From assembly GCF_000732325.1 (NCBI RefSeq), contig NZ_BBIW01000005.1, positions 248,001 through 312,000 on the forward strand: a stretch of 64,000 nucleotides of DNA. The letters are read 5' to 3'. The notes under the pieces are model-generated. The model saw only the letters and a list, made by a program, of their open reading frames with translations. It was not told the origin of the DNA and did not search any database. Made by a program: the position numbers and the translations under genes. Shown piece after piece: positions 1-64,000 of the stretch (position 1 is its first letter; each line of letters starts with the position of its first letter). The stretch comes from Paenibacillus sp. TCA20 (GTDB lineage Bacteria > Bacillota > Bacilli > Paenibacillales > Paenibacillaceae).

Positions 1-170
1 GGCGGCGGCTCCGGCTTGCGAATGGCTAGCTCCATCTGGTCGAACCCATGCACTAGCTCGGCAATCAGAGCCTGATCCTCTGCGGATACTTCATGGAAGC
101 CTTCGCCATACGTAGGATCCTGCTCATTCAGATTGGCGGATCGTTCCTGCGTTCCTTTATTCCTTTTCAT
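1..170 (-). CDS. yxlC: YxlC-like protein of the sigY operon (3' part cut by window edge)
   Basis: Only the first 56 codons are present; the gene runs off the left edge. It starts with MKRNKGTQERSANLNEQ and is hydrophilic, with an acidic middle (EVSAEDQALIAELVHGFDQM). The ATG lies inside the 3' end of sigY (14-nt overlap), so the two are translationally coupled. In Bacillus subtilis yxlC directly follows sigY, and YxlC works with the membrane protein YxlD to hold SigY inactive. The assignment rests mainly on position and on the general look of this short N-terminus. The rest of the operon (yxlD and others) would lie outside the window. Confidence 0.7.
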   Translation of the reverse strand, partial: MKRNKGTQERSANLNEQDPTYGEGFHEVSAEDQALIAELVHGFDQMELAIRKPEPP

Positions 171-687
171 CAGTCGCCATCTCCTTTCTTAACTGCTGCA
201 ATCCATGATGGATTCTGGACTTAACCGTCCCCGGCGGAATGTCCATCATGACGGCAATCTCATCATAGGCATAACCGTAGTAATGTTTGAGCAAGATCGG
301 AAGTCGCCATTCGTATCCCAGTCTGGACAAAGCCTGCATCGCATCAGTCCATTCCTCCTGCTGAGCTTTCATCTGCCACTCCGTTCGCCGGAATGCCTGC
401 TCCCGGTCCCTCCACTGCTTCTCTACCTTGGTGCGACGCATCTGGTCGATATAAATCCGGGTAGCGATCGTAATCAACCAGGAAGAGAACTTCGATCTTC
501 CGTTATATTGATGAATCTTCTCAATACACCTCAGCATGGTTTCCTGCGCCACATCCTCGGCCTGCTCCGGATTCATCGTCATTTTAATGAGATACTTTGT
601 TAAGAAGGAGTAGTGGGTCTGCAGCAGCTGTGCCATCGCCTGTCGATCCCCACGCTGCGCGCGTTTTATTTGCTTAAGCTCATCCAA
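157..687 (-). CDS. sigY: ECF RNA polymerase sigma factor, SigY type
   Basis: A 176-residue extracytoplasmic-function sigma factor. Region 2 spans roughly residues 10-85 (HYSFLTKYLIKMT, EDVAQETMLRCIEKI, FSSWLITIATRIYIDQMRR), and region 4 with its helix-turn-helix roughly 115-170 (LLKHYYGYAYDEIAVMMDIP then GTVKSRIHHGLQQLRKE). It recruits core RNA polymerase to a small stress regulon. The start shown is TTG at 687, but AAGGAG lies 12 nt upstream of it. An in-frame CTG at 693-691 has 6-nt spacing and is a serious alternative; a TGA precedes it. An ECF-type promoter upstream suggests autoregulation. SigY rather than a generic ECF sigma is favoured by overall similarity and the following yxlC-like gene. 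Confidence 0.87.
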   Translation of the reverse strand: MDELKQIKRAQRGDRQAMAQLLQTHYSFLTKYLIKMTMNPEQAEDVAQETMLRCIEKIHQYNGRSKFSSWLITIATRIYIDQMRRTKVEKQWRDREQAFRRTEWQMKAQQEEWTDAMQALSRLGYEWRLPILLKHYYGYAYDEIAVMMDIPPGTVKSRIHHGLQQLRKEMATDEKE

Positions 688-752
688 CTGCAGTCACTGC
701 TCCTTTCCTTGATTTATGTTTGCTGTATGACCACATCAGCAGAATCAAATAT

Positions 753-780
753 ATTACGAAGAGGTTCACGAATTCGTTCA
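753..780 (-). promoter_or_regulatory. Putative ECF-type (SigY autoregulatory) promoter
   Basis: On the minus strand TGAACG (780-775) is followed after 16 nt by CGTAAT (758-753). The -35 core TGAAC with a CGT-type -10 at this spacing is the usual ECF promoter layout, and sigY in B. subtilis is known to be autoregulated. The element lies about 65 nt upstream of the sigY start codon. The -35 sits in a partly palindromic stretch centred on CGAATTCG. The rest of 688-940 shows no gene. Confidence 0.5.
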
Positions 781-940
781 CTTGAGTATAAAAAACTTTT
801 TATTTCCTTGTAATTATCTAAAACAACGGATTTATCTTCATGAAATTAGCATTAAGTATCCATTAGACATTTATTCCTTTATTCCACAATGGGGACGTAT
901 CTTTACTCGTAATATCTAAGTCCAATAAGTAAGACTTAAG

Positions 941-980
941 AAAAAAATAGCAGTACCTGCTTGTATTCTTCAGGTACTGC
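941..980 (-). terminator. Intrinsic terminator of the EmrE-type transporter gene
   Basis: Perfect 10-bp arms GCAGTACCTG (950-959) and CAGGTACTGC (971-980) with an 11-nt loop. On the minus strand the hairpin is followed by TATTTTTTTC. Confidence 0.85.
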
Positions 981-1015
981 ATGAGTTCTTAAGCTTATTT
1001 AGTTGTCTATAGCCT

Positions 1016-1957
1016 TCACTTCATTCTATTAGCAGCAAAACTATGCAATATCATTCCAAGCATAACAATGATTATACCGCACCAAGATAGCAGAGAGGGT
1101 AAGGGAAGTGATAAAAACAATATCTCTCCAATTAATGCAAAAAGTAGTTCCATCGACTGAGTAGCTTCAACTGCCGCCAACGTTCGCATGTTTTTTCGCA
1201 CCATCTCGGTAGCCTTGAAGAATAAGATGGTAGCGATAACACCGGAAAACAGAGCAACCAGTAAGGATTGAAGGCTCTGCTCCAAACTCGGCAATCCTGT
1301 GCTAGACAGGGCGTACAAGGATAGGATCAACCAGACAGGCAGACTTGCAATCGTCATTCCCAGTACTCTCTGAATCGTATCGATGCGCCCTTCACATAGT
1401 TCCATCATTTTACGATTCCCCAAAGGATAAGCAAATGACGCGATCAGAACGGGGATTGTTCCTAGAAGGAGATGATGAAATGATATGGTCTTGGCTTGAT
1501 CGATTTGCATTAAGATTATTCCCAACAGGATGAATAACGACATGAAGAGACTTTGAATAGGGATTCTGTATCGAATGTTTACTAATCCTTTTTCAGAGGA
1601 TACCTTCTCGCTAAAAAAAGGAGTAAGCAGTATACCTGAGATGATGGTCACTTGCCATGTACCTGCGATAAGCCATCCATGTGAATATGCGGTTGAAAAA
1701 CATATAGGTGCGTAAAACAATCCAAAACCTACCGTACTCCACAAAAGCCAGGCTCTCGGTTGTCTCCTCATTTCAGCCCATAGAGGGAGCCATTTCTTTT
1801 GAATGAATACGATGCACAGCAATATAGGAAGCATAAAAAGAAACCTCAACGAAGCGCTCCAAGCCCAATTTCCGCCCGATAGCTCCATAGAAGCATTAAG
1901 AACAAATGCAAAAGCAAAAAAGAAGGCCGAAGCAATACCAAAGAATATGGGCTTCAT
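1016..1957 (-). CDS. EmrE/DMT-type putative multidrug efflux transporter
   Basis: A 313-residue integral membrane protein with about ten hydrophobic segments and no cleavable signal, matching the 10-TM layout of the drug/metabolite transporter superfamily. It most resembles the putative multidrug resistance efflux transporter (EmrE, PF13536-like) branch; internal landmarks are AGTWQVTIISGILLTPFF, SFAYPLGNRKMMELCEGR and AAVEATQSMELLFALIGE. It would export small molecules across the cytoplasmic membrane; the substrate cannot be read from sequence. The ATG is preceded by GCGAGG at suitable spacing. It appears monocistronic, with its own terminator. Confidence 0.8.
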   Translation of the reverse strand: MKPIFFGIASAFFFAFAFVLNASMELSGGNWAWSASLRFLFMLPILLCIVFIQKKWLPLWAEMRRQPRAWLLWSTVGFGLFYAPICFSTAYSHGWLIAGTWQVTIISGILLTPFFSEKVSSEKGLVNIRYRIPIQSLFMSLFILLGIILMQIDQAKTISFHHLLLGTIPVLIASFAYPLGNRKMMELCEGRIDTIQRVLGMTIASLPVWLILSLYALSSTGLPSLEQSLQSLLVALFSGVIATILFFKATEMVRKNMRTLAAVEATQSMELLFALIGEILFLSLPLPSLLSWCGIIIVMLGMILHSFAANRMK

Positions 1958-2050
1958 TTGATGACCTCGCGATTGAATGACCAGCCTGCAGACCTTTTCA
2001 GGTCATTGAAACGAATCTCCAGTACGCTTAACATCATACTTTCAATGGGT

Positions 2051-2548
2051 CTAATATTGTCCTTGTTCATTTATTTTTTTCTCCATTACGAATACTGTTT
2101 TCTCACGATCATTGACCACAGTTCTAGCCGTGATTACATCTTCAAAGCCTTGTTGCCGCCAAAAACCAAGCGCCGAATCATTTCCTTCCAGAACACCGAT
2201 TCGAAATACAGCGACGTTCCGTCTCCTCATCTCTTCCATGTAAAGCCCAAGTATTCGAGAACCGTATCCTTGACCTTGCAGCCTTTTATCCACTTGCAGC
2301 AGACCAAGCCAAGGGCAATTATCGCTGGGGTTTAACATTATAAACTCTAATATTCCGACAAACCCTTCTCCCTCCCGAACCAGAAACCGTTCAGCCCCTA
2401 GCCTCGCACCGTTTTCTTTATCTCGTGCCAGATCCTCCGGACTCATTACTTCGGAATCGAACGATACACGGTTAAAATACGGATCCGAGTTCAAAATCTC
2501 CATTTCTGCCTGCAGCAAATTTTCGCTTATTTCTACTAGTGTCAGCAT
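2051..2548 (-). CDS. GNAT family N-acetyltransferase
   Basis: A 165-residue single-domain GNAT protein. The acetyl-CoA pyrophosphate-binding motif A is visible as LQGQGYGSRILGLYMEE (Q/RxxGxG/A type), preceded by the strand WLGLLQVDKRL, and the later FWRQQGFEDV is the usual GNAT beta6-alpha4 signature. It transfers an acetyl group from acetyl-CoA to an unknown amine. The start is supported by AGGAGGTAAAAC before the ATG. It is separated from the next acetyltransferase gene by a 204-bp gap that holds a gene remnant, so the two GNAT genes are probably independent. Confidence 0.85.
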   Translation of the reverse strand: MLTLVEISENLLQAEMEILNSDPYFNRVSFDSEVMSPEDLARDKENGARLGAERFLVREGEGFVGILEFIMLNPSDNCPWLGLLQVDKRLQGQGYGSRILGLYMEEMRRRNVAVFRIGVLEGNDSALGFWRQQGFEDVITARTVVNDREKTVFVMEKKINEQGQY

Positions 2549-2585
2549 GTTTTACCTCCTGTTATCCTTTTATCCAATACAAGCT

Positions 2586-2672
2586 TCAATCATCCTTCCG
2601 GTCCATAAAACCATTTTCGATCGTATAACGACGCACAGAGACATAATCCTGCTCCCAAGGCATAATAAACCG
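2586..2672 (-). pseudogene. Possible remnant of a DUF2087-type protein C-terminus
   Basis: Reading the minus strand from 2672 gives a 28-residue open stretch, RFIMPWEQDYVSVRRYTIEN then GFMDRKDD and a stop. The core DYVSVRRY-IE-GFMDRKDD looks like the C-terminal block of DUF2087 proteins (D-YVTLRR-LI-YGF-DR-DG). The frame is closed by TGA just upstream and no start or ribosome-binding site is present, so only a fragment remains between the two GNAT genes. The resemblance is judged by eye over about 25 residues and could be chance. Confidence 0.35.
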
Positions 2673-2752
2673 TCAGCGGGTCTTTGATCTGCTCACGGTC
2701 AATTGTTATGAATTAAAGGTTTATGACATTATCAGTTTAGGTAGCGCTTTTT

Positions 2753-3316
2753 TTATTTTTTCAAATTAATCCATTCGGACTGAAGTAACGAATATTGATA
2801 CTCGTTGACCCATTGTCCATTTGAGTAATAGTTTTCCAAAAGATGACCTTCTCTCCTCATACCCACCCGTTCAAGTAGACGAATTGAGCCTTCGTTTCTA
2901 ACATCGGTAAACGCGATAACCTTGTGTTTATGAAGTTGTTCAAACACAAAGTTGAATAAAAGTTTAATCGCCTCACCGGCATAGCCCATTCCTTGATGCT
3001 CTTCAGCGAGCGTAAAACCAATTTCAACAATTCGAGGCTCATCCAAGAGTGTATGTAGAGCGCAATCTCCAATGAATTGATTCGTTTCAACCAAAACAAT
3101 GGCAAATTGAAACCAGGTACCGGGCTGACCTGGCACATTTGTTATTTGCTGTCTAACAAACGATACTGCATCGTTATATTGATAGTTTCCCCATGGTTGA
3201 AATTTAGCCACAACCGGATTAGTGCGGTACGAATAAAAGGGCTCAATATCTTGTTCTGAGAATTGCCTTAAAATTAATCGTTCTGTGCTGCCATAAATAC
3301 GTTCAGATATACTCAC
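2753..3316 (-). CDS. GNAT N-acetyltransferase, RimJ/RimL type
   Basis: A 187-residue acetyltransferase of the RimJ/RimL (Acetyltransf_3) group. It opens with TERLILRQFSEQDIEPFYSYRTN, typical of that family. Motif A reads EEHQGMGYAGEAIKLLFNFVFE, and NEGSIRLLERVGMRREGHL is the characteristic C-terminal GNAT block. These enzymes acetylate protein N-termini, ribosomal proteins or small molecules such as antibiotics; the substrate here is unknown. The start is GTG, placed by AGGAG 9 nt upstream. Stand-alone gene. Confidence 0.87.
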   Translation of the reverse strand: MSISERIYGSTERLILRQFSEQDIEPFYSYRTNPVVAKFQPWGNYQYNDAVSFVRQQITNVPGQPGTWFQFAIVLVETNQFIGDCALHTLLDEPRIVEIGFTLAEEHQGMGYAGEAIKLLFNFVFEQLHKHKVIAFTDVRNEGSIRLLERVGMRREGHLLENYYSNGQWVNEYQYSLLQSEWINLKK

Positions 3317-3430
3317 GATGACTCACTCTCCTAATGAAATCAGCTATGAAATTGTAGCCTTTGTTATGCTCAATGTTAGAATACGCAATAAGAAAATACA
3401 ACTTATGACCCGTTTCCGTTCCTAAACCAA

Positions 3431-3460
3431 TAAAAAAGCCATTTCCCTAAGGAAAAGGCT
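3431..3460 (-). terminator. Intrinsic terminator of the NlpC/P60 gene
   Basis: AGCCATTTCC-CTAA-GGAAAAGGCT forms a hairpin (3437-3460). On the minus strand it is followed by TTTTTTATTGG. It lies just after the stop codon of the gene at 3479. Confidence 0.85.
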
Positions 3461-3478
3461 AGTATGTTAAGATCATGA

Positions 3479-4276
3479 TTACAATGCACTGCCACCGAAT
3501 AGGAACCGGTATTCCCAATGCTTTCCTTCAATGGAGTCGACTCTTACTCCGCCGGATTCAGCTGAATAAGTCTGCAGGATTTTGCCGTCACCAAGATAAA
3601 TTCCAACATGTGTAATTGTAGCTGAGCTCTTGTTAATACCGGAATAAGCTGATTTGCTTGTCCCTTTATAAGACATAAAGAACATCAGATCTCCACGTTT
3701 CAAGGAAGAAATACTGGATTTTGCATTTCCTTTATTTTTGACGTAAGCTCCTTGCTTACGAGAATCTGAAGGCAGGGTAATTCCTGCTCCATCAATGAAT
3801 GCTTGTCTCACAAAAGAAGAACAGTCAAATGTATTTGTGCTGCTGCGTGATGCACCGTATTCATACGGTGTTCCCAGATATTTCATGCCAGCAGAAATGA
3901 CTTTCTCTACCGTTGAGCTGGTGTTAGTTGAAACAGAGCCTTCGCTGGAGCTGCTTTCATTACTTGAAGAGCTGCTTCCATTTACAGTTTGTGTATATTT
4001 AGAGGAGGACGAAATATATCCCGTGTTTCCTTTTGTATCCTTAACTTTAATCCAGTTAGAGCCGGAAGTGCCTAGCAGGGTAACTGTCTCGCCCTTTTTA
4101 AGCAATCGAATAACAGAAGAAGAAGTACTTGCTGTCTCTCGCAGGTTAACTCCGTATAGCACCTCTTTGGTTGTTGCTGCTGCATAAGATTGGCTTGTGA
4201 ATACTGGCAGGCTTACTGAGCCGAAGAGCAATGCAGATGCAACAGCTCCAGATAGTATCATTTTTGTAACCTTCAT
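3479..4276 (-). CDS. Secreted SH3b-NlpC/P60 peptidoglycan endopeptidase
   Basis: A 265-residue exported cell-wall hydrolase. Residues 1-33 form a Sec signal peptide (KK-rich start, hydrophobic core, cleavage near SQSYAAA). A bacterial SH3 domain follows at about 38-95 (YGVNLRETASTSSSVIRLLK, WIKVKDTKGNTGYIS), then a Ser-rich linker and the NlpC/P60 domain at about 125-265. The catalytic Cys lies in TFDCSSFVRQAF, the His in ATITHVGIYLGDGK, with a second polar residue following. Such enzymes cleave D-Glu/meso-DAP bonds in stem peptides. AGGAGG precedes the ATG. Autolysin-like role inferred; substrate specificity not shown. Confidence 0.9.
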   Translation of the reverse strand: MKVTKMILSGAVASALLFGSVSLPVFTSQSYAAATTKEVLYGVNLRETASTSSSVIRLLKKGETVTLLGTSGSNWIKVKDTKGNTGYISSSSKYTQTVNGSSSSSNESSSSEGSVSTNTSSTVEKVISAGMKYLGTPYEYGASRSSTNTFDCSSFVRQAFIDGAGITLPSDSRKQGAYVKNKGNAKSSISSLKRGDLMFFMSYKGTSKSAYSGINKSSATITHVGIYLGDGKILQTYSAESGGVRVDSIEGKHWEYRFLFGGSAL

Positions 4277-4672
4277 GTTGTAGAACCTCCTGATGTAATA
4301 GGTTTGTTAAGTTTTAAATCCTTCAAAAGCCATAAACTGAACTCATTGTATTCTAGTATATAGCTAAATTTCATCGGACTTAGGACTTAAAACACCCACA
4401 CTTTACATAGTAGAATATAACTACAACAACTATTACAAAAAAATCTATGAACTAAATGTTTTTTTATATATTAAGGCTAATTATTAGCTAAATATCAGAA
4501 TTAAATATATCTTTAACATTAAATATCAACCTGAATTATATTAGGTCAATATATCTATATTTCATTTAGTATCTTTTTAGTTGGATTTACTTACCACATG
4601 CTGAAGTGTCAAAAATAAATACTGAAAATTTGTTATAATTTCTTAACTTTTTTGTAACTATTTTATCTAGCA
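4277..4672. other. AT-rich intergenic stretch without a gene
   Basis: Some 396 bp between the NlpC/P60 gene and the AraC/GyrI gene, both reading leftward. It is strikingly AT-rich (many runs such as TTTTTTATATATTAA) and has no open frame with a ribosome-binding site. It must hold the promoter of the NlpC/P60 gene, but no single promoter stands out by eye, and no clear terminator hairpin for the AraC gene is seen. Confidence 0.5.
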
Positions 4673-5584
4673 TCACAAACGAAGCACCCAAATTTCCATA
4701 CAGTTCATTTCTGGATTTTCCTTGTAATATTTTTCGGCAGAGAACGGATGTGTTTCGATTTCATGGTTACTCAACCACGTCTCAAACAAATATTTATTTG
4801 CCTGATTCAATGCGGTGGTAACAAGCTCTTCGAAGGACTCTGCTTCAATCCTACATACAACATATTCGCCAGCAGGAAGAATTTGTTTAACGATATCATC
4901 ACTTACACTTCTATTCGTTGATGTGGCTAATCCACCGACAAAGTAAAGGAAGGTTCCTTTTTCTAGGTTCGCCATATGAGACATTGCCATTTCAACATCA
5001 CCGTTAATAGAATCTGCTATCTCATTTTTCTGGGATTGAAATGCTCTCCACAGCTGTCCCGGAATATCAATCCCCGTACTTTCACCAACTGGAATCTGAT
5101 TTGCAATATTTACTTCTGCTTCTAAGCCAAAGTATACTTCAGGTTCTTTCAGTAATTTCTTTTGAATTTCTATAACCATATTCCCTACGATCAAAGGGAC
5201 ATTTTCATCAACCAGCACATAATGAGCTGAAATTTCCGGTCTGTTGAAGGTATTTAAGAGCGGCAGATCCCTCTTATATTCTTCGGGAGTCATTTGATAT
5301 ATCTCCTTAAATGCTCTCGAAAAGTTTCCATGACTGGAGAATCCGTATTCTAATGCAACATCCAGAATTCGTAGCTTTGGATTGTTCAGTGCATTTATTG
5401 CTTTGGCCAGGCGGCGGAGTTTTATATATTCCTGTACCGGTTTTCTTACTAATCGCTTAAATAATCGTTGAAAATAAAACGGTGAAAGACAGGCTGCATC
5501 AGCCAGCGTTTCTGTACGAATCTCTTCTGTTAAATGTTCCTCAATATATGTCAGCGTCTTATCTATTGCTTCCCAAGCGTGCAT
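4673..5584 (-). CDS. AraC-family regulator with GyrI-like effector-binding domain
   Basis: A 303-residue transcription regulator. The N-terminal ~105 residues hold the two AraC helix-turn-helix units (LADAACLSPFYFQRLFKRLV and ILDVALEYGFSSHGNFSRAF ending in MTPEEYK). The remaining ~190 residues fit a GyrI-like small-molecule-binding domain (VYFGLEAEVNIANQIPVG, LPAGEYVVCRIEAESFEELV, MEIWVLRL at the end). This HTH-first order is that of the Rob/SoxS-like multidrug-responsive regulators. AAGGAGG precedes the ATG. The ligand and target genes are unknown; neighbours give no firm clue. Confidence 0.88.
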   Translation of the reverse strand: MHAWEAIDKTLTYIEEHLTEEIRTETLADAACLSPFYFQRLFKRLVRKPVQEYIKLRRLAKAINALNNPKLRILDVALEYGFSSHGNFSRAFKEIYQMTPEEYKRDLPLLNTFNRPEISAHYVLVDENVPLIVGNMVIEIQKKLLKEPEVYFGLEAEVNIANQIPVGESTGIDIPGQLWRAFQSQKNEIADSINGDVEMAMSHMANLEKGTFLYFVGGLATSTNRSVSDDIVKQILPAGEYVVCRIEAESFEELVTTALNQANKYLFETWLSNHEIETHPFSAEKYYKENPEMNCMEIWVLRL

Positions 5585-5825
5585 ATCATTACCTCCTTGT
5601 CTTTATATCATAGCTAATTAAATCGCGTTGGGCTTCTCACAGAGTGCTCTAAATTGATATCATTCCCTGCAGATGTCACATTATTGAAGTCTCCGCTCAA
5701 TTGCGGATATTCAAATATTCCAGTATTTCAGTCCACACCGCTGGTTTATTCTTTGAATAATACTGTTATGTGGCTTAATAGCAAATACAGCTAGTATAAG
5801 TGGTCATATAAGGTGGGATGGGGAA

Positions 5826-7617
<1,792 letters not shown>

Positions 7618-7644
7618 CGGAATTTCACTTCTTTATATCAATCC

Positions 7645-7690
7645 AAAAAAAGGGACCCTCACCATCATGGTGAGAGGTCCTTATCTATTC
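7645..7690. terminator. Bidirectional terminator between collagen-like and aldo/keto reductase genes
   Basis: GGACC-CTCACC (7653-7663), loop ATCAT, GGTGAG-A-GGTCC (7669-7680). The A-run 7646-7651 gives a U-tract on the minus strand; TTATCTATTCT follows on the plus strand. It serves two convergent genes. Confidence 0.85.
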
Positions 7691-7774
7691 TGTATACAAT
7701 TGAAGCATGTCCTATCTTACTGCATTTTGTAGACAAAATCACCCTGAAACAGGTAATCATAAATATAATCCCGA

Positions 7775-8710
7775 TCAATACCGCCCACCAAACGCAGTTG
7801 GGCTAACACCGTCAATTCGTTTTATGTCCTCTGTAGTAAGCTCAATTTCAATTGCCCCTACATTTTCTTCTAAATATGTTCGGCGCTTCGTACCTGGAAT
7901 TGGTACGGCTCCCTTAGATATCGTCCAAGCGATCGCTAGTTGTGCAACTGAGCAATTCTTCTCTTGCGCGATTTCTTTAAGTTTGTCCACGATATCAACA
8001 TTCTTTTGGAAGTTTTCACCTTGGAAGCGCGGTAAATATTGACGCATATCATCAGCTTTAAAATCTTCAAAGTTTCGAAGTTCACCTGTGATGAACCCTC
8101 TACTCAGAGGACTATAAGCCACAAATGTGATGCCCAGTTCTTTTACAGTAGGCAGAATTTCTTCTTCCACATCTCGACTCCATAAAGAATATTCCGTTTG
8201 AAGAGCAGAAATTGGATGCACCGAATGTGCTCGACGGATGTTAGCCGGATCTGCTTCTGAAAGTCCTAAATAGCGAACCTTGCCCGCTTTAACTAGATCA
8301 GCCATCGCACCTACTGTTTCTTCAATCGGAACGTTTGGATCGACACGATGTTGATAATACAAGTCGATGTAATCGAGATTGAGGCGTCTCAAACTTTCAT
8401 CAATTGCTTTCTTTACGTAATCAGGGTGTCCTCCGATAAACTCCCAATTCGGTCCGAACGTAAACTTAGTAGCGACGATAGCTTGCTCTCTTCTACCTTT
8501 TAGTGCCTTTCCCAGTAGTTCCTCGTTATGTCCATTGCCATAAGTATCAGCTGTATCAAGAAGCGTTACACCTAGATCCAAGGCCCGATGAACAGTCTTA
8601 ATTGACTCTTCGTCATTTATAGTCCCATAGGTACCCGGAGACATTCCCATCATACCCAGACCGATCGATGAAACGAAAAGATCACTGTTTCCAAGTTTCT
8701 GCGTTCTCAT
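7775..8710 (-). CDS. Aldo/keto reductase
   Basis: A 311-residue NADPH-dependent oxidoreductase of the aldo/keto reductase superfamily (TIM barrel). The catalytic tetrad is visible: Asp and Tyr in [20 protein letters not shown], Lys in [10 protein letters not shown], His in [12 protein letters not shown]. The cofactor-binding end reads [20 protein letters not shown]. It resembles the YhdN/IolS-like group and would reduce aldehydes or ketones in the cytoplasm. GAGAGGATAATTCAA precedes the ATG. It is divergent from a TetR-type gene, the natural candidate for its repressor. Confidence 0.92.
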
Positions 8711-8803
8711 TTGAATTATCCTCTCTATGGATTAATTAATTTCGAGAAACAGCATATCACATTATTTTTACAAGGTAAACAAATTATATCTTTTTTGTCT
8801 ACT

Positions 8804-8858
8804 TTGTATCTTAATTATATACATGGCTATAATTCAGGTTATAATAGAGTTGAGGGGG
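8804..8858 (+). promoter_or_regulatory. Promoter and ribosome-binding site of the TetR gene
   Basis: TTGTAT (8804-8809), 18-nt spacer, TATAAT (8828-8833); a second TATAAT lies at 8840-8845. The strong SD GAGGGGG (8852-8858) is 8 nt upstream of CTG 8867. Because the promoter lies downstream of the first in-frame ATG (8711), that ATG cannot be the start. Confidence 0.6.
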
Positions 8859-8866
8859 AATATAAT

Positions 8867-9538
8867 CTGAACAACCATGTAAATAAGCCGGATAAGAAGT
8901 ATCAAAATCGAGCTAAGTATATAACGAAGTTGCTCCCTTATTTGCGTAAGCATGGGCTTCAATCCGTTCGAATGGATGAAATAGCTAAATTAATGGAAAT
9001 AAGCCGAGCAACTTTATATAAGTATTTTTCTACAAAAGAAGAGATTATCGGGTTCATAGTTGATGGTTTTATAGAATACATGAATGATTTAACATTTAAT
9101 TCGATGGATTCAGAACAAAGTTACGGTGCTCGGTTTCAGCAAATGTTTGAACAATCTGTCTCTCTAATCGTATACTTCTCGGATGTCTTCATTAAAGAAC
9201 TCGAAACTAGTTACCCAGATTGTTACGGTCGATTTGAGGTTGCTGTAAAGCAGCGTGAAGATAAAATATTAGCTTTTTACAAGGAAGGAATTCAAAAAGG
9301 GATTTTTAATGATTTGAACGGTAAACTTTTAATTATGCAGGATGAAATTTTGAGAGGAATGTTAGATATTAAATATCTAATGTTAAACCAACTAACTGTT
9401 CAACAAATTCTAAACGATTATTATCAGTTGAAGAAAATTCAACTGTTTAAAACTCATAAACTTTCATTAGTTGATGATGCCGCAATGATACCGAGAATTG
9501 AGCATCTAACTCAGAAAATTACCAAAAATCTTTTTTAA
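8867..9538 (+). CDS. TetR-family transcriptional regulator (apparent CTG start)
   Basis: A 223-residue regulator. The N-terminal TetR helix-turn-helix reads YITKLLPYLRKHGLQSVRMD then EIAKLMEISRATLYKYFSTK; the rest is a helical ligand/dimer domain with no recognisable ligand pocket. The frame is open from 8711, but residues before codon 53 are unlike any TetR start and overlap the promoter. There is no in-frame ATG, GTG or TTG between the SD GAGGGGG and the HTH, so CTG at 8867, at 8-nt spacing, is the best start. It is divergent from an aldo/keto reductase that it may control. Confidence 0.85.
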   Translation: MNNHVNKPDKKYQNRAKYITKLLPYLRKHGLQSVRMDEIAKLMEISRATLYKYFSTKEEIIGFIVDGFIEYMNDLTFNSMDSEQSYGARFQQMFEQSVSLIVYFSDVFIKELETSYPDCYGRFEVAVKQREDKILAFYKEGIQKGIFNDLNGKLLIMQDEILRGMLDIKYLMLNQLTVQQILNDYYQLKKIQLFKTHKLSLVDDAAMIPRIEHLTQKITKNLF

Positions 9539-9583
9539 TGTTAAAAAGGTCAAACCAATCAGTTATATACCTAATCGGCAATG

Positions 9584-9625
9584 GGTACAAGCTCTTCTCC
9601 TTGGTTTAAGACAAGAGCTTGTACC
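9584..9625. repeat. Perfect 13-bp inverted repeat between the TetR and GNAT genes
   Basis: GGTACAAGCTCTT (9584-9596) and AAGAGCTTGTACC (9613-9625) with a 16-nt loop, placed between two convergent genes. Neither flank has a U-tract, so it is not a standard intrinsic terminator, though the hairpin could still serve both genes as an mRNA 3' end. Confidence 0.7.
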
Positions 9626-9666
9626 GACACATTAAAAAAGCAGTAATACCTGCCGAGTAAACGTAG

Positions 9667-10167
9667 TTAACGTAAGTTTGGTTGTTTGATGTTTTTACTT
9701 AAATATTGCACATCAAAGGGTAAGAATGGATATCTTTTTTTCTCATTACACTGATATCCATTTTGCTCATAGTATTTTTGTAATCTATCAAAACTCGCAA
9801 CAATCGATAAATTGATAACCTTACATCCACTATTGAATAGTTCCGTTTCTGTCTTCTCCAATAAGCGTTTACCATAATCATTCCCGCGGAATCTTGGAAG
9901 AATAGCTAGTCTTTCAATATATCCGACTTCATCCACCATATACGAACCAATTGTTCCCATAGGCTCAGTATCTATAAATAAAATTTTCACATGCGTGTTA
10001 GCAATTCTATTTCTAGCCATTTCTTCAGTCTCGAATGCAACATAATCTGGGTAATCTGACTCGGATATGTTTAATAACTCAGCTTGTCGCTTAAAGGACT
10101 CTTGTATTAATAATGATATTATTTTGCCATCTTCAAATTTAGCTTTTACAATTTCTAATCTCCCCAT
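9667..10167 (-). CDS. GNAT family N-acetyltransferase
   Basis: A 166-residue GNAT protein. The acetyl-CoA-binding motif reads YIERLAILPRFRGNDYGKRL, followed by NLSIVASFDRLQKYYEQNGY, the usual late GNAT block. AGGAGATAAAAGCG precedes the ATG. Substrate unknown; monocistronic, with an unusual inverted repeat just past its stop. Confidence 0.85.
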   Translation of the reverse strand: MGRLEIVKAKFEDGKIISLLIQESFKRQAELLNISESDYPDYVAFETEEMARNRIANTHVKILFIDTEPMGTIGSYMVDEVGYIERLAILPRFRGNDYGKRLLEKTETELFNSGCKVINLSIVASFDRLQKYYEQNGYQCNEKKRYPFLPFDVQYLSKNIKQPNLR

Positions 10168-10256
10168 CGCTTTTATCTCCTATTATTCTGAATGTAAGAA
10201 AATAACGATTTAACAAATTCACAATTAATGATTGGTTAATGAATAAATAGATCGTG

Positions 10257-10712
10257 CTAGAGCCTCACGAACGTGATGTAATCGACTTGGACAGGCTCAG
10301 CCGATTCACTCCGAAGTGCCCGGTTGATCTGTCCCCGGTGATATTGCCCATGCAAGAGAACCTGTAACAATATGTCCCGGACAGACGATCTGAATGGAAT
10401 TCCCGCCTGGTTCGTATAGTTGATCATCTCGTCCAGCTCCGATTCCTCGAGACCTTCGATATAGACACGATATTGCTCGGCGTTTTCTTTGAACATTGTC
10501 CGGATTGCCGTAAGATCTTCCTCTTCTTCCCATAAGGAATACTGCGCACTGCCCTTTCCCTGTAATCGGGACAGCCAGACTTGCTCTGCGACCGCGACGT
10601 GACGAACCAGCTTCAGAAGGTCCTTTTCCTTCATTTCACTCTCCTCGAGCGCGTCCATTATTTGCTCATCTGCCCAGTACAGGTGATCCATCATGCACTT
10701 GATCGTCTTCAT
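10257..10712 (-). CDS. DinB-family protein
   Basis: A 151-residue four-helix-bundle protein of the DinB/YfiT metal-binding superfamily. The usual metal-ligand histidines are seen in MMDHLYWADEQI (helix 1), LVRHVAVAEQVWLSRL (helix 2) and VLLHGQYHRGQINRAL (helix 4). Members include DNA-damage-induced proteins and thiol-dependent transferases; the exact reaction here is unknown. AAAGGGGGAGACTGGA precedes the ATG. It lies 30 bp downstream of the flavin reductase-like gene and may be co-transcribed with it. Confidence 0.85.
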   Translation of the reverse strand: MKTIKCMMDHLYWADEQIMDALEESEMKEKDLLKLVRHVAVAEQVWLSRLQGKGSAQYSLWEEEEDLTAIRTMFKENAEQYRVYIEGLEESELDEMINYTNQAGIPFRSSVRDILLQVLLHGQYHRGQINRALRSESAEPVQVDYITFVRL

Positions 10713-10742
10713 TCCAGTCTCCCCCTTTGCTATAATTCAAGC

Positions 10743-11366
10743 CTACTCTACAGATTCAGGTCCGAATACCGGTGCTAATTTTGATGCAGATCGTTGCTCG
10801 CCTAGACCGAAATATTCGCAGAAATTCATAATCATTGGATTCCATTTTGAAGGATCGACATAATTTGAGTTCGCATTCATTAGAAGCGAATCTTCGATAT
10901 GAACTTTTTCAATATGCACTTCAATGGCGACAAGGGAACTAGGCTGCTCGAATGGATGTATCTTCACAAATTTGGCCTCCAGATGGACAGGGCATTCTTT
11001 CACACGTGGTGCTGAGACAAGTTGTGACGGAAGCGGGGTTAACTCTGCGACACCGAATTTATCCGCTTCATACGTATAACCCCTCAATGCTTTGGATTCG
11101 GGTACTGGAGTACGACCTGTTAATAGGGTGAGCCGATCAATCGAAGGAATCAAGTCAATGGAAGGGAGATTAAGTACACATTCGTGCTCACGGATCAAAT
11201 TCTGAACGGTTTGAGACTTGCTGCTCATACCGAGCATACACGATTGATTGAGCCACCAGGCAGAGGACATCGGAGCAAGATTGGGCGTTCCGTCTTCATT
11301 CATCGTACTTATAAGCACGACTGAGGTGCCAAAGTAAAGAATTTTGGGTTCAATTACCGTATGCAT
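10743..11366 (-). CDS. Flavin reductase-like FMN-binding protein
   Basis: A 207-residue protein of the flavin reductase-like split-barrel family. The N-terminal part (YFGTSVVLISTMNEDGTPNL then APMSSAWWLNQSCMLGMSS) is the typical FMN-binding segment; ECVLNLPS is the following conserved strand. It likely reduces or binds FMN in the cytoplasm. The ATG is preceded by AAAGGAGATGTGAGCTTGTT. Likely first gene of a two-gene unit with the DinB gene. The partner monooxygenase, if any, is not nearby. Confidence 0.85.
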   Translation of the reverse strand: MHTVIEPKILYFGTSVVLISTMNEDGTPNLAPMSSAWWLNQSCMLGMSSKSQTVQNLIREHECVLNLPSIDLIPSIDRLTLLTGRTPVPESKALRGYTYEADKFGVAELTPLPSQLVSAPRVKECPVHLEAKFVKIHPFEQPSSLVAIEVHIEKVHIEDSLLMNANSNYVDPSKWNPMIMNFCEYFGLGEQRSASKLAPVFGPESVE

Positions 11367-11552
11367 AACAAGCTCACATCTCCTTTAAGATCTATTTTTT
11401 ATTAATTTATCACACACCTTTAACGGGACATAGGAATACGGAGTAAGACAGCAAGATTTAGACATTGTATCCGGTCCATCAGTTAGATAATTATCTTATC
11501 GGAGGAGCCATCAAGTTCTTGTTTCTTTTACATAATAGCTGAGTATCAGACT

Positions 11553-12110
11553 TTATCTCTTCGTTCTTCTTGCCGGCACAGGTTCGTCCTTCACAACACG
11601 GTACTCGATAATATTGCCGTACCGATCGGTTTCAATTTCGCAGCAGCTGGTCATCATCGCCTTGATCATCTCACGGCCCCGCTGAACTCTTGATTTAGTC
11701 CCGGAATATGAGAGTTCTAGAAACTCACTAAGCTCTTTTTGAGGCATTCCCTTTAAGTCAGCTAACTCGACTGCTTCTCGGTATTTGTCAGGCATCTTCT
11801 GTAAGATGGACTTCATTCCCTCTATCGCCTCCCGGGCGCTATAGCAGGCTTCATCCTTTTCCGGCTCTGCCATGTCCGTCAGCTCCTCGGTCCTTCTATG
11901 CCTGCGGTAATAGTCCGCGATTCGGTTACGAGCGATCTGATAAATCCAAGCGCGACATTTTTCTTCGTCCTTAAGCTGCGCTAAGCCTTGAGAAGCCATG
12001 ATGAATACGTCCTGTACGATGTCTTCAGCATCGTTATGCTCACGAATCCTCTTATGAACAAAGTGACGTATTTGCTCATGATAATCCATCCACAATGTCT
12101 CCAGCTCCAT
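11553..12110 (-). CDS. sigZ: ECF RNA polymerase sigma factor, SigZ type
   Basis: A 185-residue ECF sigma factor. Region 2: MELETLWMDYHEQIRHFVHK, then DAEDIVQDVFIMAS and AWIYQIARNRIADYYRRHRR. Region 4: MPDKYREAVELADLKGMPQK followed by LSYSGTKSRVQRGREMI. A C-terminal Cys pair and CEIETDRYGNIIEYR match SigZ of B. subtilis. The frame is open to 12173, but GGAGG sits 7 nt before ATG 12110, which is also where the homology begins. No anti-sigma gene is adjacent, in line with other sigZ loci. It is divergent from a ThuA-domain gene. Confidence 0.85.
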   Translation of the reverse strand: MELETLWMDYHEQIRHFVHKRIREHNDAEDIVQDVFIMASQGLAQLKDEEKCRAWIYQIARNRIADYYRRHRRTEELTDMAEPEKDEACYSAREAIEGMKSILQKMPDKYREAVELADLKGMPQKELSEFLELSYSGTKSRVQRGREMIKAMMTSCCEIETDRYGNIIEYRVVKDEPVPARRTKR

Positions 12111-12217
12111 AATTATTCCTCCAAAAAAAAATCTCGCATAACTGCGTCTTTTTACGATGTTCTGCGACATCATTAGTGTATTTCAATTATTTAGACATGA
12201 AAAGGAGAGAAAACACA

Positions 12218-12874
12218 ATGAACAAAAGAATCAATGCCCTTCTAATAGGTGATAACGGTGTGGATGTTTGGCATCCATTAGAGCCGGCTCGTCAGCAGCT
12301 TGTGCAGATCATCGGTGAATCCACTAATCTAACCGTTACGGAAGATTATGATTCCTTGAAGGAGCTGTCGAGAGATGAATTTGACGTCGTTATTTCCTAT
12401 ACGGACTGCTGGCTGAGGGATTTGACAACCGAACAAACCGCAGGGTTAATCACCTTCGTTGCAGGAGGGGGAGGCATACTGGTAATTCATAACGGGATCT
12501 CCCTTCAGCGGAGCTCTGAATTAGCACAGATGATAGGGGCGAAATTCATTACACATCCACCTTATCAGATTTTGAGCTACCACGGCATAGAACCGACACA
12601 TCCTTTGCTTGAAGGAGTACCAGATTTTGTTATGGGGGAGGAGCCTTACGTCGTTGAGTTCGACCCCTTTGCTCCTGTGAAGGTATTTCTGGAATACGAA
12701 TATCAAGGCCGTCGATACCCCGCTGCGTGGGAGAATGGTTTTGGATTGAGCAAAATCATCTACCTGCAGCCAGGTCATGACGCTCGCTCATTCGAGCCAG
12801 AGCCCTTCCGGCAATTGATCCGCAACAGTGTTGTGTATGCAGCAGGATGCCGGCCGGTTACGACGGCTACTTAA
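12218..12874 (+). CDS. ThuA-domain protein
   Basis: A 218-residue protein with a single ThuA (trehalose utilisation) domain, a class I glutamine amidotransferase-like fold. Visible blocks are NALLIGDNGVDVWHPLEPAR, DVVISYTDCW, FVAGGGGILVIHNGIS and HPLLEGVPDFVMGEEPYVVE. In this family the domain is found in sugar and glycan metabolism proteins; the reaction is poorly defined. The start is ATG 12218, preceded by AAAAGGAGAG, rather than the upstream ATG at 12176. Divergent from sigZ. Confidence 0.85.
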   Translation: MNKRINALLIGDNGVDVWHPLEPARQQLVQIIGESTNLTVTEDYDSLKELSRDEFDVVISYTDCWLRDLTTEQTAGLITFVAGGGGILVIHNGISLQRSSELAQMIGAKFITHPPYQILSYHGIEPTHPLLEGVPDFVMGEEPYVVEFDPFAPVKVFLEYEYQGRRYPAAWENGFGLSKIIYLQPGHDARSFEPEPFRQLIRNSVVYAAGCRPVTTAT

Positions 12875-12916
12875 TGGCTTAGAACCTTGTTCTCATTAAA
12901 TATTCGTCATATTCAT

Positions 12917-12960
12917 ACACAAAAGGCAGTTGTCCTAGCTGCGCTGCCTTTTGTGTTATT
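12917..12960 (+). terminator. Intrinsic terminator of the ThuA gene
   Basis: ACACAAAAGGCAG (12917-12929) and CTGCCTTTTGTGT (12944-12956), perfect 13-bp arms and a 14-nt loop, followed by TATTATCTT. Confidence 0.8.
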
Positions 12961-13049
12961 ATCTTAAAACGAGGCTATCGTAAGTAAGTGCATGAGCCAG
13001 TTTGCTTAAAGATATGGAACGGATATATATATCCGCTTCCCTATGTTAT

Positions 13050-13196
13050 TCAATCGTTTTCCGGTTGTTTCGTAAATTCGATATGCGTGAAGCCCCATTT
13101 GCACATATCGTTTAACACCGAGCTTAGAGTTTTGCCATGATCGGATAACGAGTACTCAACCTTCGTGCTATCTGCTATATCCCATACAATTAACAT
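13050..13196 (-). pseudogene. HxlR-family regulator remnant (C-terminal half only)
   Basis: The minus strand from ATG 13196 encodes 48 residues containing DSTKVEYSLSDHGKTLSSVL followed by NDMCKWGFTHIEF. This is the C-terminal block of HxlR regulators (VEYSLT--G-SL-PVL--LC-WG). The N-terminal winged helix, including the GRWK and LRELE segments, is missing; upstream codons give VLFIVRYKVMLIVWDIA, unrelated to the family. No ribosome-binding site is evident. A truncated, non-functional gene is the best reading. Confidence 0.7.
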
Positions 13197-13214
13197 AACT
13201 TTGTATCTCACAAT

Positions 13215-13266
13215 AAATAAAACCTCCAAAATTAGCTATTCATTCTAGTAGCTTTTTTAGGAGGTT
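13215..13266 (-). terminator. Imperfect hairpin terminator of the WYL gene
   Basis: Arms 13221-13238 (AACCTCCAAAATTAGCTA) and 13249-13266 (TAGCTTTTTTAGGAGGTT) pair at 15 of 18 positions. On the minus strand the hairpin ends in GGAGG followed by TTTTATTTATTG. Confidence 0.65.
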
Positions 13267-13274
13267 CTTCATTC

Positions 13275-14112
13275 TCATCGCTCATAGAGCTGAGCCATCA
13301 TCTGAATTTGATGCTGTATGTTCGAAATTAATCCCGGGGGCTCCAGCACTTTTACCATATATCCGTAGCTTAAAATTTTCTGAATCGCTCGTTTCATTGA
13401 TGAAAAATAGGTGGTTAATGACAAGGTTCCATCAGGATTTACAATCATTTGGTCGAAGCCGAATTCATCACGCACCCGGGTTTTTATCTCGGGTTGGAAA
13501 ATGAGTACCACCTGCAATTTTTTGAAATCGACTCTGTGCATAAACTGCTCTTCAACATCTTGCAGCGTGAAGTCTCGTCTCACTAAATGTTCTGTTAAGA
13601 TCTTCAGGTCTCCTATACGGGACAGTCGAAATACGCAGATGTCCATTCGAGTCAGGCAATAGCCGCACAAATACCAAGTATATCCCTTGAGAAAAAGACC
13701 CATCGGTTCCAGCTTGCGATTCGTCTCCGTACCTTTATTATCCAAGTATGTGAATGAAACATATTGACGATCTTTGATCGCCTGATGTATAGGGCCCATG
13801 TGCGCTTTATCGTTTGGTGCCGGCTTGAAATCGAGATCCACATAATGTTTTTTGCCCAGGCATTAACGCACCGATTCTTTCAATTAATCGATCGATTTCC
13901 AAATGATCCGTCGCGGAACGCACTCCGCGTAAGGCGGAGCAGATTGCTGAGAAATCTTCCAAAGATAATACCTGCTTTTCCAATCGGTAGCCCTGCATAA
14001 TCTCATACCCGCCCTCCGATCCGGCGAAAGACACAATTGGGATACCCGCTTGATTAATTGCATCCATGTCACGATAGATCGTTCGCAGGGAAACCTCACG
14101 GCTATAAGGGAT
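13275..14112 (-). pseudogene. Broken WYL-domain (DeoR/YafY-type) regulator
   Basis: Two overlapping frames together make one YafY-type regulator. Frame one carries the end of the helix-turn-helix (REVSLRTIYRDMDAINQAGI), the linker and SLEDFSAICSALRGVRSATD. Frame two carries the WYL domain (AIKDRQYVSFTYLDNKGTE, GLFLKGYTWYLCGYCLTRMD, IGDLKILTEHLV) and the C-terminal WCX part. The join lies at a six-A run near 13848-13853 (after MPGQK), where a one-base deletion restores nothing but a one-base insertion-type slip explains the shift. Upstream, TAG at 14115-14113 closes the frame and the first ~20 HTH residues are absent. The gene is therefore both frameshifted and 5'-decayed. Confidence 0.8.
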
Positions 14113-14180
14113 CTACTTAGAGGAGCAATTTCAATCCGTTACCAAAAAGAAAAGAATTCGTTTCCCCCGCTAGCACGATT

Positions 14181-15047
14181 TTAATACGATCGTGATCTCA
14201 AGCTCTGTGCAAATCCGGATCTCCATGTCGGGTATTTAGGAACCCAGCCATATTCATTTTTCGCTTTGGAGTTCGATGCCCCGCGCGCGCCCCTGTCGAT
14301 TTTCGCTTGATATTCCGGGGAAGGGGCTTGCAGAGCATCAGCATAAACTGGCAGCCACTGTATTCCAGCAGCAGGCTCATTATCCACGATATTTACCGGG
14401 CCGCTAGGCCATTCTAATGCCAGCATAGCTGCATTTGCCGCATCCTCCACATGCAGGAAGGAAGTAATTCCGTCGGTTGCAGGGACCTGCCTTTGCAGCG
14501 CTTTTTCTGCCATAACTCCTTTTTTGTCGTACCAGGTTCCAGGTCCATAGAGCATTCCATACCGGAGAATTACGTGGCTCTGCACTTCAGCTACGGCCTC
14601 TTCAAGTGCAACAATACCATCAATAGTTGATTTCCGCGGCAAAGGTGCCTGAACATCCAAGGGAACCTCTTCCGAAGCAGGATGATCACCTGGCTCATAA
14701 GCCCAAGAGATGCTTTGTGCAATGAATCGGCTAACATTTGCAGCCTTGGCTGCATCCACCAAATTTCTGGTCCCTTCTATTCGTATCCTGGCATTCTCCT
14801 CGAGATCCCAATTGCTAAGCGAAGTAAGCTGATGAATGACAACATCGGGACGTTCTTCCACGATAACAGCTAGAATATCATTCCGTTCATATGCATCAAC
14901 AATGACCGCTTTTGCCCCCATTGCTTGAATGAATGGCTTGCGCTCCGGTCTATGGGTCATTCCAATGACTTCATGTCCAGCCTGCACTAATCTGGGTAGA
15001 AGCAACCGTCCAATTACACCTGCAGCTCCAGCTACAAATATTTTCAT
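14181..15047 (-). CDS. NAD-dependent epimerase/dehydratase family protein
   Basis: A 288-residue extended short-chain dehydrogenase with an N-terminal Rossmann fold: MKIFVAGAAGVIGRLLLPRL has the GxxGxxG dinucleotide motif. QSISWAYEPGD and later VILRYGMLYGPG match the family core; the expected YxxxK is not clean, so catalytic residues are uncertain. Its ATG overlaps the leuA stop codon by 4 nt (ATGA), so it is translated with leuA and shares its T-box control. Substrate unknown; its place in a leucine operon is unusual. The last codons overlap a small inverted repeat that lacks a U-tract. Confidence 0.85.
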   Translation of the reverse strand: MKIFVAGAAGVIGRLLLPRLVQAGHEVIGMTHRPERKPFIQAMGAKAVIVDAYERNDILAVIVEERPDVVIHQLTSLSNWDLEENARIRIEGTRNLVDAAKAANVSRFIAQSISWAYEPGDHPASEEVPLDVQAPLPRKSTIDGIVALEEAVAEVQSHVILRYGMLYGPGTWYDKKGVMAEKALQRQVPATDGITSFLHVEDAANAAMLALEWPSGPVNIVDNEPAAGIQWLPVYADALQAPSPEYQAKIDRGARGASNSKAKNEYGWVPKYPTWRSGFAQSLRSRSY

Positions 15048-16609
15048 AACATGACCTCACCGCTCGCGGAATCCTCTTGAGCGTATACCGTATCCAGCAG
15101 CGCAGCGTTTATTCCGTTCAAGAACGCCTGAGCGCTGGCTTTGATAATATCAGTATCCATCGCGCGGCCGGCATAGGTCTTGCCGCCATATTCAAGCTGA
15201 ATGTTGACCCGTCCAACCGCTTCGGTGCCTCTAGAAATGCTGTTGATCTTATAGTGCTTCAAGCTGACGTCCAGCTCTGCCAGTGCTTTTATCCCGCGAA
15301 ACAAAGCGTCGATGGGACCATCGCCGACGGCGCTGCCCCTCATTACCGAATCGCCTTTGCGCAGCGTGAATGCTGCGGTTGGACACTCATCGTTTGTTAC
15401 GACTTGGAACGATAGCAGTTCAAAGAGCTGCCGGCTGCTTGCCGATTGCTCTCGATGCTCCGATACCAAATAGAACAGATCATGATCATATACTTCCTTC
15501 TTGGCGTCAGCCAATTCAAGAAAACGCTGAAACAGCTGCTCCAGCTCCTCGCCTTCACCGGGATCGAAGCCCAGCTGCTGCACCGCATGCTTGAATGCAT
15601 GGCGGCCTGATCGAGCCGTTAATATCAACTCCATACTATCTGCCCCCACTTCTTCCGGCGACATGATCTCATATACCTGTTTATCCTTCAGCAAGCCATC
15701 CTGATGAATACCCGAGGAATGGGCGAAAGCATTCTCCCCGGTGATAGCCTTGTTTACTTGGACATCCAGTCCCGTCAAATAAGTCAACAGCCTCGACGTT
15801 CGCAGCAGCTCGGTGGTTTGGATGTTCGTGCCGCATTGGTAACGCGCTTCTCTAACCTTGAGTGCCATGACAACTTCTTCAAGCGAAGTATTGCCCGCCC
15901 GTTCGCCCAAGCCGTTGATCGTGCATTCGATTTTTCCTGCACCGTTCTTGATTGCACTTAGTGTATTGGCAGTTGCTAATCCCAAGTCATTATGGCAATG
16001 CACACTAAGTAAGACCTCAGGATTCAGATTCATAAGCCGCTCGTTCAGCTTGCGGATCAACTCGCCGAATTCATCCGGTTCCGCATATCCGACCGTATCC
16101 GGCACGTTAATGATCGTTGCTCCTGCCTTCACGACCGATTCGATCATCATCCACAAATATTCATAATCCGCTCTCGATGCGTCTTCGGTTGAATACTGTA
16201 CCTGCGGCAGCAAGGTTTTGGCATAACGAACTGCGTCTACACCCATCTGCAGGACAGCTTCCTTGGAGCGGTTGAATTTCTTCTCCACATGAATATTCGA
16301 GGATCCCAGCACGATATGAATGAGCGGCTGCTGCGCGATGCGGATGCTCTCGTAGACGGCATCGATATCACTTTTTACTGCCCTGCCAAGTGCCGTGACC
16401 GACACGCTATCTCCCACCGTACGGGCAATTTCCCTCACCGCTTGAAAATCCCCTTGGGAAGATGCCGGAAATCCGGCTTCGATAATATCGACCTTCAGGC
16501 GCTTTAGCTGCTGTGCAAATTCAACCTTTTGCTGCATGTTCAATTTGGCCCCTGGCACTTGCTCACCGTCACGTAAAGTGGTGTCTAATACAATAATGTT
16601 ACGCTTCAT
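15044..16609 (-). CDS. leuA: 2-isopropylmalate synthase
   Basis: A 521-residue enzyme condensing acetyl-CoA with 2-oxoisovalerate, the first committed step of leucine synthesis. The HMGL-like TIM barrel shows DTTLRDGEQVPGAKLN, the metal-binding SVHCHNDLGLATANTL, and NGLGERAGNTSLEEVVMAL. HSSGIHQDGLLKDKQVYEIM is the linker-domain hallmark, and residues ~400-521 form the LeuA allosteric domain (GDGPIDALFRGIKAL) that senses leucine. Length is typical. AGGAGGAGCTCAACTG precedes the ATG. Transcription is governed by a leucine-type T-box upstream. No other leu genes lie here. Confidence 0.96.
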   Translation of the reverse strand: MKRNIIVLDTTLRDGEQVPGAKLNMQQKVEFAQQLKRLKVDIIEAGFPASSQGDFQAVREIARTVGDSVSVTALGRAVKSDIDAVYESIRIAQQPLIHIVLGSSNIHVEKKFNRSKEAVLQMGVDAVRYAKTLLPQVQYSTEDASRADYEYLWMMIESVVKAGATIINVPDTVGYAEPDEFGELIRKLNERLMNLNPEVLLSVHCHNDLGLATANTLSAIKNGAGKIECTINGLGERAGNTSLEEVVMALKVREARYQCGTNIQTTELLRTSRLLTYLTGLDVQVNKAITGENAFAHSSGIHQDGLLKDKQVYEIMSPEEVGADSMELILTARSGRHAFKHAVQQLGFDPGEGEELEQLFQRFLELADAKKEVYDHDLFYLVSEHREQSASSRQLFELLSFQVVTNDECPTAAFTLRKGDSVMRGSAVGDGPIDALFRGIKALAELDVSLKHYKINSISRGTEAVGRVNIQLEYGGKTYAGRAMDTDIIKASAQAFLNGINAALLDTVYAQEDSASGEVML

Positions 16610-16683
16610 CAGTTGAGCTCCTCCTCTTAATCTAATGGAATATCTATATCAAGCGGGGTTGGCGAAACCCGGAATTTCGCCAA

Positions 16684-16952
16684 CAAAAAAACCCCGTCTC
16701 TGCAATAGAGACGAGGTTGAACCCGCGGTACCACTCTAATTTCATTCCACTGGGGTGAAATGAACTCCTTCGATGGCCATCACCATCTATCCTTGTAACG
16801 GCGGAAACCCGGTTTCCCCTACATGTCAGGAAAACTGTTCATAGACGAGTTCAAAGCAATCGAACCTGCCGTTTCGCACCAACCAACGGCTCTCTGAAAG
16901 GTCTCATGGCTTCTACTAATTCTAATCAGCACATTTAAATGATTTGAAATTA
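16684..16952 (-). promoter_or_regulatory. Leucine-specific T-box leader
   Basis: The leader of leuA has the T-box core AGAGTGGTACCGCG (16737-16724), which pairs with an uncharged tRNA acceptor end. A terminator hairpin follows (AACCTCGTCTCT, loop ATTGC, AGAGACGGGGTT; 16718-16690) with a run of seven T. In stem I, GAACTCGTC carries a CTC specifier codon at 16849-16847, matching tRNA-Leu. Uncharged tRNA-Leu would favour the antiterminator and switch on leuA and the epimerase gene. Family features are established; the specifier reading is by eye. Confidence 0.93.
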
Positions 16953-16958
16953 TTGGTA

Positions 16959-16987
16959 ATTATATCTATAGGAATAACCTTTGTCAA
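16959..16987 (-). promoter_or_regulatory. Housekeeping promoter of leuA
   Basis: TTGACA (16987-16982), 17-nt spacer, TATAAT (16964-16959): an exact SigA consensus promoter just ahead of the T-box leader. Confidence 0.9.
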
Positions 16988-17137
16988 TTGTCAGTCTTCG
17001 ATCGCTTGATAAACCATGGTCCAGAAGCATTCGCAAACTTATATTTTGCCAGAATATTATCCGGCTGTTCGCATCCCGAAAATGCTAAATCCAAAGTTTC
17101 ATCGTACGCTAGTCTAGTCCGGCGTTTGTTAATATAG

Positions 17138-17887
17138 CTATGTATCCGTTTCTAAGATGAATTGTTTATTATCTAAATCCAAGGTAAATGTGAATTTTTT
17201 AATTTCAGACTCTTGATTCTCTCCTTCATTATTTCTAGTCATTACAACCAATTTTTCGCTTTCATTTTGCGGGAAGTGATCTACTGCGTAATTAATGGCT
17301 TCTCTTACATTTTTGCCGTAATTAAAAGTAATGGGAAATGCTTCTCCATTTTCTTTATTAATTCCAAATACATATGAATTCGTTCCCCTCGTTGCCATGT
17401 ACTCAGGAGTTAATAAGTATACCTCTGCCTTCTCAAAAGGAATTACATCAAACGTGATTGGCTCATCAGATTTCTGTACAAAGATAAGATCTTTAAATTC
17501 TTTAATCACTTGTGCAGAGCCGTCGGTACTTAGCACAACATTGTACTTCCCTCTAAAGGTAACATCTCCTTCAGCTCCAAAAACACTCGGCGTTGTTATA
17601 TGGCCGACTTCTTCTGTGCCTGTTGAAACAACGGAAAGAACTCCGTGATCTGTGTTAATTTGGGCTCGAACTGAGAGTTCTTCTTGAACTGTGTCAAGTT
17701 CAATACTATATCCATTATCGGGAAACTGGGATTTCAATTCACTTGATATATCAGTCTCCATTGATGGAGTATATTCTTGAAATTCACTTCCTTGAGTAAC
17801 AGGAGCTGTCGGCTCATTGTATCCACATGCCGCCAATATGGCACCACATAGAATTAAATTACTCATTAACATAATAGGCTTTTTCAG
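17138..17887 (-). CDS. Lipoprotein of unknown function (apparent CTG start)
   Basis: About 249 residues. A lipoprotein signal is clear: KKPIMLMSNLILCGAILAAC, with the lipobox LAAC at Cys 21, so the mature protein is membrane-anchored outside. The rest is hydrophilic, beta-rich and unrecognised (FRGKYNVVLSTDGSAQVIKE, FVQKSDEPITFDVIPFEKAE). The frame is open to 17995, but those codons do not resemble an export signal. GAAAGAAGGG lies 8 nt before CTG 17887, immediately ahead of the KK of the signal; the next ATG is 23 nt away, too far. Divergent from an AraC regulator gene. Confidence 0.75.
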   Translation of the reverse strand: MKKPIMLMSNLILCGAILAACGYNEPTAPVTQGSEFQEYTPSMETDISSELKSQFPDNGYSIELDTVQEELSVRAQINTDHGVLSVVSTGTEEVGHITTPSVFGAEGDVTFRGKYNVVLSTDGSAQVIKEFKDLIFVQKSDEPITFDVIPFEKAEVYLLTPEYMATRGTNSYVFGINKENGEAFPITFNYGKNVREAINYAVDHFPQNESEKLVVMTRNNEGENQESEIKKFTFTLDLDNKQFILETDT

Positions 17888-18103
17888 TTTTATATCCCTT
17901 CTTTCAAGTTCGTTATCAATACAGGATTGCCTTCGTAGTATAAACGAAATAATATGATTAAATGTTTGATCAAAAATGAGATGCCAATCCACCACAAGTT
18001 ATGGCTAAACAAGTTGGTGCCTTGTTGGAGAGAAGCTTATAAGTTACTGATTTCTACAATTCCATGATAATATTTAATAATATTCTTAGAGAAGAGGATG
18101 TAT

Positions 18104-18997
18104 ATGTTCGAGGCGGACCGGAAATTGAAGTCAGATGGATTTGAAGAGGAAAAGATTTTTATACAACCCGAATTTGTGCTCAAAGAATTACAAAATAATG
18201 CATTAACACGTCACTTCCATATAAGTGATATCGGCTTTTTTCCTGCTGCAAAATTTCATTACAGACAAAGACCCAAAGGATCTCAATCTCATATCCTCAT
18301 CTATTGTGTCAAAGGAGAAGGCTGGGTGGAAACCAATAAATCCGTACCAGTTCAACCCAGACAACTTATCGTTATTCCAGCGGACACCCCGCATCGATAT
18401 GGTGCATCTCATGAAAATCCTTGGACCATTTATTGGATGCACCTTACAGGGACAGACGCAGAATCTCTTATTCGAGCTTATTCTTTAGATGCGGGGCCCC
18501 TCCCTTTTACATTAAACTTGCATTCTAGGTGGGTCGATGACTTTGAACAATGTTACGACATGTTATCAGATAAACCGTATGCCATGAACAATCAGATTTA
18601 TGTATCCCAGTGTATCCGCCATTTAATTAGTCACGTAGGATTTAGTTTAATGCATACACTTCAGGATAATAAAAGTGAACGCTATTTGGAACAAGCTGTG
18701 CAATTCATGACGGATCGTATGACAGAGTCTCTGACGCTTCCGGAATTAGCACGTCATTTAGGCTTATCTAAACAACATTTGATTTACTTGTTCAACAAGG
18801 AAACTGGCGTGCCTCCAATTGAGTTCTATCTCAGACTCAAGATGCAGCGAGCTGGACAAATGTTATCCTTATCGGATAAAAGCGTGAAGGAAATAGCCGG
18901 AGCTGTCGGTATAAAGGACCCCTATTATTTCTCAAGATTGTTCAAAAAAATAATGGGATGCTCGCCGACCGAATATCGGAGCATCCCAAAAGGTTGA
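18104..18997 (+). CDS. AraC-family regulator with cupin-type sensor
   Basis: A 297-residue regulator. An N-terminal AraC-type sugar-binding cupin (about 30-150; LIYCVKGEGWVETNKSVPVQ, LIVIPADTPHRYGASHENPW) is followed by the two C-terminal HTHs (LPELARHLGLSKQHLIYLF and VKEIAGAVGIKDPYYFSRLF, ending in GCSPTEYRS). ATG 18104 fits AGAGG at 6 nt, rather than the ATG at 18098 that touches the SD. It is convergent with the GH2 glycosidase gene (26 bp apart), whose expression it probably activates in response to a sugar. Confidence 0.9.
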   Translation: MFEADRKLKSDGFEEEKIFIQPEFVLKELQNNALTRHFHISDIGFFPAAKFHYRQRPKGSQSHILIYCVKGEGWVETNKSVPVQPRQLIVIPADTPHRYGASHENPWTIYWMHLTGTDAESLIRAYSLDAGPLPFTLNLHSRWVDDFEQCYDMLSDKPYAMNNQIYVSQCIRHLISHVGFSLMHTLQDNKSERYLEQAVQFMTDRMTESLTLPELARHLGLSKQHLIYLFNKETGVPPIEFYLRLKMQRAGQMLSLSDKSVKEIAGAVGIKDPYYFSRLFKKIMGCSPTEYRSIPKG

Positions 18998-19023
18998 TAA
19001 TTGTAAGTAGTTAAGAGACCGAA

Positions 19024-21036
19024 TTACTGAACCAAATGGTGATCTGTAAAATGTCCCGTATACTTGGTCAATGGACCGCTTGTTACCGAGAATCCGGTCG
19101 GTCTCTGAACATCCAGTATGATTTCTTCCATGTCGATATGAGGTACATCCATAAAATGTAACACGCATTGCTCACCAGGCTCTAATTGTGGTATATCTTT
19201 TTCGTAACAGTTACCAAATGGATCAGTAAGCTTTATGGTATATCCGGATATTCTGTAAGACGGAATGTCATTTGCAGTATCTATAATTACTGCCATACTT
19301 CCTTCTTTATTGTACAAATTTATGGATACATGGATCGGTGAAGCCAACTGACGTAAGGTTTCATATGATGGCTTAGGCGTACCGTCCAAATACATGGAAC
19401 CGTGTACACGTTGTCGCAGCATGCCTTCACCAGCTTCGCCCATCTGTGTTCGATAATCATTCAGACTAAAGTATATCAGTGCTGCAATACCAGAATGCTT
19501 CCGGTATTCTATCGTGTTCTCTATTAGAATTTCCTGACGTCGTTCGTCTCCTCCCGCATAAGCTGGTTCACATAGTCCATATTCTGCTACAATTACAGGT
19601 TTATTCTTATATGCTTCTGTAATGGCTTCGATTACAGCAGGTCGATCTAGATCTCCATGCCAAGTCCCAATATAATCGTTCCACATAATAACATCACCTA
19701 CACCCGTGGTGTCAGTAGAGGGATCCTCATGTACCGTATTGGAAACGTAGTTAATAAATCGGGTGTCATCTAAACCGCGAACAAGCGCCTTCAATTTTTC
19801 AAAATAACGAACTGTGATGGGAGATTGTCCATTTATCTCGTTACCCAGTCCCCATGCATAAATACATGGATGATGATAGTGTCGATTAATCATTTCACGG
19901 GCATGCTGCATAGACGTCTGAAGCCATTCATCGTCTGGATCATACGGCGTTTGCCAATGCGGAATCTCTTCCTGTACCAATAGACCATTACGGTCACAGC
20001 ATTCTAGTAGCTTGCTATCTTGCTGCCAATGAAAACGGGTTATTACGCAATTTGCTTCTTTCATATGTCGGAGCATTTCCTCAAGCTCGTTAAGCGTTTC
20101 GGCCATGCCTCGATCCGGGTGAGATCCCGGCATCCATTCAACCCCCATAAGTCGGACTGGCTCTCGATTGAGTAGTAATGTATTGCCATCTGACTGAATT
20201 TCTCTGAAGCCAACCTCTATGGATTCCTCATCGGAAAGCTCATCATCCAAGTACAAAGCAAGATTAACCTTATACAAATGAGGATGATCAAAATGCCACA
20301 GCTTGGGACCCTCCACCTTTAAATTTTCAAAGCGTAATATGCCTGCATTGCTGGTTAATTCCCATGTTTCTGAAATTGTGGAGCCCTCTTCACTGGTTAC
20401 TGTTACCTTAAGTCCAAAAGTGCTGTTGTTCGACTCACTCTGTTCTTCTTCCCATAAACGAATCTCTCCTGATATTAAACCGTAAGAGCAGCTACGCCCG
20501 TTTGCTTCATCACTAATTACAGGAACGGCCTGTATTTTGCTGTAATCCATTGCTCTGCGTCCGCTAACAATAAGGGATACTCCACGAATTATTCCGCCAT
20601 CATCCGCCCAATCAAAGCTGTTGCCTACGGGAAGGGCTGTCTGACTATTTTCATTATTTGCCGATACAACGATCCTGTTGTTTTCTCCATAGGAGACAGC
20701 ATTTGAGATATCTAATACAAATGAGGTGTAACCAGAATTGATATGTACCCCCACCTTTTGCCCATTTACCCATACAGCCGCATCACGATAAACCGCGTCA
20801 AATTGCAAACGAATTAATTTGTTCTCCCATTCAGGTGGAGCATAAAAGCTACAACTGTACCACCCTGTACCCCGAAACTCCTGCAGTCCGTCTTGAACAT
20901 TCCACGTATGTGGAATCATGACGTTCTCTCCTTGAGGCGGGCCGCCTTCATGCCATTTTAGTTCCTCTCCCTCGTTCTTTAAATCTGCCTGAAAGATCCA
21001 TGATTCTTCCAATGGGATACGTAATCTGGCGCTCAT
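19024..21036 (-). CDS. Glycoside hydrolase family 2 (beta-galactosidase/glucuronidase-like)
   Basis: A 670-residue cytoplasmic GH2 enzyme with no signal peptide. Domain order: jelly-roll sugar-binding (about 10-170; TGWYSCSFYAPPEW, YRDAAVWVNGQKVGVHINSG), Ig-like (175-280), then the TIM barrel. RFHWQQDSKLLECCDRNGLL and YAWGLGNEIN hold the general acid/base Glu (after Asn), and VIVAEYGLC the nucleophile Glu. It hydrolyses a beta-linked non-reducing sugar; galactose or glucuronic acid cannot be told apart here. GAAAGAGAGG precedes the ATG. Convergent AraC gene is a likely regulator. Confidence 0.88.
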   Translation of the reverse strand: MSARLRIPLEESWIFQADLKNEGEELKWHEGGPPQGENVMIPHTWNVQDGLQEFRGTGWYSCSFYAPPEWENKLIRLQFDAVYRDAAVWVNGQKVGVHINSGYTSFVLDISNAVSYGENNRIVVSANNENSQTALPVGNSFDWADDGGIIRGVSLIVSGRRAMDYSKIQAVPVISDEANGRSCSYGLISGEIRLWEEEQSESNNSTFGLKVTVTSEEGSTISETWELTSNAGILRFENLKVEGPKLWHFDHPHLYKVNLALYLDDELSDEESIEVGFREIQSDGNTLLLNREPVRLMGVEWMPGSHPDRGMAETLNELEEMLRHMKEANCVITRFHWQQDSKLLECCDRNGLLVQEEIPHWQTPYDPDDEWLQTSMQHAREMINRHYHHPCIYAWGLGNEINGQSPITVRYFEKLKALVRGLDDTRFINYVSNTVHEDPSTDTTGVGDVIMWNDYIGTWHGDLDRPAVIEAITEAYKNKPVIVAEYGLCEPAYAGGDERRQEILIENTIEYRKHSGIAALIYFSLNDYRTQMGEAGEGMLRQRVHGSMYLDGTPKPSYETLRQLASPIHVSINLYNKEGSMAVIIDTANDIPSYRISGYTIKLTDPFGNCYEKDIPQLEPGEQCVLHFMDVPHIDMEEIILDVQRPTGFSVTSGPLTKYTGHFTDHHLVQ

Positions 21037-21259
21037 CCAAATTCCTCTCTTTCTCGTAATTTGTGCTTTATTATATAGAAGCTAAGCGCTCATAGCCATT
21101 CAACATCCTCTGATTACATGGACAATATTCTTAATTTTATCTGATTCACGATTTAAACATACTTCCTGAATAGCCCATTGGAGTCATACTCTCAGCTTAT
21201 CAATTCAACTATAATAGCTTGAGTTAAGTTAAAAATTATATAGGGACAGGAGCAACTTA

Positions 21260-22627
21260 ATGAAAGGCAGCGTTAAACAAGCAATAGTGACAGGTAAGCA
21301 AAAAAACGCATCCATTTACCAAACCTTATGGAGATGGCATTTATATGCAGGACTCTTCTTCGCCCCATTTATTTTTATCTTAGCAGTTACAGGATCTGTA
21401 TATTTATTCAAACCTCAAATGGAACAATGGATGTATCGTGATTTATACGTTGTAAATGATGAAGGCAGCAAGCTCCCTCCTTCCTTACTCATTGAGAAAG
21501 TGATGAGCAACTATCCAGATGCAAGGGTCGTAAAATACCGTCCTGGCGAGGAAGCGACACGATCTGCCGAAGTAAAAATCAACCAAAACAATGAAACGTA
21601 TACCGTGTTTGTGGATCCTTACTCTGCTGAAATTATAGGAGATATGAATGATAAAAGCAGACTAATGGATCGGATCGAAGAATTTCACGGTGAGTTGATG
21701 CTAGGCACGACAGGGGATCGTATTGTTGAATTAGCAGCATGCTGGGCATTGATTTTAGTATTCACAGGGCTTTACCTATGGTTCCCTAGAGATAAGAGTA
21801 AATGGAGAGGTATACTCATCCCCCGATTTAAGACCACAAGAAAAACATTATTAAGGGATTTACATGCTGTTCCCGCCTTCTGGATATCGGCGGCGATGAT
21901 TTTTCTTATCATTACAGGTCTCTTATGGTCTGGATTTTGGGGGACCAAAGTGCAGACCATTGCGACAAATACAGGAGTCGGATATCCGCCGTCCATCTGG
22001 GTTGGAAATGCTCCTTCAAGTGGGCTAAAAACTAAAGATATCGCAGATGTTCCATGGGCTGCTGAGAATCTAGATGTTCCTGCATCAACGGTAAAAGAAG
22101 TCCAGCTATCCATAGATCAAGTTGTAAGTATCGCTAGTAACCTTGAGATTTATCCGACTTATGAAGTCATTTTTCCAAAAACACCTGAAGGTGTATATAC
22201 TTTATCGGTTTTTCCACCTAAGGCTCGAGATGAAGCAACGGTTCATATTGATCAGTACAGCGGTGCAGTCCTTGCTGATTATCGGTATGAAAACTATGAG
22301 CCCATTGGCAAATTAATGGCCTGGGGAATTACGCTCCATAAAGGGTTAGAATTCGGTTTATTAAACCAAATTATAGGGCTTGTTGTATGTATAGGCATTG
22401 CAGGTATTGTATTTACTGGCTTTTTGATGTGGTGGAAGCGTAAACCTAACGGTAAGATGGGCGCTCCCCGTTCCGTAAGTCCAGGCAAGATTAAAGGACT
22501 GCTCATCATTCTTGCAGTGTTCGGGATTCTTTTTCCATTAGTAGGTGTGTCACTCATCGTTGTTGGTCTTATTGATTTCTTTATCATTAAAAGGGTTCCT
22601 GTGCTTAAAAAGTTCTTTAACGCGTAA
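21260..22627 (+). CDS. PepSY-associated transmembrane protein
   Basis: A 455-residue membrane protein of the PepSY_TM family. TM1 is at about 30-50 (YAGLFFAPFIFILAVTGSVY), preceded by the conserved WRWH. Extracellular PepSY domains sit at 60-125 and 270-345, with further TM segments near 165 (ALILVFTGLYLWFP), 205, 375-400 and 430. RIEEFHGELMLG and TLHKGLEFGLL carry the conserved histidines. The family includes iron- and redox-linked membrane reductases; the electron path here is inferred only. AGGAGCAACTTA precedes the ATG. It lies 22 bp upstream of a YtkA-like lipoprotein gene, likely one operon. Confidence 0.85.
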   Translation: MKGSVKQAIVTGKQKNASIYQTLWRWHLYAGLFFAPFIFILAVTGSVYLFKPQMEQWMYRDLYVVNDEGSKLPPSLLIEKVMSNYPDARVVKYRPGEEATRSAEVKINQNNETYTVFVDPYSAEIIGDMNDKSRLMDRIEEFHGELMLGTTGDRIVELAACWALILVFTGLYLWFPRDKSKWRGILIPRFKTTRKTLLRDLHAVPAFWISAAMIFLIITGLLWSGFWGTKVQTIATNTGVGYPPSIWVGNAPSSGLKTKDIADVPWAAENLDVPASTVKEVQLSIDQVVSIASNLEIYPTYEVIFPKTPEGVYTLSVFPPKARDEATVHIDQYSGAVLADYRYENYEPIGKLMAWGITLHKGLEFGLLNQIIGLVVCIGIAGIVFTGFLMWWKRKPNGKMGAPRSVSPGKIKGLLIILAVFGILFPLVGVSLIVVGLIDFFIIKRVPVLKKFFNA

Positions 22628-22649
22628 TTCAAAGAATAGGCGGTATATA

Positions 22650-23126
22650 ATGAAGAAAAAGTCGTCCTTAATCTACTCTTATATCCTATTGACCTTGTTA
22701 CTATCAGCTTGTACATCGGTAGATGCAGATGCAGCTCAGAAGTATAAGCAAGAAAATGTGCTCAGAGCGGAAATTACCGTTCCAGAATCAATCCAGATAG
22801 GTGTACCCCAGTCCTATGTTGCTAAACTTGTTCAGAGAGACATCAATGTAGATAATCCTGATGTAATTCAGTTTCATATATGGAGTTCTGACGACAGGGA
22901 GGAGCCATTTCATGAAACAATCGAACCGATCCATAGCAATAATGGGATGTTTACAGCCGATATCGTCTTACCACAGGATGGTATATATTACTTTCAAGTG
23001 ATGGCCTCTTCTCAAGGTTCTGAAGTCATGCCTACTGTGCAGCTCATCGTGGGAGATGTCGAAGTGCCCGAAGCGGAACAGAATAACTCGACCAGCGGCA
23101 CTAACAACAGCGGTGAGCATCATTAG
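22650..23126 (+). CDS. YtkA-like lipoprotein
   Basis: A 158-residue lipoprotein. The signal KKKSSLIYSYILLTLLLSAC ends in the lipobox LSAC. The mature part is one Ig-like YtkA/FixH-type domain (AEITVPESIQIGVPQSYVAK, GMFTADIVLPQDGIYYFQVM), with a Ser/Asn-rich tail ending EHH that might bind metal. A longer open frame begins at 22545, but ATG 22650 directly precedes the signal peptide and is chosen; only a weak SD (AGGCGG) is present. Co-transcribed with the PepSY gene, suggesting a joint envelope role in metal or redox handling. Confidence 0.8.
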   Translation: MKKKSSLIYSYILLTLLLSACTSVDADAAQKYKQENVLRAEITVPESIQIGVPQSYVAKLVQRDINVDNPDVIQFHIWSSDDREEPFHETIEPIHSNNGMFTADIVLPQDGIYYFQVMASSQGSEVMPTVQLIVGDVEVPEAEQNNSTSGTNNSGEHH

Positions 23127-23137
23127 TTCAAAAGTAA

Positions 23138-23180
23138 AGCACAAAGAGCCGCTTCTACGCGGCTTTGTGTGCTCTTATTT
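23138..23180. terminator. Bidirectional terminator between YtkA lipoprotein and blaI
   Basis: AGCACAAAGAGCCGC (23138-23152) and GCGGCTTTGTGTGCT (23159-23173) form a 15-bp stem with one mismatch; CTTATTTCTTTTT follows on the plus strand and TTTACTTTTG on the minus strand. Confidence 0.88.
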
Positions 23181-23561
23181 CTTTTTATCCGTTTTCTCGT
23201 TCAATAAGCTGCGCAGCTCCTTAATCTCCTCGTCTGATACAGCATTGTCTTCAAAAAAATGAACAAGCATTGATTTCATTGTACCGCCGTATATTCGTTT
23301 AACGAAGGACTGCGTCTCTGCCTGCTGACATTCATACTGAGAGAATAATGGTGCAAACGTATATACTTTTGTATCCTGATTAATGGATACTGCCTGCTTT
23401 TTGACCAGCCGGTCCAGCAGTGTTCGGATTGTTTTGGGCTTCCAGTCTGTTCGCTGCTGCAAGGCATCGATGACTTCGCCAGCTGTTCTTGGAGCCCTTT
23501 CCCATAGTACTGTCATGACTTCCCACTCGGATTCCGATATTTTTGGTACCTGTTTCGTCAA
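23175..23561 (-). CDS. blaI: BlaI/MecI-type penicillinase repressor
   Basis: A 128-residue winged-helix repressor (ISESEWEVMTVLWERAPRTA then GEVIDALQQRTDWKPKTIRT, LLDRLVKKQAVS). It binds TACA-n-TGTA operators as a dimer and is cleaved after BlaR1 activation. Family scissile and dimerisation regions lie in the C-terminal half (QSFVKRIYGGTMKSMLVHFF). GTG at 23570 is nearly on top of the SD; TTG 23561, about 10 nt from AAGGA, fits better and agrees with the usual start M-K-P-IS. It is the last gene of the bla-blaR1-blaI unit, 19 nt after blaR1. Confidence 0.92.
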   Translation of the reverse strand: MTKQVPKISESEWEVMTVLWERAPRTAGEVIDALQQRTDWKPKTIRTLLDRLVKKQAVSINQDTKVYTFAPLFSQYECQQAETQSFVKRIYGGTMKSMLVHFFEDNAVSDEEIKELRSLLNEKTDKKK

Positions 23562-23580
23562 CGATGTCACATCCTTCTAA

Positions 23581-25350
23581 CTAATATATCCCTTTGTCTT
23601 CTAATATCCGTAACGTTATTTGTGAGGCTGTACTGCCGTTTGAACGACCATGATCCTGGATATTGGTTGCAAAAAAGTAGCAGTTGTCCTCATCCTCAAC
23701 ATAACCAATAAACCAGCCATTCGTATTCTTCTGATTAACCGTGCCTGTTCCTGTCTTACCGAATAGCGCCTTATCGCCCTTATCTTCTATGTGAATCGCT
23801 TTCTTAACTGCCTGAGCATGCTTGCGGTCAAAACCGAGCTGATTTGTATACATCGCATGCAGCAGCTTAACCTGCTCAACCGCTGATATTTTAAGTGAAG
23901 ATTCCAGCCAGTAAGGCTCAGAATTGCCAGAAATATTAGTATTTCCATATTGGATAAGATTCAAATAGTGTTGTATCTCACTGCGTTTGATTCTGGACTC
24001 CATGTTCTCAAAATACCAGTTCACTGAATCCTGCAGAGCAGTATGCATCGTTTGGTCTCTGTTCCATTCGGTATATGGGTACTTGTGACCGTTCCATGCT
24101 ATTCTCGTATCCTGCTCTGAAATAGCTTTTGTTTCAAGGCCAATCAAGGCGCTGTATATCTTGTAAGTAGAGTCAGGCGATACCCTCCTTGTGCTGTGAT
24201 CCTTGTTATAGATCTGATACTCATCTTGCTGCATATCATATAGTACAAACGTTCCTTCATATCCGGAAAAATAACGGCTTAAATCCTCATAAACAGGCTC
24301 GGCCTCTTTAAATGAATAACGGGAATCATCATACTCAACAGCCGAAACAAGAGGAAGCTGACACAATATAAATACGACGGTAAAAATGACAATAGCAATG
24401 CTAATTCTTTGGTTGCTTCTGGATTCTGCTGCGAAATTGGCAATCTTCTCGATCCTTTGCTTCAGCTGGCTTTTTGGACTGACTAGCTGATTGGCTAGAT
24501 TCAGGTAAGGAGATTTAGACCCCCGCTCGGCAAAACGGAGGATGGTAAGTCCATAGCCAGTATGCTGCTCTTCATCCAGCAATTTGAGTACCGCTTGATC
24601 GCAGGCAATTTCACGATCCAATCTCATCTTTCTGAAGGCCAGCCAGATAAGCGGGTTGAACCAGTATAGCATCTGGAATACAACAAACAGATAATTGGTA
24701 AGGTAATCCTTGCTTCTTAAATGATGCAGTTCATGCAAGATAATATATTTCACTTCAGCTTCGGTCAGCCATTCGGTAAATCCGGATGGAAACACAAGAC
24801 AAGGCTTAAAGAACCCGGTTAATATCGGTGACTGTACGAGTGGCGATTCCAGAATGCGCAATTCATTTGTTAAGTAAAGCTTTCTTTTGCAGTGCTCCAG
24901 TATATTCAAGATTTCCCGATTGACAACTCGCTCAGACAACGTGGTTACACGTCTTATATTGATCCAGGAAATGAAAAAAACGAAGGCTAGAATCAGGATT
25001 CCACTAGCCCAAATGCAAATCACTACTGTCTGAAATAAATCAGGTGCGAAACGACCCACAGATACCGTAAAGTCCTGAAGTAAATTTGCATTGGAGGATA
25101 CATAGAGCGGTTCTTGAGCTGCTTCATCGCTGTGATTTGCAGATAAAGCACCGCCGAATTCATTAAAGAATGTTCCGGAACTTAATAATGAACTTGGTAT
25201 AAAAGGAATAACTAACGCAGCTAACAACAGAAACCATAGATAGTAGTTCCACTTCGTCGTAAGCTGACGGTGAAACATGAATTTTAACAGCAGAATTCCG
25301 CCAGCTGATATGGAAGAAACTATACAAGCGACAGTAAAAATGGCAAACAA
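23581..25350 (-). CDS. blaR1: BlaR1 beta-lactam sensor/signal transducer
   Basis: A 589-residue membrane sensor. TM segments at about 5-25, 35-55, 105-130 and 315-335 surround an M56 zinc protease domain (zinc motif HELHHLRSKD; FNPLIWLAFRKMRLDREIAC). The extracellular C-terminal penicillin-binding sensor domain starts near 345. PDSTYKIYSALIG holds the acylated Ser (STYK), DSVNWYF the SxN motif and GKTGTGTVN the KTG motif. Beta-lactam acylation activates the protease and relieves BlaI repression. Start TTG, placed by AAGGGAG at 8 nt. Length matches the family. Confidence 0.94.
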   Translation of the reverse strand: MFAIFTVACIVSSISAGGILLLKFMFHRQLTTKWNYYLWFLLLAALVIPFIPSSLLSSGTFFNEFGGALSANHSDEAAQEPLYVSSNANLLQDFTVSVGRFAPDLFQTVVICIWASGILILAFVFFISWINIRRVTTLSERVVNREILNILEHCKRKLYLTNELRILESPLVQSPILTGFFKPCLVFPSGFTEWLTEAEVKYIILHELHHLRSKDYLTNYLFVVFQMLYWFNPLIWLAFRKMRLDREIACDQAVLKLLDEEQHTGYGLTILRFAERGSKSPYLNLANQLVSPKSQLKQRIEKIANFAAESRSNQRISIAIVIFTVVFILCQLPLVSAVEYDDSRYSFKEAEPVYEDLSRYFSGYEGTFVLYDMQQDEYQIYNKDHSTRRVSPDSTYKIYSALIGLETKAISEQDTRIAWNGHKYPYTEWNRDQTMHTALQDSVNWYFENMESRIKRSEIQHYLNLIQYGNTNISGNSEPYWLESSLKISAVEQVKLLHAMYTNQLGFDRKHAQAVKKAIHIEDKGDKALFGKTGTGTVNQKNTNGWFIGYVEDEDNCYFFATNIQDHGRSNGSTASQITLRILEDKGIY

Positions 25351-25377
25351 ATTCTGCGCTCCCTTCTCTTGTGGTCC

Positions 25378-26349
25378 TTACTTCGAGGAACCACTGTCCA
25401 TGTGGTTTAGAGCCTGAACTGCAAGCTCTGTCGTTCGCGCAATAAGCGAGTTATCGTACTCGGCGTCTTTTTCATCGCGGCTCGTCATTATGGCAAGAAC
25501 AATCGGATCACGATCTGGAGGCCATATGATGCCAATGTCGTTCCTTGTTCCGTAGCTTCCGGCACCTGTCTTGTCTCCTACGTTCCACCCTTCAGGAACC
25601 CCTGCACGAATCAACTCATCCCCTGTTGTGTTGCTGTGGAGCCAATGGGTCAGAAGCGTTCTTTCCTGCTCGGAAAGTGTATCTGTAAGTATAAAATGAT
25701 GAAGAGAATTTGCCAAGGCTCTCGGAGTACTGGTATCACGGTCATCACCTGGAACGGCCTCATTCAGCTCGGTCTCATAGCGGTCAGCCATCGTAACGGT
25801 ATCCCCGATTTCTCGAAGTACAGTCTCGAAGCCTTTCGGTCCGCCCAGCTCCTTCAGCATCAGATTGCCTGCAGTGTTATCACTGAAGCGAATAGCTGCG
25901 TCCATAATTTCACTGAGCTTCATCCCCGTAGTTACATGCTTCTCTGTTATCGGGGAATTCTCCTCTACATCTTCTTTGGAATACTTAATGATCTTGTCCA
26001 GCTCCTCCTCCGATTCTTTAAGCAATATTGCTCCTGCTGCCAGCGCTTTGAAGGTTGAGGCATAAGCAAACCGTTCATCTGCACGATAGGAGACCGTCTT
26101 GCCGGAACCTGTATCCCATGCAAATACACCGACTCTCGTATCATACTCTTCTTCTAAGTCGGCATAGCTTTCATCTGCAGAGACTGATATAGAAGTATTA
26201 GCATCCGTACCTTGTACACTATCTACTATTGCCGTGTCCTTTCCTCCTCCACACCCATTCAACAGCAGAAGAACAAGAAATATGCTTAGTAAAACAGACG
26301 GTTTAGCATATAAAGCGGTGAGCTCCCGGATCCTTTGTACATTTCTCAT
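25378..26349 (-). CDS. bla: Class A beta-lactamase (lipoprotein-type)
   Basis: A 323-residue serine beta-lactamase. The signal LLSIFLVLLLLNGCGGG contains a lipobox, so it is probably anchored outside the membrane. The mature enzyme shows all class A motifs: ASTFK (Ser70-x-x-Lys73), SDN (130-132), ETELN (Glu166 loop) and DKTGAG (KTG 234-236). It hydrolyses penicillins, perhaps cephalosporins. It is the first gene of a bla-blaR1-blaI unit, behind a promoter overlaid by two BlaI operators, so inducible expression is expected. A chromosomal, intrinsic cassette; no mobile element flanks it. Confidence 0.95.
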   Translation of the reverse strand: MRNVQRIRELTALYAKPSVLLSIFLVLLLLNGCGGGKDTAIVDSVQGTDANTSISVSADESYADLEEEYDTRVGVFAWDTGSGKTVSYRADERFAYASTFKALAAGAILLKESEEELDKIIKYSKEDVEENSPITEKHVTTGMKLSEIMDAAIRFSDNTAGNLMLKELGGPKGFETVLREIGDTVTMADRYETELNEAVPGDDRDTSTPRALANSLHHFILTDTLSEQERTLLTHWLHSNTTGDELIRAGVPEGWNVGDKTGAGSYGTRNDIGIIWPPDRDPIVLAIMTSRDEKDAEYDNSLIARTTELAVQALNHMDSGSSK

Positions 26350-26473
26350 TACTTAATCCCCATTTCATATGATTTGTAATGCATTAGCGCCCATGTAACT
26401 CTAACCGCCCCCTTCGCATGACTTGGCAACCACAATAACTAACGGCTTTGTGGGACAACAGATGAAATCAGTA

Positions 26474-26526
26474 GACTACATTTGTAGTCATGCTATGATA
26501 TTACATTTGTAATCTGATTATGTCAA
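26474..26526 (-). promoter_or_regulatory. bla promoter with two BlaI operators
   Basis: TTGACA (26526-26521), 17-nt spacer, TAATAT (26503-26498). Operator 1, ATTACATTTGTAAT (26500-26513), overlaps spacer and -10. Operator 2, GACTACATTTGTAGTC (26474-26489), covers the start-site region. Both carry the BlaI/MecI core TACATTTGTA; centres are 25 bp apart, so two dimers would sit near the same helix face. Confidence 0.93.
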
Positions 26527-26593
26527 ACATTGGACACAGCTATGGACTTTTAAAGTCCGTATCTTCTTCTCTTGTGGATTAATATTTCTCGAC

Positions 26594-26629
26594 AAAAAAA
26601 GCGGGCGTTGCATTAAACTGCAACCCCGC
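26594..26629 (-). terminator. Intrinsic terminator of the Asp23 gene
   Basis: GCGGGCGTTGCA (26601-26612) and TGCAACCCCGC (26619-26629) pair with one bulge; seven T follow on the minus strand. Confidence 0.88.
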
Positions 26630-26673
26630 CGCTAATAATCCATACTACAGTCGAATAGCTGTAATCCCTCAAT

Positions 26674-27015
26674 CTAATCTAATGCAATCCCCTCTACCTT
26701 TACAAAAATCTCGCCGATTGAGGAGCCTGTTATATTTTCAATCAAATTCTTCACTCTTTGTTGCAGCTCTCTACATACCTGGTGAATCTTCACTCCGTAA
26801 TCTACAATAATTCGCAGCTCAACATTGGTGACTGCGTCTAACCGATGAATCGTTATTCCCTTAGATTGTCTACTGCTGCTTAGTTGACTCAGAATATCGT
26901 TTAAACCACCCGTCACTACCCTAATTCCCTCTATATCTCGCAAGGCTTTTTCTGTAATTTTGGTAATCACTTGATTAGAAATAGATACTTTTCCCTCCGA
27001 AGTTTGAATCATCAT
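26674..27015 (-). CDS. Asp23/Gls24 family envelope stress protein
   Basis: A 113-residue Asp23 (DUF322) domain protein: GKVSISNQVITKITEKALRD, then IEGIRVVTGG and VELRIIVDYGVKIHQVCREL, VKNLIENITG. Members sit at the membrane inner face in alkaline or envelope stress, or help fatty-acid or cell-wall functions. AGGAGAGAAAA precedes the ATG. Downstream of an AI-2E-type transporter gene (28 bp), with which it is probably co-transcribed; it ends the two-component operon. Confidence 0.88.
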   Translation of the reverse strand: MMIQTSEGKVSISNQVITKITEKALRDIEGIRVVTGGLNDILSQLSSSRQSKGITIHRLDAVTNVELRIIVDYGVKIHQVCRELQQRVKNLIENITGSSIGEIFVKVEGIALD

Positions 27016-27043
27016 TTTTCTCTCCTCTTGATTGGAATATGAA

Positions 27044-28123
27044 CTACGCTTTCTCCCACTTCTCCTTCACAAAGAGAGCGTACAGCTTCAAAACAATAAT
27101 TTTGATTGTCGTATATACCGGAATGGAGAGAATGACGCCGATCAGACCTCCTATATCCTGACCCACCAGTACGACTACAATACTTGTAATGGGATGAATG
27201 TTAATTGACTTCTTAAATATATAAGGTGCGAGGATGTTATCTTGGATCTGCTGAGCACCAAGAATAATAACTAGCGCCCATATCGCTGTCGACGGTGATT
27301 GGATAAATCCAATAATAAGGATAGGAACAGCGGATATGATCGCTCCTATAAATGGGATAAAATTCGCGATAACCGCAATAACCGTTAATAGAAGCGCATA
27401 GGGCAGGTCAATAAATATAAACCCAATATACATTAAGACTCCGAGTGCTATATTGGTGATGACGCGCCCTACGATAAAGCCTCCAAGTGAATTATCGATC
27501 TCTTCAATCAATTCCTGCCCATCCTCCCGAAAACGTCTCGGCAGAAATGCTACGATTTTCTCTCCAAACTTTCCTCCCTCTTTAAGCATAAAATATAGAA
27601 GGATCGGCGTAATAAATAATACAAGTATGAAATTGGAGAAGAATGTAAATAGGCTCGACAAGTAGGCACCCAGCAAGTTCATTCCCTGGTTAATGATATG
27701 GGTTACACGTGACATCAGCTCATTACCCTCAGGCAGAATACTTGATAGCAGCCCGCTGTCTTCCAGCTCTTGAAGCTGAACCGTCAGCTTCGTAACCAAG
27801 TCAGGTATATTAAGGATGAGCTCATGCAGCTGTACGCGAATTGAGGGCCACACACCAATGATGAAGCCGATGATAACGATCAAAAACACAAGATAGATCA
27901 TTAAGATGGCAAGTGTACGGTTCCCCCATTTTCGATGCATCCATTGCACCAAAGGTCTTAACAAGTAATATAAGAAACCTGCCAGCATTAGCGGCACGAT
28001 TATAACATTGAACAGCGAAAACAAAGGTATAAACACAAATTGCACTTTATAGCTTAGGAAAACGATAAGCAGAATAGAGATCACGCCAATACAAAAGCGT
28101 ATCATCTTGTTTGTTTGAAGCAA
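27044..28123 (-). CDS. AI-2E family transporter
   Basis: A 359-residue polytopic membrane protein of the AI-2E transporter family (PF01594), with about eight TM segments. Landmarks: VPLMLAGFLYYLLRPLVQWM, SSLFTFFSNFILVLFITPIL, FIPFIGAIISAVPILIIGFI and the C-terminal VLVGQDIGGLIGVILSIPVY. Family members export autoinducer-2 or act as Na+/H+ antiporters; the cargo is unknown. The frame is open to 28162 in overlap with the kinase, but GGAGGGGG 4-5 nt before TTG 28123 and the family's usual start favour TTG. Confidence 0.85.
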   Translation of the reverse strand: MLQTNKMIRFCIGVISILLIVFLSYKVQFVFIPLFSLFNVIIVPLMLAGFLYYLLRPLVQWMHRKWGNRTLAILMIYLVFLIVIIGFIIGVWPSIRVQLHELILNIPDLVTKLTVQLQELEDSGLLSSILPEGNELMSRVTHIINQGMNLLGAYLSSLFTFFSNFILVLFITPILLYFMLKEGGKFGEKIVAFLPRRFREDGQELIEEIDNSLGGFIVGRVITNIALGVLMYIGFIFIDLPYALLLTVIAVIANFIPFIGAIISAVPILIIGFIQSPSTAIWALVIILGAQQIQDNILAPYIFKKSINIHPITSIVVVLVGQDIGGLIGVILSIPVYTTIKIIVLKLYALFVKEKWEKA

Positions 28124-28158
28124 CTTACCCCCTCCATCTAAGTCGGTCACGCGTATTT

Positions 28159-29574
28159 TCATTTAGGAATCTCAATCTTGAATACTGTCATCTCTTTGTC
28201 ATTGCTGCTAAGCGTCAGTCTTCCGCCCATCCGCTCAGTATTTTTCATTGCAATAGCTAAGCCAAGCCCCGTACCGCCAGTAGCTGTTCTGGCTTTATCT
28301 CCCCTCACAAAAGGGTTGAAAATCGTCGTTTGTAATTCATTCGGAATGCCTACTCCATTATCTGCAATCTCGATCATTACGAACTCTTCTTGTGGAATAA
28401 CTTCGATTCTTAATAGGGTTCCATTATTGTTGTACATCAGCGCATTACTGATGATATTGTGAACGACACGTGCCAGCAGCTCGGGATCAAATCGTGCGTA
28501 TACCGCATGATTCGGAACCTGAAATTGCAAATTGAAGCTTTTTTTCTCAATTTCGCCATACGTGTCCGCAATGACTTCTCGCAGAAAATCGCCAAGCTCG
28601 TATCGATCGGTCTTCAGTAGAAAGTCTGGCGAATCTGTTTTTAACAGCTCTACCATGTTCAGAATTAGTTTCGTCACTTGCGTCGACTTGTTGTAAATAT
28701 ACGTCAAATACTTTCTCTGTCGTTCAGCATCATCGACACGGCCTTCGTACAAGGCTTGCGCGTATCCTTGAATCGTTGTTATTGGTGTCTTCAAGTCATG
28801 GGAGAGATCCATGATCATCTGCTGTTTGCTCTCCTCAGCCAATCGCTTATCTTCTGTCGTTTTTTCAATCATATCCGCCATATAATTGAACTTCTCACCC
28901 ATTTGTTTAAATTCTTCCTCTGCATCGACTTCAATTCTCGTATTGTAGTTGCCCCGAATCATTTCATTCAGCCCTTCACTAATGGTCTTCAGCGGCTTTT
29001 GAATTCTCCTGGCGACGGTGTAACTGTAGCCTAGAATAAGTATCAGAATAAAGATGATACCCAGCATGATGTACAATGCTAGAGGCTCACTTAATTGGGA
29101 CATAAACGGAAAACTATTGACCGTAATGTTAATTCGATCTCGAGGGATCTTAAGCAGCAGCCAATATGTGGAATCCGCGTCCTGGTAACGGGTGAGAGAG
29201 GAATAATAGGGACCATTCACTCCATTTTCGAGAAGCGTAAATAATTGTTCTTCTGTGTAACGATTCACTTCATCTTTTTTAGATCCGATGACTTTCACGA
29301 TGCTTTTATCTATGTCTAACAGTTCAAGCCAACCACCGCTATGTAGGAGCTTTTTTGTTTCAGGTCCAGACTCCATATCCGATACCTAGACGCTGGCTTC
29401 AACCTCCAGATCGGGATCAGCAAGCTGATACTCCTTCAGCTGATTTGAAATGTCGAGCTGTATAAACATATACGCACAGCATGCGATGAATACAACAATA
29501 AGTAAAAATCGAAAGAAATCAAATGCGAGCGAAGTTTGCAGCGGACGCTTATTTCTATTTTTCCACAGACGCAT
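28159..29574 (-). pseudogene. Sensor histidine kinase interrupted by an in-frame TAG
   Basis: One continuous frame of 472 codons broken by a single TAG at 29388-29386 (codon 63). Before it: TM1 (FRFLLIVVFIACCAYMF). After it: extracellular region, TM2 near codon 160 (LALYIMLGIIFILILILGYS), HAMP, HisKA with DLSHDLKTPITTIQGYAQAL (phospho-His in SHD), and HATPase with NALMYNN, DNGVGIPNE and GGTGLGLAI. Without the TAG it is a normal OmpR-partner kinase. A downstream ATG (29376) without an SD could give a protein lacking TM1. The start overlaps the response regulator by 20 nt. A point nonsense mutation, a sequencing error or a read-through site are all possible. Confidence 0.85.
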
Positions 29575-30259
29575 CCATTTTGTACCCCAATCCTCTAATC
29601 GTTTTTAAATATTCGGGTTTCTTCGAATCCCGTTCAATCTTCTCTCGAATGTTACTGATGTGTACCATAATGCTGTTATCCTCGTGCACATAATAATCCT
29701 CCCACACCGCCTCATATATGCGTTTACGAGTAAAGAGCTTCCCTGGTGATTCCATCATAAGCTTCAGAATTTTATATTCCGTAGATGTCAGGGATACCTG
29801 CTGTCCCGACACATACAGCATGCATGCATTTGTATCCAGAACAAGATTACCGAGGGTAAGATTTGAGCTCGTCTCCTTTTCTCCTGTAGATCCATCAAAT
29901 TGATGTACTCTTCGGATCATGGCTTTGACACGAGCAACCACCTCTAGCGGGTTAAAAGGTTTGGATACATAATCGTCCGCGCCAAGCTCAAGTCCCAGAA
30001 TTTTATCATGGTGTTCACTTTTTGCCGATAAGAGCAACACGGGAATGTGACAATCCCGGCGAATGATCTTCAGGAACTGCAACCCACTAAGCTCAGGCAT
30101 CATAACATCTAAGATAATGAGATCGACCGATTGAGCTTGAACCATGTGTAGAGCTTCATTACCATTGTTCGCTTTTACGATGTTGTATTCTTTCTCTAAA
30201 TAGAGCTGAAGCAGCTCCACAATCTCAGATTCATCGTCAGCAATCAGAATCGTGTAAAT
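29555..30259 (-). CDS. OmpR-family response regulator (apparent ATT start)
   Basis: About 234 residues. The receiver domain opens YTILIADDESEIVELLQLYL; the acidic pair is ADD, the phospho-acceptor Asp lies in LIILDVMMPE, and the switch Thr/Ser and Lys in LLLSAKSE and DDYVSKPFNP. The C-terminal winged helix is intact (LTSTEYKILKLMMESPGKLF, VHISNIREKIE, TIRGLGYKMD). The first GTG (30220) would delete strand beta1 and the acidic pocket. The frame continues upstream to the SD AGGAGGG, and the only codon at right spacing is ATT (30259-30257), where ATG is normal. Partner kinase carries an in-frame stop. Confidence 0.85.
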   Translation of the reverse strand: MYTILIADDESEIVELLQLYLEKEYNIVKANNGNEALHMVQAQSVDLIILDVMMPELSGLQFLKIIRRDCHIPVLLLSAKSEHHDKILGLELGADDYVSKPFNPLEVVARVKAMIRRVHQFDGSTGEKETSSNLTLGNLVLDTNACMLYVSGQQVSLTSTEYKILKLMMESPGKLFTRKRIYEAVWEDYYVHEDNSIMVHISNIREKIERDSKKPEYLKTIRGLGYKMDASVEK

Positions 30260-30390
30260 AATAATCCCTCCTATACCATTTATAACCGGAAGATCTTTAT
30301 AAAGTCTTAACTGAATCTAAAGATTACATAAATTTTAAGCATACTTACTTATAGAAGACATCAAGCTGCTAAATAAATTATACAGAAAAT

Positions 30391-30415
30391 AAAAAAAGTC
30401 GCTCAATTAGCGACT
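30391..30415 (-). terminator. Intrinsic terminator of the beta-helix gene
   Basis: AGTCGCT (30397-30403), loop CAATT, AGCGACT (30409-30415); a run of seven T follows on the minus strand. Confidence 0.85.
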
Positions 30416-30433
30416 ATTAATGTTGACTTTGTT

Positions 30434-31978
30434 CTATTCATCAGCCCCAATGTTTACCATATCTCCTTGTATCCGATTGTTGCCATCGATGTCCAGCGTA
30501 TTCTCGATCGACATATGTGTCATACCGACATCTATTGCAGGAGAACTCTTTTGCAAGTGAAGGTTCTCAAGCTGCATATTTACGAATTGGGGATCGGTAA
30601 AGATGGAATGTTTATCATTGTTGGTAGCCTTCCGGTATGACTCTAGCCCAGCATACTCCTTGCCCTTCCATGTCCAGATTGAATCATCTGTACCCACCGG
30701 ACTATAATACAAATTATAGTCGACGACATTGCCAGAGTTGCTCGTGTATTCGTTAGATAGGAAGACATCCGATTGCCCAGCATGAAAAATGTTGTTCATG
30801 ATGACATTGTCGTGCGTGTAGTTCTGCAGCAGCATTTGGCCGCTGCCGTCATTCAAGGTGTTATTGTTGAAGAACGTATTGTTGATAATCGTGCTGTCTG
30901 TCGTTGAACCCCGATCCTCATCATATCCGCCCAATGCAATTCCCGTGTAGCGATTGTTGTATACAACATTGCTGCGCACCGTTATTCCGCTGGTTGCTTT
31001 CCCGTAATGCTCACTGGCCAGCTCGATGCCGATATCGTTGCCGAAGCTGTAATTACGCTCGATGATGCTGTCTTTGCCGCCATCAATATAGATCCCGCCT
31101 GCAGAATTACTCTTGTTCGGCAAGGTGTGGCCGTAGGACGGATTATAATTAGCCGTAATGTTATATACTTTATTCCCGCTAATGATGCCGTTGCGTGCTT
31201 GATCATAACGCTCGTCAGGTGAGACACCTTCGAAACCGATAACATCGATGCCGATATTATCGCTATCGTGAACACTATTGCTCGTAATCGTGAATGTATC
31301 CACGTTCCCATTGATCGCGAGTGCTTCACTGGACCCGAGCACAAGATCGTACAGCTCGTTCCCGTCAATGATCACCTTCGTAATCGCATCGGGTGCTTCA
31401 TTCCCGTAGACGGCAATCCCGTGCGCATCTCTTCCGCTCAGATCGCTGGCGACTGCAGCCGTATGTTTGATCGCATAGACCTTATTATTCAAGAGTTTAA
31501 TATTCGATCCCGAACCATGAACGAAAATACCAATTGGCATTTGATCCTTCTCTGATGTCTTGAAATTTCGGACGACCAAACTTTGAATCGTAATGTAGCT
31601 GGCGTCATCGATTTCGATCAGCCCTTCCTGCCCGTTGACATCGAGTCCGGTACCGTCGAGAATTGCCGTTTCATTCGGGTAGCTAACGAAAGTGATCGAT
31701 CCGCTGTCTGTGGAACCAGAACGTGAAATGTTCAGCTTCTGCTTATACACACCGCCTCGAACATAGACCGTACTGCCCGGCTGAACCGTATCCGCTGCAT
31801 GCTGCAGTGTTTTCCATGGTGACTGTTTGGAGCCATCATTCGAATCTTTGCCGGTCAGCGCTACATAATACGCTTCCGACGCGGCGTTAGTGGAAGGGGC
31901 TTCGATCCGATTTACGAAGATCAATAAAGCGGCCGCGGCAATGCCTCCGATCATGAGGATTTTCATCCAATTGTACAT
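30434..31978 (-). CDS. Exported right-handed parallel beta-helix protein
   Basis: About 514 residues. An N-terminal hydrophobic segment (WMKILMIGGIAAAALLIFV) exports or anchors the protein. Then follows a DUF1565-like opening (YYVALTGKDSNDGSKQSPWK, TLQHAADTVQPGSTVYVRGG) and many beta-helix coils with N-rich turns (GIFVHGSGSNIKLLNNKVY, GITVRSNVVYNNRYTGIALG, TIINNTFFNNNTL). This is the fold of polysaccharide lyases and related glycan-active enzymes; no catalytic Ca/Lys set can be named by eye. The start is ATG 31978 with AGAGGA at 6 nt. It probably acts on an extracellular polysaccharide. Confidence 0.82.
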   Translation of the reverse strand: MYNWMKILMIGGIAAAALLIFVNRIEAPSTNAASEAYYVALTGKDSNDGSKQSPWKTLQHAADTVQPGSTVYVRGGVYKQKLNISRSGSTDSGSITFVSYPNETAILDGTGLDVNGQEGLIEIDDASYITIQSLVVRNFKTSEKDQMPIGIFVHGSGSNIKLLNNKVYAIKHTAAVASDLSGRDAHGIAVYGNEAPDAITKVIIDGNELYDLVLGSSEALAINGNVDTFTITSNSVHDSDNIGIDVIGFEGVSPDERYDQARNGIISGNKVYNITANYNPSYGHTLPNKSNSAGGIYIDGGKDSIIERNYSFGNDIGIELASEHYGKATSGITVRSNVVYNNRYTGIALGGYDEDRGSTTDSTIINNTFFNNNTLNDGSGQMLLQNYTHDNVIMNNIFHAGQSDVFLSNEYTSNSGNVVDYNLYYSPVGTDDSIWTWKGKEYAGLESYRKATNNDKHSIFTDPQFVNMQLENLHLQKSSPAIDVGMTHMSIENTLDIDGNNRIQGDMVNIGADE

Positions 31979-32124
31979 AGTTAGTCCTCTCATACTTCTT
32001 TTTGACCTGACTCATTAAGCTAAATTGCTATGGCTGCAACAACGTCGCATCCACGTAAGTAATAAAGATTGATCTATTATATCATTATGAGAACTCAAAT
32101 AGGGCAGGAATGAGCTTTATGCAC

Positions 32125-32844
32125 CTACTTCATAAATAAAGCACTAAAAATCACGACATCTTGTAAGAAATGGATCGCTAACGCCCAGAAGAACCCCTTC
32201 GTTTCTAACATTGATTTGGCCAAAAACCATCCGATAAAAGCAGCCATCAATACACCCACTATTCCCCCTGGATTTCCGAAATAATGAACAATACCAAAGG
32301 TCAATGCTGATAATCCCTGCGCTATATACGGTGAGAAGCCATATCTGCTAACAACAGCTACAAATGAAAACCGGAAGATGATTTCTTCAGAGAAGGCATT
32401 CATAAGCGAAAAGATAAGAATTAATATGACCCCAGGATATAGCTCTAAACTCATGCTTTCCCCATACCCCAGTTGGAAGTATATGACCACAATGGTCACC
32501 AGTGTAATCACAATCGCGAAGTTGAAACCTAAGTTTTTCCATGACTCCGTTACTTTTGGCTTAATTCCAATCCAAGGTTCCGGCCGAATAATTCCATCTC
32601 GCCTTCTAAGACTTAAATACGTAAGACCATCTTTACCTGCGATTCCATATACAATGCCGATCATAATCATAGCTAACAACAATACCGTAATCTGATAACT
32701 AATCTCCAGATTGTATACAGCCCTATCGAATATTTCTAAAGCGAGGAGCGGACTGCTTCTGAACCATAGCAATAGAGGCGCACAAGCGGCAACCATGATG
32801 GTGATCAACAGGATGGGGATCCAATTGAGTCGTTTTTTACTCAT
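32125..32844 (-). CDS. CPBP family intramembrane metalloprotease
   Basis: A 239-residue membrane protein, six or more TM segments, of the CPBP/Abi (CAAX protease-like) family. The catalytic motif EE-x3-R is seen in NAFSEEIIFRFSFVAV, and the second motif His in FGIVHYFGNPGG. Such proteins cleave substrates in the membrane or confer bacteriocin self-immunity. GGAGG is 7 nt before ATG 32844. It overlaps the upstream PadR gene by 8 nt, so the pair is one operon. Confidence 0.87.
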   Translation of the reverse strand: MSKKRLNWIPILLITIMVAACAPLLLWFRSSPLLALEIFDRAVYNLEISYQITVLLLAMIMIGIVYGIAGKDGLTYLSLRRRDGIIRPEPWIGIKPKVTESWKNLGFNFAIVITLVTIVVIYFQLGYGESMSLELYPGVILILIFSLMNAFSEEIIFRFSFVAVVSRYGFSPYIAQGLSALTFGIVHYFGNPGGIVGVLMAAFIGWFLAKSMLETKGFFWALAIHFLQDVVIFSALFMK

Positions 32845-33394
32845 CAATATGCCTCCAATGTGGATGGTTTAATATTGCAAGTGCATGGTGACACCATTCG
32901 ATGGTCATTTGCAGATATCGCTCACCATAGTCGAGAGTCAATAACCAGAGCTGGGCTTGTTTACGATCTGCTCCAGGAACACTCGCTTTAATTCCTGCGA
33001 GCATCGCGGTTAATCCCTCACTCGCTTCTATTTCTTCCTTCAGAAAAGCGACTAATTGCGGCACATTCCGTTTATCGGAGACGAAGAGCTTCATCAGTAA
33101 TTCATTTCTCATCACAGGTTCCATCGGAGGTTGAGTTAACCAAGAATCAAGTTGATTACATCCCTCTTGCGTTATACCATAGACAATTTTGCGCCTACCG
33201 GTCTCTGCTGCTTCCACAACCGACACATAACCTTCTAGCTCCAGTTGCTTGATGCTCTTATGAATATGTCCATAGGATTCGTTCCAAAATAGGCCGATGC
33301 TTTCCTTCGAGAACTTGACCAATTCATAGGCGCTCATCGGTTTAATCCGAAGTAAGCCGAGAATCGCAAAATGACTAGTATTGATTCTTTTCAT
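32837..33394 (-). CDS. PadR-family transcriptional regulator
   Basis: A 185-residue PadR regulator. Winged helix: HFAILGLLRIKPMSAYELVK followed by GHIHKSIKQLELEGYVSVVE and the wing GRRKIVYGITQEG. The C-terminal helical domain (PPMEPVMRNELLMKLFVSDK, MTIEWCHHAL) dimerises. ATG 33394 sits 5 nt after AGGAGG; the ATG at 33415 lies before the SD. A perfect palindrome 20 bp upstream is a likely autoregulatory operator, and the co-transcribed CPBP protease its target. Confidence 0.88.
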   Translation of the reverse strand: MKRINTSHFAILGLLRIKPMSAYELVKFSKESIGLFWNESYGHIHKSIKQLELEGYVSVVEAAETGRRKIVYGITQEGCNQLDSWLTQPPMEPVMRNELLMKLFVSDKRNVPQLVAFLKEEIEASEGLTAMLAGIKASVPGADRKQAQLWLLTLDYGERYLQMTIEWCHHALAILNHPHWRHIDE

Positions 33395-33413
33395 ATGCCC
33401 CTCCTCACACATC

Positions 33414-33432
33414 ATATATCTTTAAGATATAT
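33414..33432. promoter_or_regulatory. Probable PadR operator
   Basis: ATATATCTTTAAGATATAT: perfect 9-bp arms around a central T, lying just upstream of the padR-like gene. PadR repressors commonly bind such AT-rich dyads ahead of their own genes. Confidence 0.65.
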
Positions 33433-33471
33433 ACAATTAACATATTATCCCACTACATCAAAGATTACAAT

Positions 33472-33508
33472 CCATCAAAAAAAGACCCATTCTCAAGGAA
33501 TAGGTCTT
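33472..33508 (-). terminator. Intrinsic terminator of the VOC gene
   Basis: AAGACC-C-ATTC (33482-33492) pairs with GAATA-GGTCTT (to 33508); on the minus strand a T-run follows (A-tract 33478-33483 on plus). Confidence 0.8.
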
Positions 33509-33537
33509 CTTGTGTTTCTCACACCTGGATTTAAGAA

Positions 33538-33960
33538 TTACTTAACGCGTTTGGATATAGGATGATCTTCATTCATTTGCAGAAGATCCCACAAATTTCC
33601 GTATAAATCTTTGAACACGGCAACCATTCCGTATGATTGTTCTTTGGGATCTCTAACAAATTCTATTCCTTTGGAGACCATTTCATTATAATCTCTCCAG
33701 AAGTCGTCCGTGTTTAGAAAGAGAAATACTCGGCCACCAGTCTGGTTACCAACAAACTGCTCTTGTTCCGGTTTAGATGCTCTAGCTAGTAATATTGTCG
33801 TACCAACAGAGCCAGGAGGAGAAATTACTACCCATCGTTTATCTTGCTCTGGTTGATAAGTATCTTCAATTAACGTGAAATTTAATTTTTTTGTATAGAA
33901 TTCAATCGCTTCATCATAATCTTTTACAACCAAAGCGATATGTACAATGGACTGAATCAT
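33538..33960 (-). CDS. VOC (glyoxalase/bleomycin resistance-type) protein
   Basis: A 140-residue vicinal-oxygen-chelate fold protein of two beta-alpha-beta3 units: HIALVVKDYDEAIEFYTKKL with metal His near residue 7, VGTTILLARASKPEQEQFVG, and the second half VFLFLNTDDFWRDYNEMVSK and VAVFKDLYGNLWDLLQ with the terminal Glu replaced by D/L context. The family covers dioxygenases, glyoxalases and drug-binding proteins; the role here is open. AAGGAGAACGACTAAA precedes the ATG. Confidence 0.85.
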   Translation of the reverse strand: MIQSIVHIALVVKDYDEAIEFYTKKLNFTLIEDTYQPEQDKRWVVISPPGSVGTTILLARASKPEQEQFVGNQTGGRVFLFLNTDDFWRDYNEMVSKGIEFVRDPKEQSYGMVAVFKDLYGNLWDLLQMNEDHPISKRVK

Positions 33961-33977
33961 TTTAGTCGTTCTCCTTC

Positions 33978-34298
33978 TCAGAAGCCTAACAGCTTAAAAA
34001 TATATTCCTCCGTTGCTTTGCCAACCATCTCTTCCCAGCTATCAAATTTCGTTTGCTTCGATACATAAGCATCCAGCTCTTCTCGATGAATAGCTTCAAA
34101 ATCCTCCTCTGTGTCAGCATTAAATCCGCTTTGATTAAAGAATTCATCTATACTCTCAAAATTTGTGAATCTTGTCATGAAAGACGAGTTAAACATTTCA
34201 TCAAAAGAAACAGAGCGATTATTTTCAAGATTACGAACATTTTCTTTAATCTCATGTAACCTGCTATTGCTTAACTCATCTATTCCGTCCATTTTCAT
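33978..34298 (-). CDS. Small acidic protein of unknown function
   Basis: About 106 residues, soluble, rich in Glu, Asp, Phe and Asn, with no signal or membrane segment. Blocks include SFDEMFNSSFMTRFTNFESI and EAIHREELDAYVSKQTKFDS, with the C-terminus TEEYIFKLLGF. I do not recognise the family. ATG 34298 fits the SD GAGGGGGTGAC; the frame is open to 34328. It ends 17 bp before the VOC gene and may share its transcript. Confidence 0.7.
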   Translation of the reverse strand: MKMDGIDELSNSRLHEIKENVRNLENNRSVSFDEMFNSSFMTRFTNFESIDEFFNQSGFNADTEEDFEAIHREELDAYVSKQTKFDSWEEMVGKATEEYIFKLLGF

Positions 34299-34393
34299 GA
34301 AGTCACCCCCTCTGTCTTCCAAAAACATTCGCCAAAGAGAGACTTTATCCCTGCCAAGACGTTGTCAAGAAAACACAAAGTCTCCGAAATACG

Positions 34394-34429
34394 ATAAAAA
34401 ACAGCCTTAAGGAAGTTCTCCCTAAGGCT
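34394..34429 (-). terminator. Intrinsic terminator of the DUF4064-like gene
   Basis: AGCCTTAAGG (34403-34412), loop AAGTTCT, CCCTAAGGCT (34420-34429), one mismatch; TTTTTTATCG follows on the minus strand. Confidence 0.83.
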
Positions 34430-34446
34430 ACACAGATCAATTAAAA

Positions 34447-34779
34447 CTATGCTTCTATATTTACACTCTTCTTTTTACTCAAAATCCCCATAAACCCGGC
34501 AACAACAAAGAGTACGCCGGAGAGAATGAAAAACATGGAGATGCTTATAAATCCTGCTATACCACTCACTAACATGATGATTCCTGCAATTTTAGGTTTT
34601 GATTTTGCCATTGCAGATCCAATAATTCCTAGGATACTAAAAATCATGGCCGAAATCGCTAAACCCGTAATGCTTGATGTTCCGCTATCTGAGAACGCTG
34701 CATCCACCCCGCCTATCATCAATGCAACAATTGAAGCAATAATACCGAAAATACCAGCTATAAGACCCATAGCAAACAT
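34447..34779 (-). CDS. Small DUF4064-like membrane protein
   Basis: A 110-residue protein with three or four TM helices (MGLIAGIFGIIASIVALMIG, LAISAMIFSILGIIGSAMAK, IAGIIMLVSGIAGFISISMF, ILSGVLFVVAGFMGILSKKK). The pattern of short helices with a small-residue-rich face and a KSKPKIAG loop is that of DUF4064 proteins; function unknown. GGGGGAAG precedes the ATG. It follows a lipoprotein gene by 48 bp on the same strand, so they may be co-expressed. Confidence 0.75.
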   Translation of the reverse strand: MFAMGLIAGIFGIIASIVALMIGGVDAAFSDSGTSSITGLAISAMIFSILGIIGSAMAKSKPKIAGIIMLVSGIAGFISISMFFILSGVLFVVAGFMGILSKKKSVNIEA

Positions 34780-34827
34780 TCAAAACTTCCCCCTATTTCC
34801 TTAACCGATGCTCAGTCACTTTGGATT

Positions 34828-35463
34828 CTACTTTAACTGCAGTTTAACTGAATATTCTTCTCTTTGATCGTTGGATCCAAACCCGTCACCTTCAGTAATG
34901 TACCACTTGATCTTAACCCACTCAATATCTTCTGCGTTTCCACGATCTAGGAACCATATTACATTACCTTCTTTGATAACTCCTTCTTCGATCTCCCCTC
35001 CTAAATTATCTGACAACCACATATTGGCATCGACCTGTTCCCCAGTAGATGTGATAAGCTCTGCTTGATCCGGATACGTAGTAAATATTTTATCCGTAGT
35101 GTTTTCGATATTCATTTTGATTCCTACTGCGGACGCAGTTAAATCTTCTGTATCTCCATCCTTAGGTGCTTTGTCTGAAACTACGACTTTCTCGATCGTT
35201 GTTACCACACCATTAAAATCGTCTGACCAGGTCGCATCATTGTAATAAGTCCAAATATCGTCTGAATTTTCAGTTTCCTCACTTACGTTTTCTGTAGTTG
35301 TCGTTCCCTCGCTTTCGGTAGAAGTGACGGAGTCCACATTACTATTTGACTCCATCTTGGCCTCGGTCGGATTGTCATCCTTAATGTTTGTGACCTCATT
35401 GCCACATCCGACTAACAGAACAACTGACAATGCGATTACAGTAAAAATGGGTAGCTTCTGCAT
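34828..35463 (-). CDS. Lipoprotein with DUF4352-like domain
   Basis: A 211-residue lipoprotein. Signal: QKLPIFTVIALSVVLLVGCG, lipobox LVGC. A low-complexity Ser/Thr/Glu linker (about 30-68) leads to an Ig-like DUF4352/DUF5067-type domain (GVVTTIEKVVVSDKAPKDGD, VGIKMNIENTTDKIF, and EGNVIWFLDRGNAEDIEWVK). Such domains are found in telokin-like surface lipoproteins of unknown role. GGAGGAAAGATGAA precedes the ATG. Monocistronic or leading the small DUF4064-like gene. Confidence 0.8.
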   Translation of the reverse strand: MQKLPIFTVIALSVVLLVGCGNEVTNIKDDNPTEAKMESNSNVDSVTSTESEGTTTTENVSEETENSDDIWTYYNDATWSDDFNGVVTTIEKVVVSDKAPKDGDTEDLTASAVGIKMNIENTTDKIFTTYPDQAELITSTGEQVDANMWLSDNLGGEIEEGVIKEGNVIWFLDRGNAEDIEWVKIKWYITEGDGFGSNDQREEYSVKLQLK

Positions 35464-35907
35464 TTCATCTTTCCTCCATTACAATTCAATACATCTGACC
35501 GATCCTCAAGTAAGTGCGCATGTCCTCTGAAAATATGATTGTTTCCTATTCACCCAAGGGCCCTTTGGGTTTATATTGTTTCCGTTTCCTAGAACTCTGT
35601 CTATCCCAAAATCAATATAACTTTCTCAGGGAATGACGCAGTTCACCTTGCTATCAGTCAGCTTATAAAGTTTAACATCTTAAATAGTTAAAAGGTATTA
35701 AGTTTGTATAATCTTCATCAAATATTAATAATTTTTATAATTTTATTTATATAATATATATTTGTTATATTATCCCAATGATATCCTTACTGGCTCTTCC
35801 TGGTTATTCTCTAAAAAAATAAAGGCAGCCAATTAAATCATTGGCTGCCTTGAGGAGCTTCCTCCTACTTGAACTAATTACAAATTGACCATAATCCTGT
35901 TCTCTTC
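35464..35907. other. Intergenic region with palindrome and terminator
   Basis: A 444-bp gap. Near 35551-35570 lies a palindrome ACCCAAGGGCCCTTTGGGT (one mismatch), about 90 bp upstream of the lipoprotein start; it may be an operator or leader hairpin. 35690-35775 is very AT-rich. The right end holds the terminator described separately. No gene is seen. Confidence 0.5.
35813..35851 (-). terminator. Intrinsic terminator of the glycosidase operon
   Basis: AAGGCAGCCAAT (35822-35833), loop TAAATC, ATTGGCTGCCTT (35840-35851), perfect 12-bp stem. On the minus strand TTATTTTTTT follows. Confidence 0.9.
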
Positions 35908-37191
35908 TTAATTATATTCCAATATGAATCGATTCCATTTCTGCTGCCAAGGGATGTCGTCCCAGAACGGATGATGTGGCGCGCAGTTAGAGCACAATGT
36001 CATTCCCCAGAAACCAAGGGACATCCCTTTACGGATCGCATATTCAGCGATAAACTTTCCGACTGGTCCTTCTTCAAACCCTGCGTATAGCGGGGTATAT
36101 CCTACGTAACCCTCTCCGATGACAACCGGAATACCGTTACGCCGTACCCAGTCATGAACTTCATCAAATCGCAGGTCCACTTTTTGCAGCATTGCGAGTT
36201 TTTGTGCCGCATAGTGCTCATATAGGAATAAATCCCATTTGTCTGTATCCGCCCAGTCATGCAGATAAATTAGCTTCATCCCGACCGGATTACCTTCCAT
36301 CCGCCATTCCTGTCCTACCGGAAGTGTCCATTCTTCAATGGGTGGAGCATCTTCTCTAAGCAACGACTGTACAAAAGGATTCGGAAACGGCTTATCCTCG
36401 TTCAGACCGGCCAAATCCATCAGCTCGTTCAGCACGCCTTTAATATATAAATGAAAATGAGCAACCTGAAGGTTACGTGCAACATCGCATTTTGAATAAG
36501 CTTCGTTCAGCGTATAGCTTGCGGTTATCAATAGATCTGGATGACATTCGCGCAGATAATCTACGGCCTCTTCAATATATGGCTGCATCACTTCCACAAG
36601 TTCCGGCGTATTCGTATCTGATATCCCTTGGCTGGTTCCGATCGCTGTCAGTTGTCCGAACTCCACCTCATTATGCAGCTCTGCATAAACAATTTGACTG
36701 CCATAGCCTTCCTTCTTAACGAATTGAATTAACTGATTCATCGAAGCGGCGATAGCCATGAACCGTTTCTCTGGCGGTATCGCAGCCAGCTCATCCCGCA
36801 GCTCGGGATGGGCTAGGAAGCTAGGGCTCTGTTGATACTCCCAGGAGGATAACATAATATAACAGTTATGAGCTTGTGCCTGCTTGAACAGCTCCAGCAG
36901 ATGAGCATGACCGTCCAGCTCAGCTCCACCGCGGCAATTGTACCAGCGCGTGCGCTGACCGACTTTTCCTAGATTACCGAATTTCAATGGACCAGGGCGC
37001 TTCCCTTCACTTGTGAACAGCATGAACGGCATAGCGCAGATCCGAATCGTGTTGTATCCTCGTTCCACCGCTTCTTTAAAGCGCGCGCTTAAGTCGCTAT
37101 ACGGCTCACCCGGCATCGTCATCGTATACCAAGAGAAATCCCACATCGTAATCGTAAGCTTCCGAGGCAGATCATTTCTAATGTTAATCAT
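35908..37191 (-). CDS. Cellulase-like family protein (putative glycoside hydrolase)
   Basis: A 427-residue cytoplasmic TIM-barrel protein of the sugar-binding cellulase-like family (PF12876-like, clan GH-A). Likely catalytic residues are Glu in YAELHNEVEFG (after Asn, acid/base) and Glu in VVIGEGYVG (nucleophile). The start KLTITMWDFSWYTMTMPGEP and TIRICAMPFML are typical. No signal peptide, so it would act on imported oligosaccharides. AAGGAAG precedes the ATG. It is 15 nt downstream of the GH35 gene; both share an operon with the DUF5107-TPR gene. Confidence 0.8.
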   Translation of the reverse strand: MINIRNDLPRKLTITMWDFSWYTMTMPGEPYSDLSARFKEAVERGYNTIRICAMPFMLFTSEGKRPGPLKFGNLGKVGQRTRWYNCRGGAELDGHAHLLELFKQAQAHNCYIMLSSWEYQQSPSFLAHPELRDELAAIPPEKRFMAIAASMNQLIQFVKKEGYGSQIVYAELHNEVEFGQLTAIGTSQGISDTNTPELVEVMQPYIEEAVDYLRECHPDLLITASYTLNEAYSKCDVARNLQVAHFHLYIKGVLNELMDLAGLNEDKPFPNPFVQSLLREDAPPIEEWTLPVGQEWRMEGNPVGMKLIYLHDWADTDKWDLFLYEHYAAQKLAMLQKVDLRFDEVHDWVRRNGIPVVIGEGYVGYTPLYAGFEEGPVGKFIAEYAIRKGMSLGFWGMTLCSNCAPHHPFWDDIPWQQKWNRFILEYN

Positions 37192-37206
37192 ATTGAGTTC
37201 ACTTCC

Positions 37207-39522
37207 TTAACGATGAAATGAAAGAGTCAAGGCTGCCTCATAAATCGGAGTCGCTTCAATGAGATGGAATTCAGCGATTTCCCTTCCTTCGAACCTTTCC
37301 ACAAGCGCTTGATTAACAAAGGTATGAACTGTGCCTTCTCGCAGAGGCGTTATGGACAATGTAAGAGAAGCGGATTCCAGCTCATTACGAAACTGTTTTA
37401 ACCCAATAGGCCACGCCTCACCATATTGAATATGATCTGTAAGCAAATCATCCTTCAGATATGCTGCTGCTACATCACCACTGTAATCAATAGATAAGAA
37501 TACGTCACCGATCTGCTCTGGCCAATCGGTATTTGTTTGTAATACGGCATGCTTGTCAGATGGATAAGTGATCTCAACCATCGGACGATAAGAAGGTACG
37601 TTCACTTCAATTAGGTCAAAGCTGCCTAGAGAGGAAGAGGTAATAGAACCAACCGTAGTTTGCAGGTCAGACGATAATGCAGGATAGACGGCAACCTGCC
37701 AATGCTCTGCTCCTTCAGAGCTGCAGACGAGACGCCCGTCTTTTACATACAATCGGCTGCTGCTGACCATAAGCCTCTCTTGATCCCATAGGTCAAGCTT
37801 ATACGTCTGAAGCGCCTCTTCCCTGGAGAATACTGCGATTTTAACGGTTTCTCCATTCGGCTTCAGAACATCGATCGTATATTCCTTGCCTACGGCAGGC
37901 CTTATAATCCAAACCGATTCCTCCTCAATTACTTGTCCGCCTTCTTCAGATATGCGAACTGCTGTCTGTTTATCCAACACGAGCTCTGGCTTGATGTCAT
38001 TCAGTGCCTGAAAGACAACCAGCGGCGACGCTTCGTTATCCAGCTTGGTCAGCGGCTGTACGGTAGCGGTTACAATTCGGATACCATGTATGGTCATATG
38101 AAACGGAAGGACCGCGCCCATCCCACGATTCATCGTAAGCGCGCCCTCACGAGGAAATGCAGCAACGCCTCTGCCCGTGTCGAGCTCAATACGTACATCG
38201 GAATGTTCCTTCGTCTCCACATGATCCTGAAAATTGTTCAAGAATAGAAAGCCGCTGCCATCCCTTTGGCGTACACACCAACGAATCGTTTCTGTATCTT
38301 CAGGGAGGATTTCGGATTGACCTGGGGGCAGCTCCGTTCCGAGGGGGGCAATACTCTCGCCAAAGGCATCCAGCATGAGTGCAAGTGTCCGAATACGATC
38401 GTATGATTCTCCGACTCTGCCAAATTCACCTAGTGGAGACTGATAGTCATAAGAGATTTTGGGAAGTCCGTGTTCGTTTAAATACGTATGTTTACCCTTA
38501 GGATTCGATCCCCCATGATACATATAATAGCCTAGAATATTGCTTCCGCTTGCCAGCTTCACCAGTGTCATCGCCTCCACACTGTCTGGAGACACATTCG
38601 GCCTAGCCGTGTAGCTTACCTGCATTCCCCCAGCCATCTCACAGTATGCGACTGGGTACTGGAGCGTATCGTACCCCACGGACTCCATAGGAGTCGCATG
38701 TAAATCCCGATAAATGTATTCTCCGCTCGGCGGCTGATTCGGAATCCACGGTGTATATGCATAACCAGCAAGCATCGGAAGCGTTCCGCTCTCTGGAACA
38801 GCAGCCCCGCCCCACGCTGTGGCCGTAAAGAACATCGGCTTCATACCTGCTTCCTCAGCGAGCCTGCGAAGCTCAGCAAGATGCTGATTGCCTTCTTTTC
38901 CTGCGCTCAGAAACACGCCTGTCTTATATCCCCATGCGTCTAGTGGGGCTCCGGCATGCATATATTCATTCTCCAGCTGGATCCCAATAATCGGTCCGCC
39001 ATCCTGGAACAAGGTGCCTTTCACCTGCTTCGCGATTTCACGGTACAGCCTGCGCGCTAGTGCTAGATACTCAGGGTCGTTTGAGCGAACTTCAAGCGGC
39101 TTGTGAAACACCCAATCCGGTATCCCTCCATTACGCACTTCACCATGGCAAAAAGGACCAATCCGGATGATGAGCGGTAACCTGATTTTTGAACACAAGT
39201 CAATGAAATGGCGTAAATCACGCTCTCCTCCCCATTCGAAGACACCTTCCTCCTCTTCGTGGTGGTTCCAGAACACATAGGTCGCGACGATGTTTATGCC
39301 GCCTGCCTTCATCTTAAGCAGTTCCTCCTCCCAGTGAAGAGAGGAGAAACGTGAGAAATGAAATTCTCCCACAACAGGTATAGCCGGTCGCCCGTCTTTT
39401 GTCATATAGTAATTCGTAAAACCAAAACTCTCACCCTTAGGATTAATTCCCTTGCAATCTCCCAACCTGCCCGAATGAATGGGCTTCGCTTCCGATTTAA
39501 GCTTGAGTGTAAGCAGTTTCAT
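37207..39522 (-). CDS. Beta-galactosidase, glycoside hydrolase family 35
   Basis: A 771-residue GH35-type enzyme. The TIM barrel shows VVGEFHFSRFSSLHWEEELL, GGINIVATYVFWNHHEEEEG, LIIRIGPFCHGEVRNGGIPD and PIIGIQLENEY, the last with the acid/base Glu after Asn. The nucleophile is probably Glu in YCEMAGGMQ. Beta-sandwich domains follow. No signal peptide, so it trims terminal beta-galactosyl residues inside the cell. GGGGAGG is 7 nt before the ATG, inside the 3' end of the DUF5107-TPR gene (4-nt ATGA overlap), showing tight coupling. Confidence 0.9.
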   Translation of the reverse strand: MKLLTLKLKSEAKPIHSGRLGDCKGINPKGESFGFTNYYMTKDGRPAIPVVGEFHFSRFSSLHWEEELLKMKAGGINIVATYVFWNHHEEEEGVFEWGGERDLRHFIDLCSKIRLPLIIRIGPFCHGEVRNGGIPDWVFHKPLEVRSNDPEYLALARRLYREIAKQVKGTLFQDGGPIIGIQLENEYMHAGAPLDAWGYKTGVFLSAGKEGNQHLAELRRLAEEAGMKPMFFTATAWGGAAVPESGTLPMLAGYAYTPWIPNQPPSGEYIYRDLHATPMESVGYDTLQYPVAYCEMAGGMQVSYTARPNVSPDSVEAMTLVKLASGSNILGYYMYHGGSNPKGKHTYLNEHGLPKISYDYQSPLGEFGRVGESYDRIRTLALMLDAFGESIAPLGTELPPGQSEILPEDTETIRWCVRQRDGSGFLFLNNFQDHVETKEHSDVRIELDTGRGVAAFPREGALTMNRGMGAVLPFHMTIHGIRIVTATVQPLTKLDNEASPLVVFQALNDIKPELVLDKQTAVRISEEGGQVIEEESVWIIRPAVGKEYTIDVLKPNGETVKIAVFSREEALQTYKLDLWDQERLMVSSSRLYVKDGRLVCSSEGAEHWQVAVYPALSSDLQTTVGSITSSSLGSFDLIEVNVPSYRPMVEITYPSDKHAVLQTNTDWPEQIGDVFLSIDYSGDVAAAYLKDDLLTDHIQYGEAWPIGLKQFRNELESASLTLSITPLREGTVHTFVNQALVERFEGREIAEFHLIEATPIYEAALTLSFHR

Positions 39523-42500
39523 ATATTTACCTCCCCATGGAACAATACTCCTTGATGGTTGGGATCCAGCTCCAGCACCTTCCGGAAATCCTCGGCTGCT
39601 TCTGGTACCCTATTCAATCCTAGTAAGCCTAATGCTCTCATATATCGGCAATGAATAACATTGCGCCGGTTCAGATCATCATCAAAGACTAGAAAGTCAG
39701 GCAGCGAAACGGCAAAATAATCGATCTTCACATCATCAAACAAATGCTTCTCTGCATAATTGATCAGCTTATGGAAACGTCGTGCAGCCTCTTTAACATT
39801 TCCGAGCTTATTCCACGCTAGTCCTTGATAATAAATCATTTCTGGCGGCTGATCATTATAGTACATCGCACTCGCAGGCTCATCAAGACCGTAAGCTGCA
39901 GCAGCAAAGGCTTCTTCCGCTTCTTTAGTTAAGCCTAGGGATTCATAGGCACAGCCTAGGTAATAATAAATGTGGTTTTCTTGAGCACCTGCTAATTTGC
40001 CCTCTCCCAGATTAAGAGGATAGACGGTTGCCTCTCTCAGACTCTCTACTGCTTTCACATATTGTCCGACGGCGATTGCCAGTTTGGCCAGTTCCACCTT
40101 TGCTAGTACATATTGCCCGGTAACTTTGCCTTCACCGCCTTCCCATGGATGGAAGATTCGATCCTCGATCAGTCTTAGTGCATCCTCATGCCGTTTAAGC
40201 GTATTGTGCAGTGTTACAAATTCCAAATACAAGTCGTCCCTCTGAACGATGAGTTCTGTATTCGCGTTCATTAATTCCAGTCTAAGATCTGGCGGAGTGT
40301 TCAGCTTCTTGTGCAGCTGGTCGAGCTCGTAGAATACGCGGGCATCGCCGGAATTACAAGCAAATGCGTTATTCAACGAATTGAGAGCCTCGTCTGGTTT
40401 ATTCAGCTTATTGTAGTAAGCAAGGGCCAAATTCCGATGCACAACAGAATAACTGTCATCCAGCTCACGAGAAGTCTCCCAGCACAATATCGCTTCCTTA
40501 TGACGTTTTTTATCATATAAAAGATTTCCCAAGTAATAGTGTGCTTTGGCATCATTTGGACTGACTTTGACAGCAAAATTCAGAACATCGAGCTCGAACA
40601 GACGGTTAGGGAAGCAATAATCCGGAGAAGCAGCTGCCGCTGAAGACAAAGCCAGGTTCATTTCCTCCTCCATTGCAAGCTCCCCATATAAGTAAGCTTT
40701 AGTATAATGGATCATAGGATCCATGGCTGCCTTTTCTGGTGCATCGTTTACGATTATAGCTGCTTCTGTGTACATCCCCGCCGCCGCGTAATCTGATGCC
40801 AGTGCTAAATAATTGCGGGCTTCGTCCCGCATCAGCTTATGGAGCTCTTCCTTGACTGCTGCTGCCTCTGCTTCTCGGCCTAGTGCTTCTAATGACAAGG
40901 ATTTCTCAAAGTACGCGCCAAACTCAGCTATACCAATAGCGATGGTGCTGTCTAACCAAGCTATTGCAGATTCCAATCGTCCCAGCTTACGGAGCAGAAT
41001 AGATTTCAAATTCCTTGCTTTAAAATGATGTGCATTACGTACAAGTGCACGCTCTACCAGTTCCAATGCGTCAACGTATTCCCCTGCCTCGGATGCGATC
41101 TGAGCGAGTGAAAAATAGCCTGCGTCCTGCCATGCGGAAGACCATACCGATTTATAAAATGCAGCATATGCCTCCTGCTTACGGCCTTGAGCTTGGAGAG
41201 ATAAGCCAAGCATATAATATGCTTCACAATCGTATGGATTGGGATTTAACCAGGTCAATGATAATACTGCCTTTCGGAAATGCTGTTCACTCTTCTCGTA
41301 CTCGCCTCTGCGAAGTAACAAGGTACCGTAAGCGACATTTATCCGAATATCATTTTTGTCTCGCTTCAAACCCTCCAAATAATAAGCTTCAGGTTCAAAT
41401 GTTGCATGCCTATACTGCTCTAGATGAAGGCCTGCCAAGTACAGCTGCTCATTGGTTTTCAGCTCTTCTGGCTCTGGAAGCGCTCGTGCAGCATCAGGGA
41501 TTTGCTCGATCTCGGGCTTATGCGGCTGGTAACTCACGAGCCTACGGCCCGTGCCATCCATAACGGAAGCAACTAGCTCATATTCTTTAACTTCTGGAGG
41601 AATTGGCACTTCCTTCATAAATGTAACGGCTGGTGACAAATCGACTGTCTCTTGCAAAAACGTCCCTTTGCTGCTCCTTAACTCAATCCTTGCCCCTTTC
41701 TGTTCCGAAGTGACATACACCTGTATCGTTGCGACTCCGCTATTGCGATCGGTTTCTAAGTTGAGTGCCGCATTTATGGAAGCGTTCTTAACTACCCCTA
41801 TATCTTTATAAGGCATAAAATATTGTGTGAACGACTTTTCCTCATATGGCGCAAGCCAAGTAAAGTCTGGCTGGTTATCTGTGAATACGTCGGTCATTAG
41901 CTCGATATAAGGTCCGTCCTCATCCGTCAGGTTACGGTCCCATGCTTGCCCGAATTCACCGTTGCCCCATGTCCACTGCTTCTTACCCGGTGATATATGA
42001 TGATTAGCCACGTGCAGAAGACCTGCCCTTAATTGATGGTCATAACCCCCAACGAAATCGTAATCTGATTTGTATGCCATATAAGAGGTCGGCACCGGAA
42101 TGTTCTTGTAGCGTGAAATGTCCACACCTTCTGAATAATCCATCTTGTAATATGTGCCCATTGCAATCGGAAAACGAGATACATCTCTCTTTCCATGGTC
42201 AAACACCGCGTTAACATCCGGAGGAAACACCGACTGTGTATGCTCATTCACCGCTACTGCCGGATTGGCCCACCATAGAAAGGTTTGCGGAAGACTCGTT
42301 CGATTATACAAGTTAGCTTTGATTTCAATGTAGGCTTTATCTGGATGCAGTGTAAATCCGGTGGTAACCTTCGTTCCATACATTCGATCGATTTCACTTA
42401 CCCACGCGGTCGCACTTCCACTCTCGCACTCCTCCAGCTTCCATTCTACGGGTCCGAACGTGTTCGGACGGTGATGCTGCGGCCAGTTGAATTCAATTCC

Positions 42501-42851
42501 ACCCGAGATCCACGGACCTGCTAATCCTACCAGTGCCGGCTTGATCACCTGATTATGATAGACGAAATCGTAATTGTTCGTTTTGTCCACGGCACGGTAT
42601 ATTCGTCCGCCAAGCTCTGGCATCACCTCAACTCGCAGATACTCATTTTCTAGGATGATCATCCGGTACTCCTGAATTTTCTTCTGATTTTCGATCTTAT
42701 CGATGACAGGATACGGATACACGCGGCCGGAGCTGCCCTGATATACTCTTTTTTCTAAAAACATCGGATTCTTATCCGGTTTACCCACTCCATATGTAGG
42801 AATTTGCACGATTGTTTCCCGTACGGACGCCTTTAATACTTTCGTACTCAA
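39519..42851 (-). CDS. DUF5107-TPR protein
   Basis: About 1110 residues. The first ~330 form a DUF5107 domain, a galactose-mutarotase-like beta-sandwich (YLRVEVMPELGGRIYRAVDK, GPWISGGIEFNWPQHHRP, TTGFTLHPDKAYIEIKANLY). The rest is a long array of tetratricopeptide repeats (EAYYMLGLSLQAQGRKQEAY, AKAHYYLGNLLYDKKRHKEA, DEALNSLNNAFACNSGDARV). No signal peptide. The family recurs next to glycosidases and may bind or anomerise sugars; its exact role is unknown. TTG 42851 at 8 nt from AGGAG is preferred; the open frame extends to 42929. First gene of the hydrolase operon. Confidence 0.82.
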   Translation of the reverse strand: MSTKVLKASVRETIVQIPTYGVGKPDKNPMFLEKRVYQGSSGRVYPYPVIDKIENQKKIQEYRMIILENEYLRVEVMPELGGRIYRAVDKTNNYDFVYHNQVIKPALVGLAGPWISGGIEFNWPQHHRPNTFGPVEWKLEECESGSATAWVSEIDRMYGTKVTTGFTLHPDKAYIEIKANLYNRTSLPQTFLWWANPAVAVNEHTQSVFPPDVNAVFDHGKRDVSRFPIAMGTYYKMDYSEGVDISRYKNIPVPTSYMAYKSDYDFVGGYDHQLRAGLLHVANHHISPGKKQWTWGNGEFGQAWDRNLTDEDGPYIELMTDVFTDNQPDFTWLAPYEEKSFTQYFMPYKDIGVVKNASINAALNLETDRNSGVATIQVYVTSEQKGARIELRSSKGTFLQETVDLSPAVTFMKEVPIPPEVKEYELVASVMDGTGRRLVSYQPHKPEIEQIPDAARALPEPEELKTNEQLYLAGLHLEQYRHATFEPEAYYLEGLKRDKNDIRINVAYGTLLLRRGEYEKSEQHFRKAVLSLTWLNPNPYDCEAYYMLGLSLQAQGRKQEAYAAFYKSVWSSAWQDAGYFSLAQIASEAGEYVDALELVERALVRNAHHFKARNLKSILLRKLGRLESAIAWLDSTIAIGIAEFGAYFEKSLSLEALGREAEAAAVKEELHKLMRDEARNYLALASDYAAAGMYTEAAIIVNDAPEKAAMDPMIHYTKAYLYGELAMEEEMNLALSSAAAASPDYCFPNRLFELDVLNFAVKVSPNDAKAHYYLGNLLYDKKRHKEAILCWETSRELDDSYSVVHRNLALAYYNKLNKPDEALNSLNNAFACNSGDARVFYELDQLHKKLNTPPDLRLELMNANTELIVQRDDLYLEFVTLHNTLKRHEDALRLIEDRIFHPWEGGEGKVTGQYVLAKVELAKLAIAVGQYVKAVESLREATVYPLNLGEGKLAGAQENHIYYYLGCAYESLGLTKEAEEAFAAAAYGLDEPASAMYYNDQPPEMIYYQGLAWNKLGNVKEAARRFHKLINYAEKHLFDDVKIDYFAVSLPDFLVFDDDLNRRNVIHCRYMRALGLLGLNRVPEAAEDFRKVLELDPNHQGVLFHGEVNI

Positions 42852-42999
42852 CTCAATCACTCCTTTGATCCTTCTTAAGCTGCTTACATGTCTTAGCTCA
42901 AGATTACAAGGTTCATAGCCAGCAGACAATTGATAATCCTCTGTATTTAATGGACTATATTCTTATAATTCTTCATACGTTTCACTAGCCAGCTAACAA

Positions 43000-43029
43000 A
43001 TGAAACCGCCAAGGGAATTCCCTGGCGGC
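43000..43029 (-). terminator. Hairpin after the solute-binding protein gene
   Basis: CCGCCAAGGGAATTCCCTGGCGG (43007-43029 pairs as CCGCCA-GGG with CCC-TGGCGG); on the minus strand TTTCATTTGTT follows, a moderate U-tract. Confidence 0.75.
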
Positions 43030-43049
43030 TATTATTCGTTCCTTCTATA

Positions 43050-44705
43050 TTATTCAGCTTTTAATTCATTCTGCTGTTGTTGATAAATTTCATAGAAATC
43101 ACTCCAGATCAATACATTATCCTTCTCCTTATCCCACCACTCCTGATACCAGCTTATAATCTCGGAGCCTCCACCGCTCTCCCATTGTTTCTGCGCGTCA
43201 ATTGCTGCTTGTTCCACAGTATAATTACTACCACCAATAATGGCTCTTGTATAAATATCATGTACCGCTGTTTGTACGTTACTGAACTTAAGCTGCAGTT
43301 CCTTAGGCAACTGAGGCATATGCTCGGAATGAGTCAAGCCTTCACCCACCGGGAGCTCGTTCATATAGGCATCAATGGATTCTTGGAATAGACGATGTGC
43401 TTCTTTCTGTGCAGGAACTTCTTCATCGAATTGATTTTCGACGTAACCATATTTGCCCTCTTCTAAACGACTGTATAGCATTGTAAAGTCACTTGCCCAG
43501 CTCACTTCGTTCTTGTATTTATCCTGGTCAAGAATGACCGGTTTTCCGTCTTCCTCCAATTGATAATGCTCTCCTTCGATACCATATCGGAACGTGCGTC
43601 CAATCTCCGGTTTGACCAAGTAGTCAATGTACTTGATAATAGCTTCCGGCTCCTTGGCACGAGCATTAACAACAGCGGTCATTTGTACTGGATTATTCCA
43701 GACGGTATTAAATTGTCCTTCAGAAGTTATGGGAAGCGGCATGACTTTCAGTCTAGAATCCGGTACATTCTTCATTAGCGTGTCCAGCTCACGAGAAGCA
43801 AAGCTTATATAATCGCTTGTCATGAATGCGTAAATTCCAATTTTGCCATTTAGAAAGTCCTGTTTGGATTTGGATCCGTCCTTATCGCTCAAAAAGTCTT
43901 TGTCGACGGCACCGGCTTCAAACAATGCACGTTTAAATTCCGCTTCTTTCTTCAAGCGCTCTGGGCCTACCTGAATCCCGCCGTTGTCATCTAAATTAAC
44001 CCAGTTCGCATTAAATATATATCGGAACAGTCCGGCATTGTCTCCAAATTCAAATCCACCTACTCCGTAGGTATCATCCACACCATTTCCGTCCGGATCT
44101 TGCTCTGTGAACGCTTTAGCTACGGACAGGAATTCTTCCTCTGTCTTAGGGATTTCCAGGCCCAAATTCTCGAGCCAATCCTCTCGAATAAACAGGCTGA
44201 CTAGTGGATACACCTCATTCATGCGACCCACTTCGTACAGTTTTCCATCCGATTTGATACCTGCTTGCTTCAACTGAGGGTATTTCTCCATTAACGCTTT
44301 GTATTCTACACTATGTTGTTCGATGAGATCATCGAGTGGCATGAGCTGCTTCTGGTCAAACAACTGATTTCGAATACTGGTGCCAAACTCAAATATTAGA
44401 TCAGGTGCACTGCCTGAAGCCAGCAGCACATTTAACTTCGACTGAGACTCCCAGCGAGGGATTGCAACAAACTTAACATTGGCAGGACCGTTTTCATTGA
44501 TCCACTTCGTCCACATATTATCTTCGATTGTACCCATCCCATTCGGTACAGCCCCTCGATCATAAATGGTAGAAGAAATGCTGGCTTTATTCGTATTTTC
44601 ATTCCCCTCAGCTGTGCCATCCTTGCTGTTCGAACATCCAGCTAGCATACCCCCAACCAGGCTGGAAATGAGCAAAAGTTTAGGCAGTTTATACAATTTG
44701 TTCAT
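43050..44705 (-). CDS. Extracellular solute-binding lipoprotein (Lpl/family 1 type)
   Basis: A 551-residue binding protein for a carbohydrate ABC importer. Lipoprotein signal NKLYKLPKLLLISSLVGGML ends in the lipobox LAGC. A large periplasmic-binding fold follows (APDLIFEFGTSIRNQLFDQK, VSLFIREDWLENLGLEIPKT, VDDTYGVGGFEFGD, VVNARAKEPEAIIKYIDYLV). Its length and aromatic pattern fit LplA/YtcQ-type oligosaccharide-binding proteins. GAGGGG precedes the ATG. It follows two permease genes; no ATPase is encoded here, so a shared MsmX-type ATPase is likely used. Confidence 0.9.
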   Translation of the reverse strand: MNKLYKLPKLLLISSLVGGMLAGCSNSKDGTAEGNENTNKASISSTIYDRGAVPNGMGTIEDNMWTKWINENGPANVKFVAIPRWESQSKLNVLLASGSAPDLIFEFGTSIRNQLFDQKQLMPLDDLIEQHSVEYKALMEKYPQLKQAGIKSDGKLYEVGRMNEVYPLVSLFIREDWLENLGLEIPKTEEEFLSVAKAFTEQDPDGNGVDDTYGVGGFEFGDNAGLFRYIFNANWVNLDDNGGIQVGPERLKKEAEFKRALFEAGAVDKDFLSDKDGSKSKQDFLNGKIGIYAFMTSDYISFASRELDTLMKNVPDSRLKVMPLPITSEGQFNTVWNNPVQMTAVVNARAKEPEAIIKYIDYLVKPEIGRTFRYGIEGEHYQLEEDGKPVILDQDKYKNEVSWASDFTMLYSRLEEGKYGYVENQFDEEVPAQKEAHRLFQESIDAYMNELPVGEGLTHSEHMPQLPKELQLKFSNVQTAVHDIYTRAIIGGSNYTVEQAAIDAQKQWESGGGSEIISWYQEWWDKEKDNVLIWSDFYEIYQQQQNELKAE

Positions 44706-44756
44706 GGTGATACCCCTCTTTCCTGTAAAATGTGAATATGGATAACGTTCGGCTTG

Positions 44757-45626
44757 CTAACCTTTTATTGAGCCGAGCATAACACCCTTTACAAAATACT
44801 TTTGAAGCAGTGGATAGACAGCTAGTATGGGCACAATCATTACAATGACGGCGGCAGAACGTATGCCCTCAGGTGTCATGCTGGTCATCATTGTCGGATC
44901 GGCGAAATCCTGAATCATGGTCGTAGATTTGATCATATTCTGAACCAATACCGTCATGTTGTATTTGTCTGTATCATTGATATAGATCATGACACTCATG
45001 AAAGAATTCCAATATCCAACTCCATAGAACAGGGCTAAAGTGGCCAGCATAGGCTTTGTTAGAGGCAGGACAATTCGCCATAAGATTCCTGTCTCACTGC
45101 AGCCATCCATCTTAGCAGCTTCATCTACTTCCCCTGGCAGCTGCTCGAATGCAGATCGCATTAGCAGCATATTATAGGTACTCACCAAGCCAGGCAGCCA
45201 CAATGACCAATAGCTGTTTACGAGACCTAGATTTTGCACTACGAGATAGGTTGGAATAAGCCCCCCGTTAAAAATCATTGTAAAGACCATGGCCATTGTG
45301 AAAAATCGGCGGCTGTAGAATTGTCGTCTGGACAAGGGATAAGCCGCCAAGATTGTAACCAGCATACTTAACGCTGTCCCAATCAATGTAATTTGCACGC
45401 TATTCCAGAAGGATTGAAGAATTGGAGTACCTGCAAATAAACTACTAAAGGAAGAGAAACTGAAATCTATCGGCCATAATGTCACCCTGCCGCTTGCAAC
45501 CGCATCGGCTCCACTAAGGGATAAGGCCACCACGTTAAGAAGTGGAACGATGCAGCTTATTGCTATAAGTGAAAGTAATACATAATTGAAGAAGTAAAAT
45601 ATTTTTTCTCCCTTGCTATCCCGCAT
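44757..45626 (-). CDS. Carbohydrate ABC transporter permease (LplC/YtcP type)
   Basis: A 289-residue permease with six TM segments of the MalG-like group. The conserved EAA loop reads EVDEAAKMDGCSETGILWRI then VLPLTKPMLATLALFYGVGY. The C-terminus YFVKGVMLGSIKG is the typical ending of this subgroup. It makes the heterodimeric channel with the next permease and passes an oligosaccharide. AAGGAGGAAAGTAA precedes the ATG. Second gene of the three-gene transporter operon. Confidence 0.92.
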   Translation of the reverse strand: MRDSKGEKIFYFFNYVLLSLIAISCIVPLLNVVALSLSGADAVASGRVTLWPIDFSFSSFSSLFAGTPILQSFWNSVQITLIGTALSMLVTILAAYPLSRRQFYSRRFFTMAMVFTMIFNGGLIPTYLVVQNLGLVNSYWSLWLPGLVSTYNMLLMRSAFEQLPGEVDEAAKMDGCSETGILWRIVLPLTKPMLATLALFYGVGYWNSFMSVMIYINDTDKYNMTVLVQNMIKSTTMIQDFADPTMMTSMTPEGIRSAAVIVMIVPILAVYPLLQKYFVKGVMLGSIKG

Positions 45627-45638
45627 TTACTTTCCTCC

Positions 45639-46604
45639 TTACCAAAGAGCTTGATCAAATTTGCGTGCGATATAGTTGGCTGTAAATACCAGGATAAATG
45701 CAACGAATGACTCGAATAATCCCATTGCCGTTGTTAAACTGAACTGTGCACCCTGTAAACCGACCCGATATATGTAAGTACTTATTACATCTGCAATCTG
45801 ATTTACATTTGAATTCTGAAGCATGAATACCTGATCAAAGCCTACTTCCATCACCCTGCCCATCGATAGGATAAGTAACAATATAATCGTTGGACGAATG
45901 CCGGGCAGGGTAATATGCCAGATCTGTCTTAACTTTCCTGCGCCATCCATTCCCGCTGCTTCATATAAGTTTGGATTAATTGTAGATAACGCAGCCAAAA
46001 AGATAATGGCATTAAAGCCCATATCCTTCCATATTCCTGATCCGACAAAAATAGCAACCCACGAGAATTTCTCATACATGAATGGGTAAGCTTCACCGGT
46101 GAACTGCTCAACAATTCGATTAACCAGACCATTCTCCATGGCAAAGGCCGTCGACACCAGCATGGCAATGATTACCCATGATAAGAAATGCGGCATATAA
46201 ACAATAGTCTGGACCGTTCGCTTAAAGAACATATTGCGTACTTCATTAAGCATAATGGCCAAAAGGATCGGAATAGGAAAGCCTACAATGAGGCTTAGCA
46301 AGCTTAGTAACAAAGTGTTCCGGATGATCTCTAAAGTTCGGGGATCCTGAAACAATAGCTCAAAATATTGAAATCCAACCCAAGGGCTGTTTATGATTCC
46401 GTCATAAAAGTTATAGTCTTTGAACGCAATAACTAGGCCGCCGATCGGCGCGTAACGGAATATAAGATAAAACAAGATAACAGGTATAAACATAATTAAC
46501 AGAGGTATGTTTGTTTTAAAGCGTTTCCATTTTGGGCCGCTCCATTTACTCTTCACTTTAGGGCCTTCGGGGTACATGGCTGAACTCGTGTTCCTAATCT
46601 CCAT
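45639..46604 (-). CDS. Carbohydrate ABC transporter permease (LplB type)
   Basis: A 321-residue MalF-like permease with six TM segments (FKTNIPLLIMFIPVILFYLI, IIRNTLLLSLLSLIVGFPIP, MPHFLSWVIIAMLVSTAFAM). The EAA loop is seen in NLYEAAGMDGAGKLRQIWHI, then TLPGIRPTIILLL. Family ending FTANYIARKFDQALW. GAGAGGAG precedes the ATG. First gene of the importer unit, behind the terminator of the YesN-type regulator; probably induced by that two-component system. Confidence 0.92.
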   Translation of the reverse strand: MEIRNTSSAMYPEGPKVKSKWSGPKWKRFKTNIPLLIMFIPVILFYLIFRYAPIGGLVIAFKDYNFYDGIINSPWVGFQYFELLFQDPRTLEIIRNTLLLSLLSLIVGFPIPILLAIMLNEVRNMFFKRTVQTIVYMPHFLSWVIIAMLVSTAFAMENGLVNRIVEQFTGEAYPFMYEKFSWVAIFVGSGIWKDMGFNAIIFLAALSTINPNLYEAAGMDGAGKLRQIWHITLPGIRPTIILLLILSMGRVMEVGFDQVFMLQNSNVNQIADVISTYIYRVGLQGAQFSLTTAMGLFESFVAFILVFTANYIARKFDQALW

Positions 46605-46734
46605 CGGATACTCCTCTCTTTCAAGTTTTTCGTTTATTGCTTATGCCTTAATTTTACAAATTGCATATAGCCAAAACATTTAAAATCTTACGAATTATTA
46701 TTGAAATTCTACACACTAAGCGTAACTCTCGCAC

Positions 46735-46774
46735 AAAAAACAGCCGACTGAATGAATTCTTAATTCAGCCGGCT
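46735..46774 (-). terminator. Intrinsic terminator after the YesN-type regulator
   Basis: AGCCG-CTGAAT arm (46742-46753) and ATTCAG-CGGCT arm (46763-46774), with one bulged base; on the minus strand GTTTTTTGTGC follows. Confidence 0.85.
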
Positions 46775-46795
46775 CCAAGAATAGTTGCCACAACT

Positions 46796-48301
46796 TTAAT
46801 CTTCATATTGCCTTCTATAAGAACGAGGAGATACACCTGTTAACTGCTTAAACACGACTGTAAAATAACTTGAATTATCAAATCCGACTCGCTCGGCAAT
46901 TTCCGTCATCTTCAGTCGTGTATACTGTAACAATCCTTTAGCTTCTTCAATTCGCAGCTGGCTGACGTAGTTGGTAAGCCCAATTCCGGTTTCTCTTTTG
47001 AACAGATTACTCAGATAATTAGGTGTTACATGGACATACGCAGCAACCGCCTGAAGAGAACAGTCACTATAATATTGGTTCTTGATATATTGCTTGGCTT
47101 GATACACGATATCATCCTGTTGACTGTTTAACCATTGTTTAAAAATACTCAGAAAGTCTGCACCTTTTTCTCTGGCCCATTGCAAGATCTCCTGCACAGT
47201 CCGAAATTCAAGGATTTGAGCAGGATTAAAGTCTTCTCCTGTTACTTCCGCTCTAATATGCTTGAAATCTGACAGCAAAATACTGGACAGTACTGACACC
47301 AGTGTGTACATCCTCATTTTACAAATCTGCAGTTCAGATGTTACTGTTCGTTCCACGTACTCCATAATTCTCTGCTCGACTGCCGACAGATCACTAGTAA
47401 TCAGTAAAGACAGAATTTCTTCCTTAAGCATAGTGAAGCTATCCATTGCTGCTGAATCTTCTAATACACCTTCACCTTGTAGATTGAAGGAAGTTGTGAA
47501 TTGGGTTGCTAAATCATCAAACCCATCTAATATTCCGAGCTTCAGCCAGCTTATCTCCAATCCCATAAAATGACGCACGGCCTCAAAGACAGCTTCGCTG
47601 TAAGTTTCCACTGCAGGCTCATGCTTGAATAAGAACGCAAACGTTTCCTTGCGCAGCGGCAAATAAATCCCTTCGACAGCGTGTCTCTGCTGCAGCTCCT
47701 GTATAATATTTGTTATAGCATAATAGAGAAGATCAATATCATCCGGATTATAATTTCTACCGGGCAGATCATAGCTGTCAATGTGAAGGATGTAGAACGA
47801 CGCTCCCTTCCAATGCTGCATCCACTCCTCCCTAACTCCCCTCTCACAAGGAAAGCCGAACAAAGCTGAGCGGAACAGCTCGATCTGCCTTTGCTGTTTC
47901 ATAAGTCTTATATTCAGCTGCTTTAATCGGAGCTCCTCATAAGCTTGACGTAGCACCCGGTATGCTTCATCCAACGAGAACGGCTTTAATAGGAATTCCA
48001 CCGCTCCATAACGGAGTGCACGCTGCGCATATTCAAAATCACGATAACCTGTTAAAATGATCACTTTAATATCCGGATGCATATGAGACAGCCACTCCAT
48101 GAACTGTAGTCCATCCATCACCGGCATATTAATATCCGTTATGATTAGATCCGGCTTGTTTAATTCCACCGACAGCATTGCCTCTTCCCCATCTGATGCT
48201 TCTCCGACCACTTCCCAGCCTAGTTGATTACTTGATATCAATTGCACAAGCCCTTCACGAAACCAAATTTCGTCGTCTACGACAAGCAATTTACCAATCA
48301 A
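46796..48301 (-). CDS. YesN-type AraC response regulator
   Basis: A 501-residue response regulator. Receiver (1-120): LLVVDDEIWFREGLVQLIS, phospho-acceptor in DLIITDINMPVMDG, switch region VIILTGYRDFEYAQ and Lys in FLLKPFSLDEA. A ~260-residue central region follows. Two AraC HTHs close the protein (SLQAVAAYVHVTPNYLSNLF and MTEIAERVGFDNSSYFTVVF, ending VSPRSYRRQ). Start TTG overlaps the kinase stop by 4 nt (TTGA). It would activate the neighbouring importer and hydrolase genes when its kinase detects a glycan. Confidence 0.9.
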   Translation of the reverse strand: MIGKLLVVDDEIWFREGLVQLISSNQLGWEVVGEASDGEEAMLSVELNKPDLIITDINMPVMDGLQFMEWLSHMHPDIKVIILTGYRDFEYAQRALRYGAVEFLLKPFSLDEAYRVLRQAYEELRLKQLNIRLMKQQRQIELFRSALFGFPCERGVREEWMQHWKGASFYILHIDSYDLPGRNYNPDDIDLLYYAITNIIQELQQRHAVEGIYLPLRKETFAFLFKHEPAVETYSEAVFEAVRHFMGLEISWLKLGILDGFDDLATQFTTSFNLQGEGVLEDSAAMDSFTMLKEEILSLLITSDLSAVEQRIMEYVERTVTSELQICKMRMYTLVSVLSSILLSDFKHIRAEVTGEDFNPAQILEFRTVQEILQWAREKGADFLSIFKQWLNSQQDDIVYQAKQYIKNQYYSDCSLQAVAAYVHVTPNYLSNLFKRETGIGLTNYVSQLRIEEAKGLLQYTRLKMTEIAERVGFDNSSYFTVVFKQLTGVSPRSYRRQYED

Positions 48302-50103
48302 CGATCCTCACGCTCCAATCGCAAATAGGGCAATTTTATACGCACCAAAGTTCCTTGCCCAATTACGGATTCGAAATCAACTCCATATGGGGGACCAAAC
48401 TCTAGTTCAACCCGCCTGATAATACTTCCCGTTCCAATGCGATTACGTTTGTCCGTCGGCGGAGCCGATGCGGCCATCATTATTCCGTCAATCATCTCCT
48501 GTGACATTCCACAGCCGTTATCACGAATCTCGATCACAAGAGACGGATCTGCAGCATCAGAATGAGACTGAATATATCCTGATATCACTAATCGGCGATC
48601 TGTCTTTTTGTCGCGAAAAGCATGAATGAAAGCATTCTCCACAATGGGCTGGATGAGGAGCCTGAACACGCGGCATTCCATAATTTCTTCTGGCATATTC
48701 ATATCAACTGTGAGTGAATCAGGATAACGTTCTTTCTGTATTTCCACATAATTGTGAATCTGACGGATCTCATCCCGAAGTGTGGTCATTTGCTGAACAG
48801 GTTCCAGCGAATATTGCAGCATTTCTGATAGGTTGTTAATGAGACGAGCAGACCTCTCATCTCCAAGCATATAGAATTTCCAGAAGAACATCCCTAATGT
48901 ATTGTATAAAAAATGAGGATTGAGCTGCGCTTGAATCGCCTTCAATTCAGCCTCTTTCTCATTAATTCTGCGTTCGTACATTTCATAAATTAGATTCTCG
49001 ATTTGGCTGGTCATGTTGTTGAAGCTCTCTCCCAAGTAGCCCAGCTCATCCTTACTCTGAATTGGAACACGGGCATCGAACTTACCTGCTCTTACATGTC
49101 TCATTCCTCTCACAAGGTTACCGAGTGGACGCAGTAGAATACGACTGATGACAATGACGATGATACTGAGGCTTACAAAGCTCGCAAGTGCAGAAACTAC
49201 AGCTACTTGCAGTATCACCTTGCTTTCACTTTGAATTTGCGCAAGAGAAACCTTGCTTACAAGCGTAAACCCGACTCGTTCAGATTGTTGTCTAGTATAC
49301 ATATAGGAAGTGCCATTCTCTTTACGGACGATACTTCCTAGTGACGGAAATTCCCCGAGTTTCGGTTCCTCTGCATAGGTTCTGTCATTTAACAAGTATA
49401 GAAGCCGACCTTCCTGATCAAATAGATAAGCTTCTGCATCCTCATGAACACGTAGATCCTTCATATGCGACTCAAACAACGAATTGTTAAATAAAATGAG
49501 CATGGTTCCATAGGTATCCAGATCAATGGTGCGCATCAGCCGGCCGGCTACCACCATATTTGCCGTGTTTAATTGATGAAAATCGTTTTCTTCTGCTCTG
49601 CTCCAGACATACTCCCCACCCGTTGGAATTAGCCTTGTCAGTGTTTCGTTCAGATAAGAACTGTTGAAATTGTTGAATCTGCCTGAGAATGAACCTAGAT
49701 TGAGAATGTTCCCCTTAAGATCGTAGATTCGAATCCCCATGATCTCTGGCGCATCCAGTCTTACTTGATAGATTTCCTTGTCCAATAATTGTTCGAGTTT
49801 TAACCGCTCGTAGGAGCTGGATTGCTCGTTCAGCTTCATGACTTCCTGACTGACCGACGGATTTAAGGTGATGTAATCCGTTATCCGATACATCTCGTTG
49901 ACTCTTGAATCCAGTTGAGCGAGAATTTGCTCTGTTGTCATATAATACTGACGACTGATTTCTTCGTTAAACAACGACAAATGAATGCGATAAGTAATTA
50001 TGCCTGTGATGAGTGATATAAGGATATTGGCAACGGATATTGCAATAATTAATTTCGTGCTAAATTTATAATTTCTTCCTAACGACCTCCATCCTTTCCT
50101 AAT
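48298..50103 (-). CDS. YesM-type sensor histidine kinase (apparent ATT start)
   Basis: About 601 residues. TM1 (KLIIAISVANILISLITGII), extracellular sensor about 65-310, TM2 (VVSALASFVSLSIIVIVISR), HAMP, then His_kinase with the phospho-His in AIQAQLNPHFLYNTLGMFFW, and HATPase_c (IQPIVENAFIHAF, EIRDNGCGMSQ). The first TTG (49980) would remove TM1. The frame is open further with no ATG, GTG or TTG, until ATT at 50103, which lies 7 nt after GGAGGGG (50117-50111). ATT is therefore the best start. It senses an extracellular carbohydrate or fragment and phosphorylates the coupled regulator. Confidence 0.85.
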   Translation of the reverse strand: MRKGWRSLGRNYKFSTKLIIAISVANILISLITGIITYRIHLSLFNEEISRQYYMTTEQILAQLDSRVNEMYRITDYITLNPSVSQEVMKLNEQSSSYERLKLEQLLDKEIYQVRLDAPEIMGIRIYDLKGNILNLGSFSGRFNNFNSSYLNETLTRLIPTGGEYVWSRAEENDFHQLNTANMVVAGRLMRTIDLDTYGTMLILFNNSLFESHMKDLRVHEDAEAYLFDQEGRLLYLLNDRTYAEEPKLGEFPSLGSIVRKENGTSYMYTRQQSERVGFTLVSKVSLAQIQSESKVILQVAVVSALASFVSLSIIVIVISRILLRPLGNLVRGMRHVRAGKFDARVPIQSKDELGYLGESFNNMTSQIENLIYEMYERRINEKEAELKAIQAQLNPHFLYNTLGMFFWKFYMLGDERSARLINNLSEMLQYSLEPVQQMTTLRDEIRQIHNYVEIQKERYPDSLTVDMNMPEEIMECRVFRLLIQPIVENAFIHAFRDKKTDRRLVISGYIQSHSDAADPSLVIEIRDNGCGMSQEMIDGIMMAASAPPTDKRNRIGTGSIIRRVELEFGPPYGVDFESVIGQGTLVRIKLPYLRLEREDR

Positions 50104-50210
50104 CTTTAATCCCCTCCATTTTTTCAGTTATACAACCATATGTAACCGCTATCACTTTTATATTGAATGATTCATGAATTGGAAGTCAACTAACTTGCTA
50201 ATCAGATTTA

Positions 50211-50250
50211 ATGAAAAATGGAGCCGTTGCCGTAAGGCCAACCGCTCCAT
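50211..50250 (-). terminator. Intrinsic terminator of the ehu-ect operon
   Basis: ATGGAGC (50218-50224) pairs with GCTCCAT (50244-50250), extended by GTTG-CC / GG-CAAC; on the minus strand TTTTTCATT follows. Confidence 0.85.
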
Positions 50251-50339
50251 TATTATTGAAAAGTCTATGATATGAATATGATCTTACCACGAATAGATAT
50301 ACCTGATTCCTCGCCCGAAATCCTGTCTACCTATATAAT

Positions 50340-51245
50340 TTAGATAGATTGACGAGCAGCAATATATTCTGGTCTTGGATCCTGTCCTGAATACGGTTCT
50401 ACGACCTTATTTTCAACACTATTATATACCATGAAAATATTACTTCGCGGGTAAGGCGTTATATTGCTGTTCGATCCGTGCATAATGTTACAATCGAACA
50501 AGAGTATAGAGCCAGCTTTACCTACAGGTGTATCTATCCCGTTTTTCTTAACCATTTGGCTCAAGCTATCTGGATCAGGAACACCATATTCTTGTTTTCT
50601 TAACGAATCTTTAAAATGATTTTCAGGAGTACGGCCGATACATGCCACAAATTGTTTGTGAGAACCGGGAACCACCATAAGCGGTCCATTGAAATGATAA
50701 TTATCTTCCAACGCAAAGGAGCAGCTTAATGCTCTCATACGCGGCATTCCATCCTCCACATGCCAGGTTTCAAAGTCGGAATGCCAATAGAATTCTTTCC
50801 CTGTAAAACCAGGCTTGTAATTGATACGAGATTGATGTATATAGGTCTTGCTTCCGAGTAAATAGTCTGTGATCGCAACTATTCTAGCATGCTTTGAGAG
50901 ATTCACGAATACCGAATTGCTGTTATGAACGGCAAATACAGACCGTACCTCGTCACCACCTGGCTCACGAATAATTCTGTCATCCTGGATATTGCTCACT
51001 TGTTCTTTCAAATTTCTGGCTTCAGTCTGATAATGCTGTAATTCATCTTCATCGAAAAAGTTCTCTATAAACAAATAGCCATTGCGCTCATAGAAGTCTG
51101 ACTGTTCCTTGGAAATAGGAGCTTGGGTGGACCATTCCGAATAGAGGACTGGATCCTTTCTGTTCAAAATTTTTGGCTCCAAGTGGATTCTAGAAGGATA
51201 AAGGTCTTTTTGTTCTTCATGTAAGGCAGATAATTTTTTGTTCAT
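50340..51245 (-). CDS. ectD: Ectoine 5-hydroxylase
   Basis: A 301-residue Fe(II)/2-oxoglutarate dioxygenase that converts ectoine to 5-hydroxyectoine. The facial triad is visible: His and Asp in FYWHSDFETWHVEDGMPRMR, distal His in LLFDCNIMHGSNSN; GPLMVVPGSHK and YPRSNIFMVYN are EctD hallmarks. The N-terminus YPSRIHLEPKILNRKDPVLY is also EctD-like. ATG 51245, downstream of AAGGAGA, is used; the frame is open to 51305 but would overlap ectC. Last gene of the operon; gives hydroxyectoine as a heat- and desiccation-protective solute. Confidence 0.95.
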   Translation of the reverse strand: MNKKLSALHEEQKDLYPSRIHLEPKILNRKDPVLYSEWSTQAPISKEQSDFYERNGYLFIENFFDEDELQHYQTEARNLKEQVSNIQDDRIIREPGGDEVRSVFAVHNSNSVFVNLSKHARIVAITDYLLGSKTYIHQSRINYKPGFTGKEFYWHSDFETWHVEDGMPRMRALSCSFALEDNYHFNGPLMVVPGSHKQFVACIGRTPENHFKDSLRKQEYGVPDPDSLSQMVKKNGIDTPVGKAGSILLFDCNIMHGSNSNITPYPRSNIFMVYNSVENKVVEPYSGQDPRPEYIAARQSI

Positions 51246-51273
51246 GACAATAACATCTCCTTCGAATGAATTT

Positions 51274-51651
51274 TTAAAGCAGGGGATACGTTCCTTCTTC
51301 GTCATGCACTTCTGCTCCAGTCAGCGGAGGATTAAAGACACACACCATTCGCATATGGCTGCGAGCTCTAAGATAATGCTTTTCATGACCATCCAAAGCA
51401 TACATCATGCCTGGAGAGATCCGATACGTTTCTCCTCCTATTACCTCGATCTCACCTTCACCTTCGATGCAATACACTGCTTCTACATGGTTTTTGTACC
51501 AAATTAACGTCTCTGTTCCCGCTTTGATTAGCGTATCATTCAGTGAAAATCCCATGCCATCCTTCGTCAACAGCAATCTTCTTGAATTCCAAGTTTGTGT
51601 ATCAATGTCATCCTTCGAATGAATAATTTCTTCTAAATGCTTAACGATCAT
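51274..51651 (-). CDS. ectC: Ectoine synthase
   Basis: A 125-residue cupin enzyme closing N-gamma-acetyl-diaminobutyrate to ectoine. EctC signature: [67 protein letters not shown] and [21 protein letters not shown]. The Tyr/Glu/His metal-binding set typical of the family is present. ATG overlaps the ectB stop by 4 nt. Length is standard. Confidence 0.97.
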
Positions 51652-52940
51652 GTTAACCTCTCCTCTTTAGCTAATTGGTCTATACTGTTCTTAAATATCT
51701 CAAGTCCCTTTTCCAAGAATTCCAGCTCTATCGTAAGTGGAGGCATAATTTTTGCTACCTCACTGTAAGGACCTGATGTTTCCATTATCAATCCATGTTC
51801 AAATGCGATCTCTGATAATCTTCCAGCGTGTTCGGGCTTGTCAAAAACAAGCCCCTGAATCATGCCTCTGCCGCGGGACTGAACGATAAGCTCAGGGTAC
51901 TGAATTGAGATACTTTCTAATGTACTGCGAATCTGATGTTCTCGAATCCCAATATCCAGCTGAAAGTCCTTCGTTTCCCAATAGTTTAGAGCTTCCGCTG
52001 CTGCGACGAATCCAAGATTATTACCTCTAAACGTTCCATTATGCTCGCCAGGCTGCCAGATATCGATCTCTGGTTTTATCAGGGTTAGCGCCATTGGAAG
52101 GCCGTATCCACCAATGGATTTTGAAAGGCAGATAATATCAGGCTCGATCCCTGCGTCATCAAAACTGAAGAATGTACCTGTTCTGCCGCATCCCATCTGT
52201 ATATCATCCAGGATCAGAAGAATTCCTTTCTTTTTGCACAGCCGCTCAAGATTACGTAGCCATTCCCTACTAGCAGCATTCAGACCACCCTCTCCCTGCA
52301 CGGCTTCAACGATGATTGCAGCTGGAAGTGGTATGCCGCTCCCTGGATCATCAAGCATTTTCTCCATATACCGAATTGTATCTACCCCTGAACCGAAGTA
52401 ACCATCGTACGGCATAAATATGGAGTGGTTCAGATCTACTCCAGCACCTTGCCTTTTAAAGGCATTTCCTGTAACAGACAGGGAGCCGAGTGACATACCG
52501 TGAAATGCATTTGTAAAACATAGAACCGTGGATCTCTTAGTCACTTTGCGCGCAATCTTTAAGGCAGATTCAACGGCGTTGGTTCCTGTTGGACCGGGAA
52601 ACATCACTTTATGATCCCATTCTCTAGGCTTCAGAATCACCTCCTTGAAACGGGTCAAGAAATGTTCCTTCGCGTCTGTTGCCATATCAAGGCTATGGGT
52701 AACTCCATCACGCATCATATAATCAATCAGCTTGTTACGAATTATTTCATTATTGTGACCGTAATTCAGGGCACCGGCCCCTGCGAAAAAATCGATATAC
52801 TCGTTCCCCTGTGTATCCCACAATCTCGAATTTTTTGCCTTATCAAAGACGGTTTGGAAACTACGGCAATAACTCCTCACTTCCGATTCCATTTCATTAA
52901 ACACAGTTAACTTCGGCATCTCCATGACTTGATTATCCAT
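51648..52940 (-). CDS. ectB: L-2,4-diaminobutyrate transaminase
   Basis: A 430-residue class III PLP aminotransferase that makes diaminobutyrate from aspartate semialdehyde and glutamate. EctB features: [78 protein letters not shown], and the PLP Lys in [25 protein letters not shown] precedes the ATG. Second synthesis gene of the operon. Confidence 0.96.
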
Positions 52941-52957
52941 TGTTTCCCTCCATCTGT

Positions 52958-53470
52958 TTAAATGTCATTAAAAAAAGGACCTATAACAAAAAGCGGCTCA
53001 TCCTCATGAATTGACTCGTTTGGAAACAGTTCTTTTCCATAGCCCACTGTGACCGTGCTAGGTATTGACTTCTCTTCGGCAAAGCTTAGAAATAACCGGC
53101 GAGAGGCCATGTTGCTCGGTGATACAGTAGCTTCAATGAATCGAACTCCTTGCATCGTCCTATGTTTAAGCAATCTAGTTAGCATAGACTTGGCAATGCC
53201 TTGTCTCCGATGAGAAGAAGCGACAGCTACCTGCCATACAAACAAGGTTTCCGGATTTCTCGGTGAGCGAAAGGCAGATATGAAACCAACTATATTTTCA
53301 TCATCTTCTGCAACAATACAGGTATCTTTGAAATAATCCCCGAGCATCATGTAGCAATACGGCGAATTCAGATCAAGTGATCCCGTTCCTCGAATTAATT
53401 CCCATATCCGGCTTCCATCTTCTGCTGCCGGCTGTCGGTACGTCACTTCTTTTTGAGTGTTTACAGTCAT
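52958..53470 (-). CDS. ectA: L-2,4-diaminobutyrate acetyltransferase
   Basis: A 170-residue GNAT enzyme that acetylates diaminobutyrate at the gamma amine. EctA features: [60 protein letters not shown] (acetyl-CoA site) and [23 protein letters not shown] 53470, after AAAGGAGGAGCAAG, is chosen over 53488. It follows ehuA by 30 nt with no terminator, so import and synthesis genes form one operon. Confidence 0.95.
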
Positions 53471-53500
53471 CTTGCTCCTCCTTTCCATTAATATCAGAAT

Positions 53501-54349
53501 TCAATTGGATTCTCCTCCAGAACGGAATCGTGCAAGAAAGCTTTGCAGACGCTCACTCTGAGGATGATCAAAAATTTCCTCCGGTGTTCCCTGTTCAACG
53601 ATTACTCCTTCTGCACCGAAGATTACCCGATCAGCAATATCCTTTGCGAAATCCATTTCATGAGTGATGAGCATCATGGCCATCTCCCCTTCTTCCGCGA
53701 TCTCACGAATAACCTCTAGTACTTCTCCTACAAGTTCGGGGTCGAGAGCTGAGGTAACTTCGTCAAATACCATTACTTTTGGCCGCATGACTAGTGCCCT
53801 TGCTATCGCCACTCGCTGCTTTTGGCCACCTGACAAGCTTGCAGGGTACATCTTTAACTTATCAGCAAGACCTACCTTACCAAGCATAGAAATGGCTCTT
53901 TCCTCGGCCTCCGCTTTAGATAAACCAAGCACCTTTCTTGGAGCTTCTGTTACATTGCGAAGTACGTTCATATGTGGAAACAGATTGAAATGTTGAAAAA
54001 TCATACCGACATTACAGCGCATTTTGTGAAGATGCTTTTCATTCGCCCGAATGATCCGTCCTTTATCCTCCATGTGCCATAGCAGTTCGCCGTCAACCTC
54101 AATGGTTCCTTGGGTTGGCTCTTCAAGCGTCATGAGCATTCGCCCCAATGTGGTTTTACCTGAACCACTTGGTCCAATGACAGCCACTTTTTCACCAGGT
54201 CTTATTTCCAGGTCAATGCCCTTCAGCACTTCCACATCTCCGAAGGATTTGGTTACACCGCTATATTTCACGATCGGGTTCATTTCGGTATTTGTCGTAC
54301 CCCCTCGTACTGTGCTTAAATCAGTACCTTTCAGAATGACTGAGCTCAC
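53501..54349 (-). CDS. ehuA: Ectoine/hydroxyectoine ABC transporter ATP-binding protein
   Basis: A 282-residue polar-amino-acid-type ATPase. Walker [16 protein letters not shown]-loop [12 protein letters not shown], signature [17 protein letters not shown], Walker [15 protein letters not shown], switch His LITHEMDFA. It powers uptake through the two adjacent permeases. Start GTG, placed by AGGAGG at 8 nt. EhuA identity follows from EhuB-type features of the binding protein and from the ect genes downstream. Confidence 0.92.
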
Positions 54350-54366
54350 ACATGTAGCCTCCTTTT

Positions 54367-55029
54367 TTATTTTCCTCGTTGCAGATTAAGTCTTTTCTCT
54401 ACTTGCTGCACCAGCAAAGACGAAACATAGCTAATGATCAAGAACAATATGCCAACAAGTGTATAAGGTTCAAATGCCCGAAACGACTCGGACACGATGT
54501 TTTTGGCTGTCAGCATCAGCTCAACTACTGTGATCGCACTCAGAATCGGTGTTTCTTTAAACATGACAATTAAGTAATTGCCCAATACCGGGATAATGGG
54601 AGGAATCGCCTGAGGTAAAATAATGGTGCGCCAGGTTTGTGCCTTTGTATAGTTCAGTGCAGTCGCTGCTTCCCATTGCCCCTTATCCACTGCTTCAATA
54701 CCTGATCTGTACACTTCTGATAAATAAGTGCTGTAGTGAAGGCCAAGTCCGATTACGCCTGCATAGAACGCAGGAATGGATAAATTCGTGATCAACGGCA
54801 GGCTGTAGTATAGGAAGAAGACCTGCACCAGTAATGGTGTGTTTCTTACAAATTCAATAATTCCTTTGGTGATCAGCGAGATCGGTTTGAATTTGCTTCG
54901 AGCAGCAAAGGCGAGGAGAAGCCCCACAATTAGTGCCAGGACAAAGGCGCAAAGCGTAATCCATACCGTCATTTGGAGAGCACCAATCAGTTCCGGCAAA
55001 ATTTCAACGACATAATTCCAATCCCACAT
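54367..55029 (-). CDS. ehuD: Ectoine/hydroxyectoine ABC transporter permease EhuD
   Basis: A 220-residue HisM/GlnP-type permease, five TM segments. N-terminus [20 protein letters not shown] is EhuD-like; EAA-type loop [20 protein letters not shown] then [20 protein letters not shown]. Ends with [20 protein letters not shown] precedes the ATG. Forms the membrane pore with EhuC. Confidence 0.9.
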
Positions 55030-55031
55030 GC

Positions 55032-55685
55032 TTACAACCTCCCCGCTGTCAGTTTACGCTCTAGCTGTCTGACTCCCATTGAAACGAGCGTAGTGATGAC
55101 AAAATACATGAGGAGCAGCAGAATAAGGATCTCCGTTGTCCAGGAAATGTAATTGTTGCGTAGAACCATCGCCTGATATGTCAAATCCGCCATCGTAATG
55201 AAATATACAAGTGAAGTCGACTTGATGAGCTCCACAAGCTGATTACCGAACGGAGGGAGCATCTGCATGGAGGCTTGGGGGAGAATAACGTTCCACAACC
55301 GCAGGCCAGGCTTCATATTTAATGCTGTTGCTGCCTCCCATTGTCCTTTCGGTACCGAGAGTACAGCACTTCGAACAATCTCTGATCCGTATGCACCATA
55401 ATTAAGTCCTACAGCAAGGATGGCAGCCAACATTTTTGGAAGCTCGATCCCGATGAACGGAAGTGCAAAATATAGCCAGAATAACTGAACAAGAAGTGAA
55501 GTTCCTCGAAATATCTCAACGTATATCGTAGTAAGAGTGCGAACGATCCATAGTTTAGACAAGCGGCAGAGCCCAGCCGCAAAGGCTACGATTAGAGCCA
55601 GAATTGCTGAAAAGAAAGCGACCGTTATTGTAATTTCTGCCCCTTTCAGCAGGGTTGGGAGAAAATCAAGCCATGAACTTGGCAT
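55032..55685 (-). CDS. ehuC: Ectoine/hydroxyectoine ABC transporter permease EhuC
   Basis: A 217-residue HisM/GlnP-type permease. Start SSWLDFLPTLLKGAEITITV, then VRTLTTIYVEIFRGTSLLVQ and the EAA-type loop [20 protein letters not shown] with WNVILPQASMQMLPPFGN. It begins 1 nt after the ehuB stop and is followed 2 nt later by ehuD, so the three are tightly coupled. Confidence 0.9.
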   Translation of the reverse strand: MPSSWLDFLPTLLKGAEITITVAFFSAILALIVAFAAGLCRLSKLWIVRTLTTIYVEIFRGTSLLVQLFWLYFALPFIGIELPKMLAAILAVGLNYGAYGSEIVRSAVLSVPKGQWEAATALNMKPGLRLWNVILPQASMQMLPPFGNQLVELIKSTSLVYFITMADLTYQAMVLRNNYISWTTEILILLLLMYFVITTLVSMGVRQLERKLTAGRL

Positions 55686-55686
55686 G

Positions 55687-56586
55687 TTATTCTCCGCATA
55701 GGGCTGCAGCTGTCATTTCGCCTGGAAGCTCTTCTTCAGTAAATCCAAATTCCTGCAAAATTTCTAACAGCTCACCCGACTCCTTCATTTTTGTAAGCTC
55801 AGCATTGTATGCTTCTTGAAATTCCGTATCCGCCTGACGAAATGCTGTCGCTCCATACCCGCGGACACTCTCACCATCAATGACAGGCTGCTTGAAACCT
55901 TCAACACGTTCAATCTGATCATCGCTCGCGGACTCCAGCATAGCGGTAAGCGACGGACCTGTCATGGTGATCGCCTGTACTCTGTCTGCTTGCAAAGCAC
56001 TAATAGCTGAGGCTTGATCGGGAACCTGAACAATACGGTCAGAAGGAACTCCCGACTCTTCCATATAACCAATTTCTACAGCTCCTGTCATAACTGCTAC
56101 TTTGGCATTATCATCTGCCGCAATATCTTCATAGCTGGTTAGGTTAAGGGGATTCCCTTGTTTTACCGCGAGCGACTCCCCAATGCTGTATTCCGGATCT
56201 GCAAATAATACAGCTGAACAGCGATTAGGATTAATAAACATACCTGCCGTAATCATGTCAAAACGATCTGCTTGAAGACCCGCGATTAAAGAACCAAACT
56301 CTGTAAGCTCGCCCTTCATCTCTTTTACACCTAGTCTTTCTAGGATAACTTTTGCAATCTCGACGGCTTCGCCCGTTAGCTCTCCATTTTCGTCTTTATA
56401 GGCGTAAGGCTTCTCGTTAGCAAATCCCACCGTGATATATCCCTGATCAATCGCTTGATCAAGGGTGCTTCCTTTTTCCCCACATGCTGTCAATGACAAT
56501 ACCAAAACAGTTAACAATACAAGAATAACGCCCTTCTTCAAACATCCCACAACCTTTCCACGTTCTGTAATCTTGATAAATGGCAT
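55687..56586 (-). CDS. ehuB: Ectoine/hydroxyectoine-binding lipoprotein
   Basis: A 299-residue solute-binding protein. Lipoprotein signal KKGVILVLLTVLVLSLTAC; mature part is a type II binding fold with EhuB-family blocks AIDQGYITVGFANEKPYAYK, GELTGEAVEIAKVILERLGV, TEFGSLIAGLQADRFDMITA, GMFINPNRCSAVLFADPEYS and YGATAFRQADTEFQEAYNAE. It captures ectoine/hydroxyectoine outside the membrane. The start is unsure: ATG 56586 has a weak SD inside a hairpin; TTG at 56538, after GGAAAGG, would begin directly at LKKG. First gene behind the c-di-AMP riboswitch. Confidence 0.92.
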   Translation of the reverse strand: MPFIKITERGKVVGCLKKGVILVLLTVLVLSLTACGEKGSTLDQAIDQGYITVGFANEKPYAYKDENGELTGEAVEIAKVILERLGVKEMKGELTEFGSLIAGLQADRFDMITAGMFINPNRCSAVLFADPEYSIGESLAVKQGNPLNLTSYEDIAADDNAKVAVMTGAVEIGYMEESGVPSDRIVQVPDQASAISALQADRVQAITMTGPSLTAMLESASDDQIERVEGFKQPVIDGESVRGYGATAFRQADTEFQEAYNAELTKMKESGELLEILQEFGFTEEELPGEMTAAALCGE

Positions 56587-56597
56587 AGCAAAATTAA

Positions 56598-56623
56598 CCT
56601 AGTATATATATGTTTTTACTAGG
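56598..56623. repeat. Inverted repeat just before ehuB
   Basis: CCTAGTA (56598-56604) and TACTAGG (56617-56623), perfect 7-bp arms around a 12-nt AT-rich loop, ending 11 nt upstream of the ehuB ATG. In RNA its 3' arm contains the AGG that may serve as SD, so it could be a translational hairpin or a protein-binding dyad. Confidence 0.7.
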
Positions 56624-56807
56624 ATATTAAACATCAAAAAGTCACGAGTCAGTATGAAAACAAGCCCCAAACAAGTCCTTTTGATTTACTTGTACTCACC
56701 TAACTGACATTTTATGAGTTTCTTTCGTTTTTTCTCATGATCCCCCCTTGTAAAATTAAAAAATGACCGCCTATCCAGGGAACAAGACATAGCTCCGCCA
56801 GCAGGGG

Positions 56808-56852
56808 TCAAAATGAAGAAAAAGGCCCCCTTAGAATTAAAAAGGGCCTTTT
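56808..56852 (-). terminator. Expression-platform terminator of the c-di-AMP riboswitch
   Basis: On the minus strand AAAAGGCCC (56852-56844), loop of 15 nt, GGGCCTTTTT (56828-56819), then CTTCATTTTG. It sits about 30 nt past the aptamer and upstream of ehuB, so ligand binding can be coupled to termination. Confidence 0.85.
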
Positions 56853-56883
56853 GTGATGATATGCATTATGTATACAAGACCCA

Positions 56884-57012
56884 TCCACTGCTGACGAGGT
56901 TAGCTGACGGACTCGGGTAAGATGGTACCCTACACTCGAATTCAAGTGATTCGCCCCATTAATACTGGTTCCCCCGCTTTCCAGATTCTGTATCTGAAAA
57001 CTAAGCGTGATT
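56884..57012 (-). promoter_or_regulatory. ydaO/yuaA-type c-di-AMP riboswitch
   Basis: On the minus strand the aptamer core is nearly textbook: ATCACGCTTAG (57011-57001), GCGGGGGAACCA (56977-56966), GGGGCGAATC (56957-56948), GTAGGGTACC (near 56933-56924), and TTACCCGAGTCCGTCAGCTA with ACCTCG (56920-56895). These are the conserved blocks of the c-di-AMP-sensing ydaO/yuaA class, which usually acts as a genetic off switch. It begins right at the predicted transcription start and precedes an intrinsic terminator, with the ehuBCDA-ectABCD operon downstream. High c-di-AMP should thus reduce ectoine gene expression. Class is clear by motif; response not tested. Confidence 0.95.
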
Positions 57013-57014
57013 CC

Positions 57015-57043
57015 ATGATAAAGGGATGTTCTGGAAATGTCAA
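57015..57043 (-). promoter_or_regulatory. Promoter of the riboswitch-ehu-ect transcript
   Basis: TTGACA (57043-57038), 17-nt spacer, TATCAT (57020-57015). The predicted start falls at about 57008-57012, immediately at the aptamer 5' end. A second, ehuB-proximal promoter is not excluded. Confidence 0.82.
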
Positions 57044-57281
57044 ACCGATTTTATTGATTTTTTGGAAGAAACTCCGTGTTTTTTGCAATATACAACTGTT
57101 TTTATCCCACGTTATACTATTTCAACAAATGAATACAAACCCACATTATTCCTTTGTTTGTTAGGTCATAAGCAGTATAATCAGCCATACAAGTGCAGTA
57201 ACAGAATTAAATCATCAATACATAAACTATATAATTTTGTGTTGCAGTGACTCGTGACTAGGTATGTAAATGTATAAAGCC
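57044..57281. other. Spacer upstream of the riboswitch promoter
   Basis: No gene is seen. A 12-mer TGACTCGTGACT (57248-57259) is the exact inverse of AGTCACGAGTCA (56640-56651), so the riboswitch and its leader are bracketed by an inverted repeat some 600 bp apart. No target-site duplication or transposase is visible. Confidence 0.4.
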
Positions 57282-57318
57282 AAAAACGGCCTGTCCCCTA
57301 TTACGGGAACACGCCGCT
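57282..57318 (-). terminator. Intrinsic terminator of the GH5 gene
   Basis: CGGCCTGTCCCC pairs with GGGAACACGCCG (57287-57316) across TATTAC, with small mismatches; TTTTTGG follows on the minus strand. Confidence 0.8.
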
Positions 57319-57342
57319 TGTACGATTAAACGCATCGCTTAA

Positions 57343-58545
57343 TTATTGCATACCTTGCATGATGGCATTAATGATGCCTTGCTGGGTAACGGTATTATTC
57401 GAGCGGTTAAACAGAGCAAATCCATGCTGTCCGTTATGACCATTGTCCCAATAAACCGGAACCGATTTGTATTTCTTAGAGGTTGCTGCTACCGCTTTGG
57501 CAAAAGCTTGACGGTAAACGTTATTAGTAGAATCATACGCCGTTTTATCGATAGAGCCGAATTCACCAATGACAACCGGATAGCCTTGGGTTACAAACTT
57601 ATCATGCATCGCTTTGATTTGCGATTCCAGATAGTCCTCTTGTCCCCAAGTGGATTTCTTAGAAGGATTCGTTGCCGTTGCACCCCACTGTGTAATATTG
57701 CCGGATTCCTCACCTGCAAAATCCCATGGAGAGTAATAGTGCGCCGAGATCATGATTCTCTTCTCCGAGCTTGGAATAGCGGAAGATCTGAAATTATCCG
57801 TCGGAAGAACGAAGCCATAATTACCTACCGTGTAATCAATGTTGGTATTCCAGCCTGGAATCAAGAGCCATCTGGCATTGTTATTGCCTCCGGTCTTGCG
57901 GACCGTATCCACAAAGATTTGATTGTAGGCGTTCAGATTTGCGTAATATGCTGCATTCGGATTGCCGTAAGTACCATCAAATACTTCGTTCATTGATTCA
58001 AAAATAAGACGCTCATTATAGCTGCTGAATTTAGTAGCAATTTGCTGCCAAACCTTTTGGTATTTTTCCTTAATGGCAGCTTGATTACTTCCATTCACCA
58101 ACAGCCATCCGCCAGGTACGGAATTGTATCCATCCCCATGAATATTAATAATGACATACATGCCTTCGTTGTAAGCATAGTCAACCACCGTTTTGATTCG
58201 GTTCAACCAAGCTTCGTTGATTGTATAGTTGGGAGCGCTTCCAATATGATTAAGATACGATACAGGGATTCGAATGGTTTTGAAACCGGCAGCCTTTACC
58301 TTTTGAATCAGCTGCGGTGTAATGACTGGATTGCCCCAAGCGGTCTCATTCGGGGTGCCGTTTACTGTTGCTTCAAGCTGATTGCCTAAATTCCAACCCG
58401 CACCCATCTCAGGTACAATTTGCGAAGCTGACAAAGACCTGAAGTTAGCTGCGGATGCGCGTGTGCTCCAACCTGTAAGGACAACGGTCACTAGTAATAC
58501 AAGAGCTAAGCTGAGAACGCCAAATTTCTTCATTTGTGCAAGCAT
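57343..58545 (-). CDS. Secreted endoglucanase, glycoside hydrolase family 5
   Basis: A 400-residue secreted GH5 enzyme. Sec signal KKFGVLSLALVLLVTVVLTG, cleavage near STRASA-ANF. The catalytic barrel shows MGAGWNLGNQLEATVNGTPN, ETAWGNPVITPQLIQKVKAA, IRIPVSYLNHIG, VIINIHGDGYN, acid/base Glu in FESMNEVFDG, ISAHYYSPWDFAGE and nucleophile Glu in VVIGEFGSID. It cleaves beta-1,4-glucans such as cellulose; no binding module is attached. ATG 58545, after GGAGGATTCGTT, fits better than 58590. Own terminator; unlinked in function to the ectoine operon. Confidence 0.93.
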   Translation of the reverse strand: MLAQMKKFGVLSLALVLLVTVVLTGWSTRASAANFRSLSASQIVPEMGAGWNLGNQLEATVNGTPNETAWGNPVITPQLIQKVKAAGFKTIRIPVSYLNHIGSAPNYTINEAWLNRIKTVVDYAYNEGMYVIINIHGDGYNSVPGGWLLVNGSNQAAIKEKYQKVWQQIATKFSSYNERLIFESMNEVFDGTYGNPNAAYYANLNAYNQIFVDTVRKTGGNNNARWLLIPGWNTNIDYTVGNYGFVLPTDNFRSSAIPSSEKRIMISAHYYSPWDFAGEESGNITQWGATATNPSKKSTWGQEDYLESQIKAMHDKFVTQGYPVVIGEFGSIDKTAYDSTNNVYRQAFAKAVAATSKKYKSVPVYWDNGHNGQHGFALFNRSNNTVTQQGIINAIMQGMQ

Positions 58546-58770
58546 AACGAATCCTCCGTTTATCATATTTTGTTTTAACAAGTGATTCATTTAACAACCT
58601 TTAATATAACTTTCAGTTGCAATATTTTCCTCCTCCCCCTAACAATTAAACAAACAAAATATAGTTGTAACACTAACAGAATAACATAATTATGGAAGCG
58701 CGTAAATATGGTATTTCGATAGTTTCTTACAAATATTTCATTCGTTCAAAGGCGTACACCACGATGCAAC

Positions 58771-58796
58771 AAAAAAGCCGCTGAATCAGCGGCTTT
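58771..58796 (-). terminator. Intrinsic terminator of the Gfo/Idh gene
   Basis: AAAGCCGC (58774-58781), loop TGAATCA, GCGGCTTT (58789-58796); TTTTTTGTTGC follows on the minus strand. Confidence 0.87.
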
Positions 58797-58850
58797 ACGA
58801 AAGGATCGTCAATGAAATTTATGATTCACCTCATCTATTATTGGATTTAA

Positions 58851-60002
58851 CTATTCCAATGACGTACCTGTAGTAATCTCTTGATCAGCGAAATTATCGA
58901 TATGACCACTTTTTTCATAGAAATGAATGGCATGCTGTTTGACGCCTGCTTGCGTATAGAATGAATCCCCCGCAGCCAGCGGAAGACTAACGATCTCTCC
59001 TGTACTGGCCGCTGTATAAATAGCCATGATCATTTCCAAGGTCGTACGTCCGCTAACTCCGTCAATCAATGGGGGTTCGCCTGTCTCAATAGCACGCAGG
59101 ACATTATCAATTTGAGCAGCATGCCCCTCATACGGCAGATCAGGCAGACGCTCATAAGCTTGTTGCAGCTGTTCTTCGAGCTCGGCATTCTTTTCAGGGA
59201 AACCGTTCGACTTCGAAGAGGAAGCGTATATTTTCCAAGGGGCCGAAATTCGAGCATGCCTTCCTTGAAAAATAAACTGCTGCTCTTCACCATGATGCAC
59301 AACCGAGCTGGTGATCTGTCCGAGTGCCCCATTCGGAAAACGAAGCATCGCAATCGATAGATCTTCCACCTCCGCATTGTCATGGGAAACATTGCTCATG
59401 AATGCTTGAACCTGACTCGGACGTCCCATCATCCAGAGCAAGGCGTCAATATGATGAACCGCATGGTTCAGCGTACATCCGCCTCCTTCCTTCTCCCAGG
59501 TACCACGCCACCAGAGATCATAGTAACAGTGACCGCGCCACCAGAAGGAATCCACTTGAGCATGCAGGATGGGTCCTGCAAGCCCGGTGTCCAGCATCTT
59601 TTTAAGCTTCATGATTGGATTGGTGAACCGGTTTTGAGCCACCACTGACAATACTTTACCGCTCTTCTGGGCGGCTTCGATCATGAGATCACATTCCTCC
59701 AGCGATGAAGCCATGGGCTTTTCCACCAGAACATGAATTCCCGCATTCAGAAAATCGATCGCTGTCCGTGCATGCTCATATGGAGGTAGACAGATGGAGA
59801 CGAGATCAATTCCGTCATGAAGCAGTTCTTTGTAATCGCTGACAACTTTAGCGCCCAGTCCATACTCCTCTTTCTTTGCTTCAGCCTTGTCAGGATATAT
59901 ATCACATAAGGCTGCTATTTGACAGCGATCCTTAAACTGTAAAAAACCATCAATATGAGCTCTGGAAATGGCCCCAGCACCAATAATCGCAACCTTTTGC
60001 AT
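58851..60002 (-). CDS. Gfo/Idh/MocA-family NAD(P)-dependent sugar dehydrogenase
   Basis: A 383-residue oxidoreductase. Rossmann fold: MQKVAIIGAGAISRAHIDGF with GxGxxxxxH; CDIYPDKAEA and LVSICLPPYEHARTAIDFL follow. The substrate domain begins with HVLVEKPMASS (catalytic EKP), SVVAQNRFTNPIMKLKKML and GGGCTLNHAVHHIDALLWMM with the active-site His. Typical substrates are inositols, sugar acids or glucosides. AAGGGAGGATGTGCA precedes the ATG. Divergent AraC gene at 60168 is its likely regulator. Confidence 0.9.
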   Translation of the reverse strand: MQKVAIIGAGAISRAHIDGFLQFKDRCQIAALCDIYPDKAEAKKEEYGLGAKVVSDYKELLHDGIDLVSICLPPYEHARTAIDFLNAGIHVLVEKPMASSLEECDLMIEAAQKSGKVLSVVAQNRFTNPIMKLKKMLDTGLAGPILHAQVDSFWWRGHCYYDLWWRGTWEKEGGGCTLNHAVHHIDALLWMMGRPSQVQAFMSNVSHDNAEVEDLSIAMLRFPNGALGQITSSVVHHGEEQQFIFQGRHARISAPWKIYASSSKSNGFPEKNAELEEQLQQAYERLPDLPYEGHAAQIDNVLRAIETGEPPLIDGVSGRTTLEMIMAIYTAASTGEIVSLPLAAGDSFYTQAGVKQHAIHFYEKSGHIDNFADQEITTGTSLE

Positions 60003-60167
60003 TGCACATCCTCCCTTTACCTAACGTTGTCCTCAACCATGATCATACCTCAACAAGAGTATTCATTGTGATGCTGTAATGTGGATAAAATAACGCTATA
60101 TTGCGGTTTTGTAAAAGGTTCGATATATTGGTAGCATTGAAGATACATGCTGGGAGGATGATGCAAT

Positions 60168-61052
60168 ATGCGATATGATCTTCATCATTTTAATGAAAAG
60201 AATCTGCATTTCGCGTACAGACGCAAAAGTATTAATAATGAACATAGGGAAACATTTCACTCTCATCTGGGCATCGAGCTGCTATTCATCCACGATGGGC
60301 GCGGTACGATGATCGTAAATAACCGAAGCTATGAGATTAAACCCGGCATGCTCTGTATATTTCAGCCTTATCAGCTTCATCATCTAACATTGGATTATTC
60401 AAATGATCAATGTTTTGAAAGATCCATGGCTATTTTTGAACCCAGTCTGTATGATTCCTATTTCGAAAAATGGCCTGTGCTTCACGCTTTTTTTAAACAT
60501 ATTTGTCAAGGTAATCTGCCCTTTCCCTGCCTGTATGACGTTGACGATCAGCAAATCCTCATTCACCAATTCAAATCCTTCCAAGAGCGTATCCCTAATA
60601 TAGACGAGTCCAATCGCTCAGAGGAGGTTTCACTCTTTCTTGTCAACTTGTTCCATTTAATTCATCCCCTGTGGATTGAACGGGAAGGTAATTCGGCAAT
60701 TCTTCCTGTTAAGCGCAAAAACCACCAGGTGGAAAAAATATTAAGCTGGATCGAAAAAAACTATCATACTCCTTATCGTTTGGACGACTTAGCCGCTTCC
60801 TTACACCTCTCTTCTTACCACCTTGCTCACTTATTCAAAGAAGCAGCCGGAGTCAGCATTTCTCAATACATTGCGGCTCGCAGAATACATCAGTCTGTTC
60901 AATTGTTAACAACGACAAACAAGCCGATCCTGGTCATTGCAGAGGAAATCGGCTTAATGAATGTGTCGTATTTTTGCAAATTATTTAAAGACTATATGGG
61001 TGTTACACCGCTCCAGTATCGTAAAAGATGGATTAATCATCCGTTTAATTGA
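60168..61052 (+). CDS. AraC-family regulator with cupin-type sensor
   Basis: A 294-residue regulator. Cupin about 25-110 (HSHLGIELLFIHDGRGTMIV, EIKPGMLCIFQPYQLHHLTL), then two AraC HTHs (YRLDDLAASLHLSSYHLAHL and ILVIAEEIGLMNVSYFCKLF, ending MGVTPLQYRKR). GGGAGG precedes the ATG. It is divergent from the Gfo/Idh gene by 165 bp and probably activates it in response to a sugar. Convergent with the pentapeptide gene. Confidence 0.9.
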   Translation: MRYDLHHFNEKNLHFAYRRKSINNEHRETFHSHLGIELLFIHDGRGTMIVNNRSYEIKPGMLCIFQPYQLHHLTLDYSNDQCFERSMAIFEPSLYDSYFEKWPVLHAFFKHICQGNLPFPCLYDVDDQQILIHQFKSFQERIPNIDESNRSEEVSLFLVNLFHLIHPLWIEREGNSAILPVKRKNHQVEKILSWIEKNYHTPYRLDDLAASLHLSSYHLAHLFKEAAGVSISQYIAARRIHQSVQLLTTTNKPILVIAEEIGLMNVSYFCKLFKDYMGVTPLQYRKRWINHPFN

Positions 61053-61073
61053 AAGTAATGAATCCAACTCCGC

Positions 61074-61892
61074 CTAAGATTTTGCCAGCCAATGAGCAGG
61101 GAATTTCAAATAACGGGGTAATTGAGTATGTTGATTCCCCTTTGCCGAATTGACTTGTGCTTGAGTAAGGAAGATACATCCCGTTAGATTTGCACCAGAC
61201 AAATCAGCGTTTCTTAGGTCTGCCCCAATAAAATCCACTTTTCTTAAGTCAGCTTTTCTCAGATCAGATGCAATTAATAAGGCCCCTCGTAGATTTGCAC
61301 CTCTGAAGTCAATACCTTTCAAATTTGCACCTAAATAATCCAGTCCTCTGCGTACTTTACTTTTTTTATTGCTTTGAATGAAATCTTTTCGAACCCATTC
61401 ACTTGTTTTCAATAATAAATCATTCACGATTGCCCTATGATTTGCTACATCTAAATTCAATATATCGCTAGGGTTAAGTCTCGTTAGGGATAAAGTTTGC
61501 TCATAAACGCTGTGTAACTCATCATGTATGGTGTGAGTGTCTTCTAAATCCAAGGCTTGATGTAAGTAATACAGCATTTCATGTAATTGTTGAACAATAG
61601 GAAACACGGCAAACATTTCATTCGATAACGCTGGATTGGATTTCCAATCTCTGCCTTTGTAAATTTCTTGCGAAACATGTTGTCCTGCTCCAAAGCATTC
61701 ATAGGAAACACATCCATGAAAGCCCTTATCTCTCAGATGCTCATGTATGCTGCAGCGATGATCTGAATACAAGTTACGACAAGGGACTCCCCCTTCTTTA
61801 TCAAAAGAAAAATCGGCTGATTTGGCATAGGGTAAGGCTACACAGCATATTCCAAAGCAATTCTCACAATCTGATTGTAATCTGGTATTCAA
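61074..61892 (-). CDS. Cys-rich YkgJ-like/pentapeptide-repeat fusion protein
   Basis: A 272-residue two-part protein. Residues 9-66 hold eight cysteines (C9, C12, C16, C17, C38, C47, C61, C66) in the CxxCxxxCC pattern of YkgJ-type putative Zn/Fe-chelating proteins, with RCSIHEHLRDKGFHGCVSYE. A helical middle follows. Residues ~188-245 are pentapeptide repeats of the A(D/N)LXX kind (YLGANLKGIDFRGANLRGAL, ASDLRKADLRKVDFIGADLR, NADLSGANLTGC), forming a right-handed quadrilateral helix. No TM segment. Start TTG with AGGAAG upstream. Function unknown; the metal-cluster reading is from the Cys pattern. Confidence 0.8.
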   Translation of the reverse strand: MNTRLQSDCENCFGICCVALPYAKSADFSFDKEGGVPCRNLYSDHRCSIHEHLRDKGFHGCVSYECFGAGQHVSQEIYKGRDWKSNPALSNEMFAVFPIVQQLHEMLYYLHQALDLEDTHTIHDELHSVYEQTLSLTRLNPSDILNLDVANHRAIVNDLLLKTSEWVRKDFIQSNKKSKVRRGLDYLGANLKGIDFRGANLRGALLIASDLRKADLRKVDFIGADLRNADLSGANLTGCIFLTQAQVNSAKGNQHTQLPRYLKFPAHWLAKS

Positions 61893-61939
61893 ATAAACAC
61901 TTCCTATTCATTCTTACTATAAATCCACTTTAACCATAT

Positions 61940-62254
61940 TCAATTATGATTCTGACCCCACTCGCTCATCTGATCAAGGAATACAATCATAGACCTTCCT
62001 GATGATGTCAACGTATATTCTACTCTTGGCCTTGGTTCGGGATATGCTCTCCTTTCAATAATTCCGTCACCCTCAAGCTCACGTAGCTGCTCTGTTAGTA
62101 TTTTTTTTGAAATGGATGGAAGATGCCTTTGCAGTTCACTATACCGTACTGGTTTGTTGTTATTGAATAGATGCCTATATATAGGAATTTTCCATCTTCC
62201 GCTTAGCATAGATATCACCGACTCTACCGGACATTCACTCGGCTGGACAGGCAT
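61940..62254 (-). CDS. HxlR-family transcriptional regulator
   Basis: A 104-residue winged-helix regulator, complete for the family. SVISMLSGRWKIPIYRHLF, YSELQRHLPSISKKILTEQL, RELEGDGIIERRAYPEPRPR and VEYTLTSSGRSMIVFLDQMS then EWG are all HxlR hallmarks. GTGAGG precedes the ATG. It is divergent from the NADP-binding reductase gene (126 bp apart), which it likely represses, as HxlR proteins often answer electrophile or redox stress. Confidence 0.9.
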   Translation of the reverse strand: MPVQPSECPVESVISMLSGRWKIPIYRHLFNNNKPVRYSELQRHLPSISKKILTEQLRELEGDGIIERRAYPEPRPRVEYTLTSSGRSMIVFLDQMSEWGQNHN

Positions 62255-62380
62255 TATCTCACCTCACTTATTTTCAATTATATACCAAAGCACATACAAA
62301 CGGATTGGATACTTAAAAGTGCCTAATTGTACATAAGAATTAAAACTCATACAATCACTCCTAGAAGGGAGAGAATGAAC

Positions 62381-63019
62381 ATGAATATCGGGATTCTTGG
62401 CGCGGGGAACGTAGGTACAATGTTAGGCAAAGGGTTAATTAGGGCGGGTTATAATGTCTGCATCAGCAGTCGTGTTTCACATGATCCCAAACATTTAAAA
62501 TGGAAGCATGAAGTAGGTACAGCAGGAGATATTACAGCATTTCATGAAGCCGCGCTGTTTGGTGAGTTGATTATTCTGGCTCTTCCATGGTATTGCTTAA
62601 AAGATGTCATTGAAACAATTAATCCTGTCTATTTCAAAAATAAGACGGTCGTTGATGTAAGCAATGCGGTATATTTTGATGACGGTCCACGCTTGCAGCT
62701 TGTTGATACATCAGCAGGAGAAGTCATCCAACAGCTGTTACCGGAAAGTCATGTTGTTAAAACATTAAATACAGTCAGCGACAAGATTATGATTCATCCC
62801 CATTTCAAGGAAGGCTCTCCCATTATGTTTATATCTGGGAACAATCCATCCTCCAAAAATCAGGTCAACACTCTTCTTAAGGACCTGGGTTGGTCCACGA
62901 TTGTTGACCTGGGTGATATTAGACAAAGCCGATTACAAGAATCCATGATGCTAGCGTGCGTGATCAGTGAAACTCAATTACAATCGCCAGGATCGGCGTT
63001 TGCCTTATTGAGAAATTAA
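62381..63019 (+). CDS. NADP-binding oxidoreductase (F420-dependent reductase-like)
   Basis: A 212-residue protein of the coenzyme F420-dependent NADP oxidoreductase/ProC-like Rossmann family. MNIGILGAGNVGTMLGKGLI has GxGxxG, ILALPWYCLKDVIETINPV is the second strand, and VVKTLNTVSDKIMIHP and MFISGNNPSSKNQV are family blocks. Bacillota lack F420, so it probably uses NADPH on another substrate. ATG 62381 at 9 nt from GGGAG is chosen over 62375. Divergent HxlR regulator. Confidence 0.87.
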   Translation: MNIGILGAGNVGTMLGKGLIRAGYNVCISSRVSHDPKHLKWKHEVGTAGDITAFHEAALFGELIILALPWYCLKDVIETINPVYFKNKTVVDVSNAVYFDDGPRLQLVDTSAGEVIQQLLPESHVVKTLNTVSDKIMIHPHFKEGSPIMFISGNNPSSKNQVNTLLKDLGWSTIVDLGDIRQSRLQESMMLACVISETQLQSPGSAFALLRN

Positions 63020-63084
63020 GCTATTATTCTCATCGAAACCTAGATCCTCGTTGTTTGTCCACTTCATAATCTTATCCTGTTTTA

Positions 63085-63134
63085 ATTATAATGAAGAAAC
63101 GCCCATTCCCTGCTTATGGTGCGGGAATGGGCGT
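63085..63134 (-). terminator. Intrinsic terminator of rarD
   Basis: ACGCCCATTCCC (63099-63110), 12-nt loop, GGGAATGGGCGT (63123-63134), perfect 12-bp stem; TTTCTTCATTAT follows on the minus strand. Confidence 0.85.
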
Positions 63135-63155
63135 ATTGAGGTTACCAGAATGCTG

Positions 63156-64000
63156 TCAGCTCGCCTTCGCGAGTTTTGTGCTTCGAATCGATGCTGCAGC
63201 GTATACAACGAGTGCAACCCAGATCAGTGCAAAACCAACGAGCAGAACCGGCGATACCGATTCCTTGAATACAAATACGCTTAGTAACAGCATAATCGTC
63301 GGCCCAATGTATTGAACAAAACCGAGTGTAGACAGAGGCATCCGTGCAGCTGCACGTGCAAAAAAGAGCAGTGGCAGCGCCGTAACCACACCGGATAGCA
63401 GCAGCTCGATGAATGTGTGGGCAGGCAGTGTCCATGCTGTTGTCTTTCCTGTTGCGGCCAAATAGACCCAGTAGCCAAGCGCGATAGGCAGGACTACAGC
63501 CGTCTCTGACAGCAAACCTACGGAAGCATCTTGTGCGATTTTCTTCTTGGCGAGTCCGTATAATCCAAACGATACGGCAAGAGAAATCGCAATCCATGGA
63601 AACCGTCCATAATCGATGGCAATGATGAGCACTGCCGCACCAGCAATCGCAATCGCAAACCATTGGCCTCGGTTTGGCTTCTCACGAAGGAAGACGACCG
63701 CTAACAGCACGTTCAGTAACGGATTCAAATAGTAACCAAGGCTTGTCTCAACGACATGCCCATCGTTAACCGCCCAGATAAAGATCAGCCAGTTCACAGC
63801 AATCAGTAATCCACTGGCAGTAAGTGACAGCAGGAGCGTCCTGCTGGCCACGATTCGCTTCATATCCCCCCAGCGCCGCTGTAATGCGACAAGTATACCC
63901 ATGAAGACGAACGACCAGACAACTCGGTGAGACAGGACCTCTCCTGCCGGCACATTGTCAAAGAGCTTCCAATACAGCGGAAGCACTCCCCACATAATGT
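63156..64000 (-). CDS. rarD: EamA-family transporter RarD (5' end cut by window edge)
   Basis: At least 281 residues of a 10-TM drug/metabolite-type transporter of the RarD group. Landmarks: MWGVLPLYWKLFDNVPAGEV then LSHRVVWSFVFM, ISGLLIAVNWLIFIWAVN-like TM (SGLLIAVNWLIFIWAVNDGH), VETSLGYYLNPLLNVLLAVV, and GFVQYIGPTIMLLLSVFVFK. RarD proteins normally start ~15 residues before MWG, and the frame stays open to the edge (Y-I-M-W-G), so the true start lies outside. Predicted inner-membrane permease; substrate unknown (chloramphenicol sensitivity link in other species). Confidence 0.92.
   Translation of the reverse strand, partial: IMWGVLPLYWKLFDNVPAGEVLSHRVVWSFVFMGILVALQRRWGDMKRIVASRTLLLSLTASGLLIAVNWLIFIWAVNDGHVVETSLGYYLNPLLNVLLAVVFLREKPNRGQWFAIAIAGAAVLIIAIDYGRFPWIAISLAVSFGLYGLAKKKIAQDASVGLLSETAVVLPIALGYWVYLAATGKTTAWTLPAHTFIELLLSGVVTALPLLFFARAAARMPLSTLGFVQYIGPTIMLLLSVFVFKESVSPVLLVGFALIWVALVVYAAASIRSTKLAKAS

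Follow-up and report, generated by a model that had tools for sequence, protein, structure and literature searches.

The ehu–ect gene cluster

The DNA analysed here (the window) is a stretch of 64,000 nucleotides from Paenibacillus sp. TCA20, a soil bacterium. Its minus strand carries eight genes for the import and synthesis of ectoine. The import genes are ehuB (substrate-binding protein, 55687–56586, TIGR02995), ehuC (permease, 55032–55685, TIGR03004), ehuD (permease, 54367–55029, TIGR03003) and ehuA (ATPase, 53501–54349, TIGR03005); they are followed by ectA (52958–53488, TIGR02406), ectB (51648–52940, TIGR02407), ectC (51274–51651, NF009806) and the ectoine hydroxylase gene ectD (50340–51305, TIGR02408). 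All eight score above their NCBIfam cut-offs, which bears out the complete operon recognised in a first-pass annotation of this DNA. The genes are closely spaced, and their order is that of the published Paenibacillus ehuBCDA-ectABCD operon, likewise without ectR; in the accessible text of the same 2019 paper, ehuBCDA lies beside ect in 37 of 41 ect-bearing Paenibacillus (PMC6915088). The gene ehuB probably starts at TTG 56541 rather than at ATG 56586. This TTG is preceded by a Shine–Dalgarno-like GGAAAGG, and several homologues align only from query residue 16; others align from residues 1–15.

No MarR-type ectR was found beside the operon among the listed open reading frames of at least 90 aa, of which three HTH regulators were scanned with profiles and the others assessed from the translated sequence. 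The three scanned neighbours are a response regulator with an AraC domain, a protein of the AraC type and one of the HxlR type; none belongs to the MarR or GntR type, in agreement with the earlier remark that EctR- and EnuR-type regulators are absent here. The accompanying claim that ectoine operons are more often tied to such regulators does not hold: PMC5924519, in the part available, counts 510 putative producers and places ectR beside the ect genes of 97, in the Alpha-, Beta- and Gammaproteobacteria; the available part of PMC8739950 assigns EnuR to catabolic clusters.

Promoter and aptamer

Upstream of ehuB lies a c-di-AMP (ydaO/yuaA) riboswitch aptamer (57017–56874, minus strand). In a scan with Rfam covariance models it matched RF00379 over model positions 1–134 of 134, with 81.6 bits and an E value of 2e-17 (gathering score 38), and it contains both conserved-core sequences of the family, GGGGGAACC and CCGUCAGCUAACCUCG; the initial description of a near-textbook aptamer was correct. 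The promoter, TTGACA-17-TATCAT (57043–57015, minus strand), has 11 of 12 consensus bases, and the start of the aptamer at a consensus promoter is thereby confirmed; transcription is estimated to begin at about 57008, at the 5′ edge of the aptamer. By pattern count, the promoter form TTGAC[AT]-17-TA[TC]NAT recurs in 16 of 16 distinct leaders, which represent 27 loci from two collections, most of the whole-genome loci duplicating species present as named contigs. That the riboswitch is decayed or non-functional is scarcely credible in view of its high score and the retention of the promoter, the aptamer core and both hairpins described below across the 16 distinct leaders.

The 3′ part of the aptamer contains a candidate pseudoknot (56881–56925, minus strand), in which the loop CCAUCU (56925–56920) is complementary to the 3′ tail GGAUGG (56886–56881). 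The loop:tail complementarity score averages 13.91 among 139 distinct RF00379 members, against 11.53 ± 0.19 with tails permuted (maximum 12.09 in 500 permutations), a comparison that ignores kinship, many of these members being related. Such a pseudoknot would keep GGAUGG held in the folded aptamer of the window. Complementarity and folding also delineate a shared switching strand (56905–56876, minus strand), consisting of AGCU (56905–56902), UCGUCAGCAG (56897–56888) and GGGUCUU (56882–56876).

Terminators

Two terminator hairpins follow the aptamer on the minus strand. The first, T1 (56852–56820), has a left arm AAGGCCC (56850–56844) complementary to GGGUCUU; its stability of −17.2 kcal/mol was equalled by none of 200 shuffles. 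The second, T2 (56809–56758), has a stem at 56809–56765 and a U-run at 56763–56758; its left arm, GACCCCUGCUGGCGGAGCU, can pair with the 3′ strand of the aptamer over about 19 bp. The first-pass annotation had an intrinsic terminator after the aptamer, which stands as T1, and no other terminator ahead of the operon, which is contradicted by T2. T2 sits just beyond the span 56808–57043 to which that annotation referred.

Patterns for T1 and T2 were each found in 16 of 16 distinct leaders. T2 was scored by a pattern that includes leaders ending TGGTGGTC-T5 in the ehu leaders, and by eye in the aminomutase leaders discussed below. In the alignment of the 16 leaders the left arm of T2, GACCCC-UGCUGGCGGAGCUAUG, is near-invariant and its right arm is variable. 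The left arm differs in the number of Cs and, in L010 and L016, in one further base; it is the longest near-invariant stretch 3′ of the aptamer.

Folding and the candidate switched terminator

When the window leader is folded as far as T2, without ligand or constraints, AGCU, UCGUCAGCAG and GGGUC pair with the left arm of T2 over 19 bp, enclosing T1. The same or nearly the same duplex forms in the 14 ehu leaders examined by duplex folding, at −24.1 to −26.3 kcal/mol, and each is equalled by 0–13 of 200 mononucleotide shuffles. The corresponding duplexes of one ectD and 12 aminomutase-type leaders, at −16.5 to −23.3 kcal/mol, are unexceptional, with 14–122 of 200 shuffles equalling them.

Ligand-free folding was carried out on 15 of the 16 distinct leaders (L015 was left out), in a model without pseudoknots, ligand or kinetics. 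Pairing of the core with the T2 left arm lies below T2 by 1.1–8.4 kcal/mol in all 15, with an advantage of only 1.1 kcal/mol in the window leader, and T2 is missing from the minimum in every case. T1, by contrast, lies below its antiterminator by 1.7–13.5 kcal/mol in 15 of 15 leaders, so readthrough past T1 would need kinetics or leakiness. Since core pairing beats T2 while T1 beats its antiterminator, T2 is more likely than T1 to be the terminator under c-di-AMP control, and T1 would form a first gate. As regards an expression platform exclusive with the aptamer, T2 is mutually exclusive in silico; for T1, exclusive pairing is possible but disfavoured by folding.

T1 had originally been taken as the switched terminator, in which case T2 would be a mere backup hairpin. 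T1 does lie directly 3′ of the aptamer with a left arm complementary to GGGUCUU, and several aminomutase leaders, judged by eye, have T1 without a clear T2, so that in those leaders T1 can probably be the switch. For the ehu leaders we nevertheless consider control by T1 alone unlikely, given the consistent loss of its antiterminator in folding and the near-invariance of a T2 left arm that a mere backup would not need.

Covariation between the GGGUC extension and the T1 left arm was scored in 24 distinct leaders. The score was 0.205, against a shuffled mean of 0.150, with 4 of 500 shuffles as high, and both U-A and A-U were seen at positions 6, 7 and 8. The other measures were weaker or null: 30 of 500 shuffles equalled the count of paired cells and 34 that of cells changed on both sides, and the numbers were 491 for pairs altered on both sides and 229 for further pair types. 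For contiguous pairs the permutation fraction was 0.0003 in all 24 leaders, 0.07 in the 13 aminomutase rows and 0.45 in the 11 rows of ehu, ectD and L086 leaders; as the within-group fractions are weak, the signal lies mainly between groups. The T2 left arm gives no covariation in the ehu leaders because it hardly varies there.

The region between T2 and ehuB

A 26-bp dyad, CCTAGTAAAAACATATATATACTAGG (56598–56623), lies between T2 and ehuB, with counterparts in 13 of the 16 distinct leaders, and a promoter-like site with 9 of 12 bases is found at 56630–56601. Both would suit a second promoter or operator that gives most of the ehu–ect transcript under salt stress, leaving the c-di-AMP switch as a minor input. 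We regard this as improbable: promoter-like sites between T2 and ehuB are about as frequent as expected by chance (23 against 19.5), and the dyad is absent from three of the 16 leaders. Allowing up to two mismatches to the pattern used, the dyad occurs nowhere else in the genome, and it was rejected as the operator of a regulon; it may be an RNA hairpin or an operator of this locus alone.

No Rfam family came near threshold in 56540–56900, and the idea that the T2 region holds an aptamer of known type, for Na+ or otherwise, was accordingly discarded. The Na+-I (DUF1646) aptamer had no Rfam match in the window at the gathering threshold and none in 56540–56900 up to E 10. Just 3′ of T2 there is an 8-codon open reading frame (56712–56738, minus strand) with a strong Shine–Dalgarno-like AAGGGGGG; it is a possible leader peptide, and its stretch is unconserved in the leader alignment. 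A weak structured element (z −1.85) occupies 56709–56648. The whole leader is flanked by a 12-bp exact inverted repeat, TGACTCGTGACT, with two exact copies in the window (56640–56651 and 57248–57259).

Proposed mechanism

We consider it fairly probable that the leader is a c-di-AMP OFF switch acting through T1 and then T2 over one ehuBCDA-ectABCD transcription unit for the uptake and synthesis of ectoine and hydroxyectoine, a single transcript presumably reaching ectD. The transcript would begin at the 5′ edge of the aptamer. With c-di-AMP bound, the aptamer would keep its 3′ strand AGCUAACCUCGUCAGCAG and the loop–tail pseudoknot would keep the tail GGAUGG; with strand and tail sequestered, T1 and then T2 would form and transcription would end. 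At low c-di-AMP, the freed AGCU/UCGUCAGCAG/GGGUC would pair with GACCC/CUGCUGGCGG/AGCU of the T2 left arm. This pairing would disrupt both the aptamer and T2, and polymerase already beyond T1 would continue into ehuB. T1 itself would be a first gate, either leaky or opened co-transcriptionally through GGGUCUU:AAGGCCC.

Published members of the class terminate upon binding, according to the available text of PMC9960051 and PMC9337991. The OFF direction of the c-di-AMP-controlled termination first suggested for this locus fits them, and T1 as its switched terminator does not fit the folding; permission of operon transcription by low c-di-AMP would likewise be in keeping with the class. That high osmolarity lowers c-di-AMP in Paenibacillus sp. 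TCA20 is an assumption. If the mechanism is true, ectoine uptake and synthesis would come under the messenger that in Firmicutes already controls potassium and other osmolytes, which would explain how these Paenibacillus operons, lacking EctR, could register osmotic conditions. Two serial terminators worked by one aptamer would, moreover, offer a low-leak control design open to direct testing.

Relation to known systems

The riboswitch belongs to a known class, is real, and stands on a known operon. With the RF00379 class it shares the aptamer, an OFF-type layout with an intrinsic terminator and an osmolyte target; it differs in that a single aptamer is followed by two serial terminators, of which the second has a left arm able to pair with the core, and in its target, ectoine uptake and synthesis. 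Another close comparison is the Na+/c-di-AMP tandem of Dehalobacter ablA, also a c-di-AMP OFF switch on an osmolyte gene, in which, according to the available text, aptamer nucleotides of P1 and the pseudoknot pair with the left shoulder of the terminator (PMC9337991). The tandem has two aptamers with a terminator each, whereas in the window a single aptamer is followed by two terminators, and the search for a Na+ aptamer was negative. For the c-di-AMP riboswitch of C. glutamicum nlpC, the available part of PMC9960051 proposes a bound-state pseudoknot with the 3′ region, similar to the candidate pseudoknot of the window and possibly formed with the corresponding loop; unlike the window, that riboswitch exerts translational control and has no canonical terminator.

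The word ‘riboswitch’ does not occur in the main text of PMC6915088, as far as that text was available. In the portion of the open-licence literature that was sampled, no report of a riboswitch before ect or ehu genes was recognised. The abstract of Nelson 2013 reportedly names the synthesis and transport of osmoprotectants, and for this reason the association of ectoine genes with a riboswitch is not claimed as unpublished. Beyond the known are the pairing of aptamer and operon, the two-terminator platform and the shared leader family described below; the association may have been listed earlier.

Distribution among ehu and ect loci

The 17-mer CTGCTGGCGGAGCTATG (at most one mismatch) has matches in 65 of 394 Paenibacillaceae genomes. 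By coordinate comparison, 15 of the 70 genomes that encode EhuB have it 247–331 nt ahead of the ehuB match, namely those in which EhuB is at least 80% identical; the next genome has 74%. In the remaining EhuB-bearing genomes no match adjoins ehuB, and exact matches also occur in two genomes without an EhuB match (G406 and G435). Judged by these matches, the leader is a marker of a single clade within the family. The survey of other ect and ehu operons extended the association through this clade: with Rfam and 1.5-kb flanks, all 14 additional whole-genome loci of the clade (L147–L160) showed RF00379 upstream of ehuB, as against none of the 15 next-closest EhuB loci (L161–L175).

An EhuB scan of GTDB contigs gave 79 loci. 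When as much as 2.5 kb upstream of the match was scanned for the motif, the aptamer core appeared before ehuB in all 11 loci of the window clade (L009–L019) and in L049, L068, L070 and L073; in these last four Rfam confirmed the riboswitches. The core is absent before ehuB in the other 64 loci, two of which (L050, L057) have less than 450 nt upstream; an Rfam scan of ten of the 64 found no RF00379 upstream of ehuB. Fluoride riboswitches (RF01734) lie near ehuB in L030, L166, L168, L169 and L171, loci without the c-di-AMP riboswitch. L049 has ehu and ect; L068, L070 and L073 have ehu without adjacent ect. The ten clade members retained in a 66-row EhuB tree are grouped together (99/99); L010 and L011 were among the rows dropped as too short. 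The riboswitch label changes four times on this tree, with at least three changes forced by well-supported branches and L070 on a long branch of unsure place, which suggests that a few distant ehu operons acquired such riboswitches separately.

The survey of ectA comprised 30 loci fetched of 48 matches, two of them being the window and a clade member, whose riboswitches lie beyond the flank. Of the 28 others, all from class Bacilli, L194 alone carries RF00379, some 360 nt ahead of ectA.

Related leaders before ectD and aminomutase genes

In L125, a locus reached through a match of the 17-mer in a genome without an EhuB match, the aptamer, T1 and T2 precede a lone ectD-like gene, whose protein scores 334 bits, just below the TIGR02408 cut-off of 336.5. 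In L023, L029, L040 and L086 the riboswitch is situated behind ehu–ect instead of ahead of it; a KamA-family radical SAM gene comes next in L023, L029 and L086, and also in the genome of L040 (seen in L321). The KamA-family gene is present in 15 of 36 chosen genomes, in 16 copies, and a c-di-AMP aptamer with the tail GAUGGGUC lies upstream of 14 of these 16 (L317–L330; L317, L319 and L321 repeat the genes of L029, L023 and the genome of L040). Judged by eye, 7 of the 14 leaders have a clear second hairpin with a U-run. The protein scores above the KamA subfamily cut-off; as it falls below those of lysine and glutamate aminomutases, a beta-amino-acid osmolyte as its product is a guess.

In a comparison of 142 distinct aptamers, the closest to that of the window, its own copy aside, belong to other ehu leaders and then to aminomutase and ectD leaders, at 82–85% identity. 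The aptamer of L019 is 96% identical yet scored lower, probably through the stretch extracted. At E 1e-60, the aminomutase is absent from the window genome and from seven relatives in its clade (G001–G007). Capture of an aminomutase leader by ehu would be a plausible origin of the operon's leader.

A wider proposal, to which we give slightly less than an even chance, is that a Paenibacillaceae subfamily of c-di-AMP riboswitches, with the tail GAUGGGUC and often a two-terminator platform, would be a mobile osmolyte-supply module. It would serve KamA-family aminomutases, possibly for beta-amino-acid osmolytes, a lone ectD and, in one clade, the whole of ehu–ect; two serial gates would give a tight OFF state, and the 19-bp strand swap would dissolve the aptamer and lock the ON state. 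If true, the reuse of a leader before three kinds of gene would indicate how riboswitches spread between pathways.

Other riboswitches of the window and genome

The genome of the window has eight RF00379 members and three diadenylate cyclase domains. Its other members in the set (L004 excluded) score far lower against the window aptamer. Elsewhere in the window, a T-box leader (RF00230, 130.4 bits) is found at 16704–16938 on the minus strand. Two of the genome's c-di-AMP riboswitches (L001, L005) stand in tandem, 138 nt apart, at C27:119933–120452. Two further aptamers, L006 and L007, lie directly before NlpC/P60 genes (PF00877); their tail GGAAGG is complementary to the loop CCUUC and could be a ribosome-binding site, and the pair is possibly a translational version of the switch.
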